From: Comamonas suwonensis
Lineage (GTDB): Bacteria; Pseudomonadota; Gammaproteobacteria; Burkholderiales; Burkholderiaceae_C
Assembly (NCBI RefSeq): GCF_012844455.2
Contig: NZ_JABBCQ020000009.1
Coordinates: forward strand, 124,001-188,000
DNA length: 64,000 bases
Reading direction: 5' to 3'
The number at the start of each line of letters is the position of its first letter. Position 1 is the stretch's first letter. The notes beneath the pieces are model-generated. The model was not told the origin of the DNA. It was given only the letters and a program-made list of their open reading frames with translations, and did not search any database. The position numbers and the translations under genes were made by a program. Shown here in pieces: positions 1 to 64,000 of this stretch.

Positions 1-7
1 CTGGCAC

Positions 8-211
8 ATGGGCTTTTGTGAGCCGTGCCTGAACCTCACTGACGTGGGCGAATACCCGGATGGCATCAATCCATTCCGCGCAAAACCAGAGCACCCAGAG
101 TGGCTAGGTCACCTAAGAAACGACCCAACCTGGGCCGAATGGCGCAAGGACAACATGGCACAGCTGGAGGCATGGGATGCAGCAGCCAAGGAAGGAGCGC
201 AGCAGGGATGA
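8..211 (+). CDS. Small hypothetical protein of an integrative element
   Basis: Encodes about 67 residues, hydrophilic and acidic, with a CEPC (CxxC) pair near the start that could bind metal. The frame is open to the left edge of the window, so the true start may lie outside it. The stop overlaps the ATG of the next small gene (ATGA), suggesting translational coupling. Neighbouring small genes, an AlpA-type regulator and an integrase place it in a prophage or integrative island. No family is recognised and no function is proposed. Confidence 0.5.
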   Translation: MGFCEPCLNLTDVGEYPDGINPFRAKPEHPEWLGHLRNDPTWAEWRKDNMAQLEAWDAAAKEGAQQG

Positions 212-285
212 GCCGCAAACGAGACATCCGCCGCGCCCGCCGTGAGCGCGAACAAGAGAAACGTAACCCCGAGCCCCGCCACTGA
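208..285 (+). CDS. Very small basic protein coupled to the preceding gene
   Basis: A 25-residue frame, MSRKRDIRRARREREQEKR followed by six more residues, starts in an ATGA overlap with the stop of the upstream small gene. It is strongly basic and arginine-rich, and probably helical. The overlap and the location in a compact run of small island genes are the only support. It may be a nucleic-acid-binding peptide or a non-functional tail; no family is recognised. Confidence 0.3.
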   Translation: MSRKRDIRRARREREQEKRNPEPRH

Positions 286-300
286 GCGGGGTTCTGCTTT

Positions 301-519
301 ATGGGAGCCACGATGGCAACCAGCGCCAGCACGGTAGGCCTGCCGGAAGACCAAGCCTACCTACTCCACCACTTCAACTGCCCCTACTGCATATCTGCCG
401 GGGCAACGCCTGGAAAGCAGCAGCGATGCCCGGAGGGGCTAAAGCTCTGGGATGCCTACAACCAAGCTGCCCGGCCGCCACCCAGCACCCGCAGGCCGCG
501 CCCATTACGACACCCCTAA
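301..519 (+). CDS. Small cysteine-containing island protein
   Basis: Encodes 72 residues. A central CPYC motif (about residue 27) and a further cysteine near residue 43 suggest a small metal-binding fold, as in many phage and island proteins. A second ATG four codons in (313) is an alternative start. The C-terminus is rich in proline and arginine. A strong hairpin with flanking A and T runs lies immediately downstream. Function unknown. Confidence 0.45.
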   Translation: MGATMATSASTVGLPEDQAYLLHHFNCPYCISAGATPGKQQRCPEGLKLWDAYNQAARPPPSTRRPRPLRHP

Positions 520-521
520 AC

Positions 522-552
522 AAAAAGCCCCGAACTTCGGGGCTTAACTTTT
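522..552. terminator. Bidirectional intrinsic terminator
   Basis: Perfect inverted repeat AAGCCCCGAA/TTCGGGGCTT preceded by a run of A and followed by a T-rich tail. It separates the small island genes from the AlpA-type regulator and could stop transcription in both directions. Confidence 0.65.
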
Positions 553-561
553 GATAGCACT

Positions 562-783
562 ATGAGCAATATCACAAGCACTGAGAATCAGATTCAGCCA
601 CTGATTTACACCAAGGCCCAGCTGCCCGCTATCGTGGGTCTGAGCAAAGCCACTATCGACCGCATGCGCAAAGAAAAGGCATTCCCCGAAGCCATCGTTC
701 TTTGTAAAAACAAGGTGGGATGGCCCGTAGATGTGGTGAAGCAGTGGATTGCCCAGCGCCCCACCGCCACCGGTATTTATTGA
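562..783 (+). CDS. AlpA-family transcriptional regulator / excisionase-like protein
   Basis: A 73-residue protein with the AlpA-type winged helix-turn-helix: an N-terminal segment, then LPAIVGLSKATIDRMRK (about residues 23-39) as the helix-turn-helix and a C-terminal segment ending VDVVKQWIAQR. In P4-like elements such proteins act as excisionase-type DNA-architectural factors or activators of the adjacent integrase. Here the integrase is next door but convergent, and the two coding regions overlap by about 7 bases at their 3' ends. The family call is good; excisionase activity is an inference from context. Confidence 0.8.
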   Translation: MSNITSTENQIQPLIYTKAQLPAIVGLSKATIDRMRKEKAFPEAIVLCKNKVGWPVDVVKQWIAQRPTATGIY

Positions 784-1970
784 GCCTGGATGCAGTGATT
801 GGCCCAATCCTGCATCAGCTGCGTCCGTTTCTCCAGCAAGTCACCCCGGCGGTAAGCAGCTTCCACTTTGCTCTCTATGGTGTGAGCCAGGGCCATCTCC
901 ACCACATCCTTGTCATAGTCCGTGCACTCTGCCGCCCAGTCGCGGAAGGTGCTACGGAACCCATGGGGCACAGCAGTAAGCTCCATTCGGCGCATGACCG
1001 CCGTAAGCGTCATATCCGACAACGCTTTACCCGATTCACTTGGGAAAACGTAGTCGCACCCCTCTTTGCGAGCCTGACCGGCCAGCAGCGCCAGCGCCTG
1101 TTTTGACAGGGGCACGCGATGCTCGCGCCGGGCTTTCATGCGCTCGGCTGGAATCGTCCAGACTCCCGCCCCCATATCAATCTCACTCCACACCGCCTCT
1201 CTAGCCTCACCCGACCGCACAGCGGTCAGCACCTGGAATAGCAGCGCCTTGGCGCCCTGACCTGCGCTCGCGGCAATGGCCCCCACAACTGGTGCAACCT
1301 CTTTGTACGGGACAGCCTCATGGTGGCGCACCTTCGCAATCTTGGTGGGCTTGGGCAATATCTGATCAAGGTGCCCTGTCCATCGCGCAGGGTTCGGGTG
1401 CTTGTGCCCACAGAACACGGCGGCCCAATCAAGCACCGTTTCAACCCGGCCACGCACGCGCGATGCGGTTTCGGTCTTGGTGTGCCAGATCGGCTGCAGC
1501 AGCGCAAGAATGTGCTGAGTGTCGATAGTGGTCACATCCAGATCCCCAATGAAGGGGTAGGCGTAGGTTTCAAGAGTGGCTGACCACTGCCCGGCATGCT
1601 TGGCATTGCTCCACTCGCCTGACTTGGCGGTGATGCATTTATTTGCCGCATCCCTGAATAGCAGCTTCTTGGCCTGCTCCAGCTGGCGCTGGGCGCGAAG
1701 GCTCCCGCGCTCATCGATAGGGTCAATACCTTGCTGAATCTTCAGGTGGGCATCGCGCGCTTTGTCACGGGCCATAGACAGGGTGACTGTGGGGTACGAG
1801 CCCAAACCCATCCGCCTACGGGACTTGTGGATAACGTATCTCAAGACCCATGACCGGCTCAATCCAGCCACCCGTAAATGCAGCCCGGCCACGCCACCAA
1901 CGGCAAACACGCCATCTGATTTCAGGCGTGCAACCTCCAACGCTCCCAGCTCTTTACTGATCTTTGGCAT
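777..1970 (-). CDS. Tyrosine-type site-specific integrase (P4 family)
   Basis: A 397-residue recombinase with an N-terminal DUF4102-like arm-binding region (about 1-90, including LHLRVAG and RRMGLGSYPTVTL), a central SAM-like core-binding domain and a C-terminal catalytic domain. Visible catalytic residues are the first arginine in TAVRSGEAREAVW, HGFRSTFRDW (HxxR) and the nucleophilic tyrosine in EAAYRRGD. It begins about 175 bp from the 3' end of tRNA-Ser, the usual attachment site for this family, so it most likely integrated the element whose end occupies positions 1-2145. It is full length with no frameshift. Confidence 0.95.
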   Translation of the reverse strand: MPKISKELGALEVARLKSDGVFAVGGVAGLHLRVAGLSRSWVLRYVIHKSRRRMGLGSYPTVTLSMARDKARDAHLKIQQGIDPIDERGSLRAQRQLEQAKKLLFRDAANKCITAKSGEWSNAKHAGQWSATLETYAYPFIGDLDVTTIDTQHILALLQPIWHTKTETASRVRGRVETVLDWAAVFCGHKHPNPARWTGHLDQILPKPTKIAKVRHHEAVPYKEVAPVVGAIAASAGQGAKALLFQVLTAVRSGEAREAVWSEIDMGAGVWTIPAERMKARREHRVPLSKQALALLAGQARKEGCDYVFPSESGKALSDMTLTAVMRRMELTAVPHGFRSTFRDWAAECTDYDKDVVEMALAHTIESKVEAAYRRGDLLEKRTQLMQDWANHCIQAQ

Positions 1971-1983
1971 ATCGTTTCAATCT

Positions 1984-2005
1984 TGTAGGCCATCCTGTAG
2001 GCCAT
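1984..2005. repeat. Tandem 10-bp direct repeat upstream of the integrase
   Basis: TGTAGGCCAT occurs twice with a 12-bp period just upstream of the integrase start, between the gene and the tRNA attachment site. Closely spaced short direct repeats in this position are typical of arm-type integrase or excisionase binding sites; that role is an inference. Confidence 0.4.
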
Positions 2006-2098
2006 AAAGATTATGACTGAAAGAGGCGATATGAGGCCATTTGAGCCAAAAGAAATCAATAAATGGATAGTTTTCGCTGATCTAGGATCGAATAGACG

Positions 2099-2131
2099 AA
2101 AAAAAGCACGCCAGTAGCGTGCTTTTAGTCA
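2099..2131 (-). terminator. Intrinsic terminator downstream of tRNA-Ser
   Basis: Stem AAAAGCACGC / GCGTGCTTTT with loop CAGTA. On the minus strand the stem is followed by a run of seven T, so it should end transcripts coming from serS and tRNA-Ser. It lies beyond the tRNA 3' end, so it was probably supplied by the integrated element. Confidence 0.7.
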
Positions 2132-2145
2132 CAAATCAAATGATT

Positions 2146-2235
<90 letters not shown>

Positions 2236-2266
2236 TGTGTCGAAGCATCTATTCTAACCTGAAAAA

Positions 2267-3766
<1,500 letters not shown>

Positions 3767-4756
3767 TTAGTGTCCAGTCTCCGGTGCCTTGCGCACTTCG
3801 ATCTCAAGGCCTGTGGCCTCGTCGATCTTCAAACCCTTGGGCAGCGGAAATTTGATGGTTTCCTCAATGCCGTCCATCTTGCGCACGGCCACGGCACCCA
3901 ACTGCTTGATGCGGGCGATGACTTCATTAACCAGCACTTCAGGCGCAGAAGCTCCAGCCGTCAGGCCCACGCGGGCGGTATCGGTAAACCACTCTTCTTT
4001 GAGCTCACCCGCGTTGTCCACCATATAGGCGGGCGTGCCCAAGCGGGCGGCGAGTTCGCGCAGGCGGTTGCTGTTGGAGCTGGTGGGGCTGCCGACGACG
4101 ATGACCAGATCCACCTGGGGCGCGAGAATCTTCACGGCGTCCTGGCGGTTTTGCGTGGCGTAGCAAATATCCTGCTGCTTGGGTTCGCGCACGCTGGGAA
4201 AGCGGGCGCGAATTGCGGCTTTGATGCCTGCGGCGTCGTCGACCGACAAGGTGGTCTGCGTGACCACGGCCAGCTTCTCCGTCTGGCGCGGAGCCACCAT
4301 GGCTACGTCCGCTTCATCTTCAACCAGATGAATGCCTTCGGACAGCTGACCCATGGTGCCCTCGACTTCCGGGTGACCCTTGTGGCCAATCATCAGAAAT
4401 TCGTAGCCTTCCTTGGCCAACTTGGCGACTTCGACGTGCACCTTGGTGACCAGCGGGCAAGTCGCATCAAAAATGGAGAAGCCGCGGCGCACCGCCTCTT
4501 GCTGCACAGCTTTGGAGACGCCGTGGGCCGAGAAAATCAGCGTAGCGCCTTCAGGGACATCGTCCAGTTCTTCAATAAAGATAGCGCCCTTGGCCTTGAG
4601 GTCGTTGACCACAAAGGTGTTGTGCACGATCTCGTGACGCACATAGATCGGTGCGCCGAACTTGGTCAACGCACGCTCGACGATTTCGATGGCGCGGTCC
4701 ACGCCGGCGCAAAAGCCGCGTGGCTCGGCCAGCAGAACTTCTTTGCCGCCCAGCAC
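3767..4756 (-). CDS. ispH: 4-hydroxy-3-methylbut-2-enyl diphosphate reductase
   Basis: Last enzyme of the MEP isoprenoid pathway; it reduces HMBPP to IPP and DMAPP with a [4Fe-4S] cluster. The 329-residue product has the three cluster cysteines C16 ([10 protein letters not shown]), C100 ([11 protein letters not shown]) and C198 ([11 protein letters not shown]), and substrate histidines in HEIVHN, SAHG and KGHPE. The start is GTG at 4756, one base after the stop of fkpB, so the two are co-transcribed, as in many proteobacteria. The C-terminal tail after about residue 310 is a variable extension. Confidence 0.97.
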
Positions 4757-4757
4757 T

Positions 4758-5240
4758 TCAGAGTACCCCGATCAGCTTCACTTCAAACGTCACGGGCTGG
4801 CCAGCCAGCGGGTGGTTGAAGTCAAACAGCACGGCGCCATCTTCGCGCACCTGCACCACGGCACCGGCGTAGCTGCCCAGACCGTCTGGCGTGGGGAACT
4901 GCACCACATCGCCAGCGGTGTATTTCTCATAAGGGTCACCCAGCTCATTCATGAGCTTGCGGGCCACCCACTGCATCATTTCTGGGTTGCGCTCACCAAA
5001 GGCCTCGCCAGCAGCCAGCTCAAAGGTGGTGTGCGTGCCTTCAACCACGCCAATCAGCTTGTCTTCCATGGCCGGGGACAGCTCACCCGCGCCCAGCGAC
5101 AGGGTCGCTGGCTTTTCATTGAAGGTGTTGATCACATCGCCTGCCGGGCCGGCCAGACGGTAATGCAGCGTGAGAAATGAGCCTGCCTGCACGACGGGCA
5201 GGTCCGCGGCAGCGACGGTGGGGGTTGCGCTTGTGGTCAT
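4758..5240 (-). CDS. fkpB: FKBP-type peptidyl-prolyl cis-trans isomerase (SlpA/FkpB)
   Basis: Cytoplasmic prolyl isomerase and chaperone of the SlyD/SlpA type, 160 residues from the ATG at 5240. The FKBP half-domain ([18 protein letters not shown], residues about 23-42) is followed by the inserted IF chaperone domain ([17 protein letters not shown]) and a C-terminal strand ([20 protein letters not shown]) typical of SlpA. It lacks the histidine-rich tail of SlyD. It is directly upstream of ispH with a one-base gap. An upstream in-frame ATG at 5294 gives an atypical N-terminus and was not chosen. Confidence 0.95.
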
Positions 5241-5358
5241 GAAAGTCCCGATAAACTGGGCTTCATTGTAAGAGCGCACCGATAACCTCTTCACTGCTGC
5301 GTTGAGATTACCGGCTCGCCCCTAAGATTCTTCGCTTGTCGCAAGCCGCCCAACACCC

Positions 5359-6039
5359 ATGCCCATCAAAGACCTGCCACTGGACGCTCAGCCGCGCGAA
5401 AAGCTCGCTCAGCGGGGTTCGGCCGCGCTCTCGGATGCCGAGCTACTGGCCATCATCCTGCGCACGGGCATGGCCGGAAAAACCGTGCTGCAAATGGCGC
5501 AAGAGCTGCTGGAGCTGCCCGGCACCGGCGGTCTAGCGGGTCTGCTGGCCGCAGATTACAAGGCGCTGAGCAGCGTCAAAGGTCTTGGCCCGGCCAAGCG
5601 CGCAGAGCTGATGGCTGTGCTGGAGCTGGCTCGCCGCGCCACCGCGCAGCAGTTGCGGGAGCGAGAGGTGTTCGCATCGCCAGAAGCCGTCGAACATTAT
5701 CTGCAGCTGCACCTGGCAGCCAAAAGCCATGAAGTGTTTGCCGTGCTGTTTCTAGATAGTCAGAACCGCCTGCTGGCTCTGGAGGAAATGTTTCGCGGTA
5801 CTTTGACGCAAACCTCGGTTTACCCTCGTGAAGTCGTGTTGCGCGCTCTCCACCATCAAGCCGGTGCGGTCATCCTGGCCCACAACCACCCCAGCGGCAG
5901 CGTGCAGCCCAGTCATGCCGACCGATCATTGACCGCAACGCTCAAAGCCGCACTGGCACTGATCGATGTCCACGTGCTCGATCACATCATCGTAGCCCCA
6001 GGCGCTGCGCTTTCCATGGCCACGCAAGGCCTCATGTAA
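5359..6039 (+). CDS. radC: RadC-family (JAB/MPN) protein
   Basis: A 226-residue protein with an N-terminal helix-hairpin-helix region ([28 protein letters not shown], residues about 24-95) and a C-terminal JAMM metalloprotease-like domain (HNHPSG at 175-180, Asp188). The E. coli name comes from an old DNA-repair phenotype later traced to recG, so the biochemical role is unsettled; JAMM proteins are zinc hydrolases. It is divergent from fkpB and stands alone, with full family length. Confidence 0.95.
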
Positions 6040-6160
6040 CCCATTTTTGACTGATGAATGGTCTTGCGAGCCCGCTTGCCGCAGGCGATTTCAACGCTCA
6101 AGAGCAGGCGAAGGGAAGGATGGCAGGGTGTTTTGCAAGCATTCTCACAAAAACATAGAA

Positions 6161-6181
6161 TGCGAAGAATTCTCATTTGCA
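6161..6181. promoter_or_regulatory. Candidate Fur box upstream of the ECF sigma gene
   Basis: TGCGAAGAATTCTCATTTGCA is an imperfect palindrome centred on GAATTC that resembles the TGAGAATnATTCTCA form of Fur operators. It lies 14-34 bp upstream of the ATG of a FecI-type sigma factor that heads an iron-uptake set. The role is inferred from sequence likeness and context. Confidence 0.55.
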
Positions 6182-6194
6182 ATTCCATCAACCC

Positions 6195-6707
6195 ATGTCT
6201 TCACAGCCTGCAGCGGACCCGGTCCACACGCTCTATGTCGATCACCATGCCTGGCTGCAGAGCTGGCTGCTGCGCAGGCTGGGTAATACGCATCAGGCTG
6301 CAGATCTGACACAAGACACATTTGTCAGAGTGATCGCAGGTCAGCAGGTGCATGCCATTCGTGAGCCCAAGGCATATCTGACCACCTTGGCCCAGCGGGT
6401 GCTCTACCACTTCTGGCGCAGGCGGGAACTAGAGCAGGCCTGGCTGGATGCACTGGCCACCCTGCCCGAAGAAGTAGCTCCGTCGCCGGAAGACTATGCA
6501 CTGGTTCGCGAAGCCATCGAAGCCGTGGATCAGTGGATGGAGGGCCTGCCACCCAAAGTTCGCCAAGTGTTTCTGCTGCGCCGTCTCGAAGATCTGAAAC
6601 ATACAGAAATTGCAGAGGTCATGTGCCTTTCTGTCGCCACCGTGGAGCGATACATGAAGCAGGCATTGATGCAGCTTATGCAGCTGCCGCAGCCCCTTCA
6701 TTCTTGA
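6195..6707 (+). CDS. FecI-type ECF RNA polymerase sigma factor
   Basis: A 170-residue extracytoplasmic-function sigma factor with region 2 (DLTQDTFVRVIAG, about residues 37-49) and region 4 (LPPKVRQVFLLRRLEDLKHTEIAEVMCLSVATVERYMKQAL). FecI-like factors are activated by a FecR protein when a TonB receptor binds its ferric siderophore, and then transcribe the receptor gene. The ATG at 6195 is preferred over an upstream TTG. The FecR gene follows after 7 bp and the receptor after that. A Fur-like palindrome overlaps the presumed promoter. Confidence 0.93.
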   Translation: MSSQPAADPVHTLYVDHHAWLQSWLLRRLGNTHQAADLTQDTFVRVIAGQQVHAIREPKAYLTTLAQRVLYHFWRRRELEQAWLDALATLPEEVAPSPEDYALVREAIEAVDQWMEGLPPKVRQVFLLRRLEDLKHTEIAEVMCLSVATVERYMKQALMQLMQLPQPLHS

Positions 6708-6714
6708 CCGATCC

Positions 6715-7707
6715 ATGGACCGCAACACAGAGCAAGCCATTGACTGGCTGATCACGCTGGATTCTGGCCGCGTCAGCGAGACCGAGCGACAAGCCTTTGA
6801 AGTCTGGCTACACCAGTCACCCGTCCATGCTCAGGCTTGGGCCTTGTTGCAACAACGCCTGTCCCGCAGCATGGGCACGGCATCAACCCAGTTGCGCCGC
6901 GATGGCAGCGGCAATACCGCGCTGGGCATTCAGGCACTGCTGGCCCCCATACCCACGACGGCTCGCAGGCGAAAAGTACTGGGTGGTGGCCTTGCCGCCT
7001 TGGTGGCCAGCGCCACAGCGGGCTGGATGGTGCATCGGCAGACGCCACTGACCACTTTGGCCGCCGACTTGCGTACCGGAACAGCGCAGCGCATGAACCA
7101 CCGCCTGCCCGATGGCAGCGAGATTTTGCTGGATGCCCGCTCTGCGGTAGACATTGCCTTCAATGACGCTCTGCGTCTGGTGCACCTGAGAGAAGGTGCC
7201 CTGATGGCGCATGTGCTGGCCGAGGCGGATTCTGTACGCCTTCGTCCCTTTGTCGTGCAAAGCGCGCAAGGACAGGTACAGGCGCTTGGCACCCGTTTCA
7301 TGGTGCGCCAGGCGCAAGGCAGAACGCTGGTGCATGTCACCGAACACAGCGTTCGTCTGAGCATCCCCAAAGGCCAGCAGCACACACTGCATGAAGGCCA
7401 GAGCGCCTGGATGGACGCGGATCAGATCACCCCCATAGAAACAGAACGCATGGACCCCGCAGCCTGGGTCGACGGGATCATCAGTGTTCACGATCAATCA
7501 CTGGGAGAAGTGATTGAGGCGCTGCGGCCATACCAGGCCGGAATCATCCGCATCAGCCCACAAGCCGCTCAGGTGCGCATTTTTGGCGTCTTCTCCCTGG
7601 CTCAGCCCCAGCAGATGCTGCAAGACCTGGTGAACACCCACCCGGTACAGATTCGCCAATGGGGCTCTTGGCTTACGGTGATTGAGATGAGCAAAAGCGG
7701 CTCGTAG
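6715..7707 (+). CDS. FecR-family anti-sigma/sigma-regulator protein
   Basis: A 330-residue inner-membrane signal transducer. The N-terminal cytoplasmic DUF4880-like domain (AIDWLITLDSGRVSETERQAFEVWLHQSPVHAQAW) binds the sigma factor. A transmembrane segment near residues 83-103 (VLGGGLAALVASATAGWMV) is followed by the periplasmic FecR domain (RTGTAQRMNHRLPDGSEILLDARSAV). It sits between the sigma gene and the receptor gene, as expected for a three-part surface-signalling system. Confidence 0.93.
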   Translation: MDRNTEQAIDWLITLDSGRVSETERQAFEVWLHQSPVHAQAWALLQQRLSRSMGTASTQLRRDGSGNTALGIQALLAPIPTTARRRKVLGGGLAALVASATAGWMVHRQTPLTTLAADLRTGTAQRMNHRLPDGSEILLDARSAVDIAFNDALRLVHLREGALMAHVLAEADSVRLRPFVVQSAQGQVQALGTRFMVRQAQGRTLVHVTEHSVRLSIPKGQQHTLHEGQSAWMDADQITPIETERMDPAAWVDGIISVHDQSLGEVIEALRPYQAGIIRISPQAAQVRIFGVFSLAQPQQMLQDLVNTHPVQIRQWGSWLTVIEMSKSGS

Positions 7708-7835
7708 CAAATGCCGCACAGCCAACACCGCAAACATTCAGGAAAAAATTTCAATGCGTGAGGGGTTTTCAGGTGCTTGTTGCACATAGCTAGTGAAGCC
7801 AGATATTTCACAGCAACGACCGGACACCTGACACC

Positions 7836-10442
7836 ATGGCCTTTTCTTACCATCCCCCCCTGCCCCGCGAAAACTGCCTGCAGCGCCCTCCTTCCATGCT
7901 CTTGCCCATTGCCATGGTCTGCTCGCTGGCTACGTTTTCCAGCACCCATGCGCAATCTGCGGAGCCCGCACCAAGTGCCACCAAGACCGCTCAGGCATCG
8001 CCCGCAGACGCATCGGCGAAATCCGCCCAGTACACCCAGGCCGTGAGCTGGAATCTGCCCGCCGGTCCACTGGACGATACCTTGACTCGTATCGCCCGCC
8101 AGGGCCAGCGCAGCATCAGTGCCAGTCCCGCTTTACTCGCAGGCAAGCGCGCGCCAGCCGTGCAAGGCAGCTACAGCGTGGAACGTGCAGCACAGCTTGC
8201 GCTAGCAGGCAGCGGCTTGCGGCTGGCCAGCACACCGAACGGCACCCTCACCGTTTGGCAAGATAGCGCGGCAACGGCCTCCGTGCCCGTCTCCGGCTCT
8301 GCCGTTGCAGGGGCAAGTTCGGCTGAGCATGCCTTGGCTGAAGTGCGGGTCACCGCCCATGCAGACAGCTCGGGGACCACCGAAGGTACGGGTGCCTACA
8401 CTGCCCAAGGCCCCACCAGCATGTCCACAGGACTTGCACTGAGCCTGCGCGACACGCCCCAGTCGATCAGCGTTATCACACAGCAACGCATGGAGGATGA
8501 GAGCCTCACCACCATCAACGAGGTGCTGATGCGTACCCCAGGCATCAGCACCTCGGTGCTGGGCACCGAACGCAGCAATGCCAATGCACGCGGCTATGCC
8601 ATCACCAACTACCAGATCGATGGGGTCAGCACGCATTCCGAGTTTCTGGGTCTGGATGCACTGCCCACCCAAAGCATTGCCGACATGGCCTTGTATGACC
8701 GCGTGGAAGTGCTGCGCGGCGCATCGGGCCTGACCACGGGCGCAGGCGACCCCTCGGGCATCGTCAACCTGGTGCGCAAAAAGCCTACCGAGCAGTTTCA
8801 GGCCTCAGCCGAAGCCAGTGCGGGCTCTTTTGGTAACCGCCGGGCCATGGTTGACATCTCTTCGCCACTGAACGAAGCAGGCACCGTGCGCGGGCGCTTT
8901 GTGGGCGTGCACCAAGATGCCGACAGCCACATTGACTTCTACAGCAAGAAAAAAGACGTGCTGTATGGCGTGATACAGGCCGACCTGACATCCACCCTGC
9001 AGCTCACAGCTGGGCTGGACCACCAACGCAGCCGCTCACGCGGCTCCATGTCGTATCTGGGGTTTCCGCTATTCAACAGTGAAGGCCAACAAAATCAGTT
9101 CCCCACCTCGTTCAACAGTGCCAGCCGCGATAACCGGTTCAATACCAACTCGACCACCACCTTTGCGGCGCTGGAACAGTCGCTTCCCGACAACTGGAAG
9201 CTCAAGCTCTCTGCCAACCACCTGCGCTCCTCCCAGCGAGAAGATGCCGTTTACCTGAACGTCAATGCCGCGCCATTTGACCCTGTCACTGGCGATGGCC
9301 TGAAGCTGAATGCCGAACGACGCGACTACCGCTTGCGCAACAAGACTTTTGACATCCATGTGCGCGGCCCCATCACACTCGGCGGCCGCGAACATGAACT
9401 GGTTTTTGGCATGGACCATACCAGCTTTCAGAGCTATACCGATGGCAGCCTGGATGTGAGCGGACTGCGCGGAAAACCCGTCAACATCTACCAATGGGAT
9501 AACAACGGCAAGCCCGTGTTTAACAATCCCACCGTGGTCTATGACAGCACCCGCAGCCAGAGCAGCGTCTATGGCGCAGGCCGCTTTGCGCTCGCCGACA
9601 GCCTGAAGCTGATCGTTGGTGGCAAGCTGATGAACTACCGCAGTGACTACGTCACCACCAACACCAGCGGCTACTACGCCAACTCACCGGCATCGGAAAA
9701 CCGCATATTCACGCCCTATGCCGGTCTGATCTACACCCTGAGCCCGCAGCACACCCTGTACACCAGCTACTCCACCATTTACAACCCACAGACCTCACGG
9801 GATCGCAATGGAGCCTTTCTTGACCCACAGGAAGGCAATACCTATGAGGCTGGCATCAAAAGCGACTGGCTGGGCGGGCGCCTGAACAGCAGCGCGGCTA
9901 TCTACCAGATCCGCCAGGACAATCTGGCCACCGATGACCCGGGCCAGTTCATTCCAGGCACCACCGACACCGCCTCTCGCGCCATCAAGGGTGCCAAAAC
10001 ACACGGTATCGACCTAGAAGTCAATGGTGCCATCACACCAGACTGGGCCATTACCGCCTCCTACAACTTCAGTGCCTCAAAAGATGCGAAGGGCGCTCGC
10101 ATCAACACCACCTTTCCCCGCCACATGGCCCGCTTGTGGACCACGTACCGCATGCCAGGCGAATGGCGCAAGCTCACGGTGGGTGGCGGTGTGAACTGGA
10201 ACAGCGGCATCTCCTACACCGGCGAAATCTGGCAGATCGGTAAAGAAGCCACCGCTCGCCAGGGCGCTTATGCAGTGGTCGGCCTGATGGCACGCTACCA
10301 GGTCAATGACAAGCTCGCGCTGAGCCTGAACGTAAACAACCTGTTTGACCGAAAGTACATCGCGGCCATGTCAGGCTGGTGGTACTCGGGCATGTACGGC
10401 ACACCACGCAGCGTACAGGTCAGCGCTCGCTACAACTTCTGA
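7836..10442 (+). CDS. TonB-dependent ferric-siderophore receptor with STN signalling domain
   Basis: An 868-residue outer-membrane transducer. After a signal peptide (hydrophobic run MLLPIAMVCSLATFSSTHAQ, residues about 21-40; an in-frame ATG at 7896 is an alternative start) comes an STN domain (residues about 68-141) that contacts FecR. Then come the plug (TPQSISVITQQRMEDESLTT; RVEVLRGASGLTTGAGDPSG) and a 22-strand barrel ending in the typical C-terminal phenylalanine (SARYNF). The family resembles FoxA/FhuE/FpvA-type receptors; the ligand cannot be read from sequence. It completes the sigma-FecR-receptor set. Confidence 0.95.
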   Translation: MAFSYHPPLPRENCLQRPPSMLLPIAMVCSLATFSSTHAQSAEPAPSATKTAQASPADASAKSAQYTQAVSWNLPAGPLDDTLTRIARQGQRSISASPALLAGKRAPAVQGSYSVERAAQLALAGSGLRLASTPNGTLTVWQDSAATASVPVSGSAVAGASSAEHALAEVRVTAHADSSGTTEGTGAYTAQGPTSMSTGLALSLRDTPQSISVITQQRMEDESLTTINEVLMRTPGISTSVLGTERSNANARGYAITNYQIDGVSTHSEFLGLDALPTQSIADMALYDRVEVLRGASGLTTGAGDPSGIVNLVRKKPTEQFQASAEASAGSFGNRRAMVDISSPLNEAGTVRGRFVGVHQDADSHIDFYSKKKDVLYGVIQADLTSTLQLTAGLDHQRSRSRGSMSYLGFPLFNSEGQQNQFPTSFNSASRDNRFNTNSTTTFAALEQSLPDNWKLKLSANHLRSSQREDAVYLNVNAAPFDPVTGDGLKLNAERRDYRLRNKTFDIHVRGPITLGGREHELVFGMDHTSFQSYTDGSLDVSGLRGKPVNIYQWDNNGKPVFNNPTVVYDSTRSQSSVYGAGRFALADSLKLIVGGKLMNYRSDYVTTNTSGYYANSPASENRIFTPYAGLIYTLSPQHTLYTSYSTIYNPQTSRDRNGAFLDPQEGNTYEAGIKSDWLGGRLNSSAAIYQIRQDNLATDDPGQFIPGTTDTASRAIKGAKTHGIDLEVNGAITPDWAITASYNFSASKDAKGARINTTFPRHMARLWTTYRMPGEWRKLTVGGGVNWNSGISYTGEIWQIGKEATARQGAYAVVGLMARYQVNDKLALSLNVNNLFDRKYIAAMSGWWYSGMYGTPRSVQVSARYNF

Positions 10443-10531
10443 TCCAACGCACAAGCGGGGGCCTGCAAAGCCCCTGCTGTGCCAGCATTTGCTCTGAGGG
10501 CAGGCAAATATGCGGTACAACCGGCGTCACC

Positions 10532-11188
10532 ATGATGCTGAAAGCCACCCGTTTCCAGGACCTCGCCCCTCTTCGCCGCTCGCTGGCCGAAGCGGCTGCA
10601 CGCGAGGCCTTGCGCCAGCAACAACGGGCCGAGGCCGTGCGACGGGCGCTGGAAGAGCAAAACCTGTTTGAAAAAACGGTGGGGCCGGTCACGCCGCTGC
10701 GCAGCCCCACCACCCGGCGCTGGCAACCGAGCGAGCCACCGGCACCCGAGCCGCTGCAGTTTCTGCTTGACGAGCAAAGCGTGCTGCGCGAAGCCATGAG
10801 TGACGAATTCGATGTCAGCACCTTGCTGGATGTGGATGACCAGCTGAGCTTTCGCCGCCCTGGCATCGGGCTTGATGTGACGCGCAAGCTGCGCGGTGGC
10901 CACTGGAGCATTCAGCGCCAGCTGGACCTGCACGGCCTGCGCTCTGACGAAGCCCGCGAGGCACTGGGACAGTTCATTCGACTCTCGCACCGCACAGGCA
11001 TACGCTGCGTGCGTGTCGTACATGGTAAAGGGCTTGGATCACCGGGTCGCACGCCCGTGCTCAAGGGCAAGGTGCATAGCTGGCTGGTGCAAAAGAAGGA
11101 AGTACTGGCCTTTGTACAAGCTCGCCCGGCCGAGGGCGGCGCAGGTGCATTGCTCGTTCTGCTGCAGCCGGGAAAAAGACGAGTCTAG
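10532..11188 (+). CDS. Smr/MutS2-domain protein
   Basis: A 218-residue protein with a charged, alanine- and arginine-rich N-terminal region (likely coiled coil, residues 1-50), a linker, and a C-terminal Smr domain (about residues 125-205) with the diagnostic LDLHGLRSDEAREAL and RVVHGKGLGSPGRTPVLKGKV motifs. Stand-alone Smr proteins are nicking endonucleases, and E. coli SmrB cleaves mRNA at collided ribosomes. The ATG at 10532 is chosen because upstream in-frame sequence overlaps the receptor gene. Confidence 0.9.
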   Translation: MMLKATRFQDLAPLRRSLAEAAAREALRQQQRAEAVRRALEEQNLFEKTVGPVTPLRSPTTRRWQPSEPPAPEPLQFLLDEQSVLREAMSDEFDVSTLLDVDDQLSFRRPGIGLDVTRKLRGGHWSIQRQLDLHGLRSDEAREALGQFIRLSHRTGIRCVRVVHGKGLGSPGRTPVLKGKVHSWLVQKKEVLAFVQARPAEGGAGALLVLLQPGKRRV

Positions 11189-11299
11189 TGAATCCTAACC
11201 AGCTCTGACCACCTGAAGAGTGCTGTTTTCGAAAGCACTCCACGGCTCCCAAGGCGCAGCCCAAATAGGCGGCACTCTCTCTCTTTACCCTCCACATTC

Positions 11300-12298
11300 A
11301 TGTCGTCTCTTACATTGCATCCTTTCCGCCTGACCGCCTGCCTGCTGGCAATCTCCCTGTCTCTGGCTGCCTGCGGCGGCGGCGATGGAAGCAGCGCCAG
11401 TCTTGAAAACAGTAATAGCAACAGCAATGGCAGCAGCAATGCCGTAGGTAGCGGAGGCAGCAATGCCGGCTCGGGCTCCTCATCTGTGAACAATCCAGCA
11501 GAGATTGTTCCCGCTGCAAAAGAGGAGACGCCATCGGTCACTCCTACCCCGATGCAAGTACTGGTACCTGCTTATTTCAATCCAGCCCCTGGCTGGGATG
11601 TGATGACCAGTAGTGCAAAAGCCCACCCGGATGTGAAGATCACAGCCATCCTGAATCCACAAAACGGAAAATTTACCAATGTGAACGTCGCGCTCACCAA
11701 TGCCATAGCCTCCTTCAAATTGGCTGGCCGCAATGTTGTCGGATATGTCAGCACCAACTATGCAAAGCGTTCGCTTGCGGAAGTCAAAGCCAATATCGAT
11801 AACTACCTCCTGCATTACCCAGAGGTCAGTGGTTTCTTTCTCGATGAAATGGAAGCCAAAGGCAAGCAACTGGATTTTTACAGTGATGTTGCCAACTACA
11901 TCAGAGACAAAGGCCTCAATCTTCAGATCATCGGCAATCCGGGCACTCTTCCTGTCGAAGCCTATACATCGGTCAGTGATACGCTGGTGACCTTTGAGGG
12001 CAAAGAGGTTGATTACCGGAGTTTCAACCCTGCCACCTTGCACAACTGGGTCTATGACAAGCCCAACACGATACAGGCCGCGCTAGTGCACAACGCCGAT
12101 AACTGCAAACTGATGCAGCAGGCACTGACCATGGCAGCATTGCCGCGTACCCACACCAGCCTGATCTATGTGACGGAGCTTGAATTCGATTACAGCACCG
12201 GGATTGGCAACCCTTGGAAAAGCCTGCCCAAGTACTGGACCCAGTTGCTGGACAGCGTGGATGCCATCAACAAGCAGCAGCCGCTTCCTGCCTGTTAA
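11300..12298 (+). CDS. Spherulation-specific family 4 (spherulin-4-like) lipoprotein
   Basis: A 332-residue surface or periplasmic lipoprotein. The signal peptide ends LSLAAC (lipobox cysteine at residue 25) and is followed by a low-complexity Ser/Asn/Gly linker (about 30-65). A TIM-barrel-like spherulin-4 domain begins MQVLVPAYFNPAPGWD (about residue 85) and includes VVGYVSTNYAKRSLAEVKANI and VSGFFLDEME, whose acidic residues correspond to the catalytic region of GH135-type enzymes. Fungal Sph3 in this superfamily cleaves galactosaminogalactan; here the substrate is unknown. The gene appears monocistronic. Confidence 0.85.
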   Translation: MSSLTLHPFRLTACLLAISLSLAACGGGDGSSASLENSNSNSNGSSNAVGSGGSNAGSGSSSVNNPAEIVPAAKEETPSVTPTPMQVLVPAYFNPAPGWDVMTSSAKAHPDVKITAILNPQNGKFTNVNVALTNAIASFKLAGRNVVGYVSTNYAKRSLAEVKANIDNYLLHYPEVSGFFLDEMEAKGKQLDFYSDVANYIRDKGLNLQIIGNPGTLPVEAYTSVSDTLVTFEGKEVDYRSFNPATLHNWVYDKPNTIQAALVHNADNCKLMQQALTMAALPRTHTSLIYVTELEFDYSTGIGNPWKSLPKYWTQLLDSVDAINKQQPLPAC

Positions 12299-12329
12299 GC
12301 AGCCCTTTTAAGCAGGCACGCAAGCCAGG

Positions 12330-13358
12330 TCAACGCCCCTGCGGCAATGTATTGAAAGGCAAAGGCAGGGGCCGCATATCGCGCCCATAGATGCGGCGTA
12401 TGCGCTCAGGCACTGTGGGGTGTGACTCCAGCCAGTCTTCAAGGCGGCTGGCGTGCGGAGTTTCCGCCAGCAGCATATGTTGCACGAGGCGATGGTCCAG
12501 CCCCGCATGGCTACGCGCATCGGCCTGCCAGCTGCCGTATTGCTGCTGCGCCAGTGCACGCTGGGTCAGCACCTTGCGCAGCACACCGCCCAAGCCGTCT
12601 TTGCTGCGCGTCCATTGCACTGCGCGGGCATCAGCCAGATATTCACGCTGGCGCGACACCGCCGCCTTGAGCAACTGGCCACACAGCCAGCCCACAAAGC
12701 CAGCGGCCTGAATAAAAGCACCAAACCACTGCGTAAAAATGCTGTCGCGTTCACGCAGGCTCTGGCCAAAGTTGTGAATCAGCTCCAACCCATAAACCAT
12801 GCTGGCCAGCTGCATGTTCAGCCGCGTATCGCCTTCACGCAGATGGGACAGCTCATGCGCCACCAGACCCTGCATTTCTTCACGATTGAGCTGCTCCAGC
12901 GCGCCTTGTGTGACGGCGATGATGGCATCCTCCGCATCCCAGCCTGCCGCAAAAGCATTGATGGCGTCGGTACGCGGCAGCACCGTGACCTGCGGCGCAG
13001 GCCAGTGCGCAGCAATGCACATTTCATCGACGATATTGCACAGTTGCTGCTCGGCCAGCGATCCGCCGGGTCGGGCTTCTCGCGCCCCCACACGCACGGC
13101 CAGCTTGCGCCCGCCGTAGCGTAGCTGATCAAGCTCAATCCAGCTGCCGCCCAGCACCAGCAGCAAGGTCACGCCGATATTCACGGCGGCAAATCCCGCG
13201 GGGTAATCCCAGCCACCAAAAAGCATAGCGCCCAGCCACCAGGCCAGCATCAGCCCCAGGTGCACCGACGCTACGACGGCCAGCACACACAGCCCAAACA
13301 CCAGCAGCAACCAGCGCGTGCTGCGCCGGGCCTCGCGCTGTCTCTCCCAGAAACGCAT
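12330..13358 (-). CDS. M48-family zinc metalloprotease (HtpX-like)
   Basis: A 342-residue membrane protease. Two transmembrane segments (about 15-45 and 54-75) precede the peptidase domain, which carries HELSH (168-172) and a downstream glutamate in REYLADARAVQ as third zinc ligand. Proteins of this type do membrane quality control. It starts 4 bp downstream of the lemA stop, so the two form an operon; an M48-LemA pairing recurs in proteobacteria. Confidence 0.93.
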   Translation of the reverse strand: MRFWERQREARRSTRWLLLVFGLCVLAVVASVHLGLMLAWWLGAMLFGGWDYPAGFAAVNIGVTLLLVLGGSWIELDQLRYGGRKLAVRVGAREARPGGSLAEQQLCNIVDEMCIAAHWPAPQVTVLPRTDAINAFAAGWDAEDAIIAVTQGALEQLNREEMQGLVAHELSHLREGDTRLNMQLASMVYGLELIHNFGQSLRERDSIFTQWFGAFIQAAGFVGWLCGQLLKAAVSRQREYLADARAVQWTRSKDGLGGVLRKVLTQRALAQQQYGSWQADARSHAGLDHRLVQHMLLAETPHASRLEDWLESHPTVPERIRRIYGRDMRPLPLPFNTLPQGR

Positions 13359-13361
13359 GGT

Positions 13362-13949
13362 TTAGAACTTGACTTGAGGGATTGCACGCTCTTGCTCGTT
13401 CTGTGTGGATTGCAGCATTTCCATATGTGCAAAACCCGCCAGACGCGCCACGATCAGATCAGGGAACTGACTGGCTTCGTTGTTGAAATCCAGCACCTGA
13501 TCGTTATAGGCCTGCCGTGCAAAGCCAATGCGATTTTCGGTGCTGGTGATCTCTTCGCTGAGCTGCTGCATGCGTGCATCCGCCTTGAGTGTGGGATAGG
13601 CCTCGGCCAGCGCCATCAGTCGCCCCATCTGGCCAACCAGCGCTTGCTCGGCCACCATCAACGCGCCCATGGCCTGTGCCTGCCCGGGTGACTGACGCGC
13701 CTCGTCTGCCGCACTGACAGCAGTGCTGCGTGCGCGAATCACCGCCTCCAGCGTCTGCGCCTCGTGCTGCATATAGCCGCGCGCCACTTCCACCAGATTG
13801 GGGATCAGATCATGGCGACGTTTGAGCTGCACATCAATCTGCGCAAAGGCGTTTTCCACCTGATTTTTGTACGTGCGCAGACGGTTATAGATGGCCACCG
13901 CCCAGATAACGATCACCACCACTACAGCCAAGGCGATATAAGCCGTCAT
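13362..13949 (-). CDS. lemA: LemA-family protein
   Basis: A 195-residue inner-membrane protein with one N-terminal transmembrane helix (YIALAVVVVIVIWAVAIYN), then the LemA helical domain with the signature VENAFAQIDVQLKRRHDLIPNLVE split here as VENAFAQID and QLKRRHDLIPNLV. The domain is periplasmic or cytoplasmic depending on topology. The start at 13949 is preferred over 13982 because a purine-rich GGGAGAAGAGGG sits just upstream of the ATG. It is co-transcribed with the downstream M48 protease. Its molecular function is unknown. Confidence 0.94.
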   Translation of the reverse strand: MTAYIALAVVVVIVIWAVAIYNRLRTYKNQVENAFAQIDVQLKRRHDLIPNLVEVARGYMQHEAQTLEAVIRARSTAVSAADEARQSPGQAQAMGALMVAEQALVGQMGRLMALAEAYPTLKADARMQQLSEEITSTENRIGFARQAYNDQVLDFNNEASQFPDLIVARLAGFAHMEMLQSTQNEQERAIPQVKF

Positions 13950-13993
13950 ACCCTCTTCTCCCTGAATAATTTGTCGCATCATAGCCAGACATC

Positions 13994-14028
13994 AAAAAAG
14001 CCGCCGTGGTCATTGCTTCCACGGCGGC
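13994..14028 (-). terminator. Intrinsic terminator after the cpdB-type gene
   Basis: Ten-base perfect stem GCCGCCGTGG/CCACGGCGGC with a 9-nt loop. On the minus strand it is followed by six T. It lies just downstream of the nucleotidase stop and upstream of lemA. Confidence 0.8.
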
Positions 14029-14046
14029 CTGGATTAAGTCCGAAAT

Positions 14047-16134
14047 TTATTTGGACAGGTCGAGCTGGTACTTGCTCGTGTCCTTACCTGATCCATCATC
14101 GGCCATCAGCACCGTCACTCCGCTCAGACCGGCTGCCTGGGCCACGCTCAGCGCTCCGATACCCGAGCTGAACACCACCGGCCCAGCCGTCGTCACCTTG
14201 GTAAAGCGCCAGCTCTTGGCCGTGCCGTTGATCGCTCTGGTGATCTGCGGATTCTTGCGTACATACTCAATCACCACATCGCGGTTCGCATCAGGCGAAG
14301 CCCAGATAGTAGATGAACCGTCGAGTTTGGGAATAAAGCTGGCACCGCTGGTCGCACGGTAGTTGTTGGTGGCGATCACAAACTCCTTTGCCATATCGAT
14401 GGGTTTTCCCAGATAGTTCAGGTTCTTGATGCGACTGCCCACGGGCTGGGTGACGTCGATCTCGTACTGCATGTCCGCCGTGGTGAACATGTCGAAGTTG
14501 TAGCCCGGAAAGCTGCTGATCAGCGGCTGCTCGGACGTCTTGTTCACATCAATCTGGTTGAAGCGCTTGGCCGCAGCCTCCAGCCAGCTCTTTATGTCTG
14601 CACCATTGACCTTTACCGCATACACGGTGTTGGGATAGAGATACAGATCGGCAGCGTTGTAAATAGCCAGTGGGCCAGCGGCCACATCGGTGAAATCCTT
14701 ACCGCCCTGAAAGCCCGATTTAAACGGCGCGCTCACCGACAGCACGGGCAGGCTGGCGTATTGCGGCAGATTGGCTTTGATGTAGTTGGCCACATAGGCC
14801 TGCTGCGCCTGGTTAACGATCTGTATCGCTCCCGGGTCGCCCACATCGGCAAACAGCGTGCTCATGCGAAAGTCCGTGCTGCCGATGGGCGTCTTCACAT
14901 AACTGATGGCCGCCTGGTGCTGGGTTTCAACCAGCGGTGCAATCGCGGGGTCCGCATCGACAAACACCGCGCTACCTGCCGCATCCTTGTTCTGGATATT
15001 GCGCAGCTCGCTCTTGCTGCCGGTCTTTGCCACGCTCCATTTCTTGCCATCCCACTGCAGCGGCAACTGGATCACGCCCAGCGCCTTACCCCAGGAATTA
15101 GCCATGACAGCAGGCACGCCGTTGATGGTGCCGGCCTGGTTGTCCACGCCGGTCTGACTGTAGACGGGTTTGGCCGACAGATCGGGGAAGACGCTGTGCT
15201 GGTGGCCCATGACCATGGCATCAATACCCGCCACCTTGGACAGATAGAGGCCCGGGTTTTCCATGGAGGCTGAATAGGCCAAGCCATCCAGCCCGCCATG
15301 CAGCAGGGCCACCACGACATCTGCCCCCTTGGCACGCAACTCGGGCACATATTTGCTGGCCGCTTCCACCGCGCCCTCGGTGTAGACCTTGCCTTCCAGA
15401 TAGCGCTTGTCCCAATTCATGATGCCCGGCGTGGTGAAACCAATCACGCCAATCTTGATGGGCAGCTTGACTTCCTTGCCGTCGCTGCCCTTGGCCACCA
15501 TGGTGCGCTCCAGCACGGCATAGGGCTGAACCAGCGGCTTTTTGGTCTTGCTGCTGTAGACATTGGCCAGCACCGCCGGATAGCCATTACCCACGCATTT
15601 CTGGCTGGCGTTCACGCCTTCCACATCCAGACCGCCACCCAGCACATGATTCAGAAAAGGCAGGCCGTAGTTGAATTCGTGATTGCCCAGTGTGCCCGCA
15701 TCAAAGCTCAACGCGCTCATGGCCTTGTACATGGACAGCTGCTGTGTGCAGGCGATGGGCTTGATCTCCGCCTCGTAGTCAGCCAAGGCCGTGCCCTGAA
15801 TGGTGTCGCCGTTGTCCACCAGCAGCGTATTAGCGAACTCCTTGCGGGCCTGACGAATCAACGTAGCTGTGCGTTCAAAGCCATAGCTCTTGTCTTCGGC
15901 CAGCTTGAAATAGTCATAGCTGCGCACATTGAAATGCAGATCCGTGGTCTCCAGCACGGCCAGTGTGGCGGTGGCGGACTGGGATGCGACAGGCGGGCTG
16001 TTGTCGTCGCTGCCGCCACAGGCAGCCAGCAATGCGGCACAGCCCACGGCGGTCAGCACATGGCGGCGATGTCTCAAGGTCGAAAAGAAACCGTCTGCGC
16101 ACAGCTTTGCGCCAGACAAATCGAAGTCCTGCAT
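14047..16134 (-). CDS. cpdB: 2',3'-cyclic-nucleotide 2'-phosphodiesterase / 3'-nucleotidase (CpdB type), lipoprotein
   Basis: A 695-residue exported enzyme that hydrolyses 2',3'-cyclic nucleotides and 3'-nucleotides to scavenge phosphate and nucleosides. The N-terminal calcineurin-like metallophosphatase domain has TTDLHFN, DNGDTIQGT, GNHEFNYG and ALLHGG metal-binding motifs. The C-terminal 5'-nucleotidase substrate domain has IYNAADLYLYPNT and ATNNYRATSGASFIPKL. The signal region ends LLAAC followed by GGSDDN, a lipobox, so it is probably membrane-anchored, unlike the soluble E. coli enzyme. It is monocistronic with its own terminator. Confidence 0.93.
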   Translation of the reverse strand: MQDFDLSGAKLCADGFFSTLRHRRHVLTAVGCAALLAACGGSDDNSPPVASQSATATLAVLETTDLHFNVRSYDYFKLAEDKSYGFERTATLIRQARKEFANTLLVDNGDTIQGTALADYEAEIKPIACTQQLSMYKAMSALSFDAGTLGNHEFNYGLPFLNHVLGGGLDVEGVNASQKCVGNGYPAVLANVYSSKTKKPLVQPYAVLERTMVAKGSDGKEVKLPIKIGVIGFTTPGIMNWDKRYLEGKVYTEGAVEAASKYVPELRAKGADVVVALLHGGLDGLAYSASMENPGLYLSKVAGIDAMVMGHQHSVFPDLSAKPVYSQTGVDNQAGTINGVPAVMANSWGKALGVIQLPLQWDGKKWSVAKTGSKSELRNIQNKDAAGSAVFVDADPAIAPLVETQHQAAISYVKTPIGSTDFRMSTLFADVGDPGAIQIVNQAQQAYVANYIKANLPQYASLPVLSVSAPFKSGFQGGKDFTDVAAGPLAIYNAADLYLYPNTVYAVKVNGADIKSWLEAAAKRFNQIDVNKTSEQPLISSFPGYNFDMFTTADMQYEIDVTQPVGSRIKNLNYLGKPIDMAKEFVIATNNYRATSGASFIPKLDGSSTIWASPDANRDVVIEYVRKNPQITRAINGTAKSWRFTKVTTAGPVVFSSGIGALSVAQAAGLSGVTVLMADDGSGKDTSKYQLDLSK

Positions 16135-16228
16135 GGTTGACCCTGCTTGTTGAAGTGCAAGCAGTGTCGGCAGGGCTTCTTACAGCGTCATGAAGAATAT
16201 TTGACGCTTTGACATCGTCGCCAAGGAC

Positions 16229-16633
16229 TCAGACGCCGCGGTTGCGCATCCAGTCGGCGGTATTCATGAAGCTGGCTTTAAGGCGGGTGCGCAGGGCTTC
16301 GGGCACACCGGTCTCGCCCATGGCCTGATCCATGCAGGCCACCCACTGGTCGCGCTCCTGAATACCGATGGAAAACGGCATATGGCGCATGCGCAGTCGC
16401 GGGTGACCAAAACGCTCCTGGTAGTAGTCGGGGCCGCCCAGCCAGCCGCAGAGAAACCAGAACAGTTTTTGGCGTGCATCGTCCAGCGTGCTGCCATGCG
16501 CCGCGCGCAGTTCCTTGTAGCCCGGCTCCAGATCCATCAGGTCATAAAAACGGGCGGCCAGTTGCTGGACTTTTTCTTCTCCACCTATCCATTCATAGGG
16601 CGTATCAAACGGTGGCTTTTCTTCAATCTGCAT
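16229..16633 (-). CDS. Group II truncated haemoglobin
   Basis: A 134-residue 2-over-2 globin. It starts PPFDTPYEWIGGEEKVQQLAARFYDLM and includes FWFLCGWLGGPDYYQERFGHPRLRMRHMPF, where the group II features FGHPRLRMRH (proximal histidine region) and the distal WG-type residues can be seen. Such proteins bind O2 and are linked to NO or oxidative stress defence. It is separated from its neighbours and shows no operon partner. Confidence 0.93.
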   Translation of the reverse strand: MQIEEKPPFDTPYEWIGGEEKVQQLAARFYDLMDLEPGYKELRAAHGSTLDDARQKLFWFLCGWLGGPDYYQERFGHPRLRMRHMPFSIGIQERDQWVACMDQAMGETGVPEALRTRLKASFMNTADWMRNRGV

Positions 16634-16694
16634 GGTGTGCGTCGGTTGCGGCGTAATGACTCAATTGTCCTTGGCTCGGCTTCACCTGCGCTGA

Positions 16695-16765
16695 TACAAG
16701 GCAATTCATCGATCCAAAAGGCTTCAAGCCCAATAAACACAGGCGCAAGCAGCTATCAATTTTGA
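16695..16765. repeat. Copy of the short dispersed repeat
   Basis: AAAAGGCTTCAAGCCCAATA followed by CAGGCGCAAGCAGCTATCAA and TTTTGAG. It matches the GGCTnnAGC...GCGCAAGCAGCTATCAAAA element found at about ten other places in the window. It lies between the FtsX-like permease and the globin gene. Confidence 0.6.
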
Positions 16766-16771
16766 GAAAAC

Positions 16772-19309
16772 TCATTCTTGCGCCTGCCGCAGCGTCTGCA
16801 TTACCGGGCGGTTCACCACCTCGCGCAGTGCCCACCAGCCGGCCACCCATGCCAGCACCGCTCCGGCCACAGCGCCCACCAACGGAGCCCACCACAGCAC
16901 GCTCCATTCAAAGTCAAACACCCAGCGAGCCAGGGCCCAGCCCACAGCCAGTGCCACGCAGCTGGCCAGAAAACCGGCCATCAGCCCTACGCCCGCCAGC
17001 TCTGCACTTTGCACCTGCTGCAGCAGCCCGGACCTTGCGCCTACGGCGCGCATGATGGCGTATTCACGCGCCCGCTCCTCGCGCGTGCCAGTGACAGATG
17101 CAAACAGCACCACCAGCCCGGCCACCAAGGTGAAGCCAAACAAAAACTCCACCGCGCGAATGACCTGATCCATCACCTTCTGCACCTGGGCCAGCGTGCT
17201 GCTCAGGTCCACATTGGTGATGTTGGGAAACTGATTGACCAGCGCATTGTCAAAGCCCTGCACCGCAGGCGCACGGTAGGCGGCCAGATAGGTGACGGCC
17301 ACGTTGTCCAGATGCTGCACCGGGTAGATGACAAAGAAGTTGGCGCGCATAGAACTCCAGTCCACCTTGCGCAAACTGGTAATGCGGGCCTCGTTTTCTT
17401 CGCCGCCGACATCAAAGCGCAACGTATCGCCCAGCTTCAGGCCCAGCGTCTTGGCAATACCTTCTTCCATGCTGATGGCACCCTGCTCGCCCGCAGTCCA
17501 GCGGCCGCCCGTAATCTGGTTGTGCTCGGGCATGGCTTCAGCGGTGGAGATGTTGAACTCTCTGTCCACCATCCGTTTGGCGCGGTCTTCGGCGTAGTCA
17601 TCGGGGCGCACTTCCTTGCCGTTGATGGCAATCAGGCGACCGCGAATCATGGGGTACCAGTCATAGCTTTGCACGCCCGCTTTTTTGAGCGCGGCCTGAA
17701 AGTCCTGGGCCTGATCGGGCTGCACATTGATGACAAAACGATCGGGCGCATTGGCCGGTGTGGCCTTGCGCCAGCTGGCAATCAAATCGGTGCGCAGCAA
17801 CACCAGCAGCACCAGCGCCAGCAGGCCCACGGCCAGCGAGCTGACCTGCACCACGGCATATACCGGCTTGGCAGAGATCTGGCGCGTAGCCATCACCAGC
17901 CAGCGCGGTGCCGTGGCTTCATTGACCACGCGGCGCAATAGCTTGACCGCAAGCCAGGCCAGACCCGCAAACAGCAGCGCGGCAGCCGCAAAGCCGCCCA
18001 CCGCGATCAGCCCCAGCTTGATGTCGCGACTGGCCGCCAGCAACAAAGCCGCAAAGCCTGCCACACCGACAGCCAGCACCAGCCATGAGGCAGGCTTGAG
18101 CGCCCCCAGATCACGCCGCATTACGCGCAGCGGCGGCACCTGTGCCAGTTGCAGCACGGGCGGCAAACCAAAGGCCAGCAGCAAGGTCAGCCCCATGCCC
18201 ATGCCCAGCAGGGCCGGCCAGATACTGGCGGCAGGCAAGGACGCATCCACCAGCCCGGCGAGCAGCCAGACAAAGACATGGTGCACGCCCCAGCCCAGCA
18301 ACACGCCAGCAGTACTGGCGGCCAGGCCGATACAGACAAACTCCACCACATAGGCCAGCGCAATGCGGCGCTGGCTTTGGCCCAGCACACGCAGCATGGC
18401 TGATGCATCAAGATGACTGTTGGCAAACGCGCGCGCAGCCAGCGCCACGGCCACGGCCGACAGCAAAGCAGACAGCAGTGCCACCAGACTCAGAAATTTT
18501 TCGGCACGGTCCAGCGTCTGCCGCATCTCGGGGCGGCCACTTTCCAGCGACTCAATACGCACGCCATGTTCAGTCTTGGCCTGCTCCTGCGCCCAGCTCA
18601 GATAGCGCTGCGCGGCTTGCTCGCCGCTGCGCCCCGCATCGCCGGCTCCAGCTACTGCCAGGCGATAGGTAATGCGGCTGGCAGGCTGCACCAGTCTCGT
18701 CGCGGGCAGATCAGCGCTATTGATCATGACGCGCGGCGCAAAGCTCATAAAGCCTGCGCCGCGGTCTGGCTCAACCACGATGATGTGAGAAATGTGAAAG
18801 CGCGAATCACCCAGCAGCAGCGCATCGCCAAGCTTCAAACCCAGCGCCTCCAGCAGTGGCGCATCGACCCAGACGTTGCCGCTCTCAGGAATTGCCTTCA
18901 CCTCCTGCACAGGCTGACCAGCACCCTGACTGAGTTGAATCACACCACGCAGCGGATAGCCGGGCTCCACACTTTTCAGCGCCACCAGGCGGCTGGCACC
19001 ACCCTGCGCCTGATCGGCGCGCGCCATGGTGGGAAAGCTGGCCGTAGTCACCGTCTGCAAACCCTGCTGCTCAGCCTGCTGCACAAATGCAGGCGGCGTG
19101 GGGTTGTCGCTGACCACCACCACATCGCCGCCCAGCAACTGGCGTGCATCGCGCTGCAAGCCGGCCTGCAGACGATCTGCAAAGAAACCCACCGAAGTCA
19201 ATGCCGCCACAGCCAGCAGCACGGCCACAATAATCAGGCGCAGCTCTCCCGCGCGCAGATCACGCCAGAGGTTGCGCAGTCCCAGAATCCAGACAGATGA
19301 TGCTTGCAT
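16772..19309 (-). CDS. FtsX-like ABC transporter permease (YbbP type)
   Basis: An 845-residue integral membrane protein with two MacB-PCD/FtsX repeats: an N-terminal transmembrane helix (GELRLIIVAVLLAVAALTSVGFF), a large periplasmic domain, several central helices (about 260-460) including a second module, another periplasmic domain and a C-terminal helix set (about 700-845, LFGFTLVAGLVVLFASVTGTREERAREYAIMRAVGA). This is the YbbP/YfiX arrangement, normally paired with a YbbA-type ATPase that extracts lipids or proteins. No ATPase gene is adjacent here. The start at 19309 avoids an unusual upstream extension. Confidence 0.9.
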   Translation of the reverse strand: MQASSVWILGLRNLWRDLRAGELRLIIVAVLLAVAALTSVGFFADRLQAGLQRDARQLLGGDVVVVSDNPTPPAFVQQAEQQGLQTVTTASFPTMARADQAQGGASRLVALKSVEPGYPLRGVIQLSQGAGQPVQEVKAIPESGNVWVDAPLLEALGLKLGDALLLGDSRFHISHIIVVEPDRGAGFMSFAPRVMINSADLPATRLVQPASRITYRLAVAGAGDAGRSGEQAAQRYLSWAQEQAKTEHGVRIESLESGRPEMRQTLDRAEKFLSLVALLSALLSAVAVALAARAFANSHLDASAMLRVLGQSQRRIALAYVVEFVCIGLAASTAGVLLGWGVHHVFVWLLAGLVDASLPAASIWPALLGMGMGLTLLLAFGLPPVLQLAQVPPLRVMRRDLGALKPASWLVLAVGVAGFAALLLAASRDIKLGLIAVGGFAAAALLFAGLAWLAVKLLRRVVNEATAPRWLVMATRQISAKPVYAVVQVSSLAVGLLALVLLVLLRTDLIASWRKATPANAPDRFVINVQPDQAQDFQAALKKAGVQSYDWYPMIRGRLIAINGKEVRPDDYAEDRAKRMVDREFNISTAEAMPEHNQITGGRWTAGEQGAISMEEGIAKTLGLKLGDTLRFDVGGEENEARITSLRKVDWSSMRANFFVIYPVQHLDNVAVTYLAAYRAPAVQGFDNALVNQFPNITNVDLSSTLAQVQKVMDQVIRAVEFLFGFTLVAGLVVLFASVTGTREERAREYAIMRAVGARSGLLQQVQSAELAGVGLMAGFLASCVALAVGWALARWVFDFEWSVLWWAPLVGAVAGAVLAWVAGWWALREVVNRPVMQTLRQAQE

Positions 19310-19411
19310 GACCTGCACGATAGCGCAGCGGCCTGTGGCCATGCGAAAACGGCAGGGCAATCCCCTGATTGTCCGGACCGATAATCGGGGCAATCAGACG
19401 GAGACCAGAAC

Positions 19412-20173
19412 GTGGAAGTGATGTTGATGGTGGCCCTGGGGGCTGCGGTGGCGGGTTTTGTGCAGGGGCTATCCGGCTTTGCCTTCGGCATGGCGGCCAT
19501 GTCCTTCTGGGCCTGGGTACTGGAGCCGCAGCTGGCCGCCGTGCTTTCGGTGTTTGGCTCGCTGACGGGGCAGATCATTGCGGCCTTCACCGTACGCCGC
19601 GAATTTCACTGGAAGTCGCTGCTGCCTTTTATCGCGGGTGGTCTGATCGGCATTCCCATGGGCGTGGCTGTCATGCCGCATCTCGATATGGACTGGTTCA
19701 AGTTCGGCCTGGGCTGTCTGCTGGTACTGTGGTGCCCGGCCATGCTGCTGAGCGCCCATCTGCCCCGACTGACGCTGGGCGGCGGCCTGCTGGCCCGCTG
19801 CACCGATGCGATGGCGGGTCTGATCGGTGGTGCCATGGGTGGGCTGGGCGGCTTCAGTGGTACCGTACCCACGCTGTGGTGCACGCTGCGCGGCTTCGAG
19901 CGCCATGTTCAGCGCACGGTGATCCAGAACTTCAACCTCTCGGTGCTGGCCGTCACCATGGTCAGCTATCTGGCCACGGGCATGGTCAAGCCCGTCATGT
20001 GGCCGTCGTTTGCCGTGGTGCTGCCCGCCGTTTTAGTGCCCGTGATCTTCGGTACCCGTGTCTACAAGGGCGTGAGCGATGCCCGCTTTCGCCAGATTGT
20101 GCTGAGCCTGCTGACCTGCTCGGGCATCGCCATGCTGGCCTCTTCCGTGCCGAGCCTGTTCTTCGCACAGTGA
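19412..20173 (+). CDS. TauE/SafE-family sulfite/anion exporter
   Basis: A 253-residue membrane protein with about eight predicted helices. It starts with the family signature VAGFVQGLSGFAFGMAAMSFWAWVLEP (about residues 13-39), and the second repeat has DAMAGLIGGAMGGLGGFSGTVPTLWCTL. Family members move sulfite, sulfoacetate or other organic anions. The start is GTG at 19412 behind a GGAG sequence, with an ATG at 19421 as alternative. The adjacent gene is an amidohydrolase, giving no clear substrate clue. Confidence 0.9.
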   Translation: MEVMLMVALGAAVAGFVQGLSGFAFGMAAMSFWAWVLEPQLAAVLSVFGSLTGQIIAAFTVRREFHWKSLLPFIAGGLIGIPMGVAVMPHLDMDWFKFGLGCLLVLWCPAMLLSAHLPRLTLGGGLLARCTDAMAGLIGGAMGGLGGFSGTVPTLWCTLRGFERHVQRTVIQNFNLSVLAVTMVSYLATGMVKPVMWPSFAVVLPAVLVPVIFGTRVYKGVSDARFRQIVLSLLTCSGIAMLASSVPSLFFAQ

Positions 20174-20223
20174 CTTACAACAGTCTGAGGCAAGGCTGAT
20201 CACAAGCCACTACCATCTGCGCC

Positions 20224-21294
20224 ATGAATGCCGCGCCGACCGCCCCTACCCCCGAACTGACCGCCTTTGCCCATGCCATCCCCAAGATGGAACTGCACTG
20301 CCACCTGCTGGGCACCGTTCGAAAAAATACGTTTATCGAGCTGACACAGCGCTCCAAAGCGCCGCTGACGCTGGAAGAGATCGAAGCCTTCTACACCCGC
20401 GGCGAAAAGCCCGTGGGCGTACTGCGTGTGCTCCGCGCCCTCGACCAGTGGCTGCTGCAAACGCCCGCCGATCTGGAGCGCATTACCTACGAGTACCTGC
20501 AAGATGCCGCTGCGCACAACGTGCGCTACGCCGAATTCTTCTGGAACCCCACAGGTACCGTGCAATGCTCTGGAATGAGCTATGCCACGGCTCAGCAGGC
20601 CATTCTGGCGGGCGCTGCCGCAGCGCAAAAAGACTGCGGCATACGTGGGCGACTTGTTCCATCGATTGACCGCGAAGCCCCGCCCGAAGCCGCCGTACAG
20701 ATGGTGCAATGGATGCTGGAGAACCGCCACGATGACGTGCCCGGCATCGGCATCGATTACCGTGAAAACGAACGCCCGCCCGAGCTGTTCCTGGACGCCT
20801 ACGCACTGGCCCGTAAAAATGGACTCAAGACCACGGCCCACGCCAGCGAGTTTGGCCTGCCCTGGAACAATCTTCAGACCGCGGTGGAGCTGCTCAAGGT
20901 CGACCGCATAGACCATGGCTACACCGTCATCGACAACCCCGAGCTGGCCGGGCGCTGTGCCGATCTGGGCATTGTGTTCACCGTCGTCCCCAGCAACTCC
21001 TACTACCTGCGCACACTGGCACCAGAGCGGTGGGCGCTGGACCACCCCATCCGCCAGATGCCCGCCATGGGCATTCGCGTACACCCCAACACCGACGACC
21101 CCACGCTGCACCATATCGACCCCACGGGCGCGTGGACCAAGATGGTCAGCGACTTTGGCTTTTCCATCGCCGATCTCAAAGGATTCATGCTGAACGGCAT
21201 TGATGCAGCGTGGATTGATGACAGCGAAAAACGTGCGCTGCGCCAGCAGTGGAGCACAGAGTTCGATGCGCTGAGCAGCTCAAGCAATATTTAA
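20224..21294 (+). CDS. Adenosine-deaminase-family metal-dependent hydrolase
   Basis: A 356-residue TIM-barrel hydrolase of the ADA superfamily. Metal and catalytic residues are visible: HCH at about 25-27 (KMELHCHLLGT), HASEFG with the catalytic glutamate, RIDHGY with the catalytic histidine, and NTDDP with the metal-binding aspartate. The canonical HxHLDG motif reads HCHLLG, so the aspartate that contacts the ribose 5'-hydroxyl in classical adenosine deaminase is leucine. Adenine deaminase or another aminopurine specificity is therefore possible. Substrate uncertain, fold secure. Confidence 0.88.
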   Translation: MNAAPTAPTPELTAFAHAIPKMELHCHLLGTVRKNTFIELTQRSKAPLTLEEIEAFYTRGEKPVGVLRVLRALDQWLLQTPADLERITYEYLQDAAAHNVRYAEFFWNPTGTVQCSGMSYATAQQAILAGAAAAQKDCGIRGRLVPSIDREAPPEAAVQMVQWMLENRHDDVPGIGIDYRENERPPELFLDAYALARKNGLKTTAHASEFGLPWNNLQTAVELLKVDRIDHGYTVIDNPELAGRCADLGIVFTVVPSNSYYLRTLAPERWALDHPIRQMPAMGIRVHPNTDDPTLHHIDPTGAWTKMVSDFGFSIADLKGFMLNGIDAAWIDDSEKRALRQQWSTEFDALSSSSNI

Positions 21295-21350
21295 GCAAAA
21301 ATGGCTATAGCGCTTTCTCATCAAGCGCTTACAGCTATCAATTTTCAATC
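21295..21350. repeat. Copy of the short dispersed repeat
   Basis: AAAATGGCTATAGCGCTTTC then TCATCAAGCGCTTACAGCTA and TCAATTTTCAA. An imperfect palindrome around AGCGCTT/AAGCGCT of the same family as the other short repeats. Confidence 0.6.
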
Positions 21351-21397
21351 ACACAAACTCAGCGCTTGTGTGATCTATCCTTCTTCGTTTCTGCCTT

Positions 21398-21763
21398 ATG
21401 CCCTCAGACCAGCCCACCAGCCTTGAAGAAATTCGGGCATCTATCGCCAAGCTCAAAGTCACAGAGCAGCAGCTTGAAGCCACCGCTGAAAAGTACGCCA
21501 AGAAGATGCAAAGCTCTAGAAAGTGGAACTACTTTGCCATCGCCATGGCCGTGGTGGTCTGCGTCGTCTCGTGGGTCAACCATGCTTCGGGCTGGCTGCG
21601 CTGGGGCGTGCTGCCCAGTGTGCTCTTCATGGCGCTGTTTTTTGAAGCCATGCGCCGGCTGCTGGGCGTAACCATGCAAAGCAGCATGCGCCAGCTCAAA
21701 ATTCAGATCAGCGGGCTGGAAGCCAAGCTGGCAGAACATCAAGCGGCATCGAAAGAGGCATAA
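21398..21763 (+). CDS. Small membrane protein with coiled coils
   Basis: A 121-residue protein. An N-terminal coiled-coil region (SLEEIRASIAKLKVTEQQL, about 5-35) is followed by two hydrophobic segments (FAIAMAVVVCVVSWVN, about 51-66, and WGVLPSVLFMALFFEAM, about 73-90) and a second helical stretch at the C-terminus (LKIQISGLEAKLAEHQ). It is probably an inner-membrane protein with both ends cytoplasmic. No family was recognised. Confidence 0.65.
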   Translation: MPSDQPTSLEEIRASIAKLKVTEQQLEATAEKYAKKMQSSRKWNYFAIAMAVVVCVVSWVNHASGWLRWGVLPSVLFMALFFEAMRRLLGVTMQSSMRQLKIQISGLEAKLAEHQAASKEA

Positions 21764-21829
21764 ACAAAAGGCAAGGGCCTGAATCGCCCTGCGTCTTCCA
21801 TACCCAGGTAGCCACTGAACCCCCAACAA

Positions 21830-21866
21830 ACAAGCCACCCGATAAGGTGGCTTGCTTGTTTTGACT
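21830..21866. terminator. Intrinsic terminator between convergent genes
   Basis: Stem AAGCCACC/GGTGGCTT with a 6-nt loop and a T-rich tail on the plus strand (GCTTGTTTTG). It also reads as A/T-flanked on the minus strand. It separates convergent genes, so it may serve both. Confidence 0.6.
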
Positions 21867-21895
21867 TAGGGGAAGGGACTGGCAGAGAGCCGGTT

Positions 21896-22114
21896 TCAGC
21901 GTCTGCCGTGCCCTCGCCCGCCATGGTCCTTGTGACCGCCTCCATGTCCTCCGGGTCGATGACCGTGGTGCTTGTGCCCGTGTTGATGGCCATGGCCTTG
22001 CCCGTAATACCCGCCGCCGTAATAACCACCATGGGGGCGATGCCCGTGACCATGGTGCGCATAGCACCCTGACAGGAATAGCGCGAATACAGAAACTCCA
22101 AGTATCTTTTTCAT
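21896..22114 (-). CDS. Histidine/glycine-rich small lipoprotein
   Basis: A 72-residue secreted protein. The signal peptide MKKILGVSVFALFLSGC ends in a lipobox cysteine (C17). The mature part is almost entirely histidine, glycine, tyrosine and lysine, with 16 histidines in about 55 residues, arranged as GHGHQHGHKHHGH and PGGHGGGH-type runs. Such composition suggests binding of nickel, zinc or copper in the periplasm, which is inference. Composition alone can mislead, but the clean signal peptide and AT-rich upstream region support a real gene. Confidence 0.65.
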   Translation of the reverse strand: MKKILGVSVFALFLSGCYAHHGHGHRPHGGYYGGGYYGQGHGHQHGHKHHGHRPGGHGGGHKDHGGRGHGRR

Positions 22115-22238
22115 AGCAATAAGTCTAATTTATTCAAATACTTACTGGTATTCAATGTGTAAGCAAGAGAACTGACTCATTTCCAGTCAAAACGCACCGG
22201 GGCTTCCAAAAGGCTTGTGAATCACCGCCCTGCAACGC

Positions 22239-22475
22239 TCATGGGCTCGCTGACGTCTTGTGGCGCTGCACGCTCTCTTCGAAGGTCGATCCGTCCGGCA
22301 ACACGCAAATACTGCGATCGATTTCCGGCGTCTTGTCTATGCGCAACTTGCCGCCAAACTTGCTGCATTGAGCGGCTGCAGGACTCCCCATATTGATGGA
22401 GACCGACTGAGCGCAGCCGCTGACAATGGCTGCTGCTGCCATGACAGCCCCAGCAATACCTAGTGCATGTTTCAT
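22239..22475 (-). CDS. DUF333-type small lipoprotein (putative hemolysin family)
   Basis: A 78-residue lipoprotein. The signal peptide ends IVSGC (C21). The mature domain has the DUF333 pattern C-x(3)-GGKLRIDKTPE...SICVLPDGSTFEE. The family is sometimes labelled hemolysin or Kazal-like, without functional proof. It stands alone between another small lipoprotein and an EamA exporter, on the same strand. Confidence 0.8.
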   Translation of the reverse strand: MKHALGIAGAVMAAAAIVSGCAQSVSINMGSPAAAQCSKFGGKLRIDKTPEIDRSICVLPDGSTFEESVQRHKTSASP

Positions 22476-22601
22476 GGGCTCAATGTATCAAAACACCAGT
22501 CCGCTGCGGCGAGTTTTTCAGGGCTGAAGGCCCGCCCCTGCCGCCAATCCCTCAGGCTCGCATGACGCAAACTCAGTGCACCAAGAACGTGTTGACGATC
22601 T

Positions 22602-23534
22602 CTAAGCCACCACCTGCCTGCGCCCCCAGTTCATCACGGCCGTGCCTGCAATCGCCATGGCACCTCCCAGCAGCATGGAGCCATCCACGCTCTCTCCCAG
22701 CAACAGGGCTGACAGCATCACGCCAATCACCGGCACCAGCGTGATGTAGCCCGATGCGGCTCCCGCCCCCAGTGTCTTGACCCCCGCAAAGTACCAGGCA
22801 TAGGCAATGGCGGTAGAGCCATAGGCCATGAAGATCATCGCCATCCACGCCTGACTACTGGCATCAAAGGCTGATACCAAAGCCTGCGGCCCTTCAACCA
22901 ACAGACTGGTGGCCAGCAGCAGAGCGGCACCAAAGATGGCGGTGACCGTGGTGGCAGCCAGTGCATCCACCCCTGCCAGCATCGCACGCCCGATGAGCGT
23001 GTAGCAAACCCAGCAGGCGACGCAGCCCAGAATCAGCATCTCACCAATGCCGACCGTGCCATTGAGCAGCTCCAGCGGTTTGCCATGCGAGATAACCACC
23101 ACCGCGCCGCAAGCGGCCAACGCCATGCCCAATGCAATCACACCGTTGATACGCTCCTTGAACAGCCATACGGCCAGCAGCAAGGTCACAACAGGGTTGA
23201 GCGTAATCACCAGCGCAGCCTTGCCCGCAGGCAAATGCTGCAACCCGCTCAGGAAAAATGCGGCGTAGCCAAAAACGCCAGTAGCACCAGCGGCCAACAT
23301 GCCCAACCAGGTCTTGAGCGGCCATTTTTTGATGGCCGGGAAGCCTCCGGACCAGTACAGCCATGGAAGCAGCAAACTCGCGGCCAGCACAAAGCGCAAA
23401 CCGGACGCCGCCAGCGGCGACATATTGAGTGCAAGAATGCGCCCCGCAGGCCATGAAGCCCCCCAGAGCAAGGCCATACCCAGCAGACGTAAATGCGAGT
23501 TCATCTGGGTGCTAGCGGGAGTTTTGGAAGTCAT
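22602..23534 (-). CDS. DMT-superfamily EamA transporter
   Basis: A 310-residue inner-membrane protein with ten predicted helices in two EamA repeats (about 10-140 and 150-300). The first carries LLWGASWPAGRILA and the second YTLIGRAMLAGVDALAATTVTAIFGAALLL. Such proteins are drug/metabolite exporters of unknown substrate. The start at 23534 gives a typical short N-terminal tail; ATG at 23504 is a possible alternative. It sits downstream of the formate dehydrogenase genes on the same strand but is separated by over 100 bp. Confidence 0.88.
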   Translation of the reverse strand: MTSKTPASTQMNSHLRLLGMALLWGASWPAGRILALNMSPLAASGLRFVLAASLLLPWLYWSGGFPAIKKWPLKTWLGMLAAGATGVFGYAAFFLSGLQHLPAGKAALVITLNPVVTLLLAVWLFKERINGVIALGMALAACGAVVVISHGKPLELLNGTVGIGEMLILGCVACWVCYTLIGRAMLAGVDALAATTVTAIFGAALLLATSLLVEGPQALVSAFDASSQAWMAMIFMAYGSTAIAYAWYFAGVKTLGAGAASGYITLVPVIGVMLSALLLGESVDGSMLLGGAMAIAGTAVMNWGRRQVVA

Positions 23535-23650
23535 GCGAAACCGTAAGAACACCAAAGCCGCAGCACTGGGCAGAGCCAGTCAGCGGCTTTGAAAAAGGGG
23601 GTGGCAGGCAATATACCTGAGGCGATCAGCGCGGACAGACACCCGCGTAA

Positions 23651-23887
23651 CTACGGCTTTGGCCGCAGTTGCTGCTCGTGCAGCTGTAAGGACTCTAGTA
23701 CCAAGGGCAACAACTGCTGTGCCTGCTGCTCATCGCTCAGCGCATCCAGAAGACGCAGCCGCATGCGCGGGTCCCAGAACTTCTGGATGTGCAGTGCAAT
23801 GCCCTCCAGCGCCTCCTCACGATCCGGGATGGAAACAAAAAATTCACCAATACGGTTCGCCATGCGGATCAGGTTGCTCACATCCAT
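23651..23887 (-). CDS. fdsD: NAD-dependent formate dehydrogenase delta subunit
   Basis: A 78-residue protein starting MDVSNLIRMANRIGEFF, with the family's LIRMANQIG-type N-terminus and HIQKFWDPRMRLRLL. The delta subunit is needed for assembly or stability of the molybdenum formate dehydrogenase complex of Cupriavidus and Rhodobacter. Its ATG overlaps the last base of the fdsA stop (TAATG), a sign of coupled translation. Confidence 0.92.
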   Translation of the reverse strand: MDVSNLIRMANRIGEFFVSIPDREEALEGIALHIQKFWDPRMRLRLLDALSDEQQAQQLLPLVLESLQLHEQQLRPKP

Positions 23888-26787
23888 TACAGCGCTCCTG
23901 CCTCAACCTGAGCGGCCGCCAAATGGCTCAGTTGCTCCTCGTTGAACTGCGCATAGCCACGCTGCCAGCTGGATGGCTGAGCCACCGGCAGAACCTGCAC
24001 CGCCGTCACCTTGTACTCGGGGCAATTGGTGGCCCAGTCAGAGCTGTCGGTGGTGATCACGTTGGCACCAGATTCAGGGAAGTGGAAGGTGGTGTAGACC
24101 ACGCCGGGCTGAATGCGCTCGGTTACCGTGGCGCGCAGCACCGTATGACCGGCACGGCTTTCGATACCCACCCAGTCGCCGTCGCGCACGCCGCGATCCT
24201 CGGCATCATGGGGATGAATCTCCAGCCGGTCTTCGCTATGCCAATGGCTGTTGGCCGTGCGCCGCGTCTGCGCCCCCACGTTGTACTGCGAGAGGATGCG
24301 CCCAGTGGTCAGCAGCAGCGGAAAGCGCTGAGTGACTTTTTCCTCGGTCGCCACATACTGGGTGATGATGAAGCGGCCCTTGCCACGCACAAATTGATCC
24401 TTGTGCATGATGTCCGTACCCGCCTCTTCGGTGGCCTCGTTGCACGGCCATTGAACGCTGCCCAGCCGCTCGATCTTTTCATAGCTCACGCCTGCAAATG
24501 TGGGCGTGAGCGCGGCAATCTCGGTCATGATTTCTTGGGGGTGACCGTAGTTCATGGGGTAGCCCAGCGCATTCGAGAGCAGCTGCGTCACTTCCCAGTC
24601 GGCGTAGCCGGCCAGCGGCTGCATGAGTTGGGTCACGCGCGAAATACGGCGCTCGGCATTGGTGAAGGTGCCGTCTTTTTCCATGAAGGACGAGCCAGGC
24701 AAAAATACATGGGCGTATTTGGCGGTCTCGTTAAGGAAGATGTCCTGCACCACCACGCATTCCATGGACGCCAGCGCGGCCGTCACATGCTGGGTATTGG
24801 GATCAGACTGAACAATGTCTTCGCCCTCGCAGTACAGGCCCAGAAAGCTGCCACCCAGCGCCGCTTCAAACATATTGGGTATGCGCAAACCGGGTTCAGG
24901 GTTCAGCGGCACGCCCCATGCGGCTTCAAACTCGGCGCGCGTCGTGCTGTCCGAGATATGACGGTAGCCAGGCAGCTCATGCGGAAAGCTACCCATATCG
25001 CAAGAGCCCTGCACATTGTTCTGGCCTCGCAGCGGGTTCACGCCTACACCTTCACGCCCCACATTGCCCGTAGCCATGGCCAGATTGGCAATGCCCATGA
25101 CCATGGTCGAGCCTTGTGCATGCTCGGTCACGCCCAGCCCGTAGTAGATGGCGGCGTTGACTGGCTTACCTGCTGGATGGTCGTGCGCGCCCAGCGCATA
25201 CAGGCGGGCTGCGCCGCGCACCAGATCGGGGGCGACACCGGTAATTTCTGCCGTGGCTTCTGGGGAGTTTTCGGGTCGGGCCACAAACTCCTTCCACTGC
25301 AGGAATGATTTGGCCTCGCAACGCTCGGCGATGTATCCATCGGACAGCAAGCCCTCCGTCACGATCACATGGGCCAGCGCGGTAATCATGGCCACATTGG
25401 TGCCGGGCCTGAGCTGCAGGTGGTAATCGGCCTGAATGTGGGGCGAGCTGACCAGTTCGATCTCGCGTGGGTCGATCACGATGAGTTTGGCACCTGCGCG
25501 CAGGCGTTTCTTCATGCGCGAACCAAACACCGGATGCGCCGCCGTGGGATTGGCACCTATGACCAGGATGACATCGGACTGTTCCACTGACTTGAAGGTC
25601 TGCGTGCCCGCCGATGTGCCATAGGTCTGACCCAGGCCATAGCCCGTGGGCGAGTGGCAGACGCGGGCGCAGGTATCGACGTTGTTGTTGCCAAAGGCCG
25701 CACGGATCAGCTTTTGCACCAGATAGGTTTCCTCATTGGTGCAGCGCGAGGAGGTGATGCCGCCAATAGAATCCTTGCCATGTTGGGCCTGTATGCGGCG
25801 GAACTCGCTGGCCGCATGGCCGATGGCCTCTTCCCAGCTCACTTCCCGCCACGGGTCACTGATCTTGGCGCGAATCATGGGCTGGGTGATGCGGTCCTTG
25901 TGCGTGGCATAGCCCCAGGCAAAGCGGCCCTTGACGCAGGCATGACCCTCGTTGGCCTTGCCGTCCTTCCACGGCACCATGCGCACGACTTGCTCGCCCT
26001 TCATCTCGACCTTGAAGCCGCAGCCCACGCCGCAGTAGGCGCAAGTGGTGATCTCGCTGTGTTCGCTCTGGCCCAGCTCCACCACGGTTTTTTCCTGCAG
26101 CGTGGCTGTGGGGCAGGCCTGCACGCAGGCGCCGCAGCTCACGCAGTCGCTGTCCATGAAGCCATCGCCCTGGCCGGCCGTAATGCGCGACTCAAAGCCG
26201 CGCCCCGTGATCGTCAGCGCAAACGTGCCCTGCGTCTCTTCGCAGGCGCGCACGCAGCGATTGCAGACAATGCACTTGCTGGGGTCGTAATTGAAATAAG
26301 GGTTGGAGGTATCGACCGCTGCCTTGGCTTCGTCCTTGAAGTGATTGGCACCATCCATGCCATAGCGCACCTCGCGCAGGCCCACCACGCCCGCCATGTC
26401 CTGCAGCTCGCAGTCACCATTGGACGAGCAGGTCAGGCAATCCAGCGGATGGTCGGAGATATACAGCTCCATCACCCCCTTGCGCAGCTCCTGCAGCCTC
26501 GGGCTCTGGGTCTTGACCTTCATGCCGGCCTCGGCCGGTGTAGTGCAGGAGGCCGGAAAGCCTTTGCGCCCCTCGATCTGCACCAGACACAGACGGCAGG
26601 ACCCAAAGGGCTCCAGCGAATCCGTGGCACAGAGCTTGGGCACTTTAATGCCGCCATCGACCGCTGCGCGCATCAGCGATGTGCCTTTGGGCACGGTGAC
26701 TTCGCGCCCGTCAATCTGCAGCGTGACCAGTTCCTCAGACAGGCTGATGGGAGTGCCAGAATCGGTATTCTTTAGATGTTCCAACAT
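23887..26787 (-). CDS. fdsA: NAD-dependent formate dehydrogenase alpha (catalytic, molybdopterin) subunit
   Basis: A 966-residue cytosolic subunit that oxidises formate to CO2. It begins with a [2Fe-2S] ferredoxin-like domain (SCRLCLVQIEGRKGFPASC, about 55-75), then a His/Cys cluster and two [4Fe-4S] ferredoxin motifs (CIVCNRCVRACEE; CVSCGACVQACP), then the Mo-bis-MGD domains. In the latter, the CAYCGVGCGF cluster motif and the RVCHSPTGYG segment, holding the metal-ligand cysteine, are visible. Length matches Rhodobacter and Cupriavidus FdsA. It follows fdsGB after 12 bases. The maturation factor gene fdsC (FdhD-type), usually between fdsA and fdsD, is absent here. Confidence 0.96.
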   Translation of the reverse strand: MLEHLKNTDSGTPISLSEELVTLQIDGREVTVPKGTSLMRAAVDGGIKVPKLCATDSLEPFGSCRLCLVQIEGRKGFPASCTTPAEAGMKVKTQSPRLQELRKGVMELYISDHPLDCLTCSSNGDCELQDMAGVVGLREVRYGMDGANHFKDEAKAAVDTSNPYFNYDPSKCIVCNRCVRACEETQGTFALTITGRGFESRITAGQGDGFMDSDCVSCGACVQACPTATLQEKTVVELGQSEHSEITTCAYCGVGCGFKVEMKGEQVVRMVPWKDGKANEGHACVKGRFAWGYATHKDRITQPMIRAKISDPWREVSWEEAIGHAASEFRRIQAQHGKDSIGGITSSRCTNEETYLVQKLIRAAFGNNNVDTCARVCHSPTGYGLGQTYGTSAGTQTFKSVEQSDVILVIGANPTAAHPVFGSRMKKRLRAGAKLIVIDPREIELVSSPHIQADYHLQLRPGTNVAMITALAHVIVTEGLLSDGYIAERCEAKSFLQWKEFVARPENSPEATAEITGVAPDLVRGAARLYALGAHDHPAGKPVNAAIYYGLGVTEHAQGSTMVMGIANLAMATGNVGREGVGVNPLRGQNNVQGSCDMGSFPHELPGYRHISDSTTRAEFEAAWGVPLNPEPGLRIPNMFEAALGGSFLGLYCEGEDIVQSDPNTQHVTAALASMECVVVQDIFLNETAKYAHVFLPGSSFMEKDGTFTNAERRISRVTQLMQPLAGYADWEVTQLLSNALGYPMNYGHPQEIMTEIAALTPTFAGVSYEKIERLGSVQWPCNEATEEAGTDIMHKDQFVRGKGRFIITQYVATEEKVTQRFPLLLTTGRILSQYNVGAQTRRTANSHWHSEDRLEIHPHDAEDRGVRDGDWVGIESRAGHTVLRATVTERIQPGVVYTTFHFPESGANVITTDSSDWATNCPEYKVTAVQVLPVAQPSSWQRGYAQFNEEQLSHLAAAQVEAGAL

Positions 26788-26799
26788 GGTGCTCTCTCC

Positions 26800-28932
26800 T
26801 CAGACGGGCATGGCGGCTGGCGCGGACTCGATGCCGAAGTCCTGCGGATAGTGGGTGAGCGCCGAGCGCACCGGATAAGGCGTCATGCCCCCCATGGCGC
26901 ACATGCTGCCGCCCTCCATGGTGTCGCACAGGCTTTCCAGCAGCGCGACATTGGCTGCGTGCGCAGCGCCTTGATTGGTGGTGATGCGGTCAATGACTTC
27001 CACCCCACGGGTCGAGCCTATGCGGCAGGGCGTGCATTTTCCACAGGACTCGATGGCACAGAACTCCATGGCATAACGCGCCAGCCGGGCCATATTGGCC
27101 GCATCGTCATGCACCACCAGGCCACCATGGCCCACCACATTGCCCTTGGCCGCATAGGTTTCGTAGTCCAGCGGATCATCCCAGTCGGCAGGTGCCACAT
27201 AGCTGCCCAGCGGGCCGCCCACCTGAATCGCCTTGACGGGTCGACCTGTGGCCGTGCCGCCACCAAAATCTTCGACCAGTGCGCGCAAGCTCAGGCCAAA
27301 GGCTTTTTCCACCAGTCCGCCGCGCGCGATATTGCCTGCGATCTGAAACGGCAAGGTGCCGCGCGAGCGGCCCATGCCAAAGCCCTGATAAAAGGCCGCG
27401 CCCTTGGCCAGAATCACGGGCACGGTGGCCAGCGTGATCACATTGTTGATCACCGTGGGTTGGCCAAACAGACCTTCAATGGCCGGTAGCGGCGGCTTGG
27501 CCCGCACAATGCCGCGCTTGCCTTCAATGCTCTCCAGCATGGCGGTTTCTTCACCGCAGACATAGCTGCCCGCACCTTTTCGCACTTGCAGATAAAACGC
27601 CCGGCCGCTGCCCGCCACATTGCCGCCCAGCCAGCCCGCAGCGCTGGCGCGGGCAATGGCTTCTTTCAGCGTGGCAATGGCATGCGGATACTCGCTGCGC
27701 ACATAGATATAGCCCTGGGTCGCACCCACGGCCAGCGCGGCAATCGCCATGCCTTCGATCAGGCAGAACGGGTCGCCTTCCATCAACAGGCGGTCGGCAA
27801 ACGTGCCGGAATCACCTTCGTCGGCGTTGCATGCAATGTATTTCTGCGAACCAGCTGCAGCGGCAACCGTCTTCCATTTGATGCCGGCCGGAAACGCCGC
27901 GCCACCGCGCCCGCGCAGGCCCGAGTCCAGTACCTGCTGAACGATGGTTTCAGCTGCCATGGTCGCTGCAGCCTGCAGACCTTGCCAGCCGCCATGGGCA
28001 GCATAGTCCGCCAGGCTCAGCGGATCAATCACTCCCACGCGGGCAAAAGTGAGGCGTTCCTGACTTGCCAGATAGGGGATTTGCTCGGTCAAACCATGAC
28101 ATAGCGCATGCGGCAAGCCTTGCAGCAGACCGGCATCCAGCAAGCCGGGCACATCGGCCGCGCTGACCGGGCCATAGGCCACGCGGCCTTGGGCGGTCTC
28201 GACTTCGACCAAGGCTTCCAGCCACAGCAGACCGCGCGAGCCATTGCGCACCAGCTCGACAGGCAGGCCGCGCACCGCGCACTCTTCGGTCAGCGCACGG
28301 GCTACAGCATCAGCCCCAACAGCCAACGCAGCGGCATCGCGCGGCACATAGATGCGTACGGCTTCCACTCCTGCTTTAATAGCTTCCTGCGCTTTATCCA
28401 TAAGCACTAAAGCCGGTTTTGACTTCAAATCCTGCAGCAATGCATCGAGCTTGACCGGTGTGAGGTGGGCATGAGCCTCCACCTCGTTGACCATGAGTGC
28501 GGGCGACTGGGCACACAGACCCAGGCAGTACACGGGCTCCAGCGTCACGCAGCCATCGGCCGTGGTTTCATGAACCTTGCAGCCCAGCGCGACTTCGGCA
28601 TGGGCCAGCAGCGCATCGCTGCCGCGTGACTGGCAGGATTCGGCTCGGCAGATCTGAATCAGGGTCTGTCCATGGGGCTGCTCGCGCAGATGGGGGTAGT
28701 AGCTGATGACGCCATGCACCTCGGCCCGCGAGAGCTTGAAGGCGTCGGCAATCAGCGGCACGGCGGCGCGCGGAATAAAGCCCAGCGCGTGCTGTACGGC
28801 ATGCAGCAGGGGCAGCAAGCCGCCGGGTTCGCCGGAAAAACGCGCCAGCGCGTGGTTCAGCGCTTCTGCTTGTTTGGTGCTTAGCTTTTGCGGCGCAAGC
28901 TGGGCCAGCGGCACGGTTTTTTCAGGGGGCAT
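26800..28932 (-). CDS. fdsB: Fused gamma-beta subunit of NAD-dependent formate dehydrogenase (FdsG-FdsB)
   Basis: A 710-residue diaphorase protein. Residues 1-165 are a NuoE/FdsG-like [2Fe-2S] thioredoxin fold with cluster cysteines C95, C100, C136 and C140 (ICRAESC; VYCLGLC). From about residue 190 (VRIYVPRDAAALAVGADAV) a complete NuoF/FdsB-like domain follows, with GRGGAAFPAGIKW and CNADEGDSGTFADR for NADH/FMN and ESCGKCTPCRIGS for the [4Fe-4S] cluster. In Cupriavidus and Rhodobacter these are separate fdsG and fdsB genes. The linker (about 170-190) is encoded by a copy of the short dispersed repeat. An internal ATG (M178) in the linker could still start a separate beta chain. Confidence 0.93.
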   Translation of the reverse strand: MPPEKTVPLAQLAPQKLSTKQAEALNHALARFSGEPGGLLPLLHAVQHALGFIPRAAVPLIADAFKLSRAEVHGVISYYPHLREQPHGQTLIQICRAESCQSRGSDALLAHAEVALGCKVHETTADGCVTLEPVYCLGLCAQSPALMVNEVEAHAHLTPVKLDALLQDLKSKPALVLMDKAQEAIKAGVEAVRIYVPRDAAALAVGADAVARALTEECAVRGLPVELVRNGSRGLLWLEALVEVETAQGRVAYGPVSAADVPGLLDAGLLQGLPHALCHGLTEQIPYLASQERLTFARVGVIDPLSLADYAAHGGWQGLQAAATMAAETIVQQVLDSGLRGRGGAAFPAGIKWKTVAAAAGSQKYIACNADEGDSGTFADRLLMEGDPFCLIEGMAIAALAVGATQGYIYVRSEYPHAIATLKEAIARASAAGWLGGNVAGSGRAFYLQVRKGAGSYVCGEETAMLESIEGKRGIVRAKPPLPAIEGLFGQPTVINNVITLATVPVILAKGAAFYQGFGMGRSRGTLPFQIAGNIARGGLVEKAFGLSLRALVEDFGGGTATGRPVKAIQVGGPLGSYVAPADWDDPLDYETYAAKGNVVGHGGLVVHDDAANMARLARYAMEFCAIESCGKCTPCRIGSTRGVEVIDRITTNQGAAHAANVALLESLCDTMEGGSMCAMGGMTPYPVRSALTHYPQDFGIESAPAAMPV
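28366..28430. repeat. Short dispersed repeat copy inside the fdsG-fdsB fusion seam
   Basis: On the minus strand it reads GAAGTCAAAACCGGCTTTAG, TGCTTATGGATAAAGCGC and AGGAAGCTATTAAAG in order. This matches the intergenic repeat, for example GGCGCTTACGCATAAAGCGC followed by AGCTATCAAA near 44655. It is the only copy noticed inside a reading frame and encodes the linker between the two fused domains. Confidence 0.65.
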
Positions 28933-29044
28933 GGGGTGGCCTTTTTATGCAGGCGCTGCAGCGCCTTTGTCTCTGCCCCTATTTCAGCCCCGAGCGCTTA
29001 CCCCGTCAAATTCATTAGCGCTATGCGTTGATTCATTTTGTGAA

Positions 29045-29983
29045 TCAAGCGCGGTCCCGCACCGCCCCGGCAAAGCGCGTGCATTGCTCACGCCACTGCG
29101 TGGTTTCCATCAAGGCCATGGCCGCCAACAGGGCGCGGGTAGCTGTGTCCTTGGGTTGTGTCAGAAAGGCAATCGCCGTCTGCACCTGGGGCGAAATCAG
29201 CGGGCGCACGTTCAGCGCCGCCGCTTCTGGCAAGGTGGCGACCAGCGCACCAGGCAGCACGCTGTACAGGCCGCCATCGCTGACGGCCATCATCAGACTC
29301 AGCACAGAATTGGTTTCCATGGCGGCGCTGACTTCGCAGCCTGCCGTTTGGAAGCTCTGGTCCACGATCAGGCGGTTATGCATATCAGGCGTCAAAAGGC
29401 ATAGCGGCAACTTGGCGGCCTGCGCCCACTTGACAGGTTTTTGACTGGATTTTTCAGTCGCAGGACTGAGCAGAAAGTAATGTTCCTGGTACTGCGGCCA
29501 GACGCTGATGCGAGCGCTCTCCCGCGCAAGCAAGCGGTCACTGTATCCCAGCGCCAGATCCAGCGACAGGTCTTCCAGACCGGTTTCAATCTCCAGCGAA
29601 CTCAGGGACAGCACCATGGGCGTGATGCCCGGATGCTGGGCACGCAACAGCGCGGCAAAGCGGGTCAGCATGGGCATGGCCGTAGGCACGGCAGCCATGC
29701 GCAAACGGCCTTTGAGCTGACCGGCCCCCACGCTCAGGTCCTGGCGCAAGGCCTCTTCGGCCTTGAGCATGGACAGCGCCGTGGCCAGCACCTGCTCGCC
29801 TTCGGGCGTCAGCCCGCCAAAGACGCGACCACGTCGCACGATGACCGCGCCAAACTCGGCCTCCAGCGCTCTGAGCGCATTGGACAGTGCAGGTTGCGTG
29901 ATATGGCAGGCCTGCGCCGCCCTTGCGAAATGGCGGTGCTCGTTGAGCGCCACCAGATAACGCATGGAGGTCAGCAGGTTCAT
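29045..29983 (-). CDS. LysR-family regulator of the formate dehydrogenase cluster (FdsR-like)
   Basis: A 312-residue LTTR with an N-terminal winged helix (MRYLVALNEHRHFARAAQACHITQPALSNALRALEAEFG, about 7-45) and a substrate-binding domain. It lies directly upstream of fdsGBAD on the same strand, about 110 bp away, so it is the likely regulator; Cupriavidus FdsR, which is divergently placed, does this job. Its start overlaps the apbC stop by one base (TGATG), so it may be co-transcribed with apbC. Formate or a related effector is an inference. Confidence 0.85.
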   Translation of the reverse strand: MNLLTSMRYLVALNEHRHFARAAQACHITQPALSNALRALEAEFGAVIVRRGRVFGGLTPEGEQVLATALSMLKAEEALRQDLSVGAGQLKGRLRMAAVPTAMPMLTRFAALLRAQHPGITPMVLSLSSLEIETGLEDLSLDLALGYSDRLLARESARISVWPQYQEHYFLLSPATEKSSQKPVKWAQAAKLPLCLLTPDMHNRLIVDQSFQTAGCEVSAAMETNSVLSLMMAVSDGGLYSVLPGALVATLPEAAALNVRPLISPQVQTAIAFLTQPKDTATRALLAAMALMETTQWREQCTRFAGAVRDRA

Positions 29984-31074
29984 CAGGTGTTGCTGCTCAC
30001 CGTGATCGTGGGGAACTTGCTGGAGAAGTCCTTGGCCTTGAGGGCCACCTTGACGGCCAGATCGCGGGCGACCTTTTTGTAGACCTGGGCAGCTTCGCTC
30101 TCGGGCTCGGCCACCACGGTGGGCTTGCCGCTGTCGGCCTGCAGGCGAATCTGCAGCGACAGGGGCAAGGCGCCCAGATAGTCAATGCCTTGCTCGCCAG
30201 CCATCTTCTTGCCGCCGTCGGCACCAAAGATATGCTCGACATGGCCGCAGTTGGTGCAGACATGGGCCGCCATGTTTTCAACCAGACCAAGGATGGGCAC
30301 GCCCACCTTCTCGAACATCTGAATGCCCTTTTTGGCATCAATCAGGGCAATGTCTTGCGGTGTCGTCACCACCACTGCACCGGTCATGGGCACCTTCTGC
30401 GCCAGCGTCAGCTGGATATCACCGGTGCCGGGCGGCATGTCGATCAGCAGATAGTCCAGATCCTTCCAGTTGGTCTGGCGTAGCATCTGCTCCAGCGCCT
30501 GCGTGGCCATGGGGCCGCGCCAGATCATGGCTTGATCGTTGTTGACCAGCAGACCGATGGACATGACCTGCACGCCGTAGTTCTCCAGCGGCTCCATGGT
30601 CTTGCCGTCATGGCTCTCGGGCTTGCCCGACACGCCCATCATCATGGGCTGGCTGGGGCCGTAGATGTCAGCATCCAGAATGCCCACGCGCGCGCCTTCG
30701 GCGGCCAGCGCCAGCGCCAGATTGGCGGTGGTCGTGCTCTTGCCCACGCCGCCCTTGCCGGACGAGATGGCGATGATGTTCTTCACACCCGTCAGCAGCT
30801 GCACACCGCGCTGCACGGCATGCGAAGCCACCTTGGTGGTGATGTTGACCGAAACATTGCCCACACCGGCCACGGACTTGGCGGCAGCGATGAACGCGCT
30901 GCGCAGGGCTGCGTGCAAGCTTTGGGCGGGATAGCCCATTTCCACGTCAAACGAGACGTCATCTCCGGCGATTTGCAGGTTGCGCAGGGCACGGGTGCTC
31001 ACAAAGTCCTTGCCTGTGTGCGGATCGAGCACGCCAGCGAATGCGCTCAGCAGCGCTTGTTCTGTAACAGCCAT
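29983..31074 (-). CDS. apbC: Iron-sulfur cluster carrier protein ApbC/Mrp
   Basis: A 363-residue cytosolic P-loop ATPase that carries Fe-S clusters. An N-terminal DUF59/MIP18 domain (about 1-85) precedes the Mrp/NBP35 ATPase with the deviant Walker A SSGKGGVGKST, DADIYGPSQ and DMPPGTGDIQLT motifs. A CxxC pair (VCTNCGH) near residue 280 bridges a cluster between monomers. The ATG at 31074 is chosen because upstream in-frame sequence runs into the opposite-strand gene. Position just upstream of an Fe-S-rich formate dehydrogenase cluster is fitting. Confidence 0.95.
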   Translation of the reverse strand: MAVTEQALLSAFAGVLDPHTGKDFVSTRALRNLQIAGDDVSFDVEMGYPAQSLHAALRSAFIAAAKSVAGVGNVSVNITTKVASHAVQRGVQLLTGVKNIIAISSGKGGVGKSTTTANLALALAAEGARVGILDADIYGPSQPMMMGVSGKPESHDGKTMEPLENYGVQVMSIGLLVNNDQAMIWRGPMATQALEQMLRQTNWKDLDYLLIDMPPGTGDIQLTLAQKVPMTGAVVVTTPQDIALIDAKKGIQMFEKVGVPILGLVENMAAHVCTNCGHVEHIFGADGGKKMAGEQGIDYLGALPLSLQIRLQADSGKPTVVAEPESEAAQVYKKVARDLAVKVALKAKDFSSKFPTITVSSNT

Positions 31075-31185
31075 GGGATTCAGTTTTCCAGAGGTTTCTT
31101 CGATGCCGGATAGTCTAGCGAAGCCGCCCAACCCCTGCGCACAAGAGACAATGCAACCCTTTGCCAAAAATTTGAGAGACAGCCC

Positions 31186-31767
31186 GTGAAACTGAAGATG
31201 GCCGAAAACTCCCTGTTTGCAGTCCTGATGCGCTCGCGCTGGTGGATCAGCTTTGCGATCTGCGCCGCCGTAGTCGCCGCCTCGCTGGCGATATTCCCAA
31301 AGAACATATCGCCCTTTGCCGCCCTGGGCGCATTCCCGTTTTTTGTCGTGGGCTGCATTGCCTTCTACAGACAGATGAGCGCCCCCAGCCCGGCTCAGAT
31401 GGAAGAAATTCAGCAAGTCATTGCCGCGCAGAGCTGGGCCGACTTCAGCGCCCAGCTGCAAACCGCGTGGCAAGCCGAGGGCTATGACGTGCAGCGCTTG
31501 AACCTGCCCGGCGCAGACCTGCTGCTGACCCGCAACGGTCAGACCAGCGTGGTCAGCGCCCGCCGCTGGAAGGCCGCCACCCATGGCGTGGAGCCGCTGC
31601 GCGAGTTGCAGGCTGCACAAGCCAAGCAACAGGCCGATCTGGCCATTTATGTGGCGCTGCAGCCACTGGGCGACAACGCATCCAGCTGGGCCGCGCAGAA
31701 CCAGGTGGTGGTTCTGAACGGTCAATCCATGGCGACCTTGATCGCCAAGAGCCGTAAGAAGCGCTAA
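31186..31767 (+). CDS. Mrr-like restriction-endonuclease-fold membrane protein
   Basis: A 193-residue protein with two N-terminal transmembrane helices (WWISFAICAAVVAASLAIF; FAALGAFPFFVVGCIAFY, about 19-62). A soluble domain follows that resembles the Mrr catalytic fold (FSAQLQTAWQAEGYDVQRLNL; GADLLL; VVSARRWKA). The usual QxK or ExK catalytic pair appears as SAR, so nuclease activity is doubtful. The start is GTG at 31186; an ATG four codons later is possible. It is divergent from apbC. Function unknown. Confidence 0.72.
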   Translation: MKLKMAENSLFAVLMRSRWWISFAICAAVVAASLAIFPKNISPFAALGAFPFFVVGCIAFYRQMSAPSPAQMEEIQQVIAAQSWADFSAQLQTAWQAEGYDVQRLNLPGADLLLTRNGQTSVVSARRWKAATHGVEPLRELQAAQAKQQADLAIYVALQPLGDNASSWAAQNQVVVLNGQSMATLIAKSRKKR

Positions 31768-31830
31768 CACTGCATTTGACTCTGCCGCCCCGGTCTACCG
31801 CCTGCCGCCCAATCCGGGCACACTGCAGGC

Positions 31831-33129
31831 ATGGCGGCAGAGCAGTTCTCACCCACCTTCCCACCCAGTCTTGCCGACGTCGATCGGCAAAACCCCACAG
31901 GTCCGGCGTCCAGCATCGGGCCGACCGGGCTGTTGCTCAGCGGGGGCGGGGCCCGCGCCGCCTATCAGGTGGGCGTGCTGCAAGCCATTGCCGCTCTGCG
32001 CCGCGAGCAGGGCCTGCAACATGGCCCCAATCCCTTCCCCGTGCTTGCAGGCACCTCAGCAGGTGCTATCAATGTTGCAGCACTCGCCTGCCATGCCGAT
32101 GCCTTTGACGCCGCCGTGCGGCGCATGAGCCATGTCTGGGGCCACATGCACACCGAGCAGATTTACAAAGCCGACTCGCTCAGCATGCTGCGCAGCGGCG
32201 CACACTGGATGACCCTGCTGTCGCTGGGCTGGGCACTGGCACGCTGGAGCCGCATGCGCCCCCGCTCGCTGCTGGACAACAGCCCGCTCAAAGCGCTGAT
32301 GAGCGGCGATCTCATGCCTTTCGAGCGCATTTCCCAACTGATAGAAAGCGGGCACCTGCATGCGCTGGCCATCACGGCATCAAGCTACAGCAGCGGCCAG
32401 CACATCACCTTTTTTCAAACCCGCGAGTGCCTGAGCCCCTGGATTCGCGACCAGCGCAAGGCCGTGCAGACCCTGCTCACTGCCGATCACCTACTGGCCT
32501 CATCAGCCCTGCCCTTTATCTTTCCGGCAATGCCGCTGCCCATGGATGGGCACCTTGAATACTTTGGCGACGGCTCCATGCGCCAGACCGCCCCCCTCGC
32601 CCCCATGATTCACCTGGGGGCCAACAAACTGCTGGTAGTCGGCGCGGGCCGTCGGCATGAGCCCACCACCAGCCCCGCACAGGCCGATGCCAGCTATCCC
32701 ACGCTGGCCCAGGTGGCCGGGCATGCGCTCTCCAGCATCTTTCTGGACACCCTGGCCGTAGACATTGAACGCGCCGAGCGCATCAACCACACGCTGAGCC
32801 TGATCTCACCGGCCGAGCGCATCCACAGCCGACTGCGCCCGGTCGAGGTGCTGGCCATCACCCCCAGCGAGCGCATTGACGACATTGCCACTCGCCACAT
32901 CGAAAAACTGCCCCTTCCCGTGCGCACCTTGCTGGCCACGCTGGGCGTACGCATGAGCGCAGGATCAAGCCCCGAAACCCCTTTGCGCGATGGTGCGCTG
33001 GCCAGCTACCTGCTATTTGAGCAGGGCTACACCCGCGAGCTGATGGCACTGGGTCACAAAGATGCCATGGCCCGCAGGGAAGAGATCATCCGATTTTTTG
33101 GCTGGGCGCAAGCACAGCCACCCGCGTGA
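31831..33129 (+). CDS. Patatin-like phospholipase
   Basis: A 432-residue lipid acyl hydrolase. The patatin domain begins at about residue 32 with the oxyanion loop GGGARAAYQVGVLQAI. The nucleophile elbow is GTSAGAIN (serine about residue 74) and the catalytic aspartate is in FGDGSMRQTAPL. DUF3336-type extensions are absent. Members cleave phospholipids at the inner membrane or as secreted effectors; no signal peptide is visible, so a cytosolic or membrane-peripheral enzyme is likely. It is followed closely by a diguanylate cyclase gene. Confidence 0.9.
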   Translation: MAAEQFSPTFPPSLADVDRQNPTGPASSIGPTGLLLSGGGARAAYQVGVLQAIAALRREQGLQHGPNPFPVLAGTSAGAINVAALACHADAFDAAVRRMSHVWGHMHTEQIYKADSLSMLRSGAHWMTLLSLGWALARWSRMRPRSLLDNSPLKALMSGDLMPFERISQLIESGHLHALAITASSYSSGQHITFFQTRECLSPWIRDQRKAVQTLLTADHLLASSALPFIFPAMPLPMDGHLEYFGDGSMRQTAPLAPMIHLGANKLLVVGAGRRHEPTTSPAQADASYPTLAQVAGHALSSIFLDTLAVDIERAERINHTLSLISPAERIHSRLRPVEVLAITPSERIDDIATRHIEKLPLPVRTLLATLGVRMSAGSSPETPLRDGALASYLLFEQGYTRELMALGHKDAMARREEIIRFFGWAQAQPPA

Positions 33130-33204
33130 GAACCCCTGCTGTAGCCCACAAATGATGTGTGAGACACTTTGTTTCACCGATACAACCTGTACCCCACCTG
33201 CCTA

Positions 33205-34950
33205 GTGACCACGCCACCTCAGCCCATTCGCGGCGCCTCATCGCTCAAGCTCTCACTCATCCTGCCTTTTATTGCCCTGATTGCTCTGTTGACCTCAGCG
33301 CTGGGCATGCTCTGGTACTGGACGGGCAGTAACACGGTGTCGGCGTTGTCCGAGCAGGTGATGGAGGAAAAGGCGGAGCGCATCGCCCTCATCGTGGACA
33401 GGCACCTGCACAGCTCAAGCGCCGTGCTTGAAGCGGCTTTCCCCAGCGGCCAGCCAGTGCACTCAGACATTAGCGAGCATGTTCAGTCACTGGTCTCACG
33501 CCTGTGGATGGCCACTTCGCTGCACACCCAGCCCAATGACTATGTGTACTACGGCAACGTGGCAGGTCAGGGCATTGCCCTCAAGCGCCAGCAGCCAGCG
33601 CTGGGGCAACTGCGTCTCAAAACCTTGGCCAGCGACCACCGCAGCTATTTCAAGGTGACCGGAATCCACGCCAAGCCCGTCTACGAATACACCGAAAGCA
33701 CGCTCTTCGACCCCCGCCAGCGCCCCTGGTTCAAGCTCGCCGCCGAATCTACCGGCTCCATCTGGACGCCGGTTTACATCGACTTCAGCGCTCAAGACTT
33801 GGTGCTGACCCGCGCGCGTCGTATTCTCTCGCCGCACGGCAAGCTCGAAGGCGTGGTGGCCGCTGACATCTCACTCAAAGCCCTCAATGACTTTGTAGAC
33901 CAGTTGCACCTGAGCAAGCACGGCCGCGCCTTCATCATCGAAGCCGATGGCGCCCTGATCGCCGCCACCGGCATGCCCAACATCCACCTTCGCCCCGATG
34001 GCAAGATGGAGCGCATGAGCGCTGCCAACAGCCGGGACCCGCTGATTCAGGCCGTTTACGAAAAAATTCAGGACGTTTTTCACACGACCGCCCCTGACGA
34101 CGCACCCCGCACGGCCCTGCTAGAAGATGCAGCTCTCCACAAAATTCGCATCGCCTACCGCCGCCTGAGCAATGGTGCCGGTCAGGACTGGATCGCCGTG
34201 GTCGCCGTACCGCACAAAGACATGCTGGCCGGCGTATACCGCCACATGATGCTGGTGGGGGGTCTGGGCCTTCTGGCGCTGATCGTCGCGGTCTTCATCG
34301 GCACCCGCATCTTTGGCGCCGTGGCCAACGATACGCGCTCGCTGACCCGCGCCGTGCGCCGCGTGGGCCAGGGCGAGATCGACACCCCCATTGAAGTGCA
34401 GCGCCGCGACGAGATCGGCGAGCTGGCGCACAACTTCCACCGCATGCGCCACAGCCTGTTCACCGATCCGCTGACCGGTGCCAGCAACCGCAGCGCTCTG
34501 CAGCATATTCTGAGCACTCTCACCCGCCCCCTGCCGGGCCAGCAGCACGCCGCCCCATTCACCCTGCTATTTGTGGACTTGGACCGTTTCAAGCCCCTCA
34601 ACGACCGCTGGGGCCATGACAACGGCGACCTAGCCCTGGCCGAAGTCACGCTGCGCATGCGCAACCTGCTGCGCCCCGACGATGTGGTCGCGCGCCTGGG
34701 CGGCGATGAATTCGTCATCATCCTGCGCGGCGTCTCGGATGAAGAGCAGATACAGGCGGTGCGCCTGAAGATTGATCTTGCGCTGCAAGAGCCGCTGGTC
34801 ACGCTGCAAGGCCTTCCCGAAGGCGAAGTCGTCACCGTCGGCGCGTCCATTGGACAGGCCATCTACCCGCACGATGCACAGGATGCCCAGGTCCTGCTCA
34901 AGATGGCTGATCAAGACATGTACCGCAACAAAGGGCCATCGGTACGTTGA
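33205..34950 (+). CDS. Membrane sensor diguanylate cyclase (Cache-HAMP-GGDEF)
   Basis: About 581 residues. A transmembrane helix (LSLILPFIALIALLTSALGMLWYW), a periplasmic double-Cache sensor (about 45-330, including RPWFKLAAESTGSIWTPVYID), a second transmembrane helix (MMLVGGLGLLALIVAVFIGT), a HAMP segment and a C-terminal GGDEF domain with intact RLGGDEF active site. The allosteric RxxD inhibition site (RPDD) is five residues before it, so it should make c-di-GMP with feedback control. No EAL domain. The start is unsure: GTG at 33205 is used, and a TTG at 33169 would add 12 residues. Confidence 0.92.
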   Translation: MTTPPQPIRGASSLKLSLILPFIALIALLTSALGMLWYWTGSNTVSALSEQVMEEKAERIALIVDRHLHSSSAVLEAAFPSGQPVHSDISEHVQSLVSRLWMATSLHTQPNDYVYYGNVAGQGIALKRQQPALGQLRLKTLASDHRSYFKVTGIHAKPVYEYTESTLFDPRQRPWFKLAAESTGSIWTPVYIDFSAQDLVLTRARRILSPHGKLEGVVAADISLKALNDFVDQLHLSKHGRAFIIEADGALIAATGMPNIHLRPDGKMERMSAANSRDPLIQAVYEKIQDVFHTTAPDDAPRTALLEDAALHKIRIAYRRLSNGAGQDWIAVVAVPHKDMLAGVYRHMMLVGGLGLLALIVAVFIGTRIFGAVANDTRSLTRAVRRVGQGEIDTPIEVQRRDEIGELAHNFHRMRHSLFTDPLTGASNRSALQHILSTLTRPLPGQQHAAPFTLLFVDLDRFKPLNDRWGHDNGDLALAEVTLRMRNLLRPDDVVARLGGDEFVIILRGVSDEEQIQAVRLKIDLALQEPLVTLQGLPEGEVVTVGASIGQAIYPHDAQDAQVLLKMADQDMYRNKGPSVR

Positions 34951-34984
34951 TGGCGGCGCTATCTCAATAAAAGCGGCTAGTGCC

Positions 34985-35065
34985 TGACATTCATGGAAGT
35001 CCGGTTGATTTCAGTTTGAAACCCAATGAAATCAAGCGCTATAAGCTATAAAAATAAAAGTATCT
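34985..35065. repeat. Copy of the short dispersed repeat upstream of metG
   Basis: TTTCAGTTTGAAACCCAATG then AAATCAAGCGCTATAAGCTA and TAAAAATAAAAG. It carries the AAGCGC and AGCTAT elements of the short repeat family and lies in the 218-bp gap before metG. Confidence 0.5.
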
Positions 35066-35168
35066 GGGGTGCCAGCCCTTGGCATCCAACCCATCCCCAA
35101 ACCCCATTCCCGCAGCTTGGAGCCAAGCCCTTTTAGAATGGCAGGTTCTCTGTGAAAGCTGTTCCCTC

Positions 35169-37316
35169 ATGACCGCACGCAAACTCTTCGTTACCACCGC
35201 CCTGCCGTACGCCAACGGCAATTTCCACATCGGCCACATCATGGAATACATCCAGGCCGACACCTGGGTGCGTGCGCAGCGAATGCAGGGCAACGCGGTC
35301 AACTTCGTGGGTGCCGATGATGCCCACGGCGCGCCCATCATGATTGCCGCTGAAAAAGCCGGCAAAACGCCCCAGCAGTTTGTGGCCGACATTGCCGCTG
35401 GCCGCAAGCCCTACCTCGACGGCTTTCACATCGCCTTCGACAACTGGAGCAATACCGACAGTCCCGCCAACCACGAGCTGTCCAAGCAGATTTATCTGGA
35501 CCTGAAAAAGGCCGGTTTCATCGAATCGCGCACCATCGAGCAGTTCTTCGACCCCGAGAAGAACATGTTCCTGCCTGACCGCTTCATCAAGGGCGAGTGC
35601 CCGCGTTGCCACGCCAAAGACCAGTACGGCGACAACTGCGAAGTCTGCAGCTCGGTCTACGCGCCCACCGACCTCATCAACCCGTTCTCGGCCCTGTCGG
35701 GTGCCACGCCGGTGATGAAGTCGTCCGAGCATTTTTTCTTCAAGCTGTCCGATCCACGCGCCGTGGCGTTCCTGACCGAGTGGACGCAGGACGGCAAGCA
35801 TGTGCAGCCCGAAGTGGCCGCCAAGATCAAGGAATGGTTTGGCGTGCGCACCAACCCCGATGGATCGACCAGCGAAGGCCTGGACGACTGGGACATCAGC
35901 CGCGATGCGCCCTACTTCGGCATCGAAATTCCCGATGCACCGGGCAAATATTTCTACGTCTGGCTGGATGCGCCTGTGGGCTATCTGGCGTCACTCAAAG
36001 AACTGCTGGGCAAGCGTGGCGAAGACTACGACGCCTATATGGCCGACCCCGATCTGGAGCAGTACCACTTCATCGGCAAAGACATCATCACCTTCCACAC
36101 GCTGTTCTGGCCTGCCATGCTGAAGTTCAGCGGCCGCAAGACGCCGACCAAGATCTGCGTGCATGGCTTCCTCACCGTGAACAACGGCGAAAAGATGAGC
36201 AAGAGCCGTGGCACCGGCCTTGACCCGCTCAAGTATCTGGCCCTCAAGATGAACCCCGAGTGGCTGCGCTACTACCTGGGCGCCAAGCTCAACGGCAAGA
36301 ACGAAGACATCGACTTCACGGCCGAAGACTTCATGCTGCGCGTGAACTCCGACCTGATCGGCAAATACGTCAACATCGCCTCGCGCGCCGCAGGTTTCCT
36401 GACCAAGCGCTTTGAAGGCAAGCTGGGCGTGGTCAGCGAAGACGGCCAGACCCTGCTGGCCGCACTGCGCGATCAGCAAGCCGCCATCGTTGCCTCTTAC
36501 GAAGGCCGCGACACTGCCCGTGCGGCCCGCGACATCATGGCGCTGTGCGACAAGGTCAACAGCTATGTGGACGCCAACAAGCCCTGGGAGCTGGCCAAGA
36601 AGGAAGGCATGGACGCGCGCCTGCACGATGTGTGCACGACCTGCATCGAAGCCTTCCGCATTCTGACCATCTACCTGTCGCCCATCCTGCCCAGCGTGGC
36701 CGCCGAAGTGGCCAACTTCCTCATCGTGCCGCCCGAGAGCTTTGCCGATGTGGTCAAGCCCCTGGGCCAAGGCCACCAGATTGGCGTGTACCAGCACCTG
36801 ATGCAGCGCGTGGACCCCAAGCAGCTGGAATCGCTGTTCGAGCCACCTGCAGGTCAGGCCGCTCCCGCAGCCGAACCCGTCAAGGCCGAGAAAAAAGCCG
36901 CCAAGAAGGCCGAGCCCGTGATCGACCCCAACGCCCCCGGTGGCGAGCCACTGGCCGAAACCATTGGCATTGACGACTTCATGAAGGTCGACCTGCGCAT
37001 CGCCAAGATTCTGGAATGCAAGGCCGTCGAAGGCTCGACCAAGCTGCTGCAGCTGACGCTGGATGTGGGCGAAAAAGACGAAAACGGCCAACCCAAGACC
37101 CGCAACGTCTTCAGCGGCATCAGCAGCATGTACCAGCCAGAGCAACTGGTGGGCAAGCTGACAGTGACCGTAGCCAATCTGGCCCCGCGCAAGATGAAGT
37201 TCGGCATGTCCGAAGGCATGGTGCTGGCCGCCAGCCACGCCGATGAGAAGACCCACCCGGGCATTTACGTCCTCGAACCTTTCCCTGGTGCGCAGCCCGG
37301 CATGCGGATTCATTGA
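35169..37316 (+). CDS. metG: Methionine--tRNA ligase
   Basis: A 715-residue class I synthetase. The Rossmann core has HIGH at residues 20-23 and KMSKS near 342. The zinc knuckle is [17 protein letters not shown], and an anticodon-binding helical domain follows. A lysine- and alanine-rich linker leads to a C-terminal EMAP/Trbp111-like tRNA-binding domain (about 600-715, [26 protein letters not shown]). The ATG at 35169 gives the usual N-terminus ([16 protein letters not shown]). Its stop overlaps the start of the following lipoprotein gene (TGATG). Confidence 0.97.
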
Positions 37317-37687
37317 TGCCACGCGCGTTATTTGAACAACGCGCAACCAAGCCCCTGCGACTGTTAGCCACAGGGGCTTTTTTGTGCCTGAGTCTCTCCG
37401 GCTGCGCTGTAGTGGCCGTCACCAGTGCCGCCGTCAGCGTGACGGCGGGCGCTGTAGGTCTGGCTGCGGATGCCGCCATTGGCACGGCCAAAATAGTGGG
37501 CAAAGGCGTGGGCAAAGCCGCCGATGCGCTGATGGATGACGACAAGCCCGGTATCAGTGACAGCAGCGGCGTGAATATTCGCTACCGCGACTCGGCTAGT
37601 CCGTCTGCCATGTCGACTGAAACACCGGCACCAGCGGCCACGGCAACACCGGTGACCCCACCGTCTGTCATTCAGCCTGAATATTGA
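37316..37687 (+). CDS. Small lipoprotein coupled to metG
   Basis: A 123-residue exported protein. The signal region is LLATGAFLCLSLSGC with a lipobox cysteine at about residue 29. It is followed by an alanine/glycine/valine-rich amphipathic stretch (about 30-60, AVSVTAGAVGLAADAAIGTA) and a proline/threonine/alanine-rich tail. Such NF-type small lipoproteins are found next to metG in related bacteria; no function is known. The start overlaps the metG stop (TGATG), and an intrinsic terminator follows. Confidence 0.75.
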   Translation: MPRALFEQRATKPLRLLATGAFLCLSLSGCAVVAVTSAAVSVTAGAVGLAADAAIGTAKIVGKGVGKAADALMDDDKPGISDSSGVNIRYRDSASPSAMSTETPAPAATATPVTPPSVIQPEY

Positions 37688-38092
37688 TAAAACAGGCTAC
37701 AGCTTATGAACATCAACCGCATGAAGCTATTTATTTAATAGCACCATGCGGTTTTTTCATGCCCGTTTTCCTCTACACCGGACACACGCAAGCACATGCG
37801 GATGGCATAACTAAATAACCAATAACTTCCTGTTACACCACTGGGATATAGCGCTATTCAAAACCACTCAACTTCCTAGAATCCAGCACAACTCACTGTG
37901 CTTGCCGCACCCTGGCCCAAAGAATGCCCTGCATTCACCATATACAACAATGGCCACGAACAAGCATCGAGTACATAAGAACTGTTGATACGCCCCTTGA
38001 TACGTTGGCTCTAAGTCTTGCCTCAAACGGGTCATGTCCATCAGCTGTTCTCAATCATCCTGCGCCAGCTGCGCAGAAAACAGGGAGGCCCC
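37688..38092. other. Intergenic region before the sulfur-oxidation locus
   Basis: Its first 70 bases hold a transcription terminator built on the short repeat. The rest is comparatively AT-rich and carries no convincing gene. A short direct repeat TTGATACG occurs twice 12 bp apart at 37985-38004, about 90 bp before the cytochrome gene, and could be an operator, but no known motif is matched. Confidence 0.4.
37716..37757 (+). terminator. Intrinsic terminator after the metG operon
   Basis: Outer stem ACCGCATG/CATGCGGT and inner stem GCTATT/AATAGC, followed by TTTTTT. The inner part resembles the AGCTATT element of the short dispersed repeat. Confidence 0.75.
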
Positions 38093-38443
38093 ATGCGATC
38101 GAAACCTTTGCTCACCTCTGCACGCCCCGTGCTCTGGCTGGCGCTAGCCATGACTGCGCCGCTGCCAGCGCTGGCAAGCTCTGCCACGCCCACAAGCACC
38201 TTGCGCGCACAAGATGTGGCCGTGCTGGCCGCCAGTTGCGCCAACTGCCACGGGCCTGATGGCCGATCGACCGGCGGCATTCCCACGCTGCGTGGCCTGC
38301 CTGAAGCGCACCTGCTGCAGCGCCTGCAGGCCTTCAAGGCAGGCACTGCCAAGGATGCCACCGTGATGACGCGTCTGGCCAAGGGCTATGACGACGAACA
38401 ACTCAAAGCGCTGGCCCAGTGGTTCAGCAAGAAGGGCCGCTAA
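38093..38443 (+). CDS. Monohaem c-type cytochrome, flavocytochrome c subunit type
   Basis: A 116-residue exported cytochrome. The signal peptide ends about residue 29 (PLPALASS). The single haem motif CANCHG (about 47-52) sits in a class I c-type fold with GGIPTLRGLPEAHLLQRLQAFKAG and a likely distal methionine in ATVMTRLAKGYDDEQ. A strong AGGGAGG sequence precedes the ATG. It is directly followed, without gap, by the FCSD flavoprotein gene, so it should be the electron acceptor subunit of a sulfide dehydrogenase, passing electrons to the respiratory chain. Confidence 0.9.
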   Translation: MRSKPLLTSARPVLWLALAMTAPLPALASSATPTSTLRAQDVAVLAASCANCHGPDGRSTGGIPTLRGLPEAHLLQRLQAFKAGTAKDATVMTRLAKGYDDEQLKALAQWFSKKGR

Positions 38444-39721
38444 ATGCAGATCAATCGTCGTCAAATCATCGGTGGCGCAGCTGCGGGTGTTGCCAGCCTG
38501 GCTCTGCCTTCCATCGTTCAGGCCAAGGCCGCCTCGGCCCATGTGGTCATCGTCGGGGGCGGCTTTGGCGGTGCCACTGCTGCGCGCTATCTGCGCCAGT
38601 TTGCGCCCCACGTTCAAGTCACGCTGGTTGAGCCTGCCCAGCGTTTCTACACCTGCCCTTTCTCCAATCTGTATCTGGCCGGCCTGCGCAGCTGGGAAAG
38701 CATCGGTCACGGCTATGACGGCCTGCGCAAAGCGGGCGTGAACGTGGTGCATGCGCGTGCCGACAATGTCCTGACGGACTCTCGCCGCGTGCTGCTGTCG
38801 AACGGCCAGGTACTGAGCTATGACAAGCTGGTGCTGTCGCCCGGTATCGATATGCGCTGGAATGCGCTGGAAGGCTATGACGAGGCGGCCTCACAACTGG
38901 CACCCCACGCGTGGAAGGCCGGCCCGCAAACCCATTTGCTGAAAAAACAGCTGGAAGCCATGCCCGACGGCGGCAAGTTTGTGATGGTGATCCCCGCCAA
39001 CCCCTTCCGCTGCCCACCCGGCCCGTATGAGCGCGCCGCCATGGTGGCGCATTACCTGAAGGCACATAAGCCCAAGAGCAAAATTTTGCTGCTGGACGAC
39101 AAGGACGCGTTCTCCAAGCAAGGCCTGTTCATTCAGGGCTGGAAGGCGCTGTACGGCGACATGATCGAATGGGTCAAGCAGGCCGATGACGGTAAAGTCA
39201 CGCGCGTGGACGCCCGAAACCTGGAAGTGGAAACCTCCTTCGGCACCAAGCACAAGGCCGACGTGCTCAACGTCATCCCACCGCAAAAGGCTGGGTTTAT
39301 TGCCGACCGTGCAGGTGTGACCAATGCCAGCGGCTGGGTGCCCATCAAGCCCGAGTCGTTTGAGTCCACTCTGGTCAAGCATGTCTATGTGCTGGGCGAT
39401 GCCACCATTGCCGCGCCCATGCCCAAGTCCGGCTTTGCCGCCAACACGCAAGGCAAGGTGGCAGCCGCCGCCATCGCTGCCGAGCTGACGGGACAGCCCC
39501 TGCCCACTGCGGCCTATGCCAACACCTGCTACAGCCTGATTGGCAATGACTACGGCATCTCGGTCGCCGGTGTCTACAAGTCGCAAGAAGGCAAGTTGAT
39601 CGAAGTGCCAGACTCTGGCGGCGTCAGCCCCATCGATGGCAATGCCGCCTTCCGCAAGGCCGAGGCCGATTACGGATCGGCTTGGTACAAGGCGATCAGT
39701 GCGGATATCTGGGGTGCTTGA
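38444..39721 (+). CDS. fccB: Flavocytochrome c sulfide dehydrogenase, flavoprotein subunit
   Basis: A 425-residue periplasmic flavoprotein with a twin-arginine-type leader (NRRQIIGGAAAGVASLALPSIVQA). The FAD Rossmann motif is VVIVGGGFGGATAARYL (about 34-50). C71 in YTCPFSN matches the cysteine that covalently binds FAD in Allochromatium FccB. C190 (FRCPPGPYER) and C362 (NTCYSLIG) match the redox-active disulfide. It should oxidise sulfide to polysulfide or sulfur, passing electrons to the cytochrome encoded immediately upstream. All key residues are intact. Confidence 0.93.
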   Translation: MQINRRQIIGGAAAGVASLALPSIVQAKAASAHVVIVGGGFGGATAARYLRQFAPHVQVTLVEPAQRFYTCPFSNLYLAGLRSWESIGHGYDGLRKAGVNVVHARADNVLTDSRRVLLSNGQVLSYDKLVLSPGIDMRWNALEGYDEAASQLAPHAWKAGPQTHLLKKQLEAMPDGGKFVMVIPANPFRCPPGPYERAAMVAHYLKAHKPKSKILLLDDKDAFSKQGLFIQGWKALYGDMIEWVKQADDGKVTRVDARNLEVETSFGTKHKADVLNVIPPQKAGFIADRAGVTNASGWVPIKPESFESTLVKHVYVLGDATIAAPMPKSGFAANTQGKVAAAAIAAELTGQPLPTAAYANTCYSLIGNDYGISVAGVYKSQEGKLIEVPDSGGVSPIDGNAAFRKAEADYGSAWYKAISADIWGA

Positions 39722-39731
39722 TTAGGTACAT

Positions 39732-39855
39732 CCCCCTGAGGCGCCTTGCGCCTTCCTCCTTCTCTCGCAACTTTCGTTGCGGGAAGGAGGACGCCAGCAT
39801 GGCTGCGGGGCGACCCTTGCTTGCTGGCCCCTCGCTTGGCTCGTGCCCACGTCAT
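39732..39855 (+). repeat. Long dispersed intergenic repeat, copy A
   Basis: Starts CCCCCTGAGGCGCCTTGCGC and contains an internal inverted repeat TTCTCTCGCAAC...GTTGCGGGAAGGAGGACG. Later blocks resemble copies at 42731, 47067 and 57715. It lies directly after a stop codon in the same orientation as the gene. Confidence 0.6.
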
Positions 39856-39908
39856 GCACCTGCTGTATTTTCTAAGCAGTACTCCTCACCTCCTGCTTGA
39901 GGATTGAT

Positions 39909-40931
39909 ATGTTGTTGTGGTTCATTTTTTTGCTGGGTGCGGTGTTTGGCGTGGCTGCGCGGCTCGGACGGTTTTGTTTGCTGCGCGGGCTGCGCCAGCA
40001 ACTGGGGCAAGACTCTGAGGTTGCCGCCGGTACAGCACCCGCCTTGCAGGCTTTTGCGCTTGCACTGGCCGTGGCTTTGCTCGCATCCCAAGGGCTTCAG
40101 GCGCTGGGCATGGTGAATCTGAGCCAGGCGGCCATTGCCCGCCCCAGCTTTTCCGTGATTGCTGTGCTGGTCGGCGGCCTGCTGTTTGGCGCGGGCATGG
40201 TGCTGGCCCGTGCCTGCGGCGCGCGTTCACTGGTACTGCTGGCGGGCGGTAATCTGCGCTCTCTGGTCACCATCGTGTTTCTGGCGCTGGGCGTCCAGCT
40301 GGCGATGACGGGTGTTTTGACGCCTGTGCGCCTGTGGCTGCAGGCGCTTGCACCCATCACGCTGACTCACCCCACCTTGCCCGCCTATCTGCCTTCTGTG
40401 AATGGATGGCTGCTGGCGCTGGCACCCGCCATGCTGCTGACTCTCTTTGCACTGCGGCGGCCAGCACTGCGCCAAAGCCCGGTACAGCTCATCAGCGCCC
40501 TGCTCATCGGCCTGCTGGTGGCGGCTGGGTGGTGGATTAGCGCGCATATCGGTGTGGACGAGTTCGAGCCGGCCAAGCTCACATCGCTGAGCTTTATCGG
40601 CCCGATTGCCGAGAGCATGCTGTATCTGCAACTTTCGGTCGGCCGCGAGCCCGGTATGGGCCTGGCGCTCACGACGGGCGTACTGGTGGGGGCTTTTATC
40701 GCCGCCCTGGTGAGCCGGACCACGCGCTGGGAAGGTTTTGAATCCACCAGCCGCCTGGGAGCCAGCGCGGGCGGTGGTTTGCTGATGGGCTTTGGCGGCG
40801 CGCTGGCAGCCGGTTGCTCGATTGGCCAAGGCCTGTCGGGGCTCAGCACACTGGCATGGGCCAGCTTTCCTGCCGTCGCAGGCATCGTGCTAGGTGCCGT
40901 TCTGACGCTGACCTTGCGCCGCCGGGCCTGA
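39909..40931 (+). CDS. YeeE/YedE-family sulfur-compound transporter
   Basis: A 340-residue membrane protein with about nine predicted helices in two related halves. The signature segments are FGAGMVLARACGARSLVLLAGGN (about 92-114) and GFGGALAAGCSIGQGLSG (about 295-312), each with the conserved cysteine of thiosulfate-uptake YeeE proteins. It probably carries thiosulfate or another sulfur compound across the inner membrane. The ATG at 39909 has a nearby AGGA. Its place between two FCSD genes supports a role in sulfur oxidation. Confidence 0.9.
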   Translation: MLLWFIFLLGAVFGVAARLGRFCLLRGLRQQLGQDSEVAAGTAPALQAFALALAVALLASQGLQALGMVNLSQAAIARPSFSVIAVLVGGLLFGAGMVLARACGARSLVLLAGGNLRSLVTIVFLALGVQLAMTGVLTPVRLWLQALAPITLTHPTLPAYLPSVNGWLLALAPAMLLTLFALRRPALRQSPVQLISALLIGLLVAAGWWISAHIGVDEFEPAKLTSLSFIGPIAESMLYLQLSVGREPGMGLALTTGVLVGAFIAALVSRTTRWEGFESTSRLGASAGGGLLMGFGGALAAGCSIGQGLSGLSTLAWASFPAVAGIVLGAVLTLTLRRRA

Positions 40932-41377
40932 GCGCCCCGCTCATGACCACCACTTCTGCTCGCATGGTGCCGCGCGTGCTGCTCCGCAGAAGTGGCCCAG
41001 TTCGTTCGAGCCCTCAAAAACATGAGCAGCATTCGCCACTCTTCCATTGATTTTTCAATGCTTTTGTATTGTTTTTCATGCAAATAAAGCGCTGAACGCT
41101 AGCTTTTTACAACTTCACTGCAGTGAAGCACTGGGTTATGCCTTGTCTGCCTTACAACATTGCACCCTACAATTTGTAAGACACCCGCTGTTGCTGATGC
41201 CGCGTGACGGCTCAGAAAGACTCATTTTTCTTGCCCATTTTGGCTGCCGCAAGTCCTGCGCCAGCTGCCCGCAGGCATGCGTTTGTCTTCATTACCTATC
41301 GCCCCAAGCGAGGCTATGCAGTGCAATCAGCACTACCTCGTCGCCTGCAGGTGCTCACTCATAAGGAGTCTTACGAC
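40932..41377. promoter_or_regulatory. Intergenic control region before the second FCSD/SoxYZ genes
   Basis: A 446-bp gap. It contains a short-repeat copy (AAATAAAGCGCTGAACGCTA near 41081), a perfect 16-bp palindrome CTTCACTGCAGTGAAG at 41113-41128 and an inverted repeat CTTACAA/TTGTAAG at 41151-41180. An AAGGAG ribosome-binding site sits at 41363-41368. The palindromes are candidate operators; no regulator gene is adjacent. Confidence 0.45.
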
Positions 41378-42730
41378 ATGCAACGTCGCCACTTTTTGAT
41401 AACCCCTCCCGCGCTGACACTGGGTACTGCCGCCGGCGTCCTAGGCACTCTTGCCAGCCCAGCCATGGCCGCGCCAGGCATCATCAGCAGCCAGTCGCCC
41501 ATACTGCCGCGCAAGGGCAAAGGCCCGCGCATCGTCATCTGCGGCGGAGGCTGGGGCGGCATGACGGCTGCGCGCTATCTGCGCGAGCTGATCCCGAACT
41601 CGGATGTGGTGCTGCTGGAGCGCAATGCCACGTTCTGGTCCGGCCCCATGAGCAACAAGTGGCTGGTGGACATCGTAGGCACGGACTTTGTGAACCGCGA
41701 CATGCTGCACCCGGCCAACCAGTACGGCTACACCTTGCTGCAAACCGAAGTCAACGGCTTTGAACGCGACAAGAAACTGGTGCGCACCGCCCACGGCCTG
41801 ATCGAGTACGACTTTCTGATTCTGTCTGGCGGTATTCGCAACGATTACGAGGCCTGGTTTGGCAACGACCAACGCGCCATTGAGTACACGCGCACGCACT
41901 TCCCCAATGCCTACATCCCCAATCAGGAGATGCTGTCACTCAAGCAAAAGGTCAAAAACTTCAAGGGCGGCACACTGGTGATGACGCTGCCGCCGCCACC
42001 CCACCGCTGCCCGCCCTCGCCCTATGAGCGCGCCTGCCTGATTGCCTGGCACATCAAGAAGAACAAAATCCCCGGCAAGATCGTCATCCTCGACCCCAAG
42101 CCCAAGCTTGCGCCCATTGGCGTGGGCTACAAGCAGGCCTTCGAAGAGCTGTACCCGGACATCATCACCCACGTGCCCAATGCAGGCGTCAAGGAAGTCG
42201 ACCCATTCAACAAGCAGATCAAGACGGCTGCCGGTGACTTCAAATTTGACGATGCCATCCTCATGCCCCCGCACCAGGCGGCAGACATGGTCTGGAAGGC
42301 CGACCTGATTGGCAAAGACGCCACCACCGGCAAGCCCACAGGCTGGGCCGACATGCACAACCGTCTGTTCCACGCCAAGACCGATGACCGCGTGTACTTT
42401 GTCGGCGACCTGATGGGTGCCATCTCGCCCCAGTTCGGCCACTACCCCAAGAGCGGCCACGTGGCCAACTTCATCGGCAAGATCGTCGCCCAGAACATTG
42501 CCGAGCGCGTGTCCGGCAAGGAAGTCGTGGCCCGCCTGCCCGACAACCTCTGCTACATGATGGTCAACGGCGACCCGCAGGAAGAAATCTCGGTCAAGTT
42601 TGAATACGAGGTGGACACCAACGGTCAGGTCAACCAGACCCAGATCGACATGGATGTACGCACGCCCGATCTGGTCAAGGAAGACTTTGCCTGGATCAAT
42701 GGCAAGTTCAGTGATTTTTTAGGGACATAA
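41378..42730 (+). CDS. FCSD-like flavoprotein without the FAD-tethering cysteine
   Basis: A 450-residue exported flavoprotein with a twin-arginine-like leader (MQRRHFLITPPALTLG...ASPAMA). The FAD motif is IVICGGGWGGMTAARYL (about 52-68). The disulfide cysteines are kept as C211 (HRCPPSPYER) and C392 (DNLCYMMV). The segment that binds FAD covalently in FccB reads FWSGPMSN, with S88 in place of cysteine, so FAD should be non-covalent. A strong AAGGAG precedes the ATG. soxY and soxZ follow on the same strand. It may oxidise a SoxY-bound sulfane or sulfide, which is inference. Confidence 0.88.
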   Translation: MQRRHFLITPPALTLGTAAGVLGTLASPAMAAPGIISSQSPILPRKGKGPRIVICGGGWGGMTAARYLRELIPNSDVVLLERNATFWSGPMSNKWLVDIVGTDFVNRDMLHPANQYGYTLLQTEVNGFERDKKLVRTAHGLIEYDFLILSGGIRNDYEAWFGNDQRAIEYTRTHFPNAYIPNQEMLSLKQKVKNFKGGTLVMTLPPPPHRCPPSPYERACLIAWHIKKNKIPGKIVILDPKPKLAPIGVGYKQAFEELYPDIITHVPNAGVKEVDPFNKQIKTAAGDFKFDDAILMPPHQAADMVWKADLIGKDATTGKPTGWADMHNRLFHAKTDDRVYFVGDLMGAISPQFGHYPKSGHVANFIGKIVAQNIAERVSGKEVVARLPDNLCYMMVNGDPQEEISVKFEYEVDTNGQVNQTQIDMDVRTPDLVKEDFAWINGKFSDFLGT

Positions 42731-42822
42731 CCCCCTGAGCCGCTGATGCGACCTCCCCTAAGGGGGCGACGCCCTCGCCGCGAGGCGGCACTTTCTCGGC
42801 GTCTTTCGCTTGGGGCATGCCC
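42731..42822 (+). repeat. Long dispersed intergenic repeat, copy B
   Basis: Starts CCCCCTGAGCCGCTGATGCG right after the FCSD-like stop, then GGGGGCGACGCCCTCGCCGC and GGCGTCTTTCGCTTGGGGCA. Same block order and orientation as copies A, C and D. Confidence 0.65.
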
Positions 42823-42869
42823 GTTTAACCGCTGTTTGCTTGCAAACGGCATTCGATCAAAGAAGAGAC

Positions 42870-43358
42870 ATGTTCAACCACACCACCCGTAGAAGTCTGG
42901 TTCTGGGCGCGGCGGCCGCAGGGGCCAGTCTGGCGCTGCCTGCGACTGCTCTGGCGCAGGCCAAGGCGCCGCTGGTCGGGCCTCTGGCCCCTAACCCTGT
43001 CGAGTTTCAAAAGCAGATCGCCCAGTTCACCGGCAAGGCCACACCACAAACCGAAGGCCTGCTGCTGGATGTCCCCGTGCTGGCCGACAACCCCAGCGCC
43101 GTGCCCGTCAAGGTCAAGGTCACACTGCCCATCACCGAACAAGACTGGTGCGAAGAAATCGTTGTACTGGCCGAGCTGAACCCCTCTCCCCTGTCTTGCC
43201 GCATGCAGTTCACCGCAGCGGCTGGCACGGCTGAGGCGGCAATCCGCATTCGCCTGTCACAGTCGCAAACCGTGCATGCCATGGCACGCATGAAAAGCGG
43301 CAAGGTACTGGTCGTCAAGCAGGCAATTACCGTGGCCGCCAGCGGCTGCGGCATGTGA
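42870..43358 (+). CDS. soxY: Thiosulfate oxidation carrier protein SoxY
   Basis: A 162-residue periplasmic carrier with a twin-arginine leader (TRRSLVLGAAAAGASLALPATALAQ). The SoxY immunoglobulin-like domain covers about 45-150. The flexible C-terminal arm ends SGCGM; its cysteine C160 would carry the sulfur substrate by thiol linkage. In classical SoxY the arm is GGCGG, so the residues after the cysteine differ. SoxZ follows 13 bases downstream. SoxXA, SoxB and SoxCD, which normally load and process the carrier, are not encoded nearby. Confidence 0.92.
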   Translation: MFNHTTRRSLVLGAAAAGASLALPATALAQAKAPLVGPLAPNPVEFQKQIAQFTGKATPQTEGLLLDVPVLADNPSAVPVKVKVTLPITEQDWCEEIVVLAELNPSPLSCRMQFTAAAGTAEAAIRIRLSQSQTVHAMARMKSGKVLVVKQAITVAASGCGM

Positions 43359-43371
43359 GGGAGTCCCACCA

Positions 43372-43707
43372 ATGAGTCAAGCCAAACCCCCTCGCGTCTG
43401 GGTCAGCAACGCCACCCCCAAGAAGGGCGAAGTGCTGCGCGTGCGCGCTCAGATGGAGCATGTGATGGAAAGCGGCCTGCGCACCGACCCGGCCACCGGC
43501 AAGGTGCGCCCCCGCAATATCGTCAACCGCTTTGAAGCCAGGCTGGGCAACACCTTGCTGTTCAGTTGGGAGCCCGGTATTTCGATTGCTCAGAACCCCT
43601 ATATCGAGTTCACCTTTCTCGCCCGTGAAAGCGGCGAGCTGAACATGGTCTGGAAAGATGAGCAAGGTCAGACGCTGAGCGCGCAAAAGACGATCACCGT
43701 CGCCTGA
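43372..43707 (+). CDS. soxZ: Thiosulfate oxidation carrier complex protein SoxZ
   Basis: A 111-residue protein with the SoxZ beta-sandwich (RVWVSNATPKKGEVLRVRAQMEHVMESG...; YIEFTFLARESGELNMVWKD). It has no signal peptide and is exported as a complex with Tat-borne SoxY. It supports SoxY as the second half of the carrier heterodimer. It is the last gene of the cluster, followed by an intrinsic terminator. Confidence 0.95.
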   Translation: MSQAKPPRVWVSNATPKKGEVLRVRAQMEHVMESGLRTDPATGKVRPRNIVNRFEARLGNTLLFSWEPGISIAQNPYIEFTFLARESGELNMVWKDEQGQTLSAQKTITVA

Positions 43708-43721
43708 TCTCCGCCGATCAC

Positions 43722-43764
43722 AAAAAAGCCCCGCCCGGTTTGCACCGTGGTGGGGCTTTTGTTT
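43722..43764 (+). terminator. Intrinsic terminator after soxZ
   Basis: AAAAAGCCCCGCC / GGTGGGGCTTTT stem with a 10-nt loop and T-rich tail on the plus strand; the A-run makes it usable by the convergent YitT gene too. Confidence 0.8.
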
Positions 43765-43778
43765 AAGAGCCAGCAACC

Positions 43779-44459
43779 TCAATTGCCCTGATAACGACCC
43801 GGGCGGTGGCTGATCCACAGGAACATACTCATGATGACCGCCGCCAGCACCGAGTACGCCACGCGCTCCAAGGGCACCACGGCCAGCGCCAGCAACACCA
43901 CGGTGCAATCAATCATCATCTGCACCTTGCCGGCGCGAATACCGTAGCGGTCTTGCAGATAAAGCGACACGATGGTCGCACCGCCCAGACTGGAATGGTG
44001 GCGCGCCAAAAACAGGCAGCCCGAGCCCATGAGCAGGCCACCGGCCACAGCGGCATACAGCGGGTTCAGGTAGTCAATATGGATAAAGCGCGGGCCCACG
44101 TCAGCCATCAGCGCCAGCATGGCGACCGAGACAAAGGTCTTGATCGTGAACTCTGCCCCCATGCGCTTCCAAGCGAACCAGTAAAACGGAATGTTGATGA
44201 CGAAGAAGGTCGCACCAAACGGCAACCCCGTCACGTAGTGCAGCAAGAACGCAATGCCCGCCGTGCTGCCCGTCAGCAGTCCCGCCTGAGCAAACAGCAT
44301 CATGGTGATGGAGACAAACAGCGAACCTGTGAAGAGTGCCTGCGCGTCCTCAAAACGGCCATGGCGCAAAGCGGGGCCTGAAGATGCTGAAACGGCAGCA
44401 GCAGCATCGACGCTGCTGACTAGGCCAGAGTTGGCGGGGGAAGATAGCGGTGTGGACAT
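43779..44459 (-). CDS. YitT-family membrane protein
   Basis: A 226-residue inner-membrane protein with five to six helices. Family features are LLTGSTAGIAFLLHYVTGLPFGATFFVINIPFYWFAWKRMG and LGGATIVSLYLQDRYGIRAGKVQMMID. YitT proteins are of unknown function, with a transporter role suspected. The start at 44459 (MSTPLSSPANSG) avoids a basic upstream extension that would begin at 44588. It is convergent with soxZ and shares the terminator region. Confidence 0.85.
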   Translation of the reverse strand: MSTPLSSPANSGLVSSVDAAAAVSASSGPALRHGRFEDAQALFTGSLFVSITMMLFAQAGLLTGSTAGIAFLLHYVTGLPFGATFFVINIPFYWFAWKRMGAEFTIKTFVSVAMLALMADVGPRFIHIDYLNPLYAAVAGGLLMGSGCLFLARHHSSLGGATIVSLYLQDRYGIRAGKVQMMIDCTVVLLALAVVPLERVAYSVLAAVIMSMFLWISHRPGRYQGN

Positions 44460-44635
44460 GTCGGGTAAGACAGCAAAATTGGTGCCCAGAGTCTCGATAA
44501 AGACCCAAGGCCAAGCGGCGCGGATAACACCGGGTAACCCCTTAATTTTACGAATGAAGCCATGTCCTGCGCGCATTATTTGCTGCAACGCAACAATTCT
44601 TTGAGGGCTTTTCGACTGATTTCTTTAGGGCTTTT

Positions 44636-44697
44636 TCAAGCTTTTTAGCTGCCTGGCGCTTACGCATAAAGCGCTAATAGCTATCAAAAACAAAGCA
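44636..44697. repeat. Copy of the short dispersed repeat (well preserved)
   Basis: CTTTTTAGCTGCCTGGCGCT, TACGCATAAAGCGC and TAATAGCTATCAAAAACAA. It forms an imperfect hairpin AGCGCTTnnnnnnTAAAGCGCT and is the clearest copy for deriving a consensus. Confidence 0.65.
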
Positions 44698-44784
44698 TTC
44701 GCATGCCAAGGCCATGAAAAAAGCCACGACTGTAATCACGCAGCCGTGGCTTAGAGACGTTCCGGCAAGCGGCCAGCTCTTTGA

Positions 44785-45291
44785 TCAGCCGCGCGGCTCG
44801 TCAGGCAGGCGCTCGCGGCTCAGCGTGCGCAGCACCCGGCCGTCAGGGCCGAAGGTGACGGTGAATTGCATCTCACGGTTGGGCGGGTCGATATAGTTCC
44901 AGTCCCAGTCCGTTTCCTGCTTGAGCTTGAACGTCATCATCTTGGCGGGCTTGCCCAGCATGCGGCGCACTTCGTTTTCATCCATGCCCGGCACAATTTT
45001 GGCAAAGACATGCGGGGCCAGCACTTGGCGCAAAGCGCTCATCTTGCCGTCAGTGCCAATCGTGATCATGTAGTTCTTGGCACCTGCTGGCTGGCGGTTG
45101 TACTCAAAGGTGCGCGAGCCATCCTCTTCGCTCCAGACCCGCTCGGGCTCGCCAAACTGGGCGCGCACATCTGCTTCGGTGGAGAGGCCTTCCTCCAGTT
45201 CTTTGATCTTTTGCTCATCGCAGCCGACCAGGGCCAGAGTGCTGATCGCCGCAGCCGCCAGCGCAGCCGTCACACGGGAAAATAGTTTCAT
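44785..45291 (-). CDS. BamE/SmpA-like outer-membrane lipoprotein
   Basis: About 168 residues. The signal peptide (MKLFSRVTAALAAAAISTLALVGC) ends in a lipobox cysteine. Two SmpA/BamE-type repeats follow: GLSTEADVRAQFGEPERVWSEEDGSRTFEYNR and IVPGMDENEVRRMLGKPAKMMTFKLKQETDWDWNY. Such domains stabilise the BAM complex; this paralogue has two copies, so it is not simply BamE. An ATG two codons upstream (45297) is an equally possible start. Confidence 0.82.
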   Translation of the reverse strand: MKLFSRVTAALAAAAISTLALVGCDEQKIKELEEGLSTEADVRAQFGEPERVWSEEDGSRTFEYNRQPAGAKNYMITIGTDGKMSALRQVLAPHVFAKIVPGMDENEVRRMLGKPAKMMTFKLKQETDWDWNYIDPPNREMQFTVTFGPDGRVLRTLSRERLPDEPRG

Positions 45292-45399
45292 GGGCATGAA
45301 GCATTAACGATTGCCAGACAGAATGCGGATTCTGACAGCAAGCCACCCACGCAAGCGCAACAGTTTTGCAAGCGCTTGTCAAAAAAGGAGCCCTCTCTC

Positions 45400-45861
45400 G
45401 TGAGCACAACCATAGAGCAATTGTTTTCCCAATTTACCCGCGCCGCCCAGGCCGCCCAGGAGCAACAAGACAAATGGCTGATCATCGACCCCGTCTACGA
45501 GCATTTGGAGACACTTCAGGCCGCTGAGCTGGACCAGGTCCTGCCCCATATCCTGGCACTGATTGAAGCCTACCCCGAGCTGGACTACGGCGGTCCGGGC
45601 CCGTTCGGCAGCCTGATCGAGGAGCATCCCATGGCGGCCTACACCCCAGCCTTGCTGGCATCGCTGGAGCGCCAGCCCAGCGTCCAGGTGATCGGCTGGC
45701 TGGACCGCACCATGGGCGTGGACGAAGACTTCCAGCGCGGCGACCCCAGCCCGGTCGGGCCTGACGAATTTTCCGCCGTGCTGGAGAAAATCATCACTTC
45801 GCCGCTGGCTTCCGACGGCTGCAAGGAATTCGCACAGGTCTGCCTCAACGATCTGAAATAG
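45400..45861 (+). CDS. Conserved-looking hypothetical protein
   Basis: A 153-residue acidic cytosolic protein, mostly helical by composition, with GGPGPFGSLIEEHP (about 66-79) and WLDRTMGVDEDFQRG as distinctive segments. The start is GTG at 45400, behind a good AAGGAG sequence. It resembles immunity-type or small adaptor proteins in size and character only; no family is recognised. It is divergent from the BamE-like gene. Confidence 0.7.
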   Translation: MSTTIEQLFSQFTRAAQAAQEQQDKWLIIDPVYEHLETLQAAELDQVLPHILALIEAYPELDYGGPGPFGSLIEEHPMAAYTPALLASLERQPSVQVIGWLDRTMGVDEDFQRGDPSPVGPDEFSAVLEKIITSPLASDGCKEFAQVCLNDLK

Positions 45862-45923
45862 CCGCTCAATCGGCTTGCGCCCGCGACCGGCTAAAATCGA
45901 CGGATCTGAGAGGTTTTACGAAT

Positions 45924-46130
45924 ATGTCTTTCTTCCGTCGCCCCGACTACCGTTCCGACACCACCAACTTCATCAACGACCTGAAGAAGCAAAAGCCCGA
46001 GCTGGAGCAGCAACAACTGGCTGGCCGCGCCCTGCTGTGGGACAAGAACATCAGCGCCGAGGTCTGGGATGATCTGCGCGCTGGCCGCGTGGAGCAAAAC
46101 TCCTACGTCTACCAGACCAACCACTCCTGA
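45924..46130 (+). CDS. DUF3460-family protein
   Basis: A 68-residue protein with the DUF3460 pattern: MSFFRRPDYRSDTTNFINDLK, LEQQQLAGRALLWDK and ENSYVYQ-like end (EQNSYVYQTNH). The family is found in betaproteobacteria, typically upstream of scpA, as here. Function unknown. Confidence 0.88.
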   Translation: MSFFRRPDYRSDTTNFINDLKKQKPELEQQQLAGRALLWDKNISAEVWDDLRAGRVEQNSYVYQTNHS

Positions 46131-46137
46131 CTCTTCT

Positions 46138-46200
46138 TCAATGAAATCAGCCTCCTGCGCTTATATATCAAGCGCTCTCAGCTCTATATTTCATAGCAAG
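46138..46200. repeat. Copy of the short dispersed repeat before scpA
   Basis: GAAATCAGCCTCCTGCGCTT, ATATATCAAGCGCTCTCAGC and TCTATATTTCATAG; it fills the gap between the DUF3460 gene and scpA and abuts the scpA start. Confidence 0.6.
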
Positions 46201-46202
46201 CA

Positions 46203-47060
46203 ATGAGCGAGGCTGAAGACCAGGCACTGTTGCCAGGCCAAGGCCTGGACACACTTGACTCGACACCTTCGGTTATCGACCAGGTGGCTTTGGCACGCCT
46301 GTATGGCGAGCCACTGTTTGCGCTGCCGCAGGATTTGTATATTCCGCCGGAAGCGCTGGAAGTCTTTCTCGAAGCCTTTGAAGGCCCACTGGACTTGCTG
46401 CTCTACCTGATCCGCAAGCAGAACTTCAACATCCTCGACATCCCCATGCTGGACGTCACGCGCCAGTACATGGCCTATGTCGATGAGGTGCGCGGTCGCA
46501 ATCTGGAGCTGGCCGCCGAATACCTGCTGATGGCCGCCATGCTCATCGAGATCAAATCTCGCATGCTGCTGCCACCCAAGAAGCAGGAAGGCGGCGAAGA
46601 AGCCGAAGACCCCCGTGCCGAGCTGGTGCGCCGCCTGCTGGAGTACGAGCAGATCAAGCTCGCCGCACAGCAACTGGGCCAAGTCCCCACGTATGGACGC
46701 GACTTTCTCAAGGCCACGGTTCATATCGAGCAAAGCCTGCAGCCGCGCTTTCCGGATGTGGAGATCGGTGAGCTGCAAGCCGCCTGGCGCGACATTCTGA
46801 AGCGCGCCAAGCTGGTGCAGACCCACAAGATCACGCGTGAAGAGCTCTCGGTGCGCGAGTACATGAGCCAGATCCTCAAGCAGCTGCAAGGCCAGCGCTT
46901 TGTGGAGTTTGAACGCATCTTCAATCCTGAAAAAGGCTCGACAGTGCTGGTGGTGACCTTTATCGCCATGCTGGAGCTGGCCAAGGAAACGCTGATAGAG
47001 ATCACCCAGGCCGAGGCCTATGCCCCTATTTACGTGCGGCTGGCCTATACCCCGGTGTAA
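46203..47060 (+). CDS. scpA: Segregation and condensation protein A
   Basis: A 285-residue kleisin subunit that bridges SMC heads with ScpB in the condensin complex, aiding chromosome segregation. The core begins VFLEAFEGPLDLLLYLIRKQNFNILDIPM, the typical ScpA N-terminal motif. A winged-helix C-terminal region ends YAPIYVRLAY. It has a longer N-terminal tail (about 50 residues) than the Firmicute protein. scpB is not in the window. Confidence 0.95.
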   Translation: MSEAEDQALLPGQGLDTLDSTPSVIDQVALARLYGEPLFALPQDLYIPPEALEVFLEAFEGPLDLLLYLIRKQNFNILDIPMLDVTRQYMAYVDEVRGRNLELAAEYLLMAAMLIEIKSRMLLPPKKQEGGEEAEDPRAELVRRLLEYEQIKLAAQQLGQVPTYGRDFLKATVHIEQSLQPRFPDVEIGELQAAWRDILKRAKLVQTHKITREELSVREYMSQILKQLQGQRFVEFERIFNPEKGSTVLVVTFIAMLELAKETLIEITQAEAYAPIYVRLAYTPV

Positions 47061-47066
47061 TTGATA

Positions 47067-47154
47067 CCCCCTGAGCGGCTGCGCCGCTTCCCCCGGGGAC
47101 GACAGCCTCGCTGCGCGGCGGCGCTTGCTTGCTGTCTCTGACCTGGGGTGTGCG
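47067..47154 (+). repeat. Long dispersed intergenic repeat, copy C
   Basis: Starts CCCCCTGAGCGGCTGCGCCG six bases after the scpA stop, then GGGGACGACAGCCTCGCTGC, GCGGCGGCGCTTGCTTG and CTGTCTCTGACCTGGGGTG. It is the shortest of the four copies and the closest to a simple consensus. Confidence 0.65.
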
Positions 47155-47169
47155 AATTTTGGATTCAAC

Positions 47170-47808
47170 ATGACATACAGCGTCAAAGAAATTTTCTATA
47201 CCCTGCAAGGCGAAGGTGGCCAGGCTGGCACGCCCGCCGTGTTCTGCCGTTTTGCGGGCTGCAATCTGTGGACCGGCCGTGAACAGGATCGTCCCAGCGC
47301 CATCTGCCAGTTCTGCGATACCGACTTTGTCGGCACCGACGGCACGCTGGGCGGTAAGTTCACGACAGCCGATGAGCTGGCCGAGCGCATTCTGGCCCAG
47401 TGGCCCGCCAGCGACAGCCAGCACCGCATGGTGGTGCTCACCGGCGGCGAACCTTTGCTGCAAGTCGATGAAGCGCTGATTGCCGCTCTGCACGCACGCG
47501 GCTTTCGCATCTCTGTCGAAAGCAATGGCACGGTGGCTGCGCCCCAGGGCATTGACTGGCTGTGCATCAGCCCCAAGGCGGGTGCCGACTGGATTCAGCG
47601 CAGCGGTCAGGAGCTGAAACTGGTCTGGCCCCAGCCCACGTTTGATCTGGAGGCCATTGAGGCCAGCACCCAGTTCAGCCATTACTTTCTGCAGCCCATG
47701 GACAACGTCCAGCAGGCCAGCAACATCGCCACCTGTATTGAGCAAAGCATGCAGCGTCCCAAATGGCGTCTCAGTCTTCAGACGCACAAGCTCACTGGAA
47801 TTCGCTGA
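47170..47808 (+). CDS. queE: 7-carboxy-7-deazaguanine synthase
   Basis: A 212-residue radical SAM enzyme making 7-carboxy-7-deazaguanine from 6-carboxytetrahydropterin in queuosine synthesis. The cluster motif is the CX14CX2C form (C in FAGCNLWTG and CQFC in AICQFCDTDF), as in Burkholderia QueE. GGEPLLQ binds SAM. The start at 47170 gives MTYSVKEIFYTLQGEGGQAG, the family's N-terminus. queD follows one base after the stop. Confidence 0.95.
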   Translation: MTYSVKEIFYTLQGEGGQAGTPAVFCRFAGCNLWTGREQDRPSAICQFCDTDFVGTDGTLGGKFTTADELAERILAQWPASDSQHRMVVLTGGEPLLQVDEALIAALHARGFRISVESNGTVAAPQGIDWLCISPKAGADWIQRSGQELKLVWPQPTFDLEAIEASTQFSHYFLQPMDNVQQASNIATCIEQSMQRPKWRLSLQTHKLTGIR

Positions 47809-47809
47809 A

Positions 47810-48181
47810 ATGCAATTTACCGTTCACCAGCGTTTTTTCTTTGATGCGGCCCATACGCTGGAGCGCGCTATCGAGACTGAGAGCAGCCGCCGCATTCACG
47901 GCCACACCTATCACGCCGAAGTCAGCGTGACGGGACCCCGCAATGCCGACAACGGCATGGTCATCGACCTCGGCCACCTGCGCGCGCGCCTGGAGCTACT
48001 GCGCGACCAGCTCGACCATCACTTTCTCGACGAAATTCCCGGCCTGGGCAAGCCCACGCTGGAGAACCTCAGCCTCTTCATCGCCAACGCCCTGTCTGAT
48101 CTGCAACCCGCTCCCAGCAGAATCCGCGTCTGGCGCGACAGCATCGGCGACGGCTGCGTGCTGGATCTGCGCACGGATTGA
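47810..48181 (+). CDS. queD: 6-carboxytetrahydropterin synthase family protein (QueD-like)
   Basis: A 123-residue PTPS-fold protein. Zinc histidines are H15 (DAAHTL), H30 and H32 (IHGHTY). The position four before H30, which is the catalytic Cys27 in E. coli QueD, is serine (S26, ESSRRIHGH). The catalytic Asp/His region includes DHHFLD and the substrate glutamate is in IRVWRDS. It is paired with queE, so preQ0/queuosine synthesis is likely, but the missing cysteine implies altered chemistry or a different PTPS subtype. Confidence 0.87.
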   Translation: MQFTVHQRFFFDAAHTLERAIETESSRRIHGHTYHAEVSVTGPRNADNGMVIDLGHLRARLELLRDQLDHHFLDEIPGLGKPTLENLSLFIANALSDLQPAPSRIRVWRDSIGDGCVLDLRTD

Positions 48182-48213
48182 GAGCGATGCCGCCAAGCGC
48201 GGCATCATCTCCA

Positions 48214-48245
48214 CAAAAAAGGCCCCGCTGATGCGGGGCCGCTTG
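48214..48245 (-). terminator. Intrinsic terminator after the porin gene
   Basis: Perfect 8-bp stem GGCCCCGC/GCGGGGCC with tetraloop TGAT; on the minus strand it is followed by six T. It lies between the queD end and the porin stop. Confidence 0.8.
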
Positions 48246-48348
48246 CTGGAGTCTGAAGGCTTCCCCACCCGGAGGCCAAACCCTGCAAGCTCTGTTTGTA
48301 TGCGAGGCCACTGCATGCGCTGCAGCAACCTCGGCAGCGCTGACGCGC

Positions 48349-49374
48349 TTAGAAGTTGTGGCGCAGGCCGATTTCGTAGCCTGTCATGCTCTTGCCCACC
48401 ACGGGCGTGGGGCTCAGCGAAGAGCCCAGCTTGCGACTGGCCTTGTCATCATTGCTCATGCGTGCCACTGCCGCATAGATTTCAGTGCGCTTGGACAGCT
48501 TGTAGCCATAGCCCAGCGCCAGACGCTGTGAGTCCGCATCGCTTTGCTTCTTGTCCTTGTACCAGGTGTAAGCAGCACGCAACTCGCCAGCGCCCAGAGG
48601 CATCTTCACGCCCACGCTGTACAGGTCCACACGCTTGTCGTTGCCGCGCTCGGAAGCCAGCAGCAGCATGGGAGTGAGCACGCCAAAGTCGTAGGAAGCG
48701 CCAATATTGAAGGTCTTGTAGTCCACGCCAGCTGCGGCGGTGCCACCTCGGGAAATTTCGTAGGCTGCAGCCACATTCACGGGGCCGTTGGCATAGCCCA
48801 GGCGCAGACCGGTGTTGCTGGCTAGGCTGTTGTTGCCGGACTGCTCGCCGAAGCTGTGCGTCACTTGGCCGTAAACGCCGCCCAGCTTGGGCAGCAGATA
48901 GCTGATGCCGTTGGAGACACGCTTGGGGTTAGAGCCTTCGGCGGTACCGCCAGCGCTGGTAATCAGATTGTGGCCGCTGATGGCACCCATGCCGGTGTCG
49001 CCAAAAGCGTGAAAGGTTTCCAGATTCTGGTAGGCCGGCGTCTTGTCGCGACCCAGACGCACTTCACCGAAGTTGCCCGTCAGGCTGACCGTGGAGCGAC
49101 GGTCAAACTTGAAGCCGGAAGCCGTGCCGTCATCGACGCTCAAGCTGCCCTCGAGCCAGAAGCCTGCTTTCAGGCCGCCACCCAGATCTTCCACACCGCG
49201 AAAGCCCAGACGGCTGCTGGAGTTGCCGCCATTGGCCAGGCCGGACACGCTCTTGGTCGAGGTGGAGATATGAGCCACCGAAACATCGGCCACGCCGAAG
49301 ACGGTGACGCTGGATTGGGCCATGGCACCGGCAGAGACGGTCAAAGCGGCAAGGGCGAGGAATGTTCGTTTCAT
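48349..49374 (-). CDS. Gram-negative porin (porin_4 / OmpC-like)
   Basis: A 341-residue outer-membrane barrel. The signal peptide is MKRTFLALAALTVSAGAMAQ; the mature part starts SSVTVFGVADVSVAH and shows alternating barrel strands with FRGVEDLGGGLKAGFWLEGSL, the typical betaproteobacterial porin motif. The last residue is phenylalanine (YEIGLRHNF), as needed for BAM insertion. It is 16-stranded and trimeric by family. ATG 49374 chosen for the clean signal peptide. A terminator follows. Confidence 0.95.
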   Translation of the reverse strand: MKRTFLALAALTVSAGAMAQSSVTVFGVADVSVAHISTSTKSVSGLANGGNSSSRLGFRGVEDLGGGLKAGFWLEGSLSVDDGTASGFKFDRRSTVSLTGNFGEVRLGRDKTPAYQNLETFHAFGDTGMGAISGHNLITSAGGTAEGSNPKRVSNGISYLLPKLGGVYGQVTHSFGEQSGNNSLASNTGLRLGYANGPVNVAAAYEISRGGTAAAGVDYKTFNIGASYDFGVLTPMLLLASERGNDKRVDLYSVGVKMPLGAGELRAAYTWYKDKKQSDADSQRLALGYGYKLSKRTEIYAAVARMSNDDKASRKLGSSLSPTPVVGKSMTGYEIGLRHNF

Positions 49375-49723
49375 GCTGTTCACTGTGTTTATGAAAATGA
49401 GAAGTCCTTGCAAGGCGTAAATGGCGGGCTTAGAAGCTCGACCCCGCCCGGGACTGAAGTCATTAAACAAAGCGAAGATGAAACATTAGTTACAACCCTG
49501 ATGTTTGCAACAAAACAACAATTTCATGAGCCCTTGCTCCGCCAGTCTTCGCAGACCGTTGCCACGGCTATCGACAACGGGAATGCAGTTAGACGACATT
49601 TCTCTGTCAATGCCCTCAGAGGACTACATGGGTTTTCCCGATCGCATTTAGACTTGCGTGGTTTTTTGCAAGCACAGGCCTGCACCATTCAAAACGCGCA
49701 AAGCGACCCAGAGAGACAAACCC
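49375..49723. promoter_or_regulatory. Divergent promoter region of the porin and panD
   Basis: A 349-bp region separates the porin (minus) from panD (plus). It is somewhat AT-rich near 49460-49550 (ACATTAGTTACAACC, CAACAAAACAACAATTTC). No gene or known operator was recognised in it. Both genes should be read out from here in opposite directions. Confidence 0.4.
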
Positions 49724-50104
49724 ATGTTCCGCACCCTGCTCAAATCCAAGATCCACCGCGTCAAGACCACGCAATGCGAGCTGCACTACGAAGGCTCCTG
49801 CGCGATTGATGAAGACTTGCTGGACGCCGCCAATATTGTCGAAAACGAACAAGTCCATATCTGGAATATCGACAACGGCGAGCGCTTTGTGACCTACGCT
49901 ATCAAGGGCGAGCGCGGCACTGGCATGATCTCCGTCAATGGCTCCGCAGCGCGCCGCGCCAGCGTGGGCGACTTGCTCATCATTGCCGCCTTTGCCCAGG
50001 TACATGAAACAGACGTGGCCGAGCACCAGCCCCAACTGGTGTTTGTGGACGACAGCAACAAGCAAGTCGAGCTGCGCCATAAAGTACCGACCCAGATGCT
50101 GTAA
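49724..50104 (+). CDS. panD: Aspartate 1-decarboxylase precursor
   Basis: A 126-residue pyruvoyl enzyme making beta-alanine from aspartate for pantothenate and CoA. The self-cleavage site is G24-S25 in HYEGSC, which generates the pyruvoyl group. Y22 and the RR-containing [19 protein letters not shown] segment match the family. Start at the ATG 49724 behind AGAGAG. panB and panC are about 6 kb downstream, not adjacent. The next gene is a tautomerase, co-directional and close. Confidence 0.95.
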
Positions 50105-50136
50105 ATACGGCACCCGTTTTTGAGTGAAAGAACACC

Positions 50137-50502
50137 ATGCCTCATCTGCATATTGAATACACCGACAACCTGACCGGCCTGAACGAGCGCGAGCTGATGC
50201 GTGAAGTCAACGCCGTGGTCTGTAATCACCCCACCGTGACCGACGAAGCCGATGTGAAATCGCGCATTGCACGCCTGAACATGGGCAACGTCTACATCGG
50301 CAACCAGCCCGATAACCGCGGTTTTGTGCACGTGCAACTACAGCTGATGGCAGGCCGCAGCACAGAAGCCAAAAAGCAAATGTCCGATGGCATCGCCGAA
50401 GTGCTGCGCCGCCTCGTACCCCAGCCTGCTGACCTGCATGTGCAGCTGAGCGTGGACGTGGCCGACATGGATAAGGCCACCTACTTCAAGGGCCGCCTGT
50501 AA
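50137..50502 (+). CDS. 5-carboxymethyl-2-hydroxymuconate delta-isomerase family protein
   Basis: A 121-residue tautomerase-fold protein with the amino-terminal proline after Met (MPHLHIEYTDNL) that acts as base in this family. The CHMI signature covers RIARLNMGNVYIGNQPDNRGFVHVQLQLMAGRS. HpaF-type enzymes isomerise an aromatic-degradation intermediate, but stand-alone genes like this are often outside such pathways, and no hpa genes are near. The true substrate is unknown. Confidence 0.85.
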   Translation: MPHLHIEYTDNLTGLNERELMREVNAVVCNHPTVTDEADVKSRIARLNMGNVYIGNQPDNRGFVHVQLQLMAGRSTEAKKQMSDGIAEVLRRLVPQPADLHVQLSVDVADMDKATYFKGRL

Positions 50503-50528
50503 GGCTTCAGCCCTTACCACCTCAAACC

Positions 50529-50563
50529 AACGCCCGCAGCCTGCGCTTGCGGGCGTTGTTGTT
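50529..50563 (+). terminator. Intrinsic terminator after panD and the tautomerase
   Basis: AACGCCCGC/GCGGGCGTT stem with an 11-nt loop, followed by a T-rich GTTGTTT on the plus strand. Confidence 0.75.
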
Positions 50564-50574
50564 TCAGGGGCATT

Positions 50575-50633
50575 GATTTAAGGAAAAAAATGCCTCTACC
50601 CTATATCCATAAAGCGTAAGAAGCTCTCAAATC
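50575..50633. repeat. Copy of the short dispersed repeat before tapT
   Basis: AATGCCTCTACCCTATATCC and ATAAAGCGTAAGAAGCTCTC immediately before the tapT start; a diverged copy of the family. Confidence 0.45.
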
Positions 50634-51326
50634 ATGAGCAAAACCGTCCAGCGCCCTCGCTGTCCCAACTGCCACCGTGCACTAAGCACCTGCATTTGCG
50701 CGCTGGCACACCCGGTGGAGCATCAGGTCGAAGTACTTATCCTCATGCACCCCATGGAAGTCCATGAGGCCAAGGGTACAGGCCACTTGCTGCACCTGTG
50801 CCTGCCCCATAGCCGGGTTTTGGTGGGCGAACAGTTTGATACCCAGGCGCTGCAGCAAGCTCTGCAAGGCAGCTGGGATGGACAAGCCCCGCGCCAGAGC
50901 CTGCTGCTCTACCCCGACACGCACGAGCAAGATGCGACGCTGGGCCTTGCGCAGGCCAGCGCCCTACCCCAGTCCTGGCCCCTGCCGCCCGAGCAATTGC
51001 GACTGGTCCTCATCGACGGCACCTGGCGCAAAAGCCGCAAAATGCTCTACCTCAACCCAGCCCTGCAAACCTTGCCACGTGTAGCGCTGCAGGATGTGGG
51101 CGATTCTGGCTACGCCATTCGCAAGGCTCACCTACCCGGTCAGCTCTCCAGCTTTGAAGCGGCTGTGCTGGGCCTTGCACAGCTGCAGAACTGGCCGCTG
51201 GATGCCGCGGCCCCTGCAGCGCTCAACCAGGTCTTTGCGCAGTTTGTGGCACGTCAAATATTGCTGCAGAACGTAAATCAGGTGCCGGTCAGGGCACCTG
51301 ATGAGGTGGGTAAAGCGCAGGAGTGA
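50634..51326 (+). CDS. tapT: tRNA-uridine aminocarboxypropyltransferase (DTW domain)
   Basis: A 230-residue DTW-family protein that transfers a 3-amino-3-carboxypropyl group from SAM to U47 of tRNA (acp3U). An N-terminal zinc knuckle, RCPNCHRALSTCICA (residues 8-22), is followed by the DTW core with LLYPDTHE, LIDGTWRKSRKMLYLNP (DGTW variant of the DTW motif) and GYAIRKAHLPGQLSSFEA. All motifs are intact. The gene is convergent with yiaA. Confidence 0.92.
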   Translation: MSKTVQRPRCPNCHRALSTCICALAHPVEHQVEVLILMHPMEVHEAKGTGHLLHLCLPHSRVLVGEQFDTQALQQALQGSWDGQAPRQSLLLYPDTHEQDATLGLAQASALPQSWPLPPEQLRLVLIDGTWRKSRKMLYLNPALQTLPRVALQDVGDSGYAIRKAHLPGQLSSFEAAVLGLAQLQNWPLDAAAPAALNQVFAQFVARQILLQNVNQVPVRAPDEVGKAQE

Positions 51327-51332
51327 AGCGGT

Positions 51333-51851
51333 TCAGCGGTTGTTGGCAGCGATATCTTGCGCATCCGCAGCCTTGGCAGGGTCTGCGCTCACCAGCGTCG
51401 GGCCGTTGCGCTCGCCCTTGCTGCGCTTGAAGCTTGGGGTTTCATCATCCGCACCCAGGTTGTCGCGGGTGTTCTTCTGCACGGCAATGGCACCAAACAA
51501 GGCCAGCGCAAAAGCCATGCCGTAAAAGCCTTTTTCGCTCAGCTGCAGCGTGGCATTGAACAAGCCCGTGCCCAGCAGCAGCACCGCAATCAGCAGCGCC
51601 ACCCAGCTGATGCCGTAGTAAATGCCGGTCACGGCTACGCCCTCCAGCCGGTCACGCACCACCTTTTGCAAAGAGATGGCCGAGTAAAGACCGAGCACCA
51701 GCACCGCGAAATAAAAGCCTTTTTCATTGAGCTGCATGCTGGCATTCCACAGCCCGGCCATGAAGGCAGCAATACCCAGCAACAGCGCAGCCCAGGAAGC
51801 ACCAATGAAGGCAGAAGAAGGCTTGTGGCTTGAAACGGCTTGGGAGTTCAT
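51333..51851 (-). CDS. yiaA: YiaA/YiaB two-helix-domain inner-membrane protein
   Basis: A 172-residue membrane protein with two copies of the YiaAB two-helix unit (about 13-65 and 75-128): [36 protein letters not shown], then [33 protein letters not shown] charged C-terminal cytoplasmic tail follows. The function of the family is unknown. It converges with tapT with only 6 bp between the stops. Confidence 0.88.
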
Positions 51852-51959
51852 GGTCTTGCCTCAAAAGTTGCGGTGAATGAATAGTAGAAAGCTCAAACGT
51901 CCAATCGGCCACATTTCTTATCGGGTATCGTTTAAAGATACCAGAAGCGCACTTTCAAC

Positions 51960-52532
51960 CTAATCTTCCGGATCTTCCTCTTCCCCATCCATGGCGGCAT
52001 TGAGCTCGTCCTGCACATGGGGCGGCATGCCATCTTCCCAGCCTTGCTCGTCGACATAGGCGTAGATATCGGGCTGCGTTCCGGGCACGGCTTCAAGCAT
52101 GATGGGGGGAATGGCCCACATGGCATCGCTGCCCTTGACGGCCTCACTGGTCCAGTCATAGCCGGGATGCTTTTCCTTGCCCGTGGGGGATGCCAGGTCA
52201 TTGGCCGGATCCCAGCCAATGGTGGCAGGCGCCAGATTGCCGTCTGCAAAGCGCTGGCTCAGGGCCTGCACCCGCGCCCAGCCTTTGCGGTTGATGCTGG
52301 GGACCTTGTCTTGCGACTCGTAATGCTGAAAGTAGCCGGGCTGCTGGTACCAGTACAGCGCTTTGGCCACGGCGGGCTCTAGCTTGGGATACTTGCTGAT
52401 CCAGTCCGCCAATGCGCTACCGTTGTCGTAGTTCATGGTAGTGACTACGGCCAGCCACTGCATGGGGGTCGCGGTGGCCAAGAACTCTTTCATCAAGTCC
52501 AGATACAGCCCATTAAAGTCTTCGTCTTCCAT
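51960..52532 (-). CDS. DUF4274-domain protein
   Basis: A 190-residue acidic cytosolic protein. The DUF4274 region is near the N-terminus (LYLDLMKEFLATATPMQWLAVVTTMNYDNGSALADWISKYP, about 8-50). It is followed by a less conserved part and an acidic Glu/Asp-rich C-terminus. DUF4274 proteins occur near polymorphic-toxin immunity genes in some bacteria, but no toxin gene is seen here. Confidence 0.8.
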   Translation of the reverse strand: MEDEDFNGLYLDLMKEFLATATPMQWLAVVTTMNYDNGSALADWISKYPKLEPAVAKALYWYQQPGYFQHYESQDKVPSINRKGWARVQALSQRFADGNLAPATIGWDPANDLASPTGKEKHPGYDWTSEAVKGSDAMWAIPPIMLEAVPGTQPDIYAYVDEQGWEDGMPPHVQDELNAAMDGEEEDPED

Positions 52533-52582
52533 GGTTCAGACTCCTCCCGGTTGGCAGAGGCACCCACGATAACAAACACAGG

Positions 52583-53212
52583 CTATGCAATCAAACGCGC
52601 ATCCAGCCAGCCACGCAGGCTATTCACAAAGGCCCAGTCGGTAATGCGACGCAAGTCGTCAATCACCACCACCTTTTCCACCAGCCGTCCCTGCGACAAC
52701 GCGAGCGCCCGGCCCACACCCGGCAACAGACCGCATTGCAGCGCCGGAGTCACCCACTGGCCATCCAGCTGCATGGCGATGTTGCCGCGCGTGCCCTCGG
52801 TAATCTGACCGTTTTCATTGAAAAGCACGGTGTCAAACACCTCTGCGCTTCTGGGCTCAAACACCTCGTAATGGTGACGCACCGAAGTCTTGAAGCGCAC
52901 CACATCGCTTTGCGCCACCGCATTCAAAATGGGTTGGCGGGCCAGTTGCAGCTTGACAGGCTCGGCGCTGGGCAAGAGCTGGGCCACCGTGAACTGCACC
53001 GCACCGGTGAAGGACAGCGCCAGTCGCACGCGCCACTGCCCCTCTTCATGCTTTTGCGCCAGCTGGGCCATATCGCTTTCCAGCTGCATTTGCATCAGCG
53101 GGTAGCGAAAGTGATGGGCCGTAATCTGCAGCCGCGCCCAGTGCAGCGGCCAGTTCTGCCAGCGGCCATCCTTGAGGGCCAGCGTTTCGAGAATTTCAAA
53201 ATGCGTATTCAT
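52583..53212 (-). CDS. pabC: Aminodeoxychorismate lyase-type aminotransferase class IV protein
   Basis: A 209-residue PLP enzyme of fold type IV. The Schiff-base lysine is in RFKTSVRHHYEVF and the conserved LFNENGQITEGTRGNIAM binds the cofactor phosphate. It should release pyruvate from 4-amino-4-deoxychorismate to give p-aminobenzoate for folate. It is 3 bases downstream of pabB, on the same strand, confirming the pathway. In several bacteria the two are fused into one gene. Confidence 0.9.
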   Translation of the reverse strand: MNTHFEILETLALKDGRWQNWPLHWARLQITAHHFRYPLMQMQLESDMAQLAQKHEEGQWRVRLALSFTGAVQFTVAQLLPSAEPVKLQLARQPILNAVAQSDVVRFKTSVRHHYEVFEPRSAEVFDTVLFNENGQITEGTRGNIAMQLDGQWVTPALQCGLLPGVGRALALSQGRLVEKVVVIDDLRRITDWAFVNSLRGWLDARLIA

Positions 53213-53215
53213 GCT

Positions 53216-54412
53216 TTACCCCTGGCCTGCCTCTTCCAGCCCACGCAGAAAAACCTGCTTGTGCTGCCACTCCATCCATTCATCGCCCGCGTTGGCGCTG
53301 GCCGTAATGCCGCTGCCAATGCCACAGCTCAACTGCCCGGCTTGCAGCACCACGGTGCGAATGGGCACATTGAACGTGGCGTGAATGCGCCCAGCCACAG
53401 CGCCCGGCCGCACCACACCCAGAGCACCACAGTACACACCGCGCGGCTGGGACTCCAGCTCGCGGATCAGCCGCATGGCCTGGCGCTTGGGCGCACCGGT
53501 GATGGAGCCGCAGGGGAACAGCGCGCCAAACACATCGACCAGCCGCACGCCTGCGCGGGTGCGCGCCACGACATCAGACGTCATCTGCCAGACCGCTGGC
53601 AGGGCCTGCACCTGAAACAGCTGCGGCACCTTCACGCTATGCGGCTCGGCGATACGCGAGAGGTCGTTGCGCAGCAAATCCACAATCATCACGTTCTCGG
53701 CCCGCTCTTTGACGGACTCACGCATGGTCTGCGCAGCCAGTACATCGGCCTCGGGCGTCTGACCACGGGCGGCTGTGCCCTTCATGGGGCGGGTCAGAAT
53801 CTGCTCACCATCCCAGTCAAAAAACAGCTCGGGCGATACGGACAGCACCTGCATATCACCACTATCCACCAGCGCGGCATACCCCCCGGGCTGAGCCTGC
53901 TGCAGGCGTGCAAACAGGCCCTCGGCCAGCGCGGATGAATTGAGCGACGCAGCCCCCGCAAGCTTTGCAGACAACGGGGCGGTGTAGTTAATTTGATAGC
54001 ACTCACCGGCGGCAATAGCGGCATGAATGCGCGCAATATGCGCATCAAACTGCTCGCGGCTCAGGGCGGTTTGCCACTGCACGGGCGGGGTGGGCCGAGG
54101 CTTTGGTTGTGGCTTTGGCGCGGCTTGCGCCGTAAGCGGGGCGGCATGTACGCCAAACCAGGCCAGTGGCTGGCCGGGCACTGCGCTGTGCACCGTCTGG
54201 GCATAGGCCCCATCAAAGGCACTGGCCGCTTCATACGCCAGCCAGCCTACGCACCATTGGCCTTGTTCGGCGGCTCGCTGCACGGCCTCAAGTATGGCGG
54301 GCACCTCCTCAGGGCTGTGCGCCTGCAGGACTTTTTCAGGCACGCCAAAGCCATGCTGCAGGCGGGCTGCATCGGCCTGTCTGGGTGCGGTGAAGTCAAG
54401 AACGGTTTTCAA
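53216..54412 (-). CDS. pabB: Aminodeoxychorismate synthase component I
   Basis: A 398-residue chorismate-binding enzyme that amidates chorismate with ammonia from PabA. The catalytic core has RPMKGTAARGQTPEADVLAA, KERAENVMIVDLLRNDLSRIA and FPCGSITGAPKRQAMRLI, typical of PabB/TrpE. The N-terminal part is short. It starts MKTVLDFTAPRQADAARL. It forms an operon with pabC; pabA is not in the window. Confidence 0.93.
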   Translation of the reverse strand: MKTVLDFTAPRQADAARLQHGFGVPEKVLQAHSPEEVPAILEAVQRAAEQGQWCVGWLAYEAASAFDGAYAQTVHSAVPGQPLAWFGVHAAPLTAQAAPKPQPKPRPTPPVQWQTALSREQFDAHIARIHAAIAAGECYQINYTAPLSAKLAGAASLNSSALAEGLFARLQQAQPGGYAALVDSGDMQVLSVSPELFFDWDGEQILTRPMKGTAARGQTPEADVLAAQTMRESVKERAENVMIVDLLRNDLSRIAEPHSVKVPQLFQVQALPAVWQMTSDVVARTRAGVRLVDVFGALFPCGSITGAPKRQAMRLIRELESQPRGVYCGALGVVRPGAVAGRIHATFNVPIRTVVLQAGQLSCGIGSGITASANAGDEWMEWQHKQVFLRGLEEAGQG

Positions 54413-54424
54413 GTCAAATCGCCT

Positions 54425-54480
54425 GCAAGCGCAGTATCAATATGCGCTGAATGCTATCAAACTTGCTATATCCATGGAGG
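54425..54480. repeat. Diverged copy of the short dispersed repeat
   Basis: CAGTATCAATATGCGCTGAA followed by TGCTATCAAACTTG. It carries the GCGCT and GCTATCAAA elements in the gap upstream of pabB. Confidence 0.4.
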
Positions 54481-54493
54481 TGATACTGCCGCC

Positions 54494-54533
54494 ATAAAAA
54501 AGCGCGCTGCAAGCATCAAGCCTCCAGCGCGCA
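54494..54533 (-). terminator. Intrinsic terminator after the DUF4148 gene
   Basis: Stem GCGCGCTG/CAGCGCGC; on the minus strand it is followed by a run of T (AAAAAA on the plus strand at 54496-54501). Confidence 0.7.
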
Positions 54534-54566
54534 TCCACCAAGGAAACAATCTCTATCGTCTCAGGC

Positions 54567-54860
54567 TTATTTGGCACCCGACTGGTACTTGGCCACTGCT
54601 TCTTGGTAGGCGGGGCTGGCCAGCAGGCGCTGATATTCGGCATAGGCCTTGCGGTAATCGGCACTGGACTCGACTTCGATATAAGCCGCAGGTGTGGGCA
54701 GATAGCCCAGACCGGCACGCTGATACATCTCCAGATCAGCCATCACTTCGGCACGGCTTTTGCTGGAGGCAGCAGCAGTCTGGGGCATGCCCTGAGCCAT
54801 GGCAGCGGCAGTGCTGGCGGTCAGAACAAGAGCAGTCAACAAACGGGTAGCGGAGCGCAT
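54567..54860 (-). CDS. DUF4148-domain exported protein
   Basis: A 97-residue secreted protein. The signal peptide is MRSATRLLTALVLTASTAAAMAQ. The DUF4148 core is KSRAEVMADLEMYQRAGLGYL. A tail of repeated short helices (KAYAEYQRLLASPAYQEAV) follows. The family is abundant in Burkholderiales and is of unknown function. A minus-strand terminator lies directly downstream. Confidence 0.85.
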   Translation of the reverse strand: MRSATRLLTALVLTASTAAAMAQGMPQTAAASSKSRAEVMADLEMYQRAGLGYLPTPAAYIEVESSADYRKAYAEYQRLLASPAYQEAVAKYQSGAK

Positions 54861-54989
54861 ATCAATCCTTTCAGTCGTAAAAGCTGCAAGGCTTGATGGC
54901 TTCGCAGCGGTATGACTGAACTATGCGTGCTATCCCGAAAGCCGTCTGTGCGTTTTCTCACGCAAAAACCAATTTCAGCATATGAAAAA

Positions 54990-55721
54990 TCAGCGTGTTT
55001 CTTCGAGTAAAACACGCAAGCCATCAACACGGCAGATACGCAGGTTGCGCCCCTCGCGCTGCAGCAGGCCCAAGCGCGTCAGGCGCGACATCTCCCGCGC
55101 CACCTCCTCGCGGCTGGTGCCCAGCATCAGCGCCAGATCGCTTTGCCGGGGCGCGGGGGACAGCAGCGCCTCATCGTCATCAATGCCCACGGCTTCGGCC
55201 CGCTCCAGTAACTGGGCCTGCAGACGGCCTCGCACCGACAAAGTCCCTAGGCTGACCACGCGCCGGGCCAGCACGCCCGTCAACTCGTTCAGCCGCTGAA
55301 TCACGGCACGCATGACCTGAACATCGCTCATGATCAGTGCTTCTAGCTCTGCATTGGATAGCGAAGCGACCAGACTGGCCTCGGTGGCCTGCACTTCTAC
55401 TGCCACATTGCGGGGCGGCTGCGCAGCAAAGGAACCAAAGAAAAAGCCCGGCCCCAGATAGCCCACAATCATGGCCCTCCCGCTGACGCTGTGCCCTGCC
55501 ACACTCAGCTGCCCATTGATCAGCATGTAAATGCGCCGGTCGGTATAGGCCCCCAGCAGCACCTGCCCTGCCTCCAGTCTGTGCCAGCGGCATTGCCCGG
55601 CAAGCACCGCCAGTTTCTCGTCAGACAGCGAATCCAGCCAGCTGACGCCGCGCAGCCCCTGCCAGGCCACCGAGGGAGCAGGCGCAGAAGCGAACGGAAA
55701 CGGGGACTCGGCCATGGACAT
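54990..55721 (-). CDS. Crp/Fnr-family transcriptional regulator
   Basis: A 243-residue regulator with an N-terminal cyclic-nucleotide-binding-like beta-roll (WHRLEAGQVLLGAYTDRRIYMLINGQLSVAG...YLGPGFFFGSFAA, about 45-135), a dimerisation helix and a C-terminal HTH (RQSDLALMLGTSREEVAREMSRLTRLGLLQREGRNLRI). No FNR-type cysteine cluster is visible. ATG 55721 with an AGGTGG upstream is chosen over a far upstream start that would overlap the panB start. Divergent from panB, but it has no clear link to it. Confidence 0.88.
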   Translation of the reverse strand: MSMAESPFPFASAPAPSVAWQGLRGVSWLDSLSDEKLAVLAGQCRWHRLEAGQVLLGAYTDRRIYMLINGQLSVAGHSVSGRAMIVGYLGPGFFFGSFAAQPPRNVAVEVQATEASLVASLSNAELEALIMSDVQVMRAVIQRLNELTGVLARRVVSLGTLSVRGRLQAQLLERAEAVGIDDDEALLSPAPRQSDLALMLGTSREEVAREMSRLTRLGLLQREGRNLRICRVDGLRVLLEETR

Positions 55722-55929
55722 GAACCACCTTGCGCGGATGAAATGGAAACAGGAATACGCGCACGGCCACGCCATGCACAAGCAGACCAGCATAGTACGG
55801 GCACTGACGGCTGCCATACCCCGTTTGTACTTGGCGCTGCACCGCAGCATGGCATAGACTCGCGGGCAAATTGGCACACCGACTAGTATGTCGCGCTGAA
55901 CCAGAAACAGATCATCAGGAGACAACACC

Positions 55930-57703
<1,774 letters not shown>

Positions 57704-58059
57704 AAATTTAAGCTCCCCCTGTGGCGCCTTGCGTCCTCCCCCTCTCTCGCTTTGCGGGAGGGGGACGACATCCTGGCTACGCGGCGGTGCTTGCTCGATG
57801 TCTCTGATGTCTCAGGCTCGCCCTGTGGCGACGATTCGCTAGATTTTGGAGAGTGGTCGAGGACTTCTACCGGCCAAGAGCGGTCGGCCACCGCTGGCTC
57901 CCGAGCGACGGCGTTTAGCTGAAACCAGCCATCAAGCTTTAACGGCTCGATGACAAGGATTCGATGCAAAGCAAACCTCAGTGACCGTGTTAGCTAGCTG
58001 CTGATTGCCCTTGAGGCCATGAAAGTTAGTCCAGCATGATGAGCGAATACATCGATCTG
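57704..58059. other. Gap containing long repeat copy D, then unrecognised sequence
   Basis: The first 130 bases are a long dispersed repeat. The remaining 220 bases (57836-58059) look free of genes; there is no credible start with a ribosome-binding site. This gap marks the change from core genes to the small-gene region on the right. Confidence 0.4.
57715..57835 (+). repeat. Long dispersed intergenic repeat, copy D
   Basis: Starts CCCCCTGTGGCGCCTTGCGT 12 bases after the panC stop, and includes CTCTCGCTTTGCGGGAGGGG, GACGACATCCTGGCTACGCG and GTGCTTGCTCGATGTCTCTG. Same block order as copies A to C, same orientation relative to the preceding gene. Confidence 0.6.
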
Positions 58060-58611
58060 CTATTTGTGCATCCAATCGGATAGCTCGTCAGCGTGTTCCT
58101 GTTCCTGTTCAAGGATCTGCTCAATCAGACGGCGGGTGGTGTGATCTTTATCTCCGATCAAGGCAATCATCTGTGTATAGACCTCGATAGCGACACGTTC
58201 AGCAACGAGGTTCGCCCGAATCATTGAGTGCAGGTCGAGCTGCTCATCGTAGTCAGCGTGACTGCGGTCAACAAGCGAAGCGGGATTGAAGTCAGGCTCG
58301 CCACCTAGCTGAACAATGCGCGCAGCTATTCGATCGGCATGGGACTGCTCCTCATTAGCATGCACGAGAAATTCATCTGCAATAGCTGGTGAGGACAGTC
58401 CGGTTGCCGTGAAGTGGTGACGCTTGTAGCGGAGAACGCAGACCAGCTCGGTAGCCAGCGAGTCATTTAGCAGCCGGATGATGTCCTCGCGCCAGGGGCT
58501 TTTTTCTTCAACGACGGCTCCATCATCCAGGCTGAGCTTGGCTCTTTCTAGCGCTTCGATATCGATCTCCAGCTTCGCGTGAGTGTGTGTCCTTTGTGCA
58601 ATTTTGGTCAT
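58060..58611 (-). CDS. Ferritin-like di-iron domain protein (bacterioferritin-like)
   Basis: A 183-residue four-helix-bundle protein. Likely di-iron ligands sit in SLATELVCVLRYKRHH (Glu, first helix), FLVHANEEQSHADRIA (ExxH), NLVAERVAIEVYTQM (Glu) and EQEQEHADELSDW (ExxH), the usual ferroxidase pattern. The N-terminus has a short charged tail. Such proteins detoxify iron and peroxide. It lies at the left end of a small-gene region on the right side of the window. Confidence 0.85.
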   Translation of the reverse strand: MTKIAQRTHTHAKLEIDIEALERAKLSLDDGAVVEEKSPWREDIIRLLNDSLATELVCVLRYKRHHFTATGLSSPAIADEFLVHANEEQSHADRIAARIVQLGGEPDFNPASLVDRSHADYDEQLDLHSMIRANLVAERVAIEVYTQMIALIGDKDHTTRRLIEQILEQEQEHADELSDWMHK

Positions 58612-59045
58612 ACGTGGGCCTCTAAGTTATGGGGCAAACAGAAAAAGACTGCCAGCTCCAGCTAGTGGGCGGCCAGCCGCGTAAGTTCAAAGTAGATTGC
58701 ATCGCCACGCATGTCTGTGAGACAAGTTCGCATATGTCTCGGTGAAGTGCAATTCAATGTTTAAGGCGCTCCTCGCCTTGCTCGACAGAGGTTGGAATCA
58801 TTCCTTCTTCACAACAGATGACTTCGCATGCTCGAACCGGAAAGACCTTCGGATGGCCTACGTAGGTGCAAACCCACCCTCATTTTTAGGTATGCCTGAC
58901 GCAGCCATCGGCCTACAAGTTCTAGAGTCAAAGTTCGCCCTGCACAACAGAGGAGCACGCCCTGGCATCGCCGCCGTTGCGTGGGATAACGATCTATTGC
59001 GTATGTCTGAAGGCATCGTGATAACAACCTGAAAAGGAAAGTGTC
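58612..59045. other. Gap upstream of the repeat-containing exported protein
   Basis: A 434-bp region with divergent promoter space. A 96-codon frame at 58742-59032 exists on the plus strand, but it has no good ribosome-binding site, no recognisable domain and unusual composition, so it was not called. GGAAAGTGTC precedes the next ATG. Confidence 0.35.
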
Positions 59046-59612
59046 ATGAAGTTCAACCCTAAGCTGGCTATCGTTTACGCTGCAGCCACGCTGGCTACAT
59101 CAGCTTTCGCACTGACTCCCGCCGAACACTCGGCAGAAAAGGACCGTATCAGTGCAGAGTACAAGGCAGCCAAAGAGCAATGCAAAGCCTTGAAGGGCAA
59201 TGCCAAAGATGTCTGTGAAGAGCAGGCTAAAGGCGTCGAAAAGGTATCGTCAGCAGAGCTGAAATACAAAGTCGAACCTAACGAAAAGAACCAGTATGCG
59301 GTCGCCAAAGCAAAGGCTGATGCTGACTATGGAGTAGCCAAGGAAAAATGCGACGACTTCTCTGGCAACTCGAAAGATGTGTGTCAAAAAGATGCAAAAT
59401 CCGCTCATGTGAAGGCGCTTGAGTCCGCGAAAGTTTCTGAAGTTCGCAAAGATCCGTCTTCAAAGCCAGGTGACATCGCAAACGCAAGAAAGGACGCTAA
59501 CGAGAAAACCATGGAAGCGGACTACAAGGCTGCCAAGCAGCGATGCGACCCGCTGTCCGGTGATGCCAAAGATGCTTGTATAGCGGATGCCAAGAGGCGA
59601 TTCGGTCAATAA
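59046..59612 (+). CDS. Exported protein with three CX10C repeats
   Basis: A 188-residue exported lysine/alanine-rich protein. The signal peptide is about MKFNPKLAIVYAAATLATSAFA. The mature part has three copies of a roughly 25-residue unit at 38-62, 94-118 and 158-183, each with the pattern YKAAKEQC-x(10)-C (pairs C46/C57, C102/C113, C167/C178). The even cysteine spacing suggests three disulfide-locked helical hairpins. Similar proteins, sometimes labelled TolA-like, occur in Burkholderiales stress regions; function unknown. A ribosome-binding site (GGAAAG) precedes the ATG and a terminator follows. Confidence 0.8.
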   Translation: MKFNPKLAIVYAAATLATSAFALTPAEHSAEKDRISAEYKAAKEQCKALKGNAKDVCEEQAKGVEKVSSAELKYKVEPNEKNQYAVAKAKADADYGVAKEKCDDFSGNSKDVCQKDAKSAHVKALESAKVSEVRKDPSSKPGDIANARKDANEKTMEADYKAAKQRCDPLSGDAKDACIADAKRRFGQ

Positions 59613-60181
59613 GCTAACGCGATGAAAGCGTAAAGGCGGAGCTTCATGCTCCGCCTTTTTCTTGTGAGCTTGTGGGCTCACGCCAATCTCGAAGCAGGAG
59701 ATTTTGAAGAGCCTGACCAGCCTTTGCGTCGAAAAAATTTTGCGCGGAACACGGCCGACGAAGCCAGGACTCGAATGTCACGTTTGCCAGTGTTGAAGCG
59801 AATTTTTCAGTGAGAGCTCATTCGCCTGTTGACGGTGTACCTCATTCAAACGCCAGGCTTGGAGTGCTCTGCCTGCAGCCTTGTAAGAGCACCTGAGGTG
59901 CTGCAGGAGCGGAAAATACCCAACAAAAAGCCCACAGTAGCGGGCGAATTCTCAGGGGCATATCAAGTAGTCTTGCAGCGTTTGCAGTCAATGCATTTGA
60001 ATACTTGGCGATGGTTTGGTTTCCTCACCCAGTTGCCGCTTATTGCATTTGCACTGTTGCTGATAGAAGTTTGGACTCTTGATAGGTTGCCCCATCTGCA
60101 GCGGCCAGTAAAGACTCCGATACTGCTTGTTCATCCAAGAGCGGCCAGTATCTTGATGTCCACTGGAAGCGTTGTCATGAT
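59613..60181. other. Gap without a convincing gene
   Basis: A 569-bp region. After the terminator at 59632-59660 it contains a plus-strand frame (59829-60209) with one hydrophobic stretch but a TTG start and no ribosome-binding site. It may hold remnants of older genes. Confidence 0.35.
59632..59662 (+). terminator. Intrinsic terminator after the CX10C-repeat protein
   Basis: AAAGGCGGAGC/GCTCCGCCTTT 11-bp stem with loop TTCAT and further T on the plus strand. Confidence 0.8.
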
Positions 60182-60331
60182 CTATTTGGCTTGTTGCTGC
60201 TTCTTCTGATCTTGCGGCTGCCCTGGCTGTTGCTGCTTTGGGGCTTGCTGCTCATGCTGCTTCTTTTGCTGATCTGCGGTGTGTTGGTCTTGTTGGTTCA
60301 CGTTGTTCCGCTGGTTGTTTTGCTGTTGCAT
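60182..60331 (-). CDS. Glutamine-rich miniprotein
   Basis: A 49-residue hydrophilic product, starting MQQQNNQRNNVNQQDQ and ending in QDQKKQQQAK, with about 40 percent glutamine. The ATG is preceded by AAGGA at suitable distance, which supports translation. No transmembrane segment or domain is visible. On the opposite strand the same DNA reads as a leucine-rich frame, judged to be a mirror of this. Intrinsically disordered, perhaps stress-related as its neighbours are; no family is recognised. Confidence 0.45.
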   Translation of the reverse strand: MQQQNNQRNNVNQQDQHTADQQKKQHEQQAPKQQQPGQPQDQKKQQQAK

Positions 60332-60530
60332 AACTCTAGTCCTTCGGTCGTAGTGAACAACAAGCGGTTGCTTGCTGTGCTTTAAGCATGAACCTTCACA
60401 AAAAACCACTTTGTAGGAAGTCACTGACCAAACCTGTCTTTTGTAACGTTGATCGTCACCGACCAAGGTCTGCCATTTACTTGCGTCTGCAGTGACAGTA
60501 AGGTCAGGATGAAATCGAAGGAGACAGGCA

Positions 60531-60689
60531 ATGAAATTCTTGACTGCGACCGGCCCTGATGCCCCCAATCTGCCCCCATTGAATGATCCGAGTCAACCTC
60601 CAGGCGTGCCACCGAAGCCTAAGCCCATCGATCCACCTCAGGAAGTCCCTCCCGTAGAGCTTCCTCCAGAGCCAGCGCCTCAGCCTTAA
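60531..60689 (+). CDS. Proline-rich miniprotein
   Basis: A 52-residue product, MKFLTATGPDAPNLPPLNDP followed by PxxP-type repeats (PPKPKPIDPPQEVPP, PPEPAPQP). A clear GAAGGAGA ribosome-binding site lies 8 bases before the ATG. No signal peptide. It probably adopts a polyproline II conformation. It is closely followed (12 bases) by the KGG-type miniprotein, suggesting one transcript. Function unknown. Confidence 0.6.
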   Translation: MKFLTATGPDAPNLPPLNDPSQPPGVPPKPKPIDPPQEVPPVELPPEPAPQP

Positions 60690-60701
60690 TGGAGACTAAA
60701 G

Positions 60702-60893
60702 ATGCCAAGAGGAGACAAATCCAAGTACACGGACAAGCAAAAACGCCAAGCTGCTCATATCGAAGAGAGCTATGAGAAGCGGGGAACGAGCGAAAAAAAA
60801 GCCCAAGAGATCGCATAGGCTACGGTCAACAAAGAATCTGGCGGTGGGAAGAAATCCGGCTCAGGCAGAGCCAATGCCAAGCCCAAGCAATAG
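60702..60893 (+). pseudogene. KGG-type small stress protein interrupted by an amber codon
   Basis: The frame encodes MPRGDKSKYTDKQKRQAAHI, continues to EKKAQEIA, then meets TAG at 60816-60818 and goes on in the same frame ATVNKESGGGKKSGSGR to a second stop at 60891-60893. Related small proteins (often named plasmid stabilization protein) have tryptophan at this place (WATVNKESGGGKKSGSG), so TGG has become TAG. A GGAG site precedes the ATG. A 38-residue truncated product is the default reading. Confidence 0.7.
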
Positions 60894-60991
60894 TAACGCC
60901 GGCTCAGCACGGTGCGCATCAAACAGAGCGTTGTGGATGGCTCGCAGTCTGTGAGACTTGAACAATTCTTTTAGTGGTTACTGGCTCCGGA

Positions 60992-61324
60992 TCAATGGAT
61001 CATTGCTACGCAAGCTGCAGCACACTTTCTGCAAGCAAGCGCGCAAGCTTGACAGTGCTGATGAGTGTGCCGCTCACATTCATTGGCACACGCCAGACAA
61101 ATCTCGGCGCAAAGACGACAGATCTGCTTGGCTGGCTCACTGTTGCGAGCCATGGACGACGCAGCAAGACGGCAGATCGCTGCGCAGTCAGTATCAAGCA
61201 TGATGCAGCGAGTCATCAGCTGCACATCACTTTCTTTAAGACATGCCGCGAAGCATAAGTCGCAAGCGACAGCACAAGCGTTGCATTCATCAATGCAGGA
61301 TAGATAGGGGTTGGTTGAAATCAA
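60992..61324 (-). CDS. Cysteine-rich four-helix-bundle copper-storage-like protein
   Basis: A 110-residue protein with 19 cysteines, mostly as CxxC and CxxxC along four helices (SCIDECNACAVACDLCFAAC; CRLCAEICLACANEC; CQACALACRKCAAAC). This is the DUF326/Csp-type pattern in which thiolates facing the bundle core bind many Cu(I) ions. No signal peptide, so it is a Csp3-like cytosolic form. The start is TTG at 61324, supported by a strong AAAGGAG 6-7 bases upstream; no ATG is available near. Confidence 0.85.
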   Translation of the reverse strand: MISTNPYLSCIDECNACAVACDLCFAACLKESDVQLMTRCIMLDTDCAAICRLAASSMARNSEPAKQICRLCAEICLACANECERHTHQHCQACALACRKCAAACVAMIH

Positions 61325-61358
61325 AGCGGACTCCTTTCAAGGTATCAAGGAAAGAGGC

Positions 61359-62198
61359 TCAGTGAGCCGCTATGAAGTCAATCAGTGCCCGGTTGAACTC
61401 CTTAGCATGCGAGAGGTTGCAGCCGTGCGGACCGTTCTTGATGATGTGTATTTCACTGCCTTTCACTGCATCATGGGTTCTCGCCCCGCTGACCTCCAGA
61501 GGAACAATGCGGTCACTGTCACCATGAATGATGAGTGTCGGCACATCAATTTTCTTCAGGTCATCACGGAAGTCAGTTCGCGAGAAAGACGCAATGCAGT
61601 CATGGGTTCCCTTCGGCGAAGCAAATGCTGCAATTGTTTTGGCATACTCGCGCTGTGCTTCACTGACCAGCAAGGTTCCGTCCGGCTTCGAGAAGAACTT
61701 TTGTGTGAACTCGTCGAGAAAATTCAGGCGATCTTTGAGGACTGCCTCTTCCTTCATCACAATGTCCTCTTCAGAGACTGCTCCCTGCGGATTCGATTCG
61801 CACTTGAGCAGAAATGGAGGGACAGCAGCTGCGAACACCGCGCACCGGATAGAGGCTGTGCCGTAGGCACCGATGTAGCGAGCAACTTCACCGCCTCCCA
61901 TGGAGAAGCCCACCAAGCAGACGTTCTTCAGCTTGAGCACTGTGATGAGCTCATTGAGGTCACTGGCCAGTGAGTTGTAGTCATAACCATCCCAAGTTTG
62001 AGACGAGGCGCCAAAGCCGCGTCGGTCATAGGCGATGACTCTCAATCCGGCATCCACCAGATCGGCAACCTGAGGCTCCCAGGTGCGTCCGCTTAGCGGC
62101 CAGCCATGAATAAGCACAACGGGCGGACCACTACCAAAATCTTGATAATGCAGTTGTACTAGTTTGGATTGGGATTGGGAAAGTTCAATATATGGCAT
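61359..62198 (-). CDS. Alpha/beta hydrolase (non-haem chloroperoxidase-like)
   Basis: A 279-residue hydrolase. The core has VVLIHGWPLSGRTWEPQV (oxyanion region), the nucleophile elbow GFSMGGGE (Ser about 103), the catalytic aspartate in IIHGDSDRIVP and histidine in NGPHGCNLSHAKEF. This matches cofactor-free haloperoxidase/esterase-type enzymes. The start at 62198 (MPYIELSQSQ) with CAGGAAA upstream is chosen over 62300. It stands in the small-gene region upstream of the copper-storage-like gene, same strand. Confidence 0.9.
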   Translation of the reverse strand: MPYIELSQSQSKLVQLHYQDFGSGPPVVLIHGWPLSGRTWEPQVADLVDAGLRVIAYDRRGFGASSQTWDGYDYNSLASDLNELITVLKLKNVCLVGFSMGGGEVARYIGAYGTASIRCAVFAAAVPPFLLKCESNPQGAVSEEDIVMKEEAVLKDRLNFLDEFTQKFFSKPDGTLLVSEAQREYAKTIAAFASPKGTHDCIASFSRTDFRDDLKKIDVPTLIIHGDSDRIVPLEVSGARTHDAVKGSEIHIIKNGPHGCNLSHAKEFNRALIDFIAAH

Positions 62199-62241
62199 GG
62201 GATTTCCTGCGTAGTTACGGCGATACAAGAACGGTGCGGGG

Positions 62242-62493
62242 CTAGGTCGATCTTCGGCTTGCCAAGGGGCGGCCATCACTGGCCCGGGCATCTGTATCAA
62301 CCAGACCTTTCTTGAGGTCCTTGTGAGCTTGCTTCATCTCAGGGTGGGCATTGACTCTGGTTGCGTGCAATGACTGATCCCGCTCGTGCGGCAACTGAGA
62401 CTCGTTGCCAGGCGCCCTCGCATCACTCTTCTTTGCGAGATTCACTTTGGCTTCGTCGGGGCTGGCCACGGTCAAACGGTCTTTTGGCTTCAT
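62242..62493 (-). CDS. Small hydrophilic protein of the right-hand island
   Basis: An 83-residue, strongly charged, probably disordered protein (MKPKDRLTVASPDEAKVNLA to a Ser/Arg-rich end). An excellent AAAGGAGG precedes the ATG at 62493. No domain, signal peptide or membrane segment. It lies upstream of the hydrolase on the same strand, so it may share the transcript. Function unknown. Confidence 0.65.
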   Translation of the reverse strand: MKPKDRLTVASPDEAKVNLAKKSDARAPGNESQLPHERDQSLHATRVNAHPEMKQAHKDLKKGLVDTDARASDGRPLASRRST

Positions 62494-62743
62494 AAGCGCC
62501 TCCTTTCGAAAGCTCAGTCTGGTGTACTGACAAAAGCTGCCGTGTAGTCCATACGACAAGACATGTTTGGAGTTGTTAATGAAGTGTTGAGATGATGCTG
62601 TCCAACTCCCGAATTCAAGACTGATTTGCCTGAATTCGCTTGCCAGGACAAAACTTCGGATACCACCACGGGGCGGGCATATGCTGTGCCGATCTGAATC
62701 ACACCGGCTTCCGTGGAGGCTCAACTCCTGAGAGGATTGAGTC

Positions 62744-63070
62744 ATGAACACTAAAGCTGCTCGTTTTAGCCCAGAGGTACGTGAACGTGCCGTACGTTTG
62801 GTGCAGGAATGCCAAGCGGATTACGCATCACTGTGGGGTGCGTGTGAATCGATTGCCCCCAAGATAGGTTGCTCGGTCAGCACCCTGCATGGGTGGGTGC
62901 AGCGCAAAGAAATAGATGCAGGCCAACGGCCAGGGTTGACCACGGATGAACGTGAGCGACTCAAGCAACTGGAGCGAGAGAACAAGGAGCTGCGCCGTGC
63001 CAATGACATCCTCAAGGCTGCGAGCGCTTTTTTTGCGCAGGCGGAGCTGGACCGTCGCATCAAGAGCTAA
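62744..63070 (+). CDS. IS3-family transposase OrfA
   Basis: A 108-residue helix-turn-helix protein ([25 protein letters not shown]...[14 protein letters not shown]) with a leucine-zipper segment ([29 protein letters not shown]). It binds the terminal repeats. Its frame runs into a TTTTTTT run at 63028-63034, where ribosomes can slip back by one base to join the downstream orfB frame. Confidence 0.92.
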
Positions 63071-63990
63071 TTGACTTTGTAGACCAGTATCGCGATGCCT
63101 ATGGGGTCGAGCCAATTTGTAGGCTGCTGCAAATTGCCCCATCGGGCTACAGGCGCAGGGTTCAGCAAAGAAACTGCCCGTGGCTGCGCTGCAAGCGCAG
63201 CCAATCGGATGAAGAACGTTGCAGTCATATTCAACGGGTGTGGCACGCTAATTGGCAGGTGTATGGTGCCGTCAAAGTTTGGAAGCAGATGCACCGAGAA
63301 GGCTTACCCATTGCCCGCTGCACAGTGCAACGCCTGATGCGCAAGCTGGGCCTGGAAGGCGCAAGGCGTGGCAAGAAGGTGCGCACAACCCGTCCAGACA
63401 CAACCAGGCGATGCCCGCTAGACCTGGTCAACCGGCAGTTCAAAGCCCACCGGCCTGACCAACTTTGGGTCGCAGATTTCACCTATGTATCTACATGGCA
63501 AGGGCAGATGTTTGTGGCCTTTGTGATTGATGTGTATGCACGCCGCATATTGGGCTGGCGGGTCAGTAGCCACATGCGCACGGACTTTGTGGTTGATGCG
63601 TTGGAGCAGGCGCTGTATGCAAGGCGGCCTTCAAGTGACACGGAGCTCATTCATCACTCCGACAGGGGCAGTCAGTACGTTTCCATTCGCTACACAGAAC
63701 GTTTAGAAGAAGCTGGCCTGATGCCTTCGGTGGGTAGCACTGGAGATTCCTACGACAACGCTCTGGCCGAAACCATCAACGGACTTTACAAAACGGAGGT
63801 CATCCACAAGCGAGGCCCATGGAAAACAAGGGAATCACTGGAGCTGGCAACGCTGCAATGGGTGCACTGGTTCAACCATGACAGGCTGCTGGAATCCATA
63901 GGGCATATACCGCCAGCGGAAGCTGAGGCAAACTACTGGCGGCAAGTTGCCAATACCGTGCAGGCTAACGCCTGCACTTCAACAAACTAG
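63034..63990 (+). CDS. IS3-family transposase OrfB (DDE catalytic part)
   Basis: The catalytic part in the -1 frame. The integrase-core DDE motif is seen as [16 protein letters not shown] (first D), [10 protein letters not shown] (second D), and [22 protein letters not shown] (E). It has no convincing start codon of its own, so it should be made as an OrfAB fusion by -1 slippage at the T7 run; the position given is the first codon after the slip. The frame is open to the stop at 63988-63990, so the element looks intact. Confidence 0.9.
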
Positions 63991-64000
63991 CCTCCACCAA

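Follow-up and report, generated by a model that had tools for sequence, protein, structure and literature searches.

In the stretch of Comamonas suwonensis DNA analyzed here (64,000 nucleotides, referred to below as the window), FdsG and FdsB are encoded as a single fused protein, and the two parts meet at a seam formed by an in-frame copy of a short, putatively hairpin-forming repeat that resembles the Rickettsia palindromic elements (RPEs). We put the probability of this reading, which comprises all of our best explanation except for the order of events, at roughly 85%. The repeat would be an element of the Comamonadaceae, with many copies outside recognized genes and some copies in frame in the loops and linkers of unrelated proteins.

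The fused gene and the repeat at its seam

The 710-codon open reading frame (ORF) encodes the Pfam domains 2Fe-2S_thioredx, Complex1_51K, and NADH_4Fe-4S, in line with the initial annotation, which described its product as a fusion of NuoE-like and NuoF-like proteins; PDB matches of the FdsB part include 6vw7_B and 6tg9_B. With respect to membership in an FdsABGD system, the FdsG and FdsB domains are present, and the neighboring 966-aa and 78-aa ORFs would be FdsA and FdsD (Table 1).

Table 1. Positions in the window of the fused fdsG-fdsB gene, its neighbors, and the copies of the repeat
Feature	Coordinates	Strand	Basis or score
Fused fdsG-fdsB gene, 710 aa	26800..28932	-	ORF, Pfam domains, PDB matches
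FdsG-like part, ~residues 1-166	28435..28932	-	PF01257 at residues 26-170
FdsB-like part, from ~residue 192	26800..28359	-	PF01512 and PF10589; 6vw7_B alignment starts at residue 192
Near full-length repeat copy forming the in-frame FdsG-FdsB linker, ~residues 168-187	28373..28430	-	53.8 bits
ORF, 966 aa (presumably fdsA-like)	23887..26787	-	ORF list
ORF, 78 aa (presumably fdsD-like, going by the fds operon)	23651..23887	-	ORF list
ORF, 312 aa (presumably LysR-type regulator-like)	29045..29983	-	ORF list
Repeat copy, overlaps a 356-aa ORF (20224-21294) at its end	21287..21344	+	59.3 bits
Repeat copy	50576..50633	+	55.6 bits
Repeat copy, training set	44633..44690	+	55.0 bits
Repeat copy, training set	34998..35055	+	54.1 bits
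Repeat copy in or at the end of a 186-aa open frame	16705..16762	+	50.2 bits
Repeat copy within an open frame of 303 aa	54406..54463	+	49.7 bits
Repeat copy	46134..46191	+	41.7 bits
Repeat copy	37679..37736	+	35.0 bits
Repeat copy	3685..3742	+	34.7 bits

The letters given in the initial annotation are indeed present: the seam includes AAGCGC....AGCTAT.AAA, with ~36 nt of repeat-like DNA on the 5' side. Scored from 28430 to 28373 with a 58-column matrix built from 33 copies of the same genome, the seam excluded, this segment reaches 53.8 bits, compared to 41.2 to 72.2 bits for the training copies and a peak of 3.7 bits in random controls (four 64-kb sequences drawn from a dinucleotide model, one strand each). 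The 36 upstream columns, which are independent of how the copies were collected, yield 25.9 bits by themselves versus a random peak of 18.9 bits. The earlier claim that the linker DNA is a copy of the repeat is thus borne out by the score and by the presence of the seam among the 91 pattern copies of the genome (see below), and the genome-wide consensus check proposed at the time places it far above the random peak. A chance likeness, whereby codons of the KAQEAIK type would merely happen to resemble the repeat, could draw on the fact that, among the 87 copies counted (of the total of 91), 39 are open in the frame used at the seam. Against it stand the two scores just given and the common register of the repeat in all 15 Comamonas-type linkers, and we regard such a coincidence as having a negligible probability.

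The consensus of the repeat reads about TTTTGAATCAAAAAGGCCTCAAGCGCTTATCAATCAAGCGCTAGCAGCTATCAAAA, has ~41% GC (counted by hand), and is conserved over columns spanning ~57 nt; the figure of 58 nt is the scoring window of the matrix and not the distance between mapped ends of the element. Single-sequence folds give -12.3 kcal/mol for the consensus and -13.1 kcal/mol for the seam, and in a fold of the same kind a close variant of the consensus is predicted to form a central hairpin. Possible terminal inverted repeats of the MITE type, TTTTGA...TCAAAA, were spotted by eye at the consensus ends. No Rfam family matched the seam at gathering thresholds. Elsewhere in the window, at positions 63025-63141, Rfam recognizes an ALIL pseudoknot (100.9 bits).

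Distribution of the repeat

Scores of 34.7 to 59.3 bits are reached at nine further places in the window (two of these, at 34998 and 44633, come from the training set), in agreement with the initial report of about ten further sites. All nine are on the forward strand; of the ten high-scoring window copies, the fds seam alone is on the reverse strand. In the entire 4.72-Mb genome, the pattern AAGCGCN{2,8}AGCTATNAAA is found in 91 copies, including the seam, 43 of them on the forward and 48 on the reverse strand, and the same pattern read backwards is found in none. At least one copy is present in 42 of the 53 genomes of the genus and in 67 of the 299 family genomes, with 0 or 1 hits per genome in backward-pattern controls. 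Copy numbers per genome of the genus go up to 91, yet 11 of the 53 genomes have no copies at all (G001, G002, G003, G006, G010, G021, G027, G033, G039, G051, and G052), among them the Delftia-type genomes G001, G002, G051, and G052.

By a mechanical test, 29 of the 91 copies fall inside ORFs of at least 100 aa, and at least 10 of these 29, including the seam, are in recognized genes; the remaining 62 copies are presumably intergenic. Twenty-six open frames were translated and nine were chosen by eye for Pfam searches, which recognized nine copy-bearing genes in addition to fdsGB. Their products are PgeF, an Hsp70-like protein with DUF3731, HI0933, DUF5682, an aminopeptidase, PurL, DprA and a GntR-aminotransferase regulator (the last two with the copy located between their two domains and between their domains, respectively), and a DsbD-like protein (L244), a weaker case in which the repeat, read on its reverse strand, seems to supply part of a hydrophobic leader that precedes the domain. 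Forward copies are read in two frames, yielding ..QAQAAIK and ..SASSYQ. In a genome of another genus (G333), 30 of the 180 copies were examined, and in-frame ones were found as well (loci L286, L291, and L294): in PurL, in agreement with the separate search for PurL, and in LpxB-like and acyltransferase-like proteins, which were named by eye.

The copy in PurL (L222 and L256-L282) scores above 10 bits at one and the same position of the gene in 19 of the 27 genomes; six other genera are represented among these, and the copy therefore looks older than the genus. The corresponding segment is 63 to 75 nt long in the 19 carriers, but five low scorers likewise have 63 nt, and G085, G318, and G003 have 48 to 57 nt; because the protein reads APSY or APQY at this site in G003 and G085 too, part of the likeness may be driven by the protein. 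Delftia-type PurL genes keep the 63-nt length with scores of only -17.6 to -21.5 bits and probably contain a decayed copy; their p values (0.014 to 0.03) mean little, since a value of 0.034 was obtained for G318, whose segment is shorter and has no evident copy. The PurL match in G022 (G022:C1:1411332-1413721) is split into two pieces that overlap and differ in frame, reflecting either a frame break or a sequencing error. In DprA (L210 and L313-L339), the linker carries the repeat at more than 24 bits in 11 of 27 genomes, all of them within the genus, and measures 72 to 81 nt with the repeat versus 63 to 186 nt without it. In alignments with PDB entries, PgeF has 48 residues at the site of the copy versus 17 in 1z9t, a gain that lies partly outside the repeat, and HI0933 gains only 4 to 8 residues. 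With PurL and DprA as examples of length gains that are often smaller than the element, lengths do not establish a clean insertion.

Fused and split loci

FdsGB was detected in 19 of the 53 genomes of the genus (18 full-length genes and one cut by a contig end), and all 19 are fused across the seam, with no split loci. The best 80 of at least 567 related named loci comprise 8 fused and 70 split ones, as well as 2 without an FdsG match, so that the split arrangement, which the initial annotation had noted for fdsG and fdsB elsewhere, is indeed the usual state in the sampled relatives. Six of the eight fused loci belong to Comamonas or Delftia (the named ones, which share the same linkers, being from Comamonas testosteroni, a Comamonas sp. 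metagenome-assembled genome [MAG], and Delftia acidovorans); the other two, L080 and L084, lie outside the family and are from a gammaproteobacterial MAG and a Maricaulaceae MAG. In the family search, which covered 299 sampled genomes and judged fusion from match spans rather than from each junction, 70 genomes had a strong FdsGB match. The 67 of these that lie outside the genus contained no uninterrupted FdsG-to-FdsB match; in two of them, G318 and G245, the run-through is broken by a single TGA.

In a tree of FdsB built from 46 chosen rows (42 of them different), a single branch with 100/100 support separates the 20 fused rows from the 26 split ones, which corresponds to one change. The Delftia-type label of L020 and L022 was taken from this tree, in which L023 occupies 31% of the columns. 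In a MetG tree of 29 rows, from which G002 is absent for lack of a match, three Delftia-type genomes branch next to all other sampled members of the genus except G003 (support 100/99). Within the sampled tree, the fusion is a derived state with a single origin, which lies on the stem that Comamonas shares with Delftia.

The linker in Comamonas-type proteins

All 15 Comamonas-type linkers (L005-L018 and L023) carry the repeat in register at 19.3 to 58.7 bits, with an offset of 31 (46 in L007, L013, and L023), and each of them scores higher than all 500 of its shuffles; when only the upstream columns are used, two are weak (L009, with a p value of 0.048, and L023, with 0.13). One copy in a common register forms the linker in every scored Comamonas-type FdsGB, and we infer that it was in place by the Comamonas stem.

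Across 14 Comamonas-type genes, identity over residues 168-185 is 0.57, 0.75, and 0.67 at the first, second, and third codon positions, compared to gene medians of 0.92, 0.95, and 0.69, respectively, so that the linker diverges at all codon positions at about the synonymous rate. When the mean of the first two positions is subtracted from the third, the windows starting at residues 164-174 are the top eleven of 692. Going by this codon-level divergence, the linker is under little protein-level constraint and would be a tolerated spacer that diverges near the rate of synonymous sites. Conservation at the DNA level had seemed conceivable, as third-base identity at codons for the same amino acid looked raised, but the windows show a loss of codon-position bias instead. 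The likely role of the linker would be that of a passive tether that holds the 2Fe-2S half to the FMN/4Fe-4S half within one ~75-kDa chain. An AlphaFold model proved too poor to serve as evidence of linker flexibility (mean pLDDT of 56.5, with residues 172-189 below 50). The initial annotation had also pointed to an internal ATG at M178 from which a separate beta chain could restart. Codon 178 is ATG, but it is so in only 2 of the 14 aligned Comamonas-type genes, neither of which has Shine-Dalgarno (SD)-like pairing with it, and the restart is not supported; where SD-like motifs do pair with in-frame starts, in L006 and L022, the codons involved are different ones.

Order of events

It was originally proposed that insertion of the repeat had itself created the fusion. 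Three elements of that proposal hold, namely that the linker is a repeat, that the split arrangement is usual, and that the fusion is derived; causation does not follow, as Delftia-type genes are fused without a visible repeat. Entry of the repeat after the fusion appears slightly likelier than a causal role: the genes would have been fused by an unrelated change, and part of the linker would have been taken over or replaced by the repeat afterwards, along the Comamonas stem, a sequence of events that we consider about an even bet. It is favored by the Delftia-type fusions, by the in-frame copies in several other proteins of the genome, and by the overlap in DprA linker lengths with and without the repeat. 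Given that ordinary proteins host in-frame copies as well, late entry of the repeat into an already existing linker is at least as plausible. Single chains that combine FdsB and FdsG also exist elsewhere, as in the beta subunit of MeFDH1 according to the available text of PMC10869683. The difficulty lies in the lengths: the linker DNA outside the 58-nt window amounts to 14 to 32 nt in Comamonas, which is the size of split spacers, versus 60 to 81 nt for Delftia-type linkers, so that a fusion that came first would require replacement or deletion.

The same lengths lend themselves to a different scenario, in which the repeat would have landed on an overlapping fdsG stop and fdsB start before Comamonas and Delftia diverged. 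It would have eliminated the stop codon, changed the reading frame, and provided the linker, with Delftia losing the letters of the repeat later; we rate this scenario at somewhat less than an even chance. In an outgroup set of 101 loci (99 of them usable, with the fused L080 and L084 included and the loci of some genomes present twice), the spacer between the FdsG and FdsB anchors is most commonly 23 nt and is 17 to 47 nt in 87 loci; 87 of the 99 are in frame +2. Since 58 nt equals 1 modulo 3, an insertion of this length into a 23-nt spacer in frame +2 would restore the frame, and L007 and L023 have linkers of exactly 81 nt (23 plus 58), as do the Delftia-type L020 and L021. However, 58 nt is only a scoring window, and the DprA linker can host the repeat without becoming longer, a control after which linker length was no longer taken to prove a causal repeat.

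For a causal repeat, the Delftia-type linkers are the main obstacle. With the matrix, none of the four contains a recognizable repeat (-32.6 to -47.6 bits; p values of 0.06 to 0.52), and in the homologous register each of the four pairs has 18 of 59 matches, as do shuffles. Whole-linker alignments of Delftia with Comamonas that include the FdsG tail do reach p values of <0.05 in 9 of 20 cases (one of five positive controls within Comamonas failed, with a p value of 0.10), but with the tail removed this is true of only 5 of 64 alignments and of none of the four against the consensus. The matrix test is itself weak. When Delftia is compared with Comamonas, third codon positions have an identity of 0.54 in FdsG and 0.64 in FdsB, and simulated copies were recovered in 25 of 60 cases at an identity of 0.54 or 0.58, in 41 of 60 at 0.64, and in 7 of 60 at 0.45, which amounts to a low power of 42 to 68% at the relevant identities. 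Decay of the repeat in the Delftia linker is possible in view of the low scores of the probably decayed Delftia PurL copies; as a positive identification, a decayed repeat in this linker was rejected, at this low power, given the absence of signal in the homologous register and the alignments without the tail. A fuller account would be tentative, its odds being a shade worse than even: a short palindromic repeat that fell on the overlapping stop and start joined the two subunit genes and became their linker, the fusion was kept in all sampled members of the genus that have Fds, and the same repeat writes new linker peptides into conserved proteins of the Comamonadaceae.

Comparison with known systems

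A literature search, with most subscription journals outside its reach, found no evident description of this repeat and, judged by titles and the beginnings of abstracts, no description of a Comamonas fdsGB fusion. In the available text of PMC7171172 and PMC13335904, FdsB and FdsG are spoken of as separate. The beta subunit of the Methylobacterium extorquens MeFDH1, like Comamonas FdsGB, is a single chain equivalent to FdsG plus FdsB; unlike it, this subunit is said, in the part of PMC10869683 available to us, to be without the N-terminal domain of FdsB.

Several families of small bacterial repeats share features with the one described here. The REP elements are small palindromes, some of which lie wholly inside ORFs (PMC3733652, available text), as some copies of this repeat do, but inspection by eye revealed none of their GTAG/CGTC tags at either end of our consensus. 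BRE, as described in PMC3110155, is likewise a short repeat that occurs in Comamonadaceae and has some of its copies within coding sequences. It is ~90 bp long, has 69% GC in Bordetella, and is present in 13 copies in Delftia acidovorans SPH-1, whereas our repeat has ~41% GC and no pattern copies in the four Delftia-type genomes; judged by these descriptions, identity of the two is not supported. The enterobacterial repeats ERIC/RU-1, RU-2, and RU-3 also contribute open frames that continue in frame into genes, with the loss of a stop codon in one case, but they are larger (103 to 168 bp) and come from other hosts (PMC2759123).

The closest parallel is provided by the RPEs (Ogata et al. 2000), dispersed hairpin repeats of 105 to 146 bp that are found both between genes and in frame in unrelated proteins, according to the available portions of PMC2229807 and PMC10969869. 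The repeat described here is similarly dispersed and occurs, apparently, between genes as well as in frame in unrelated conserved proteins; a hairpin is suggested by single-sequence folds. It differs from the RPEs, in a comparison of descriptions, in being only ~57 nt long, in its betaproteobacterial host, in a PurL copy that spans genera, and in having one copy at a fusion seam. In-frame insertion of repeats into proteins is best known from Rickettsia; in a free-living, cultivable group with at least 10 such proteins in one genome, the effects of the inserts would be directly testable. One of these insertions, that in PurL, is shared between genera, and the fds case may represent an additional route to gene fusion.
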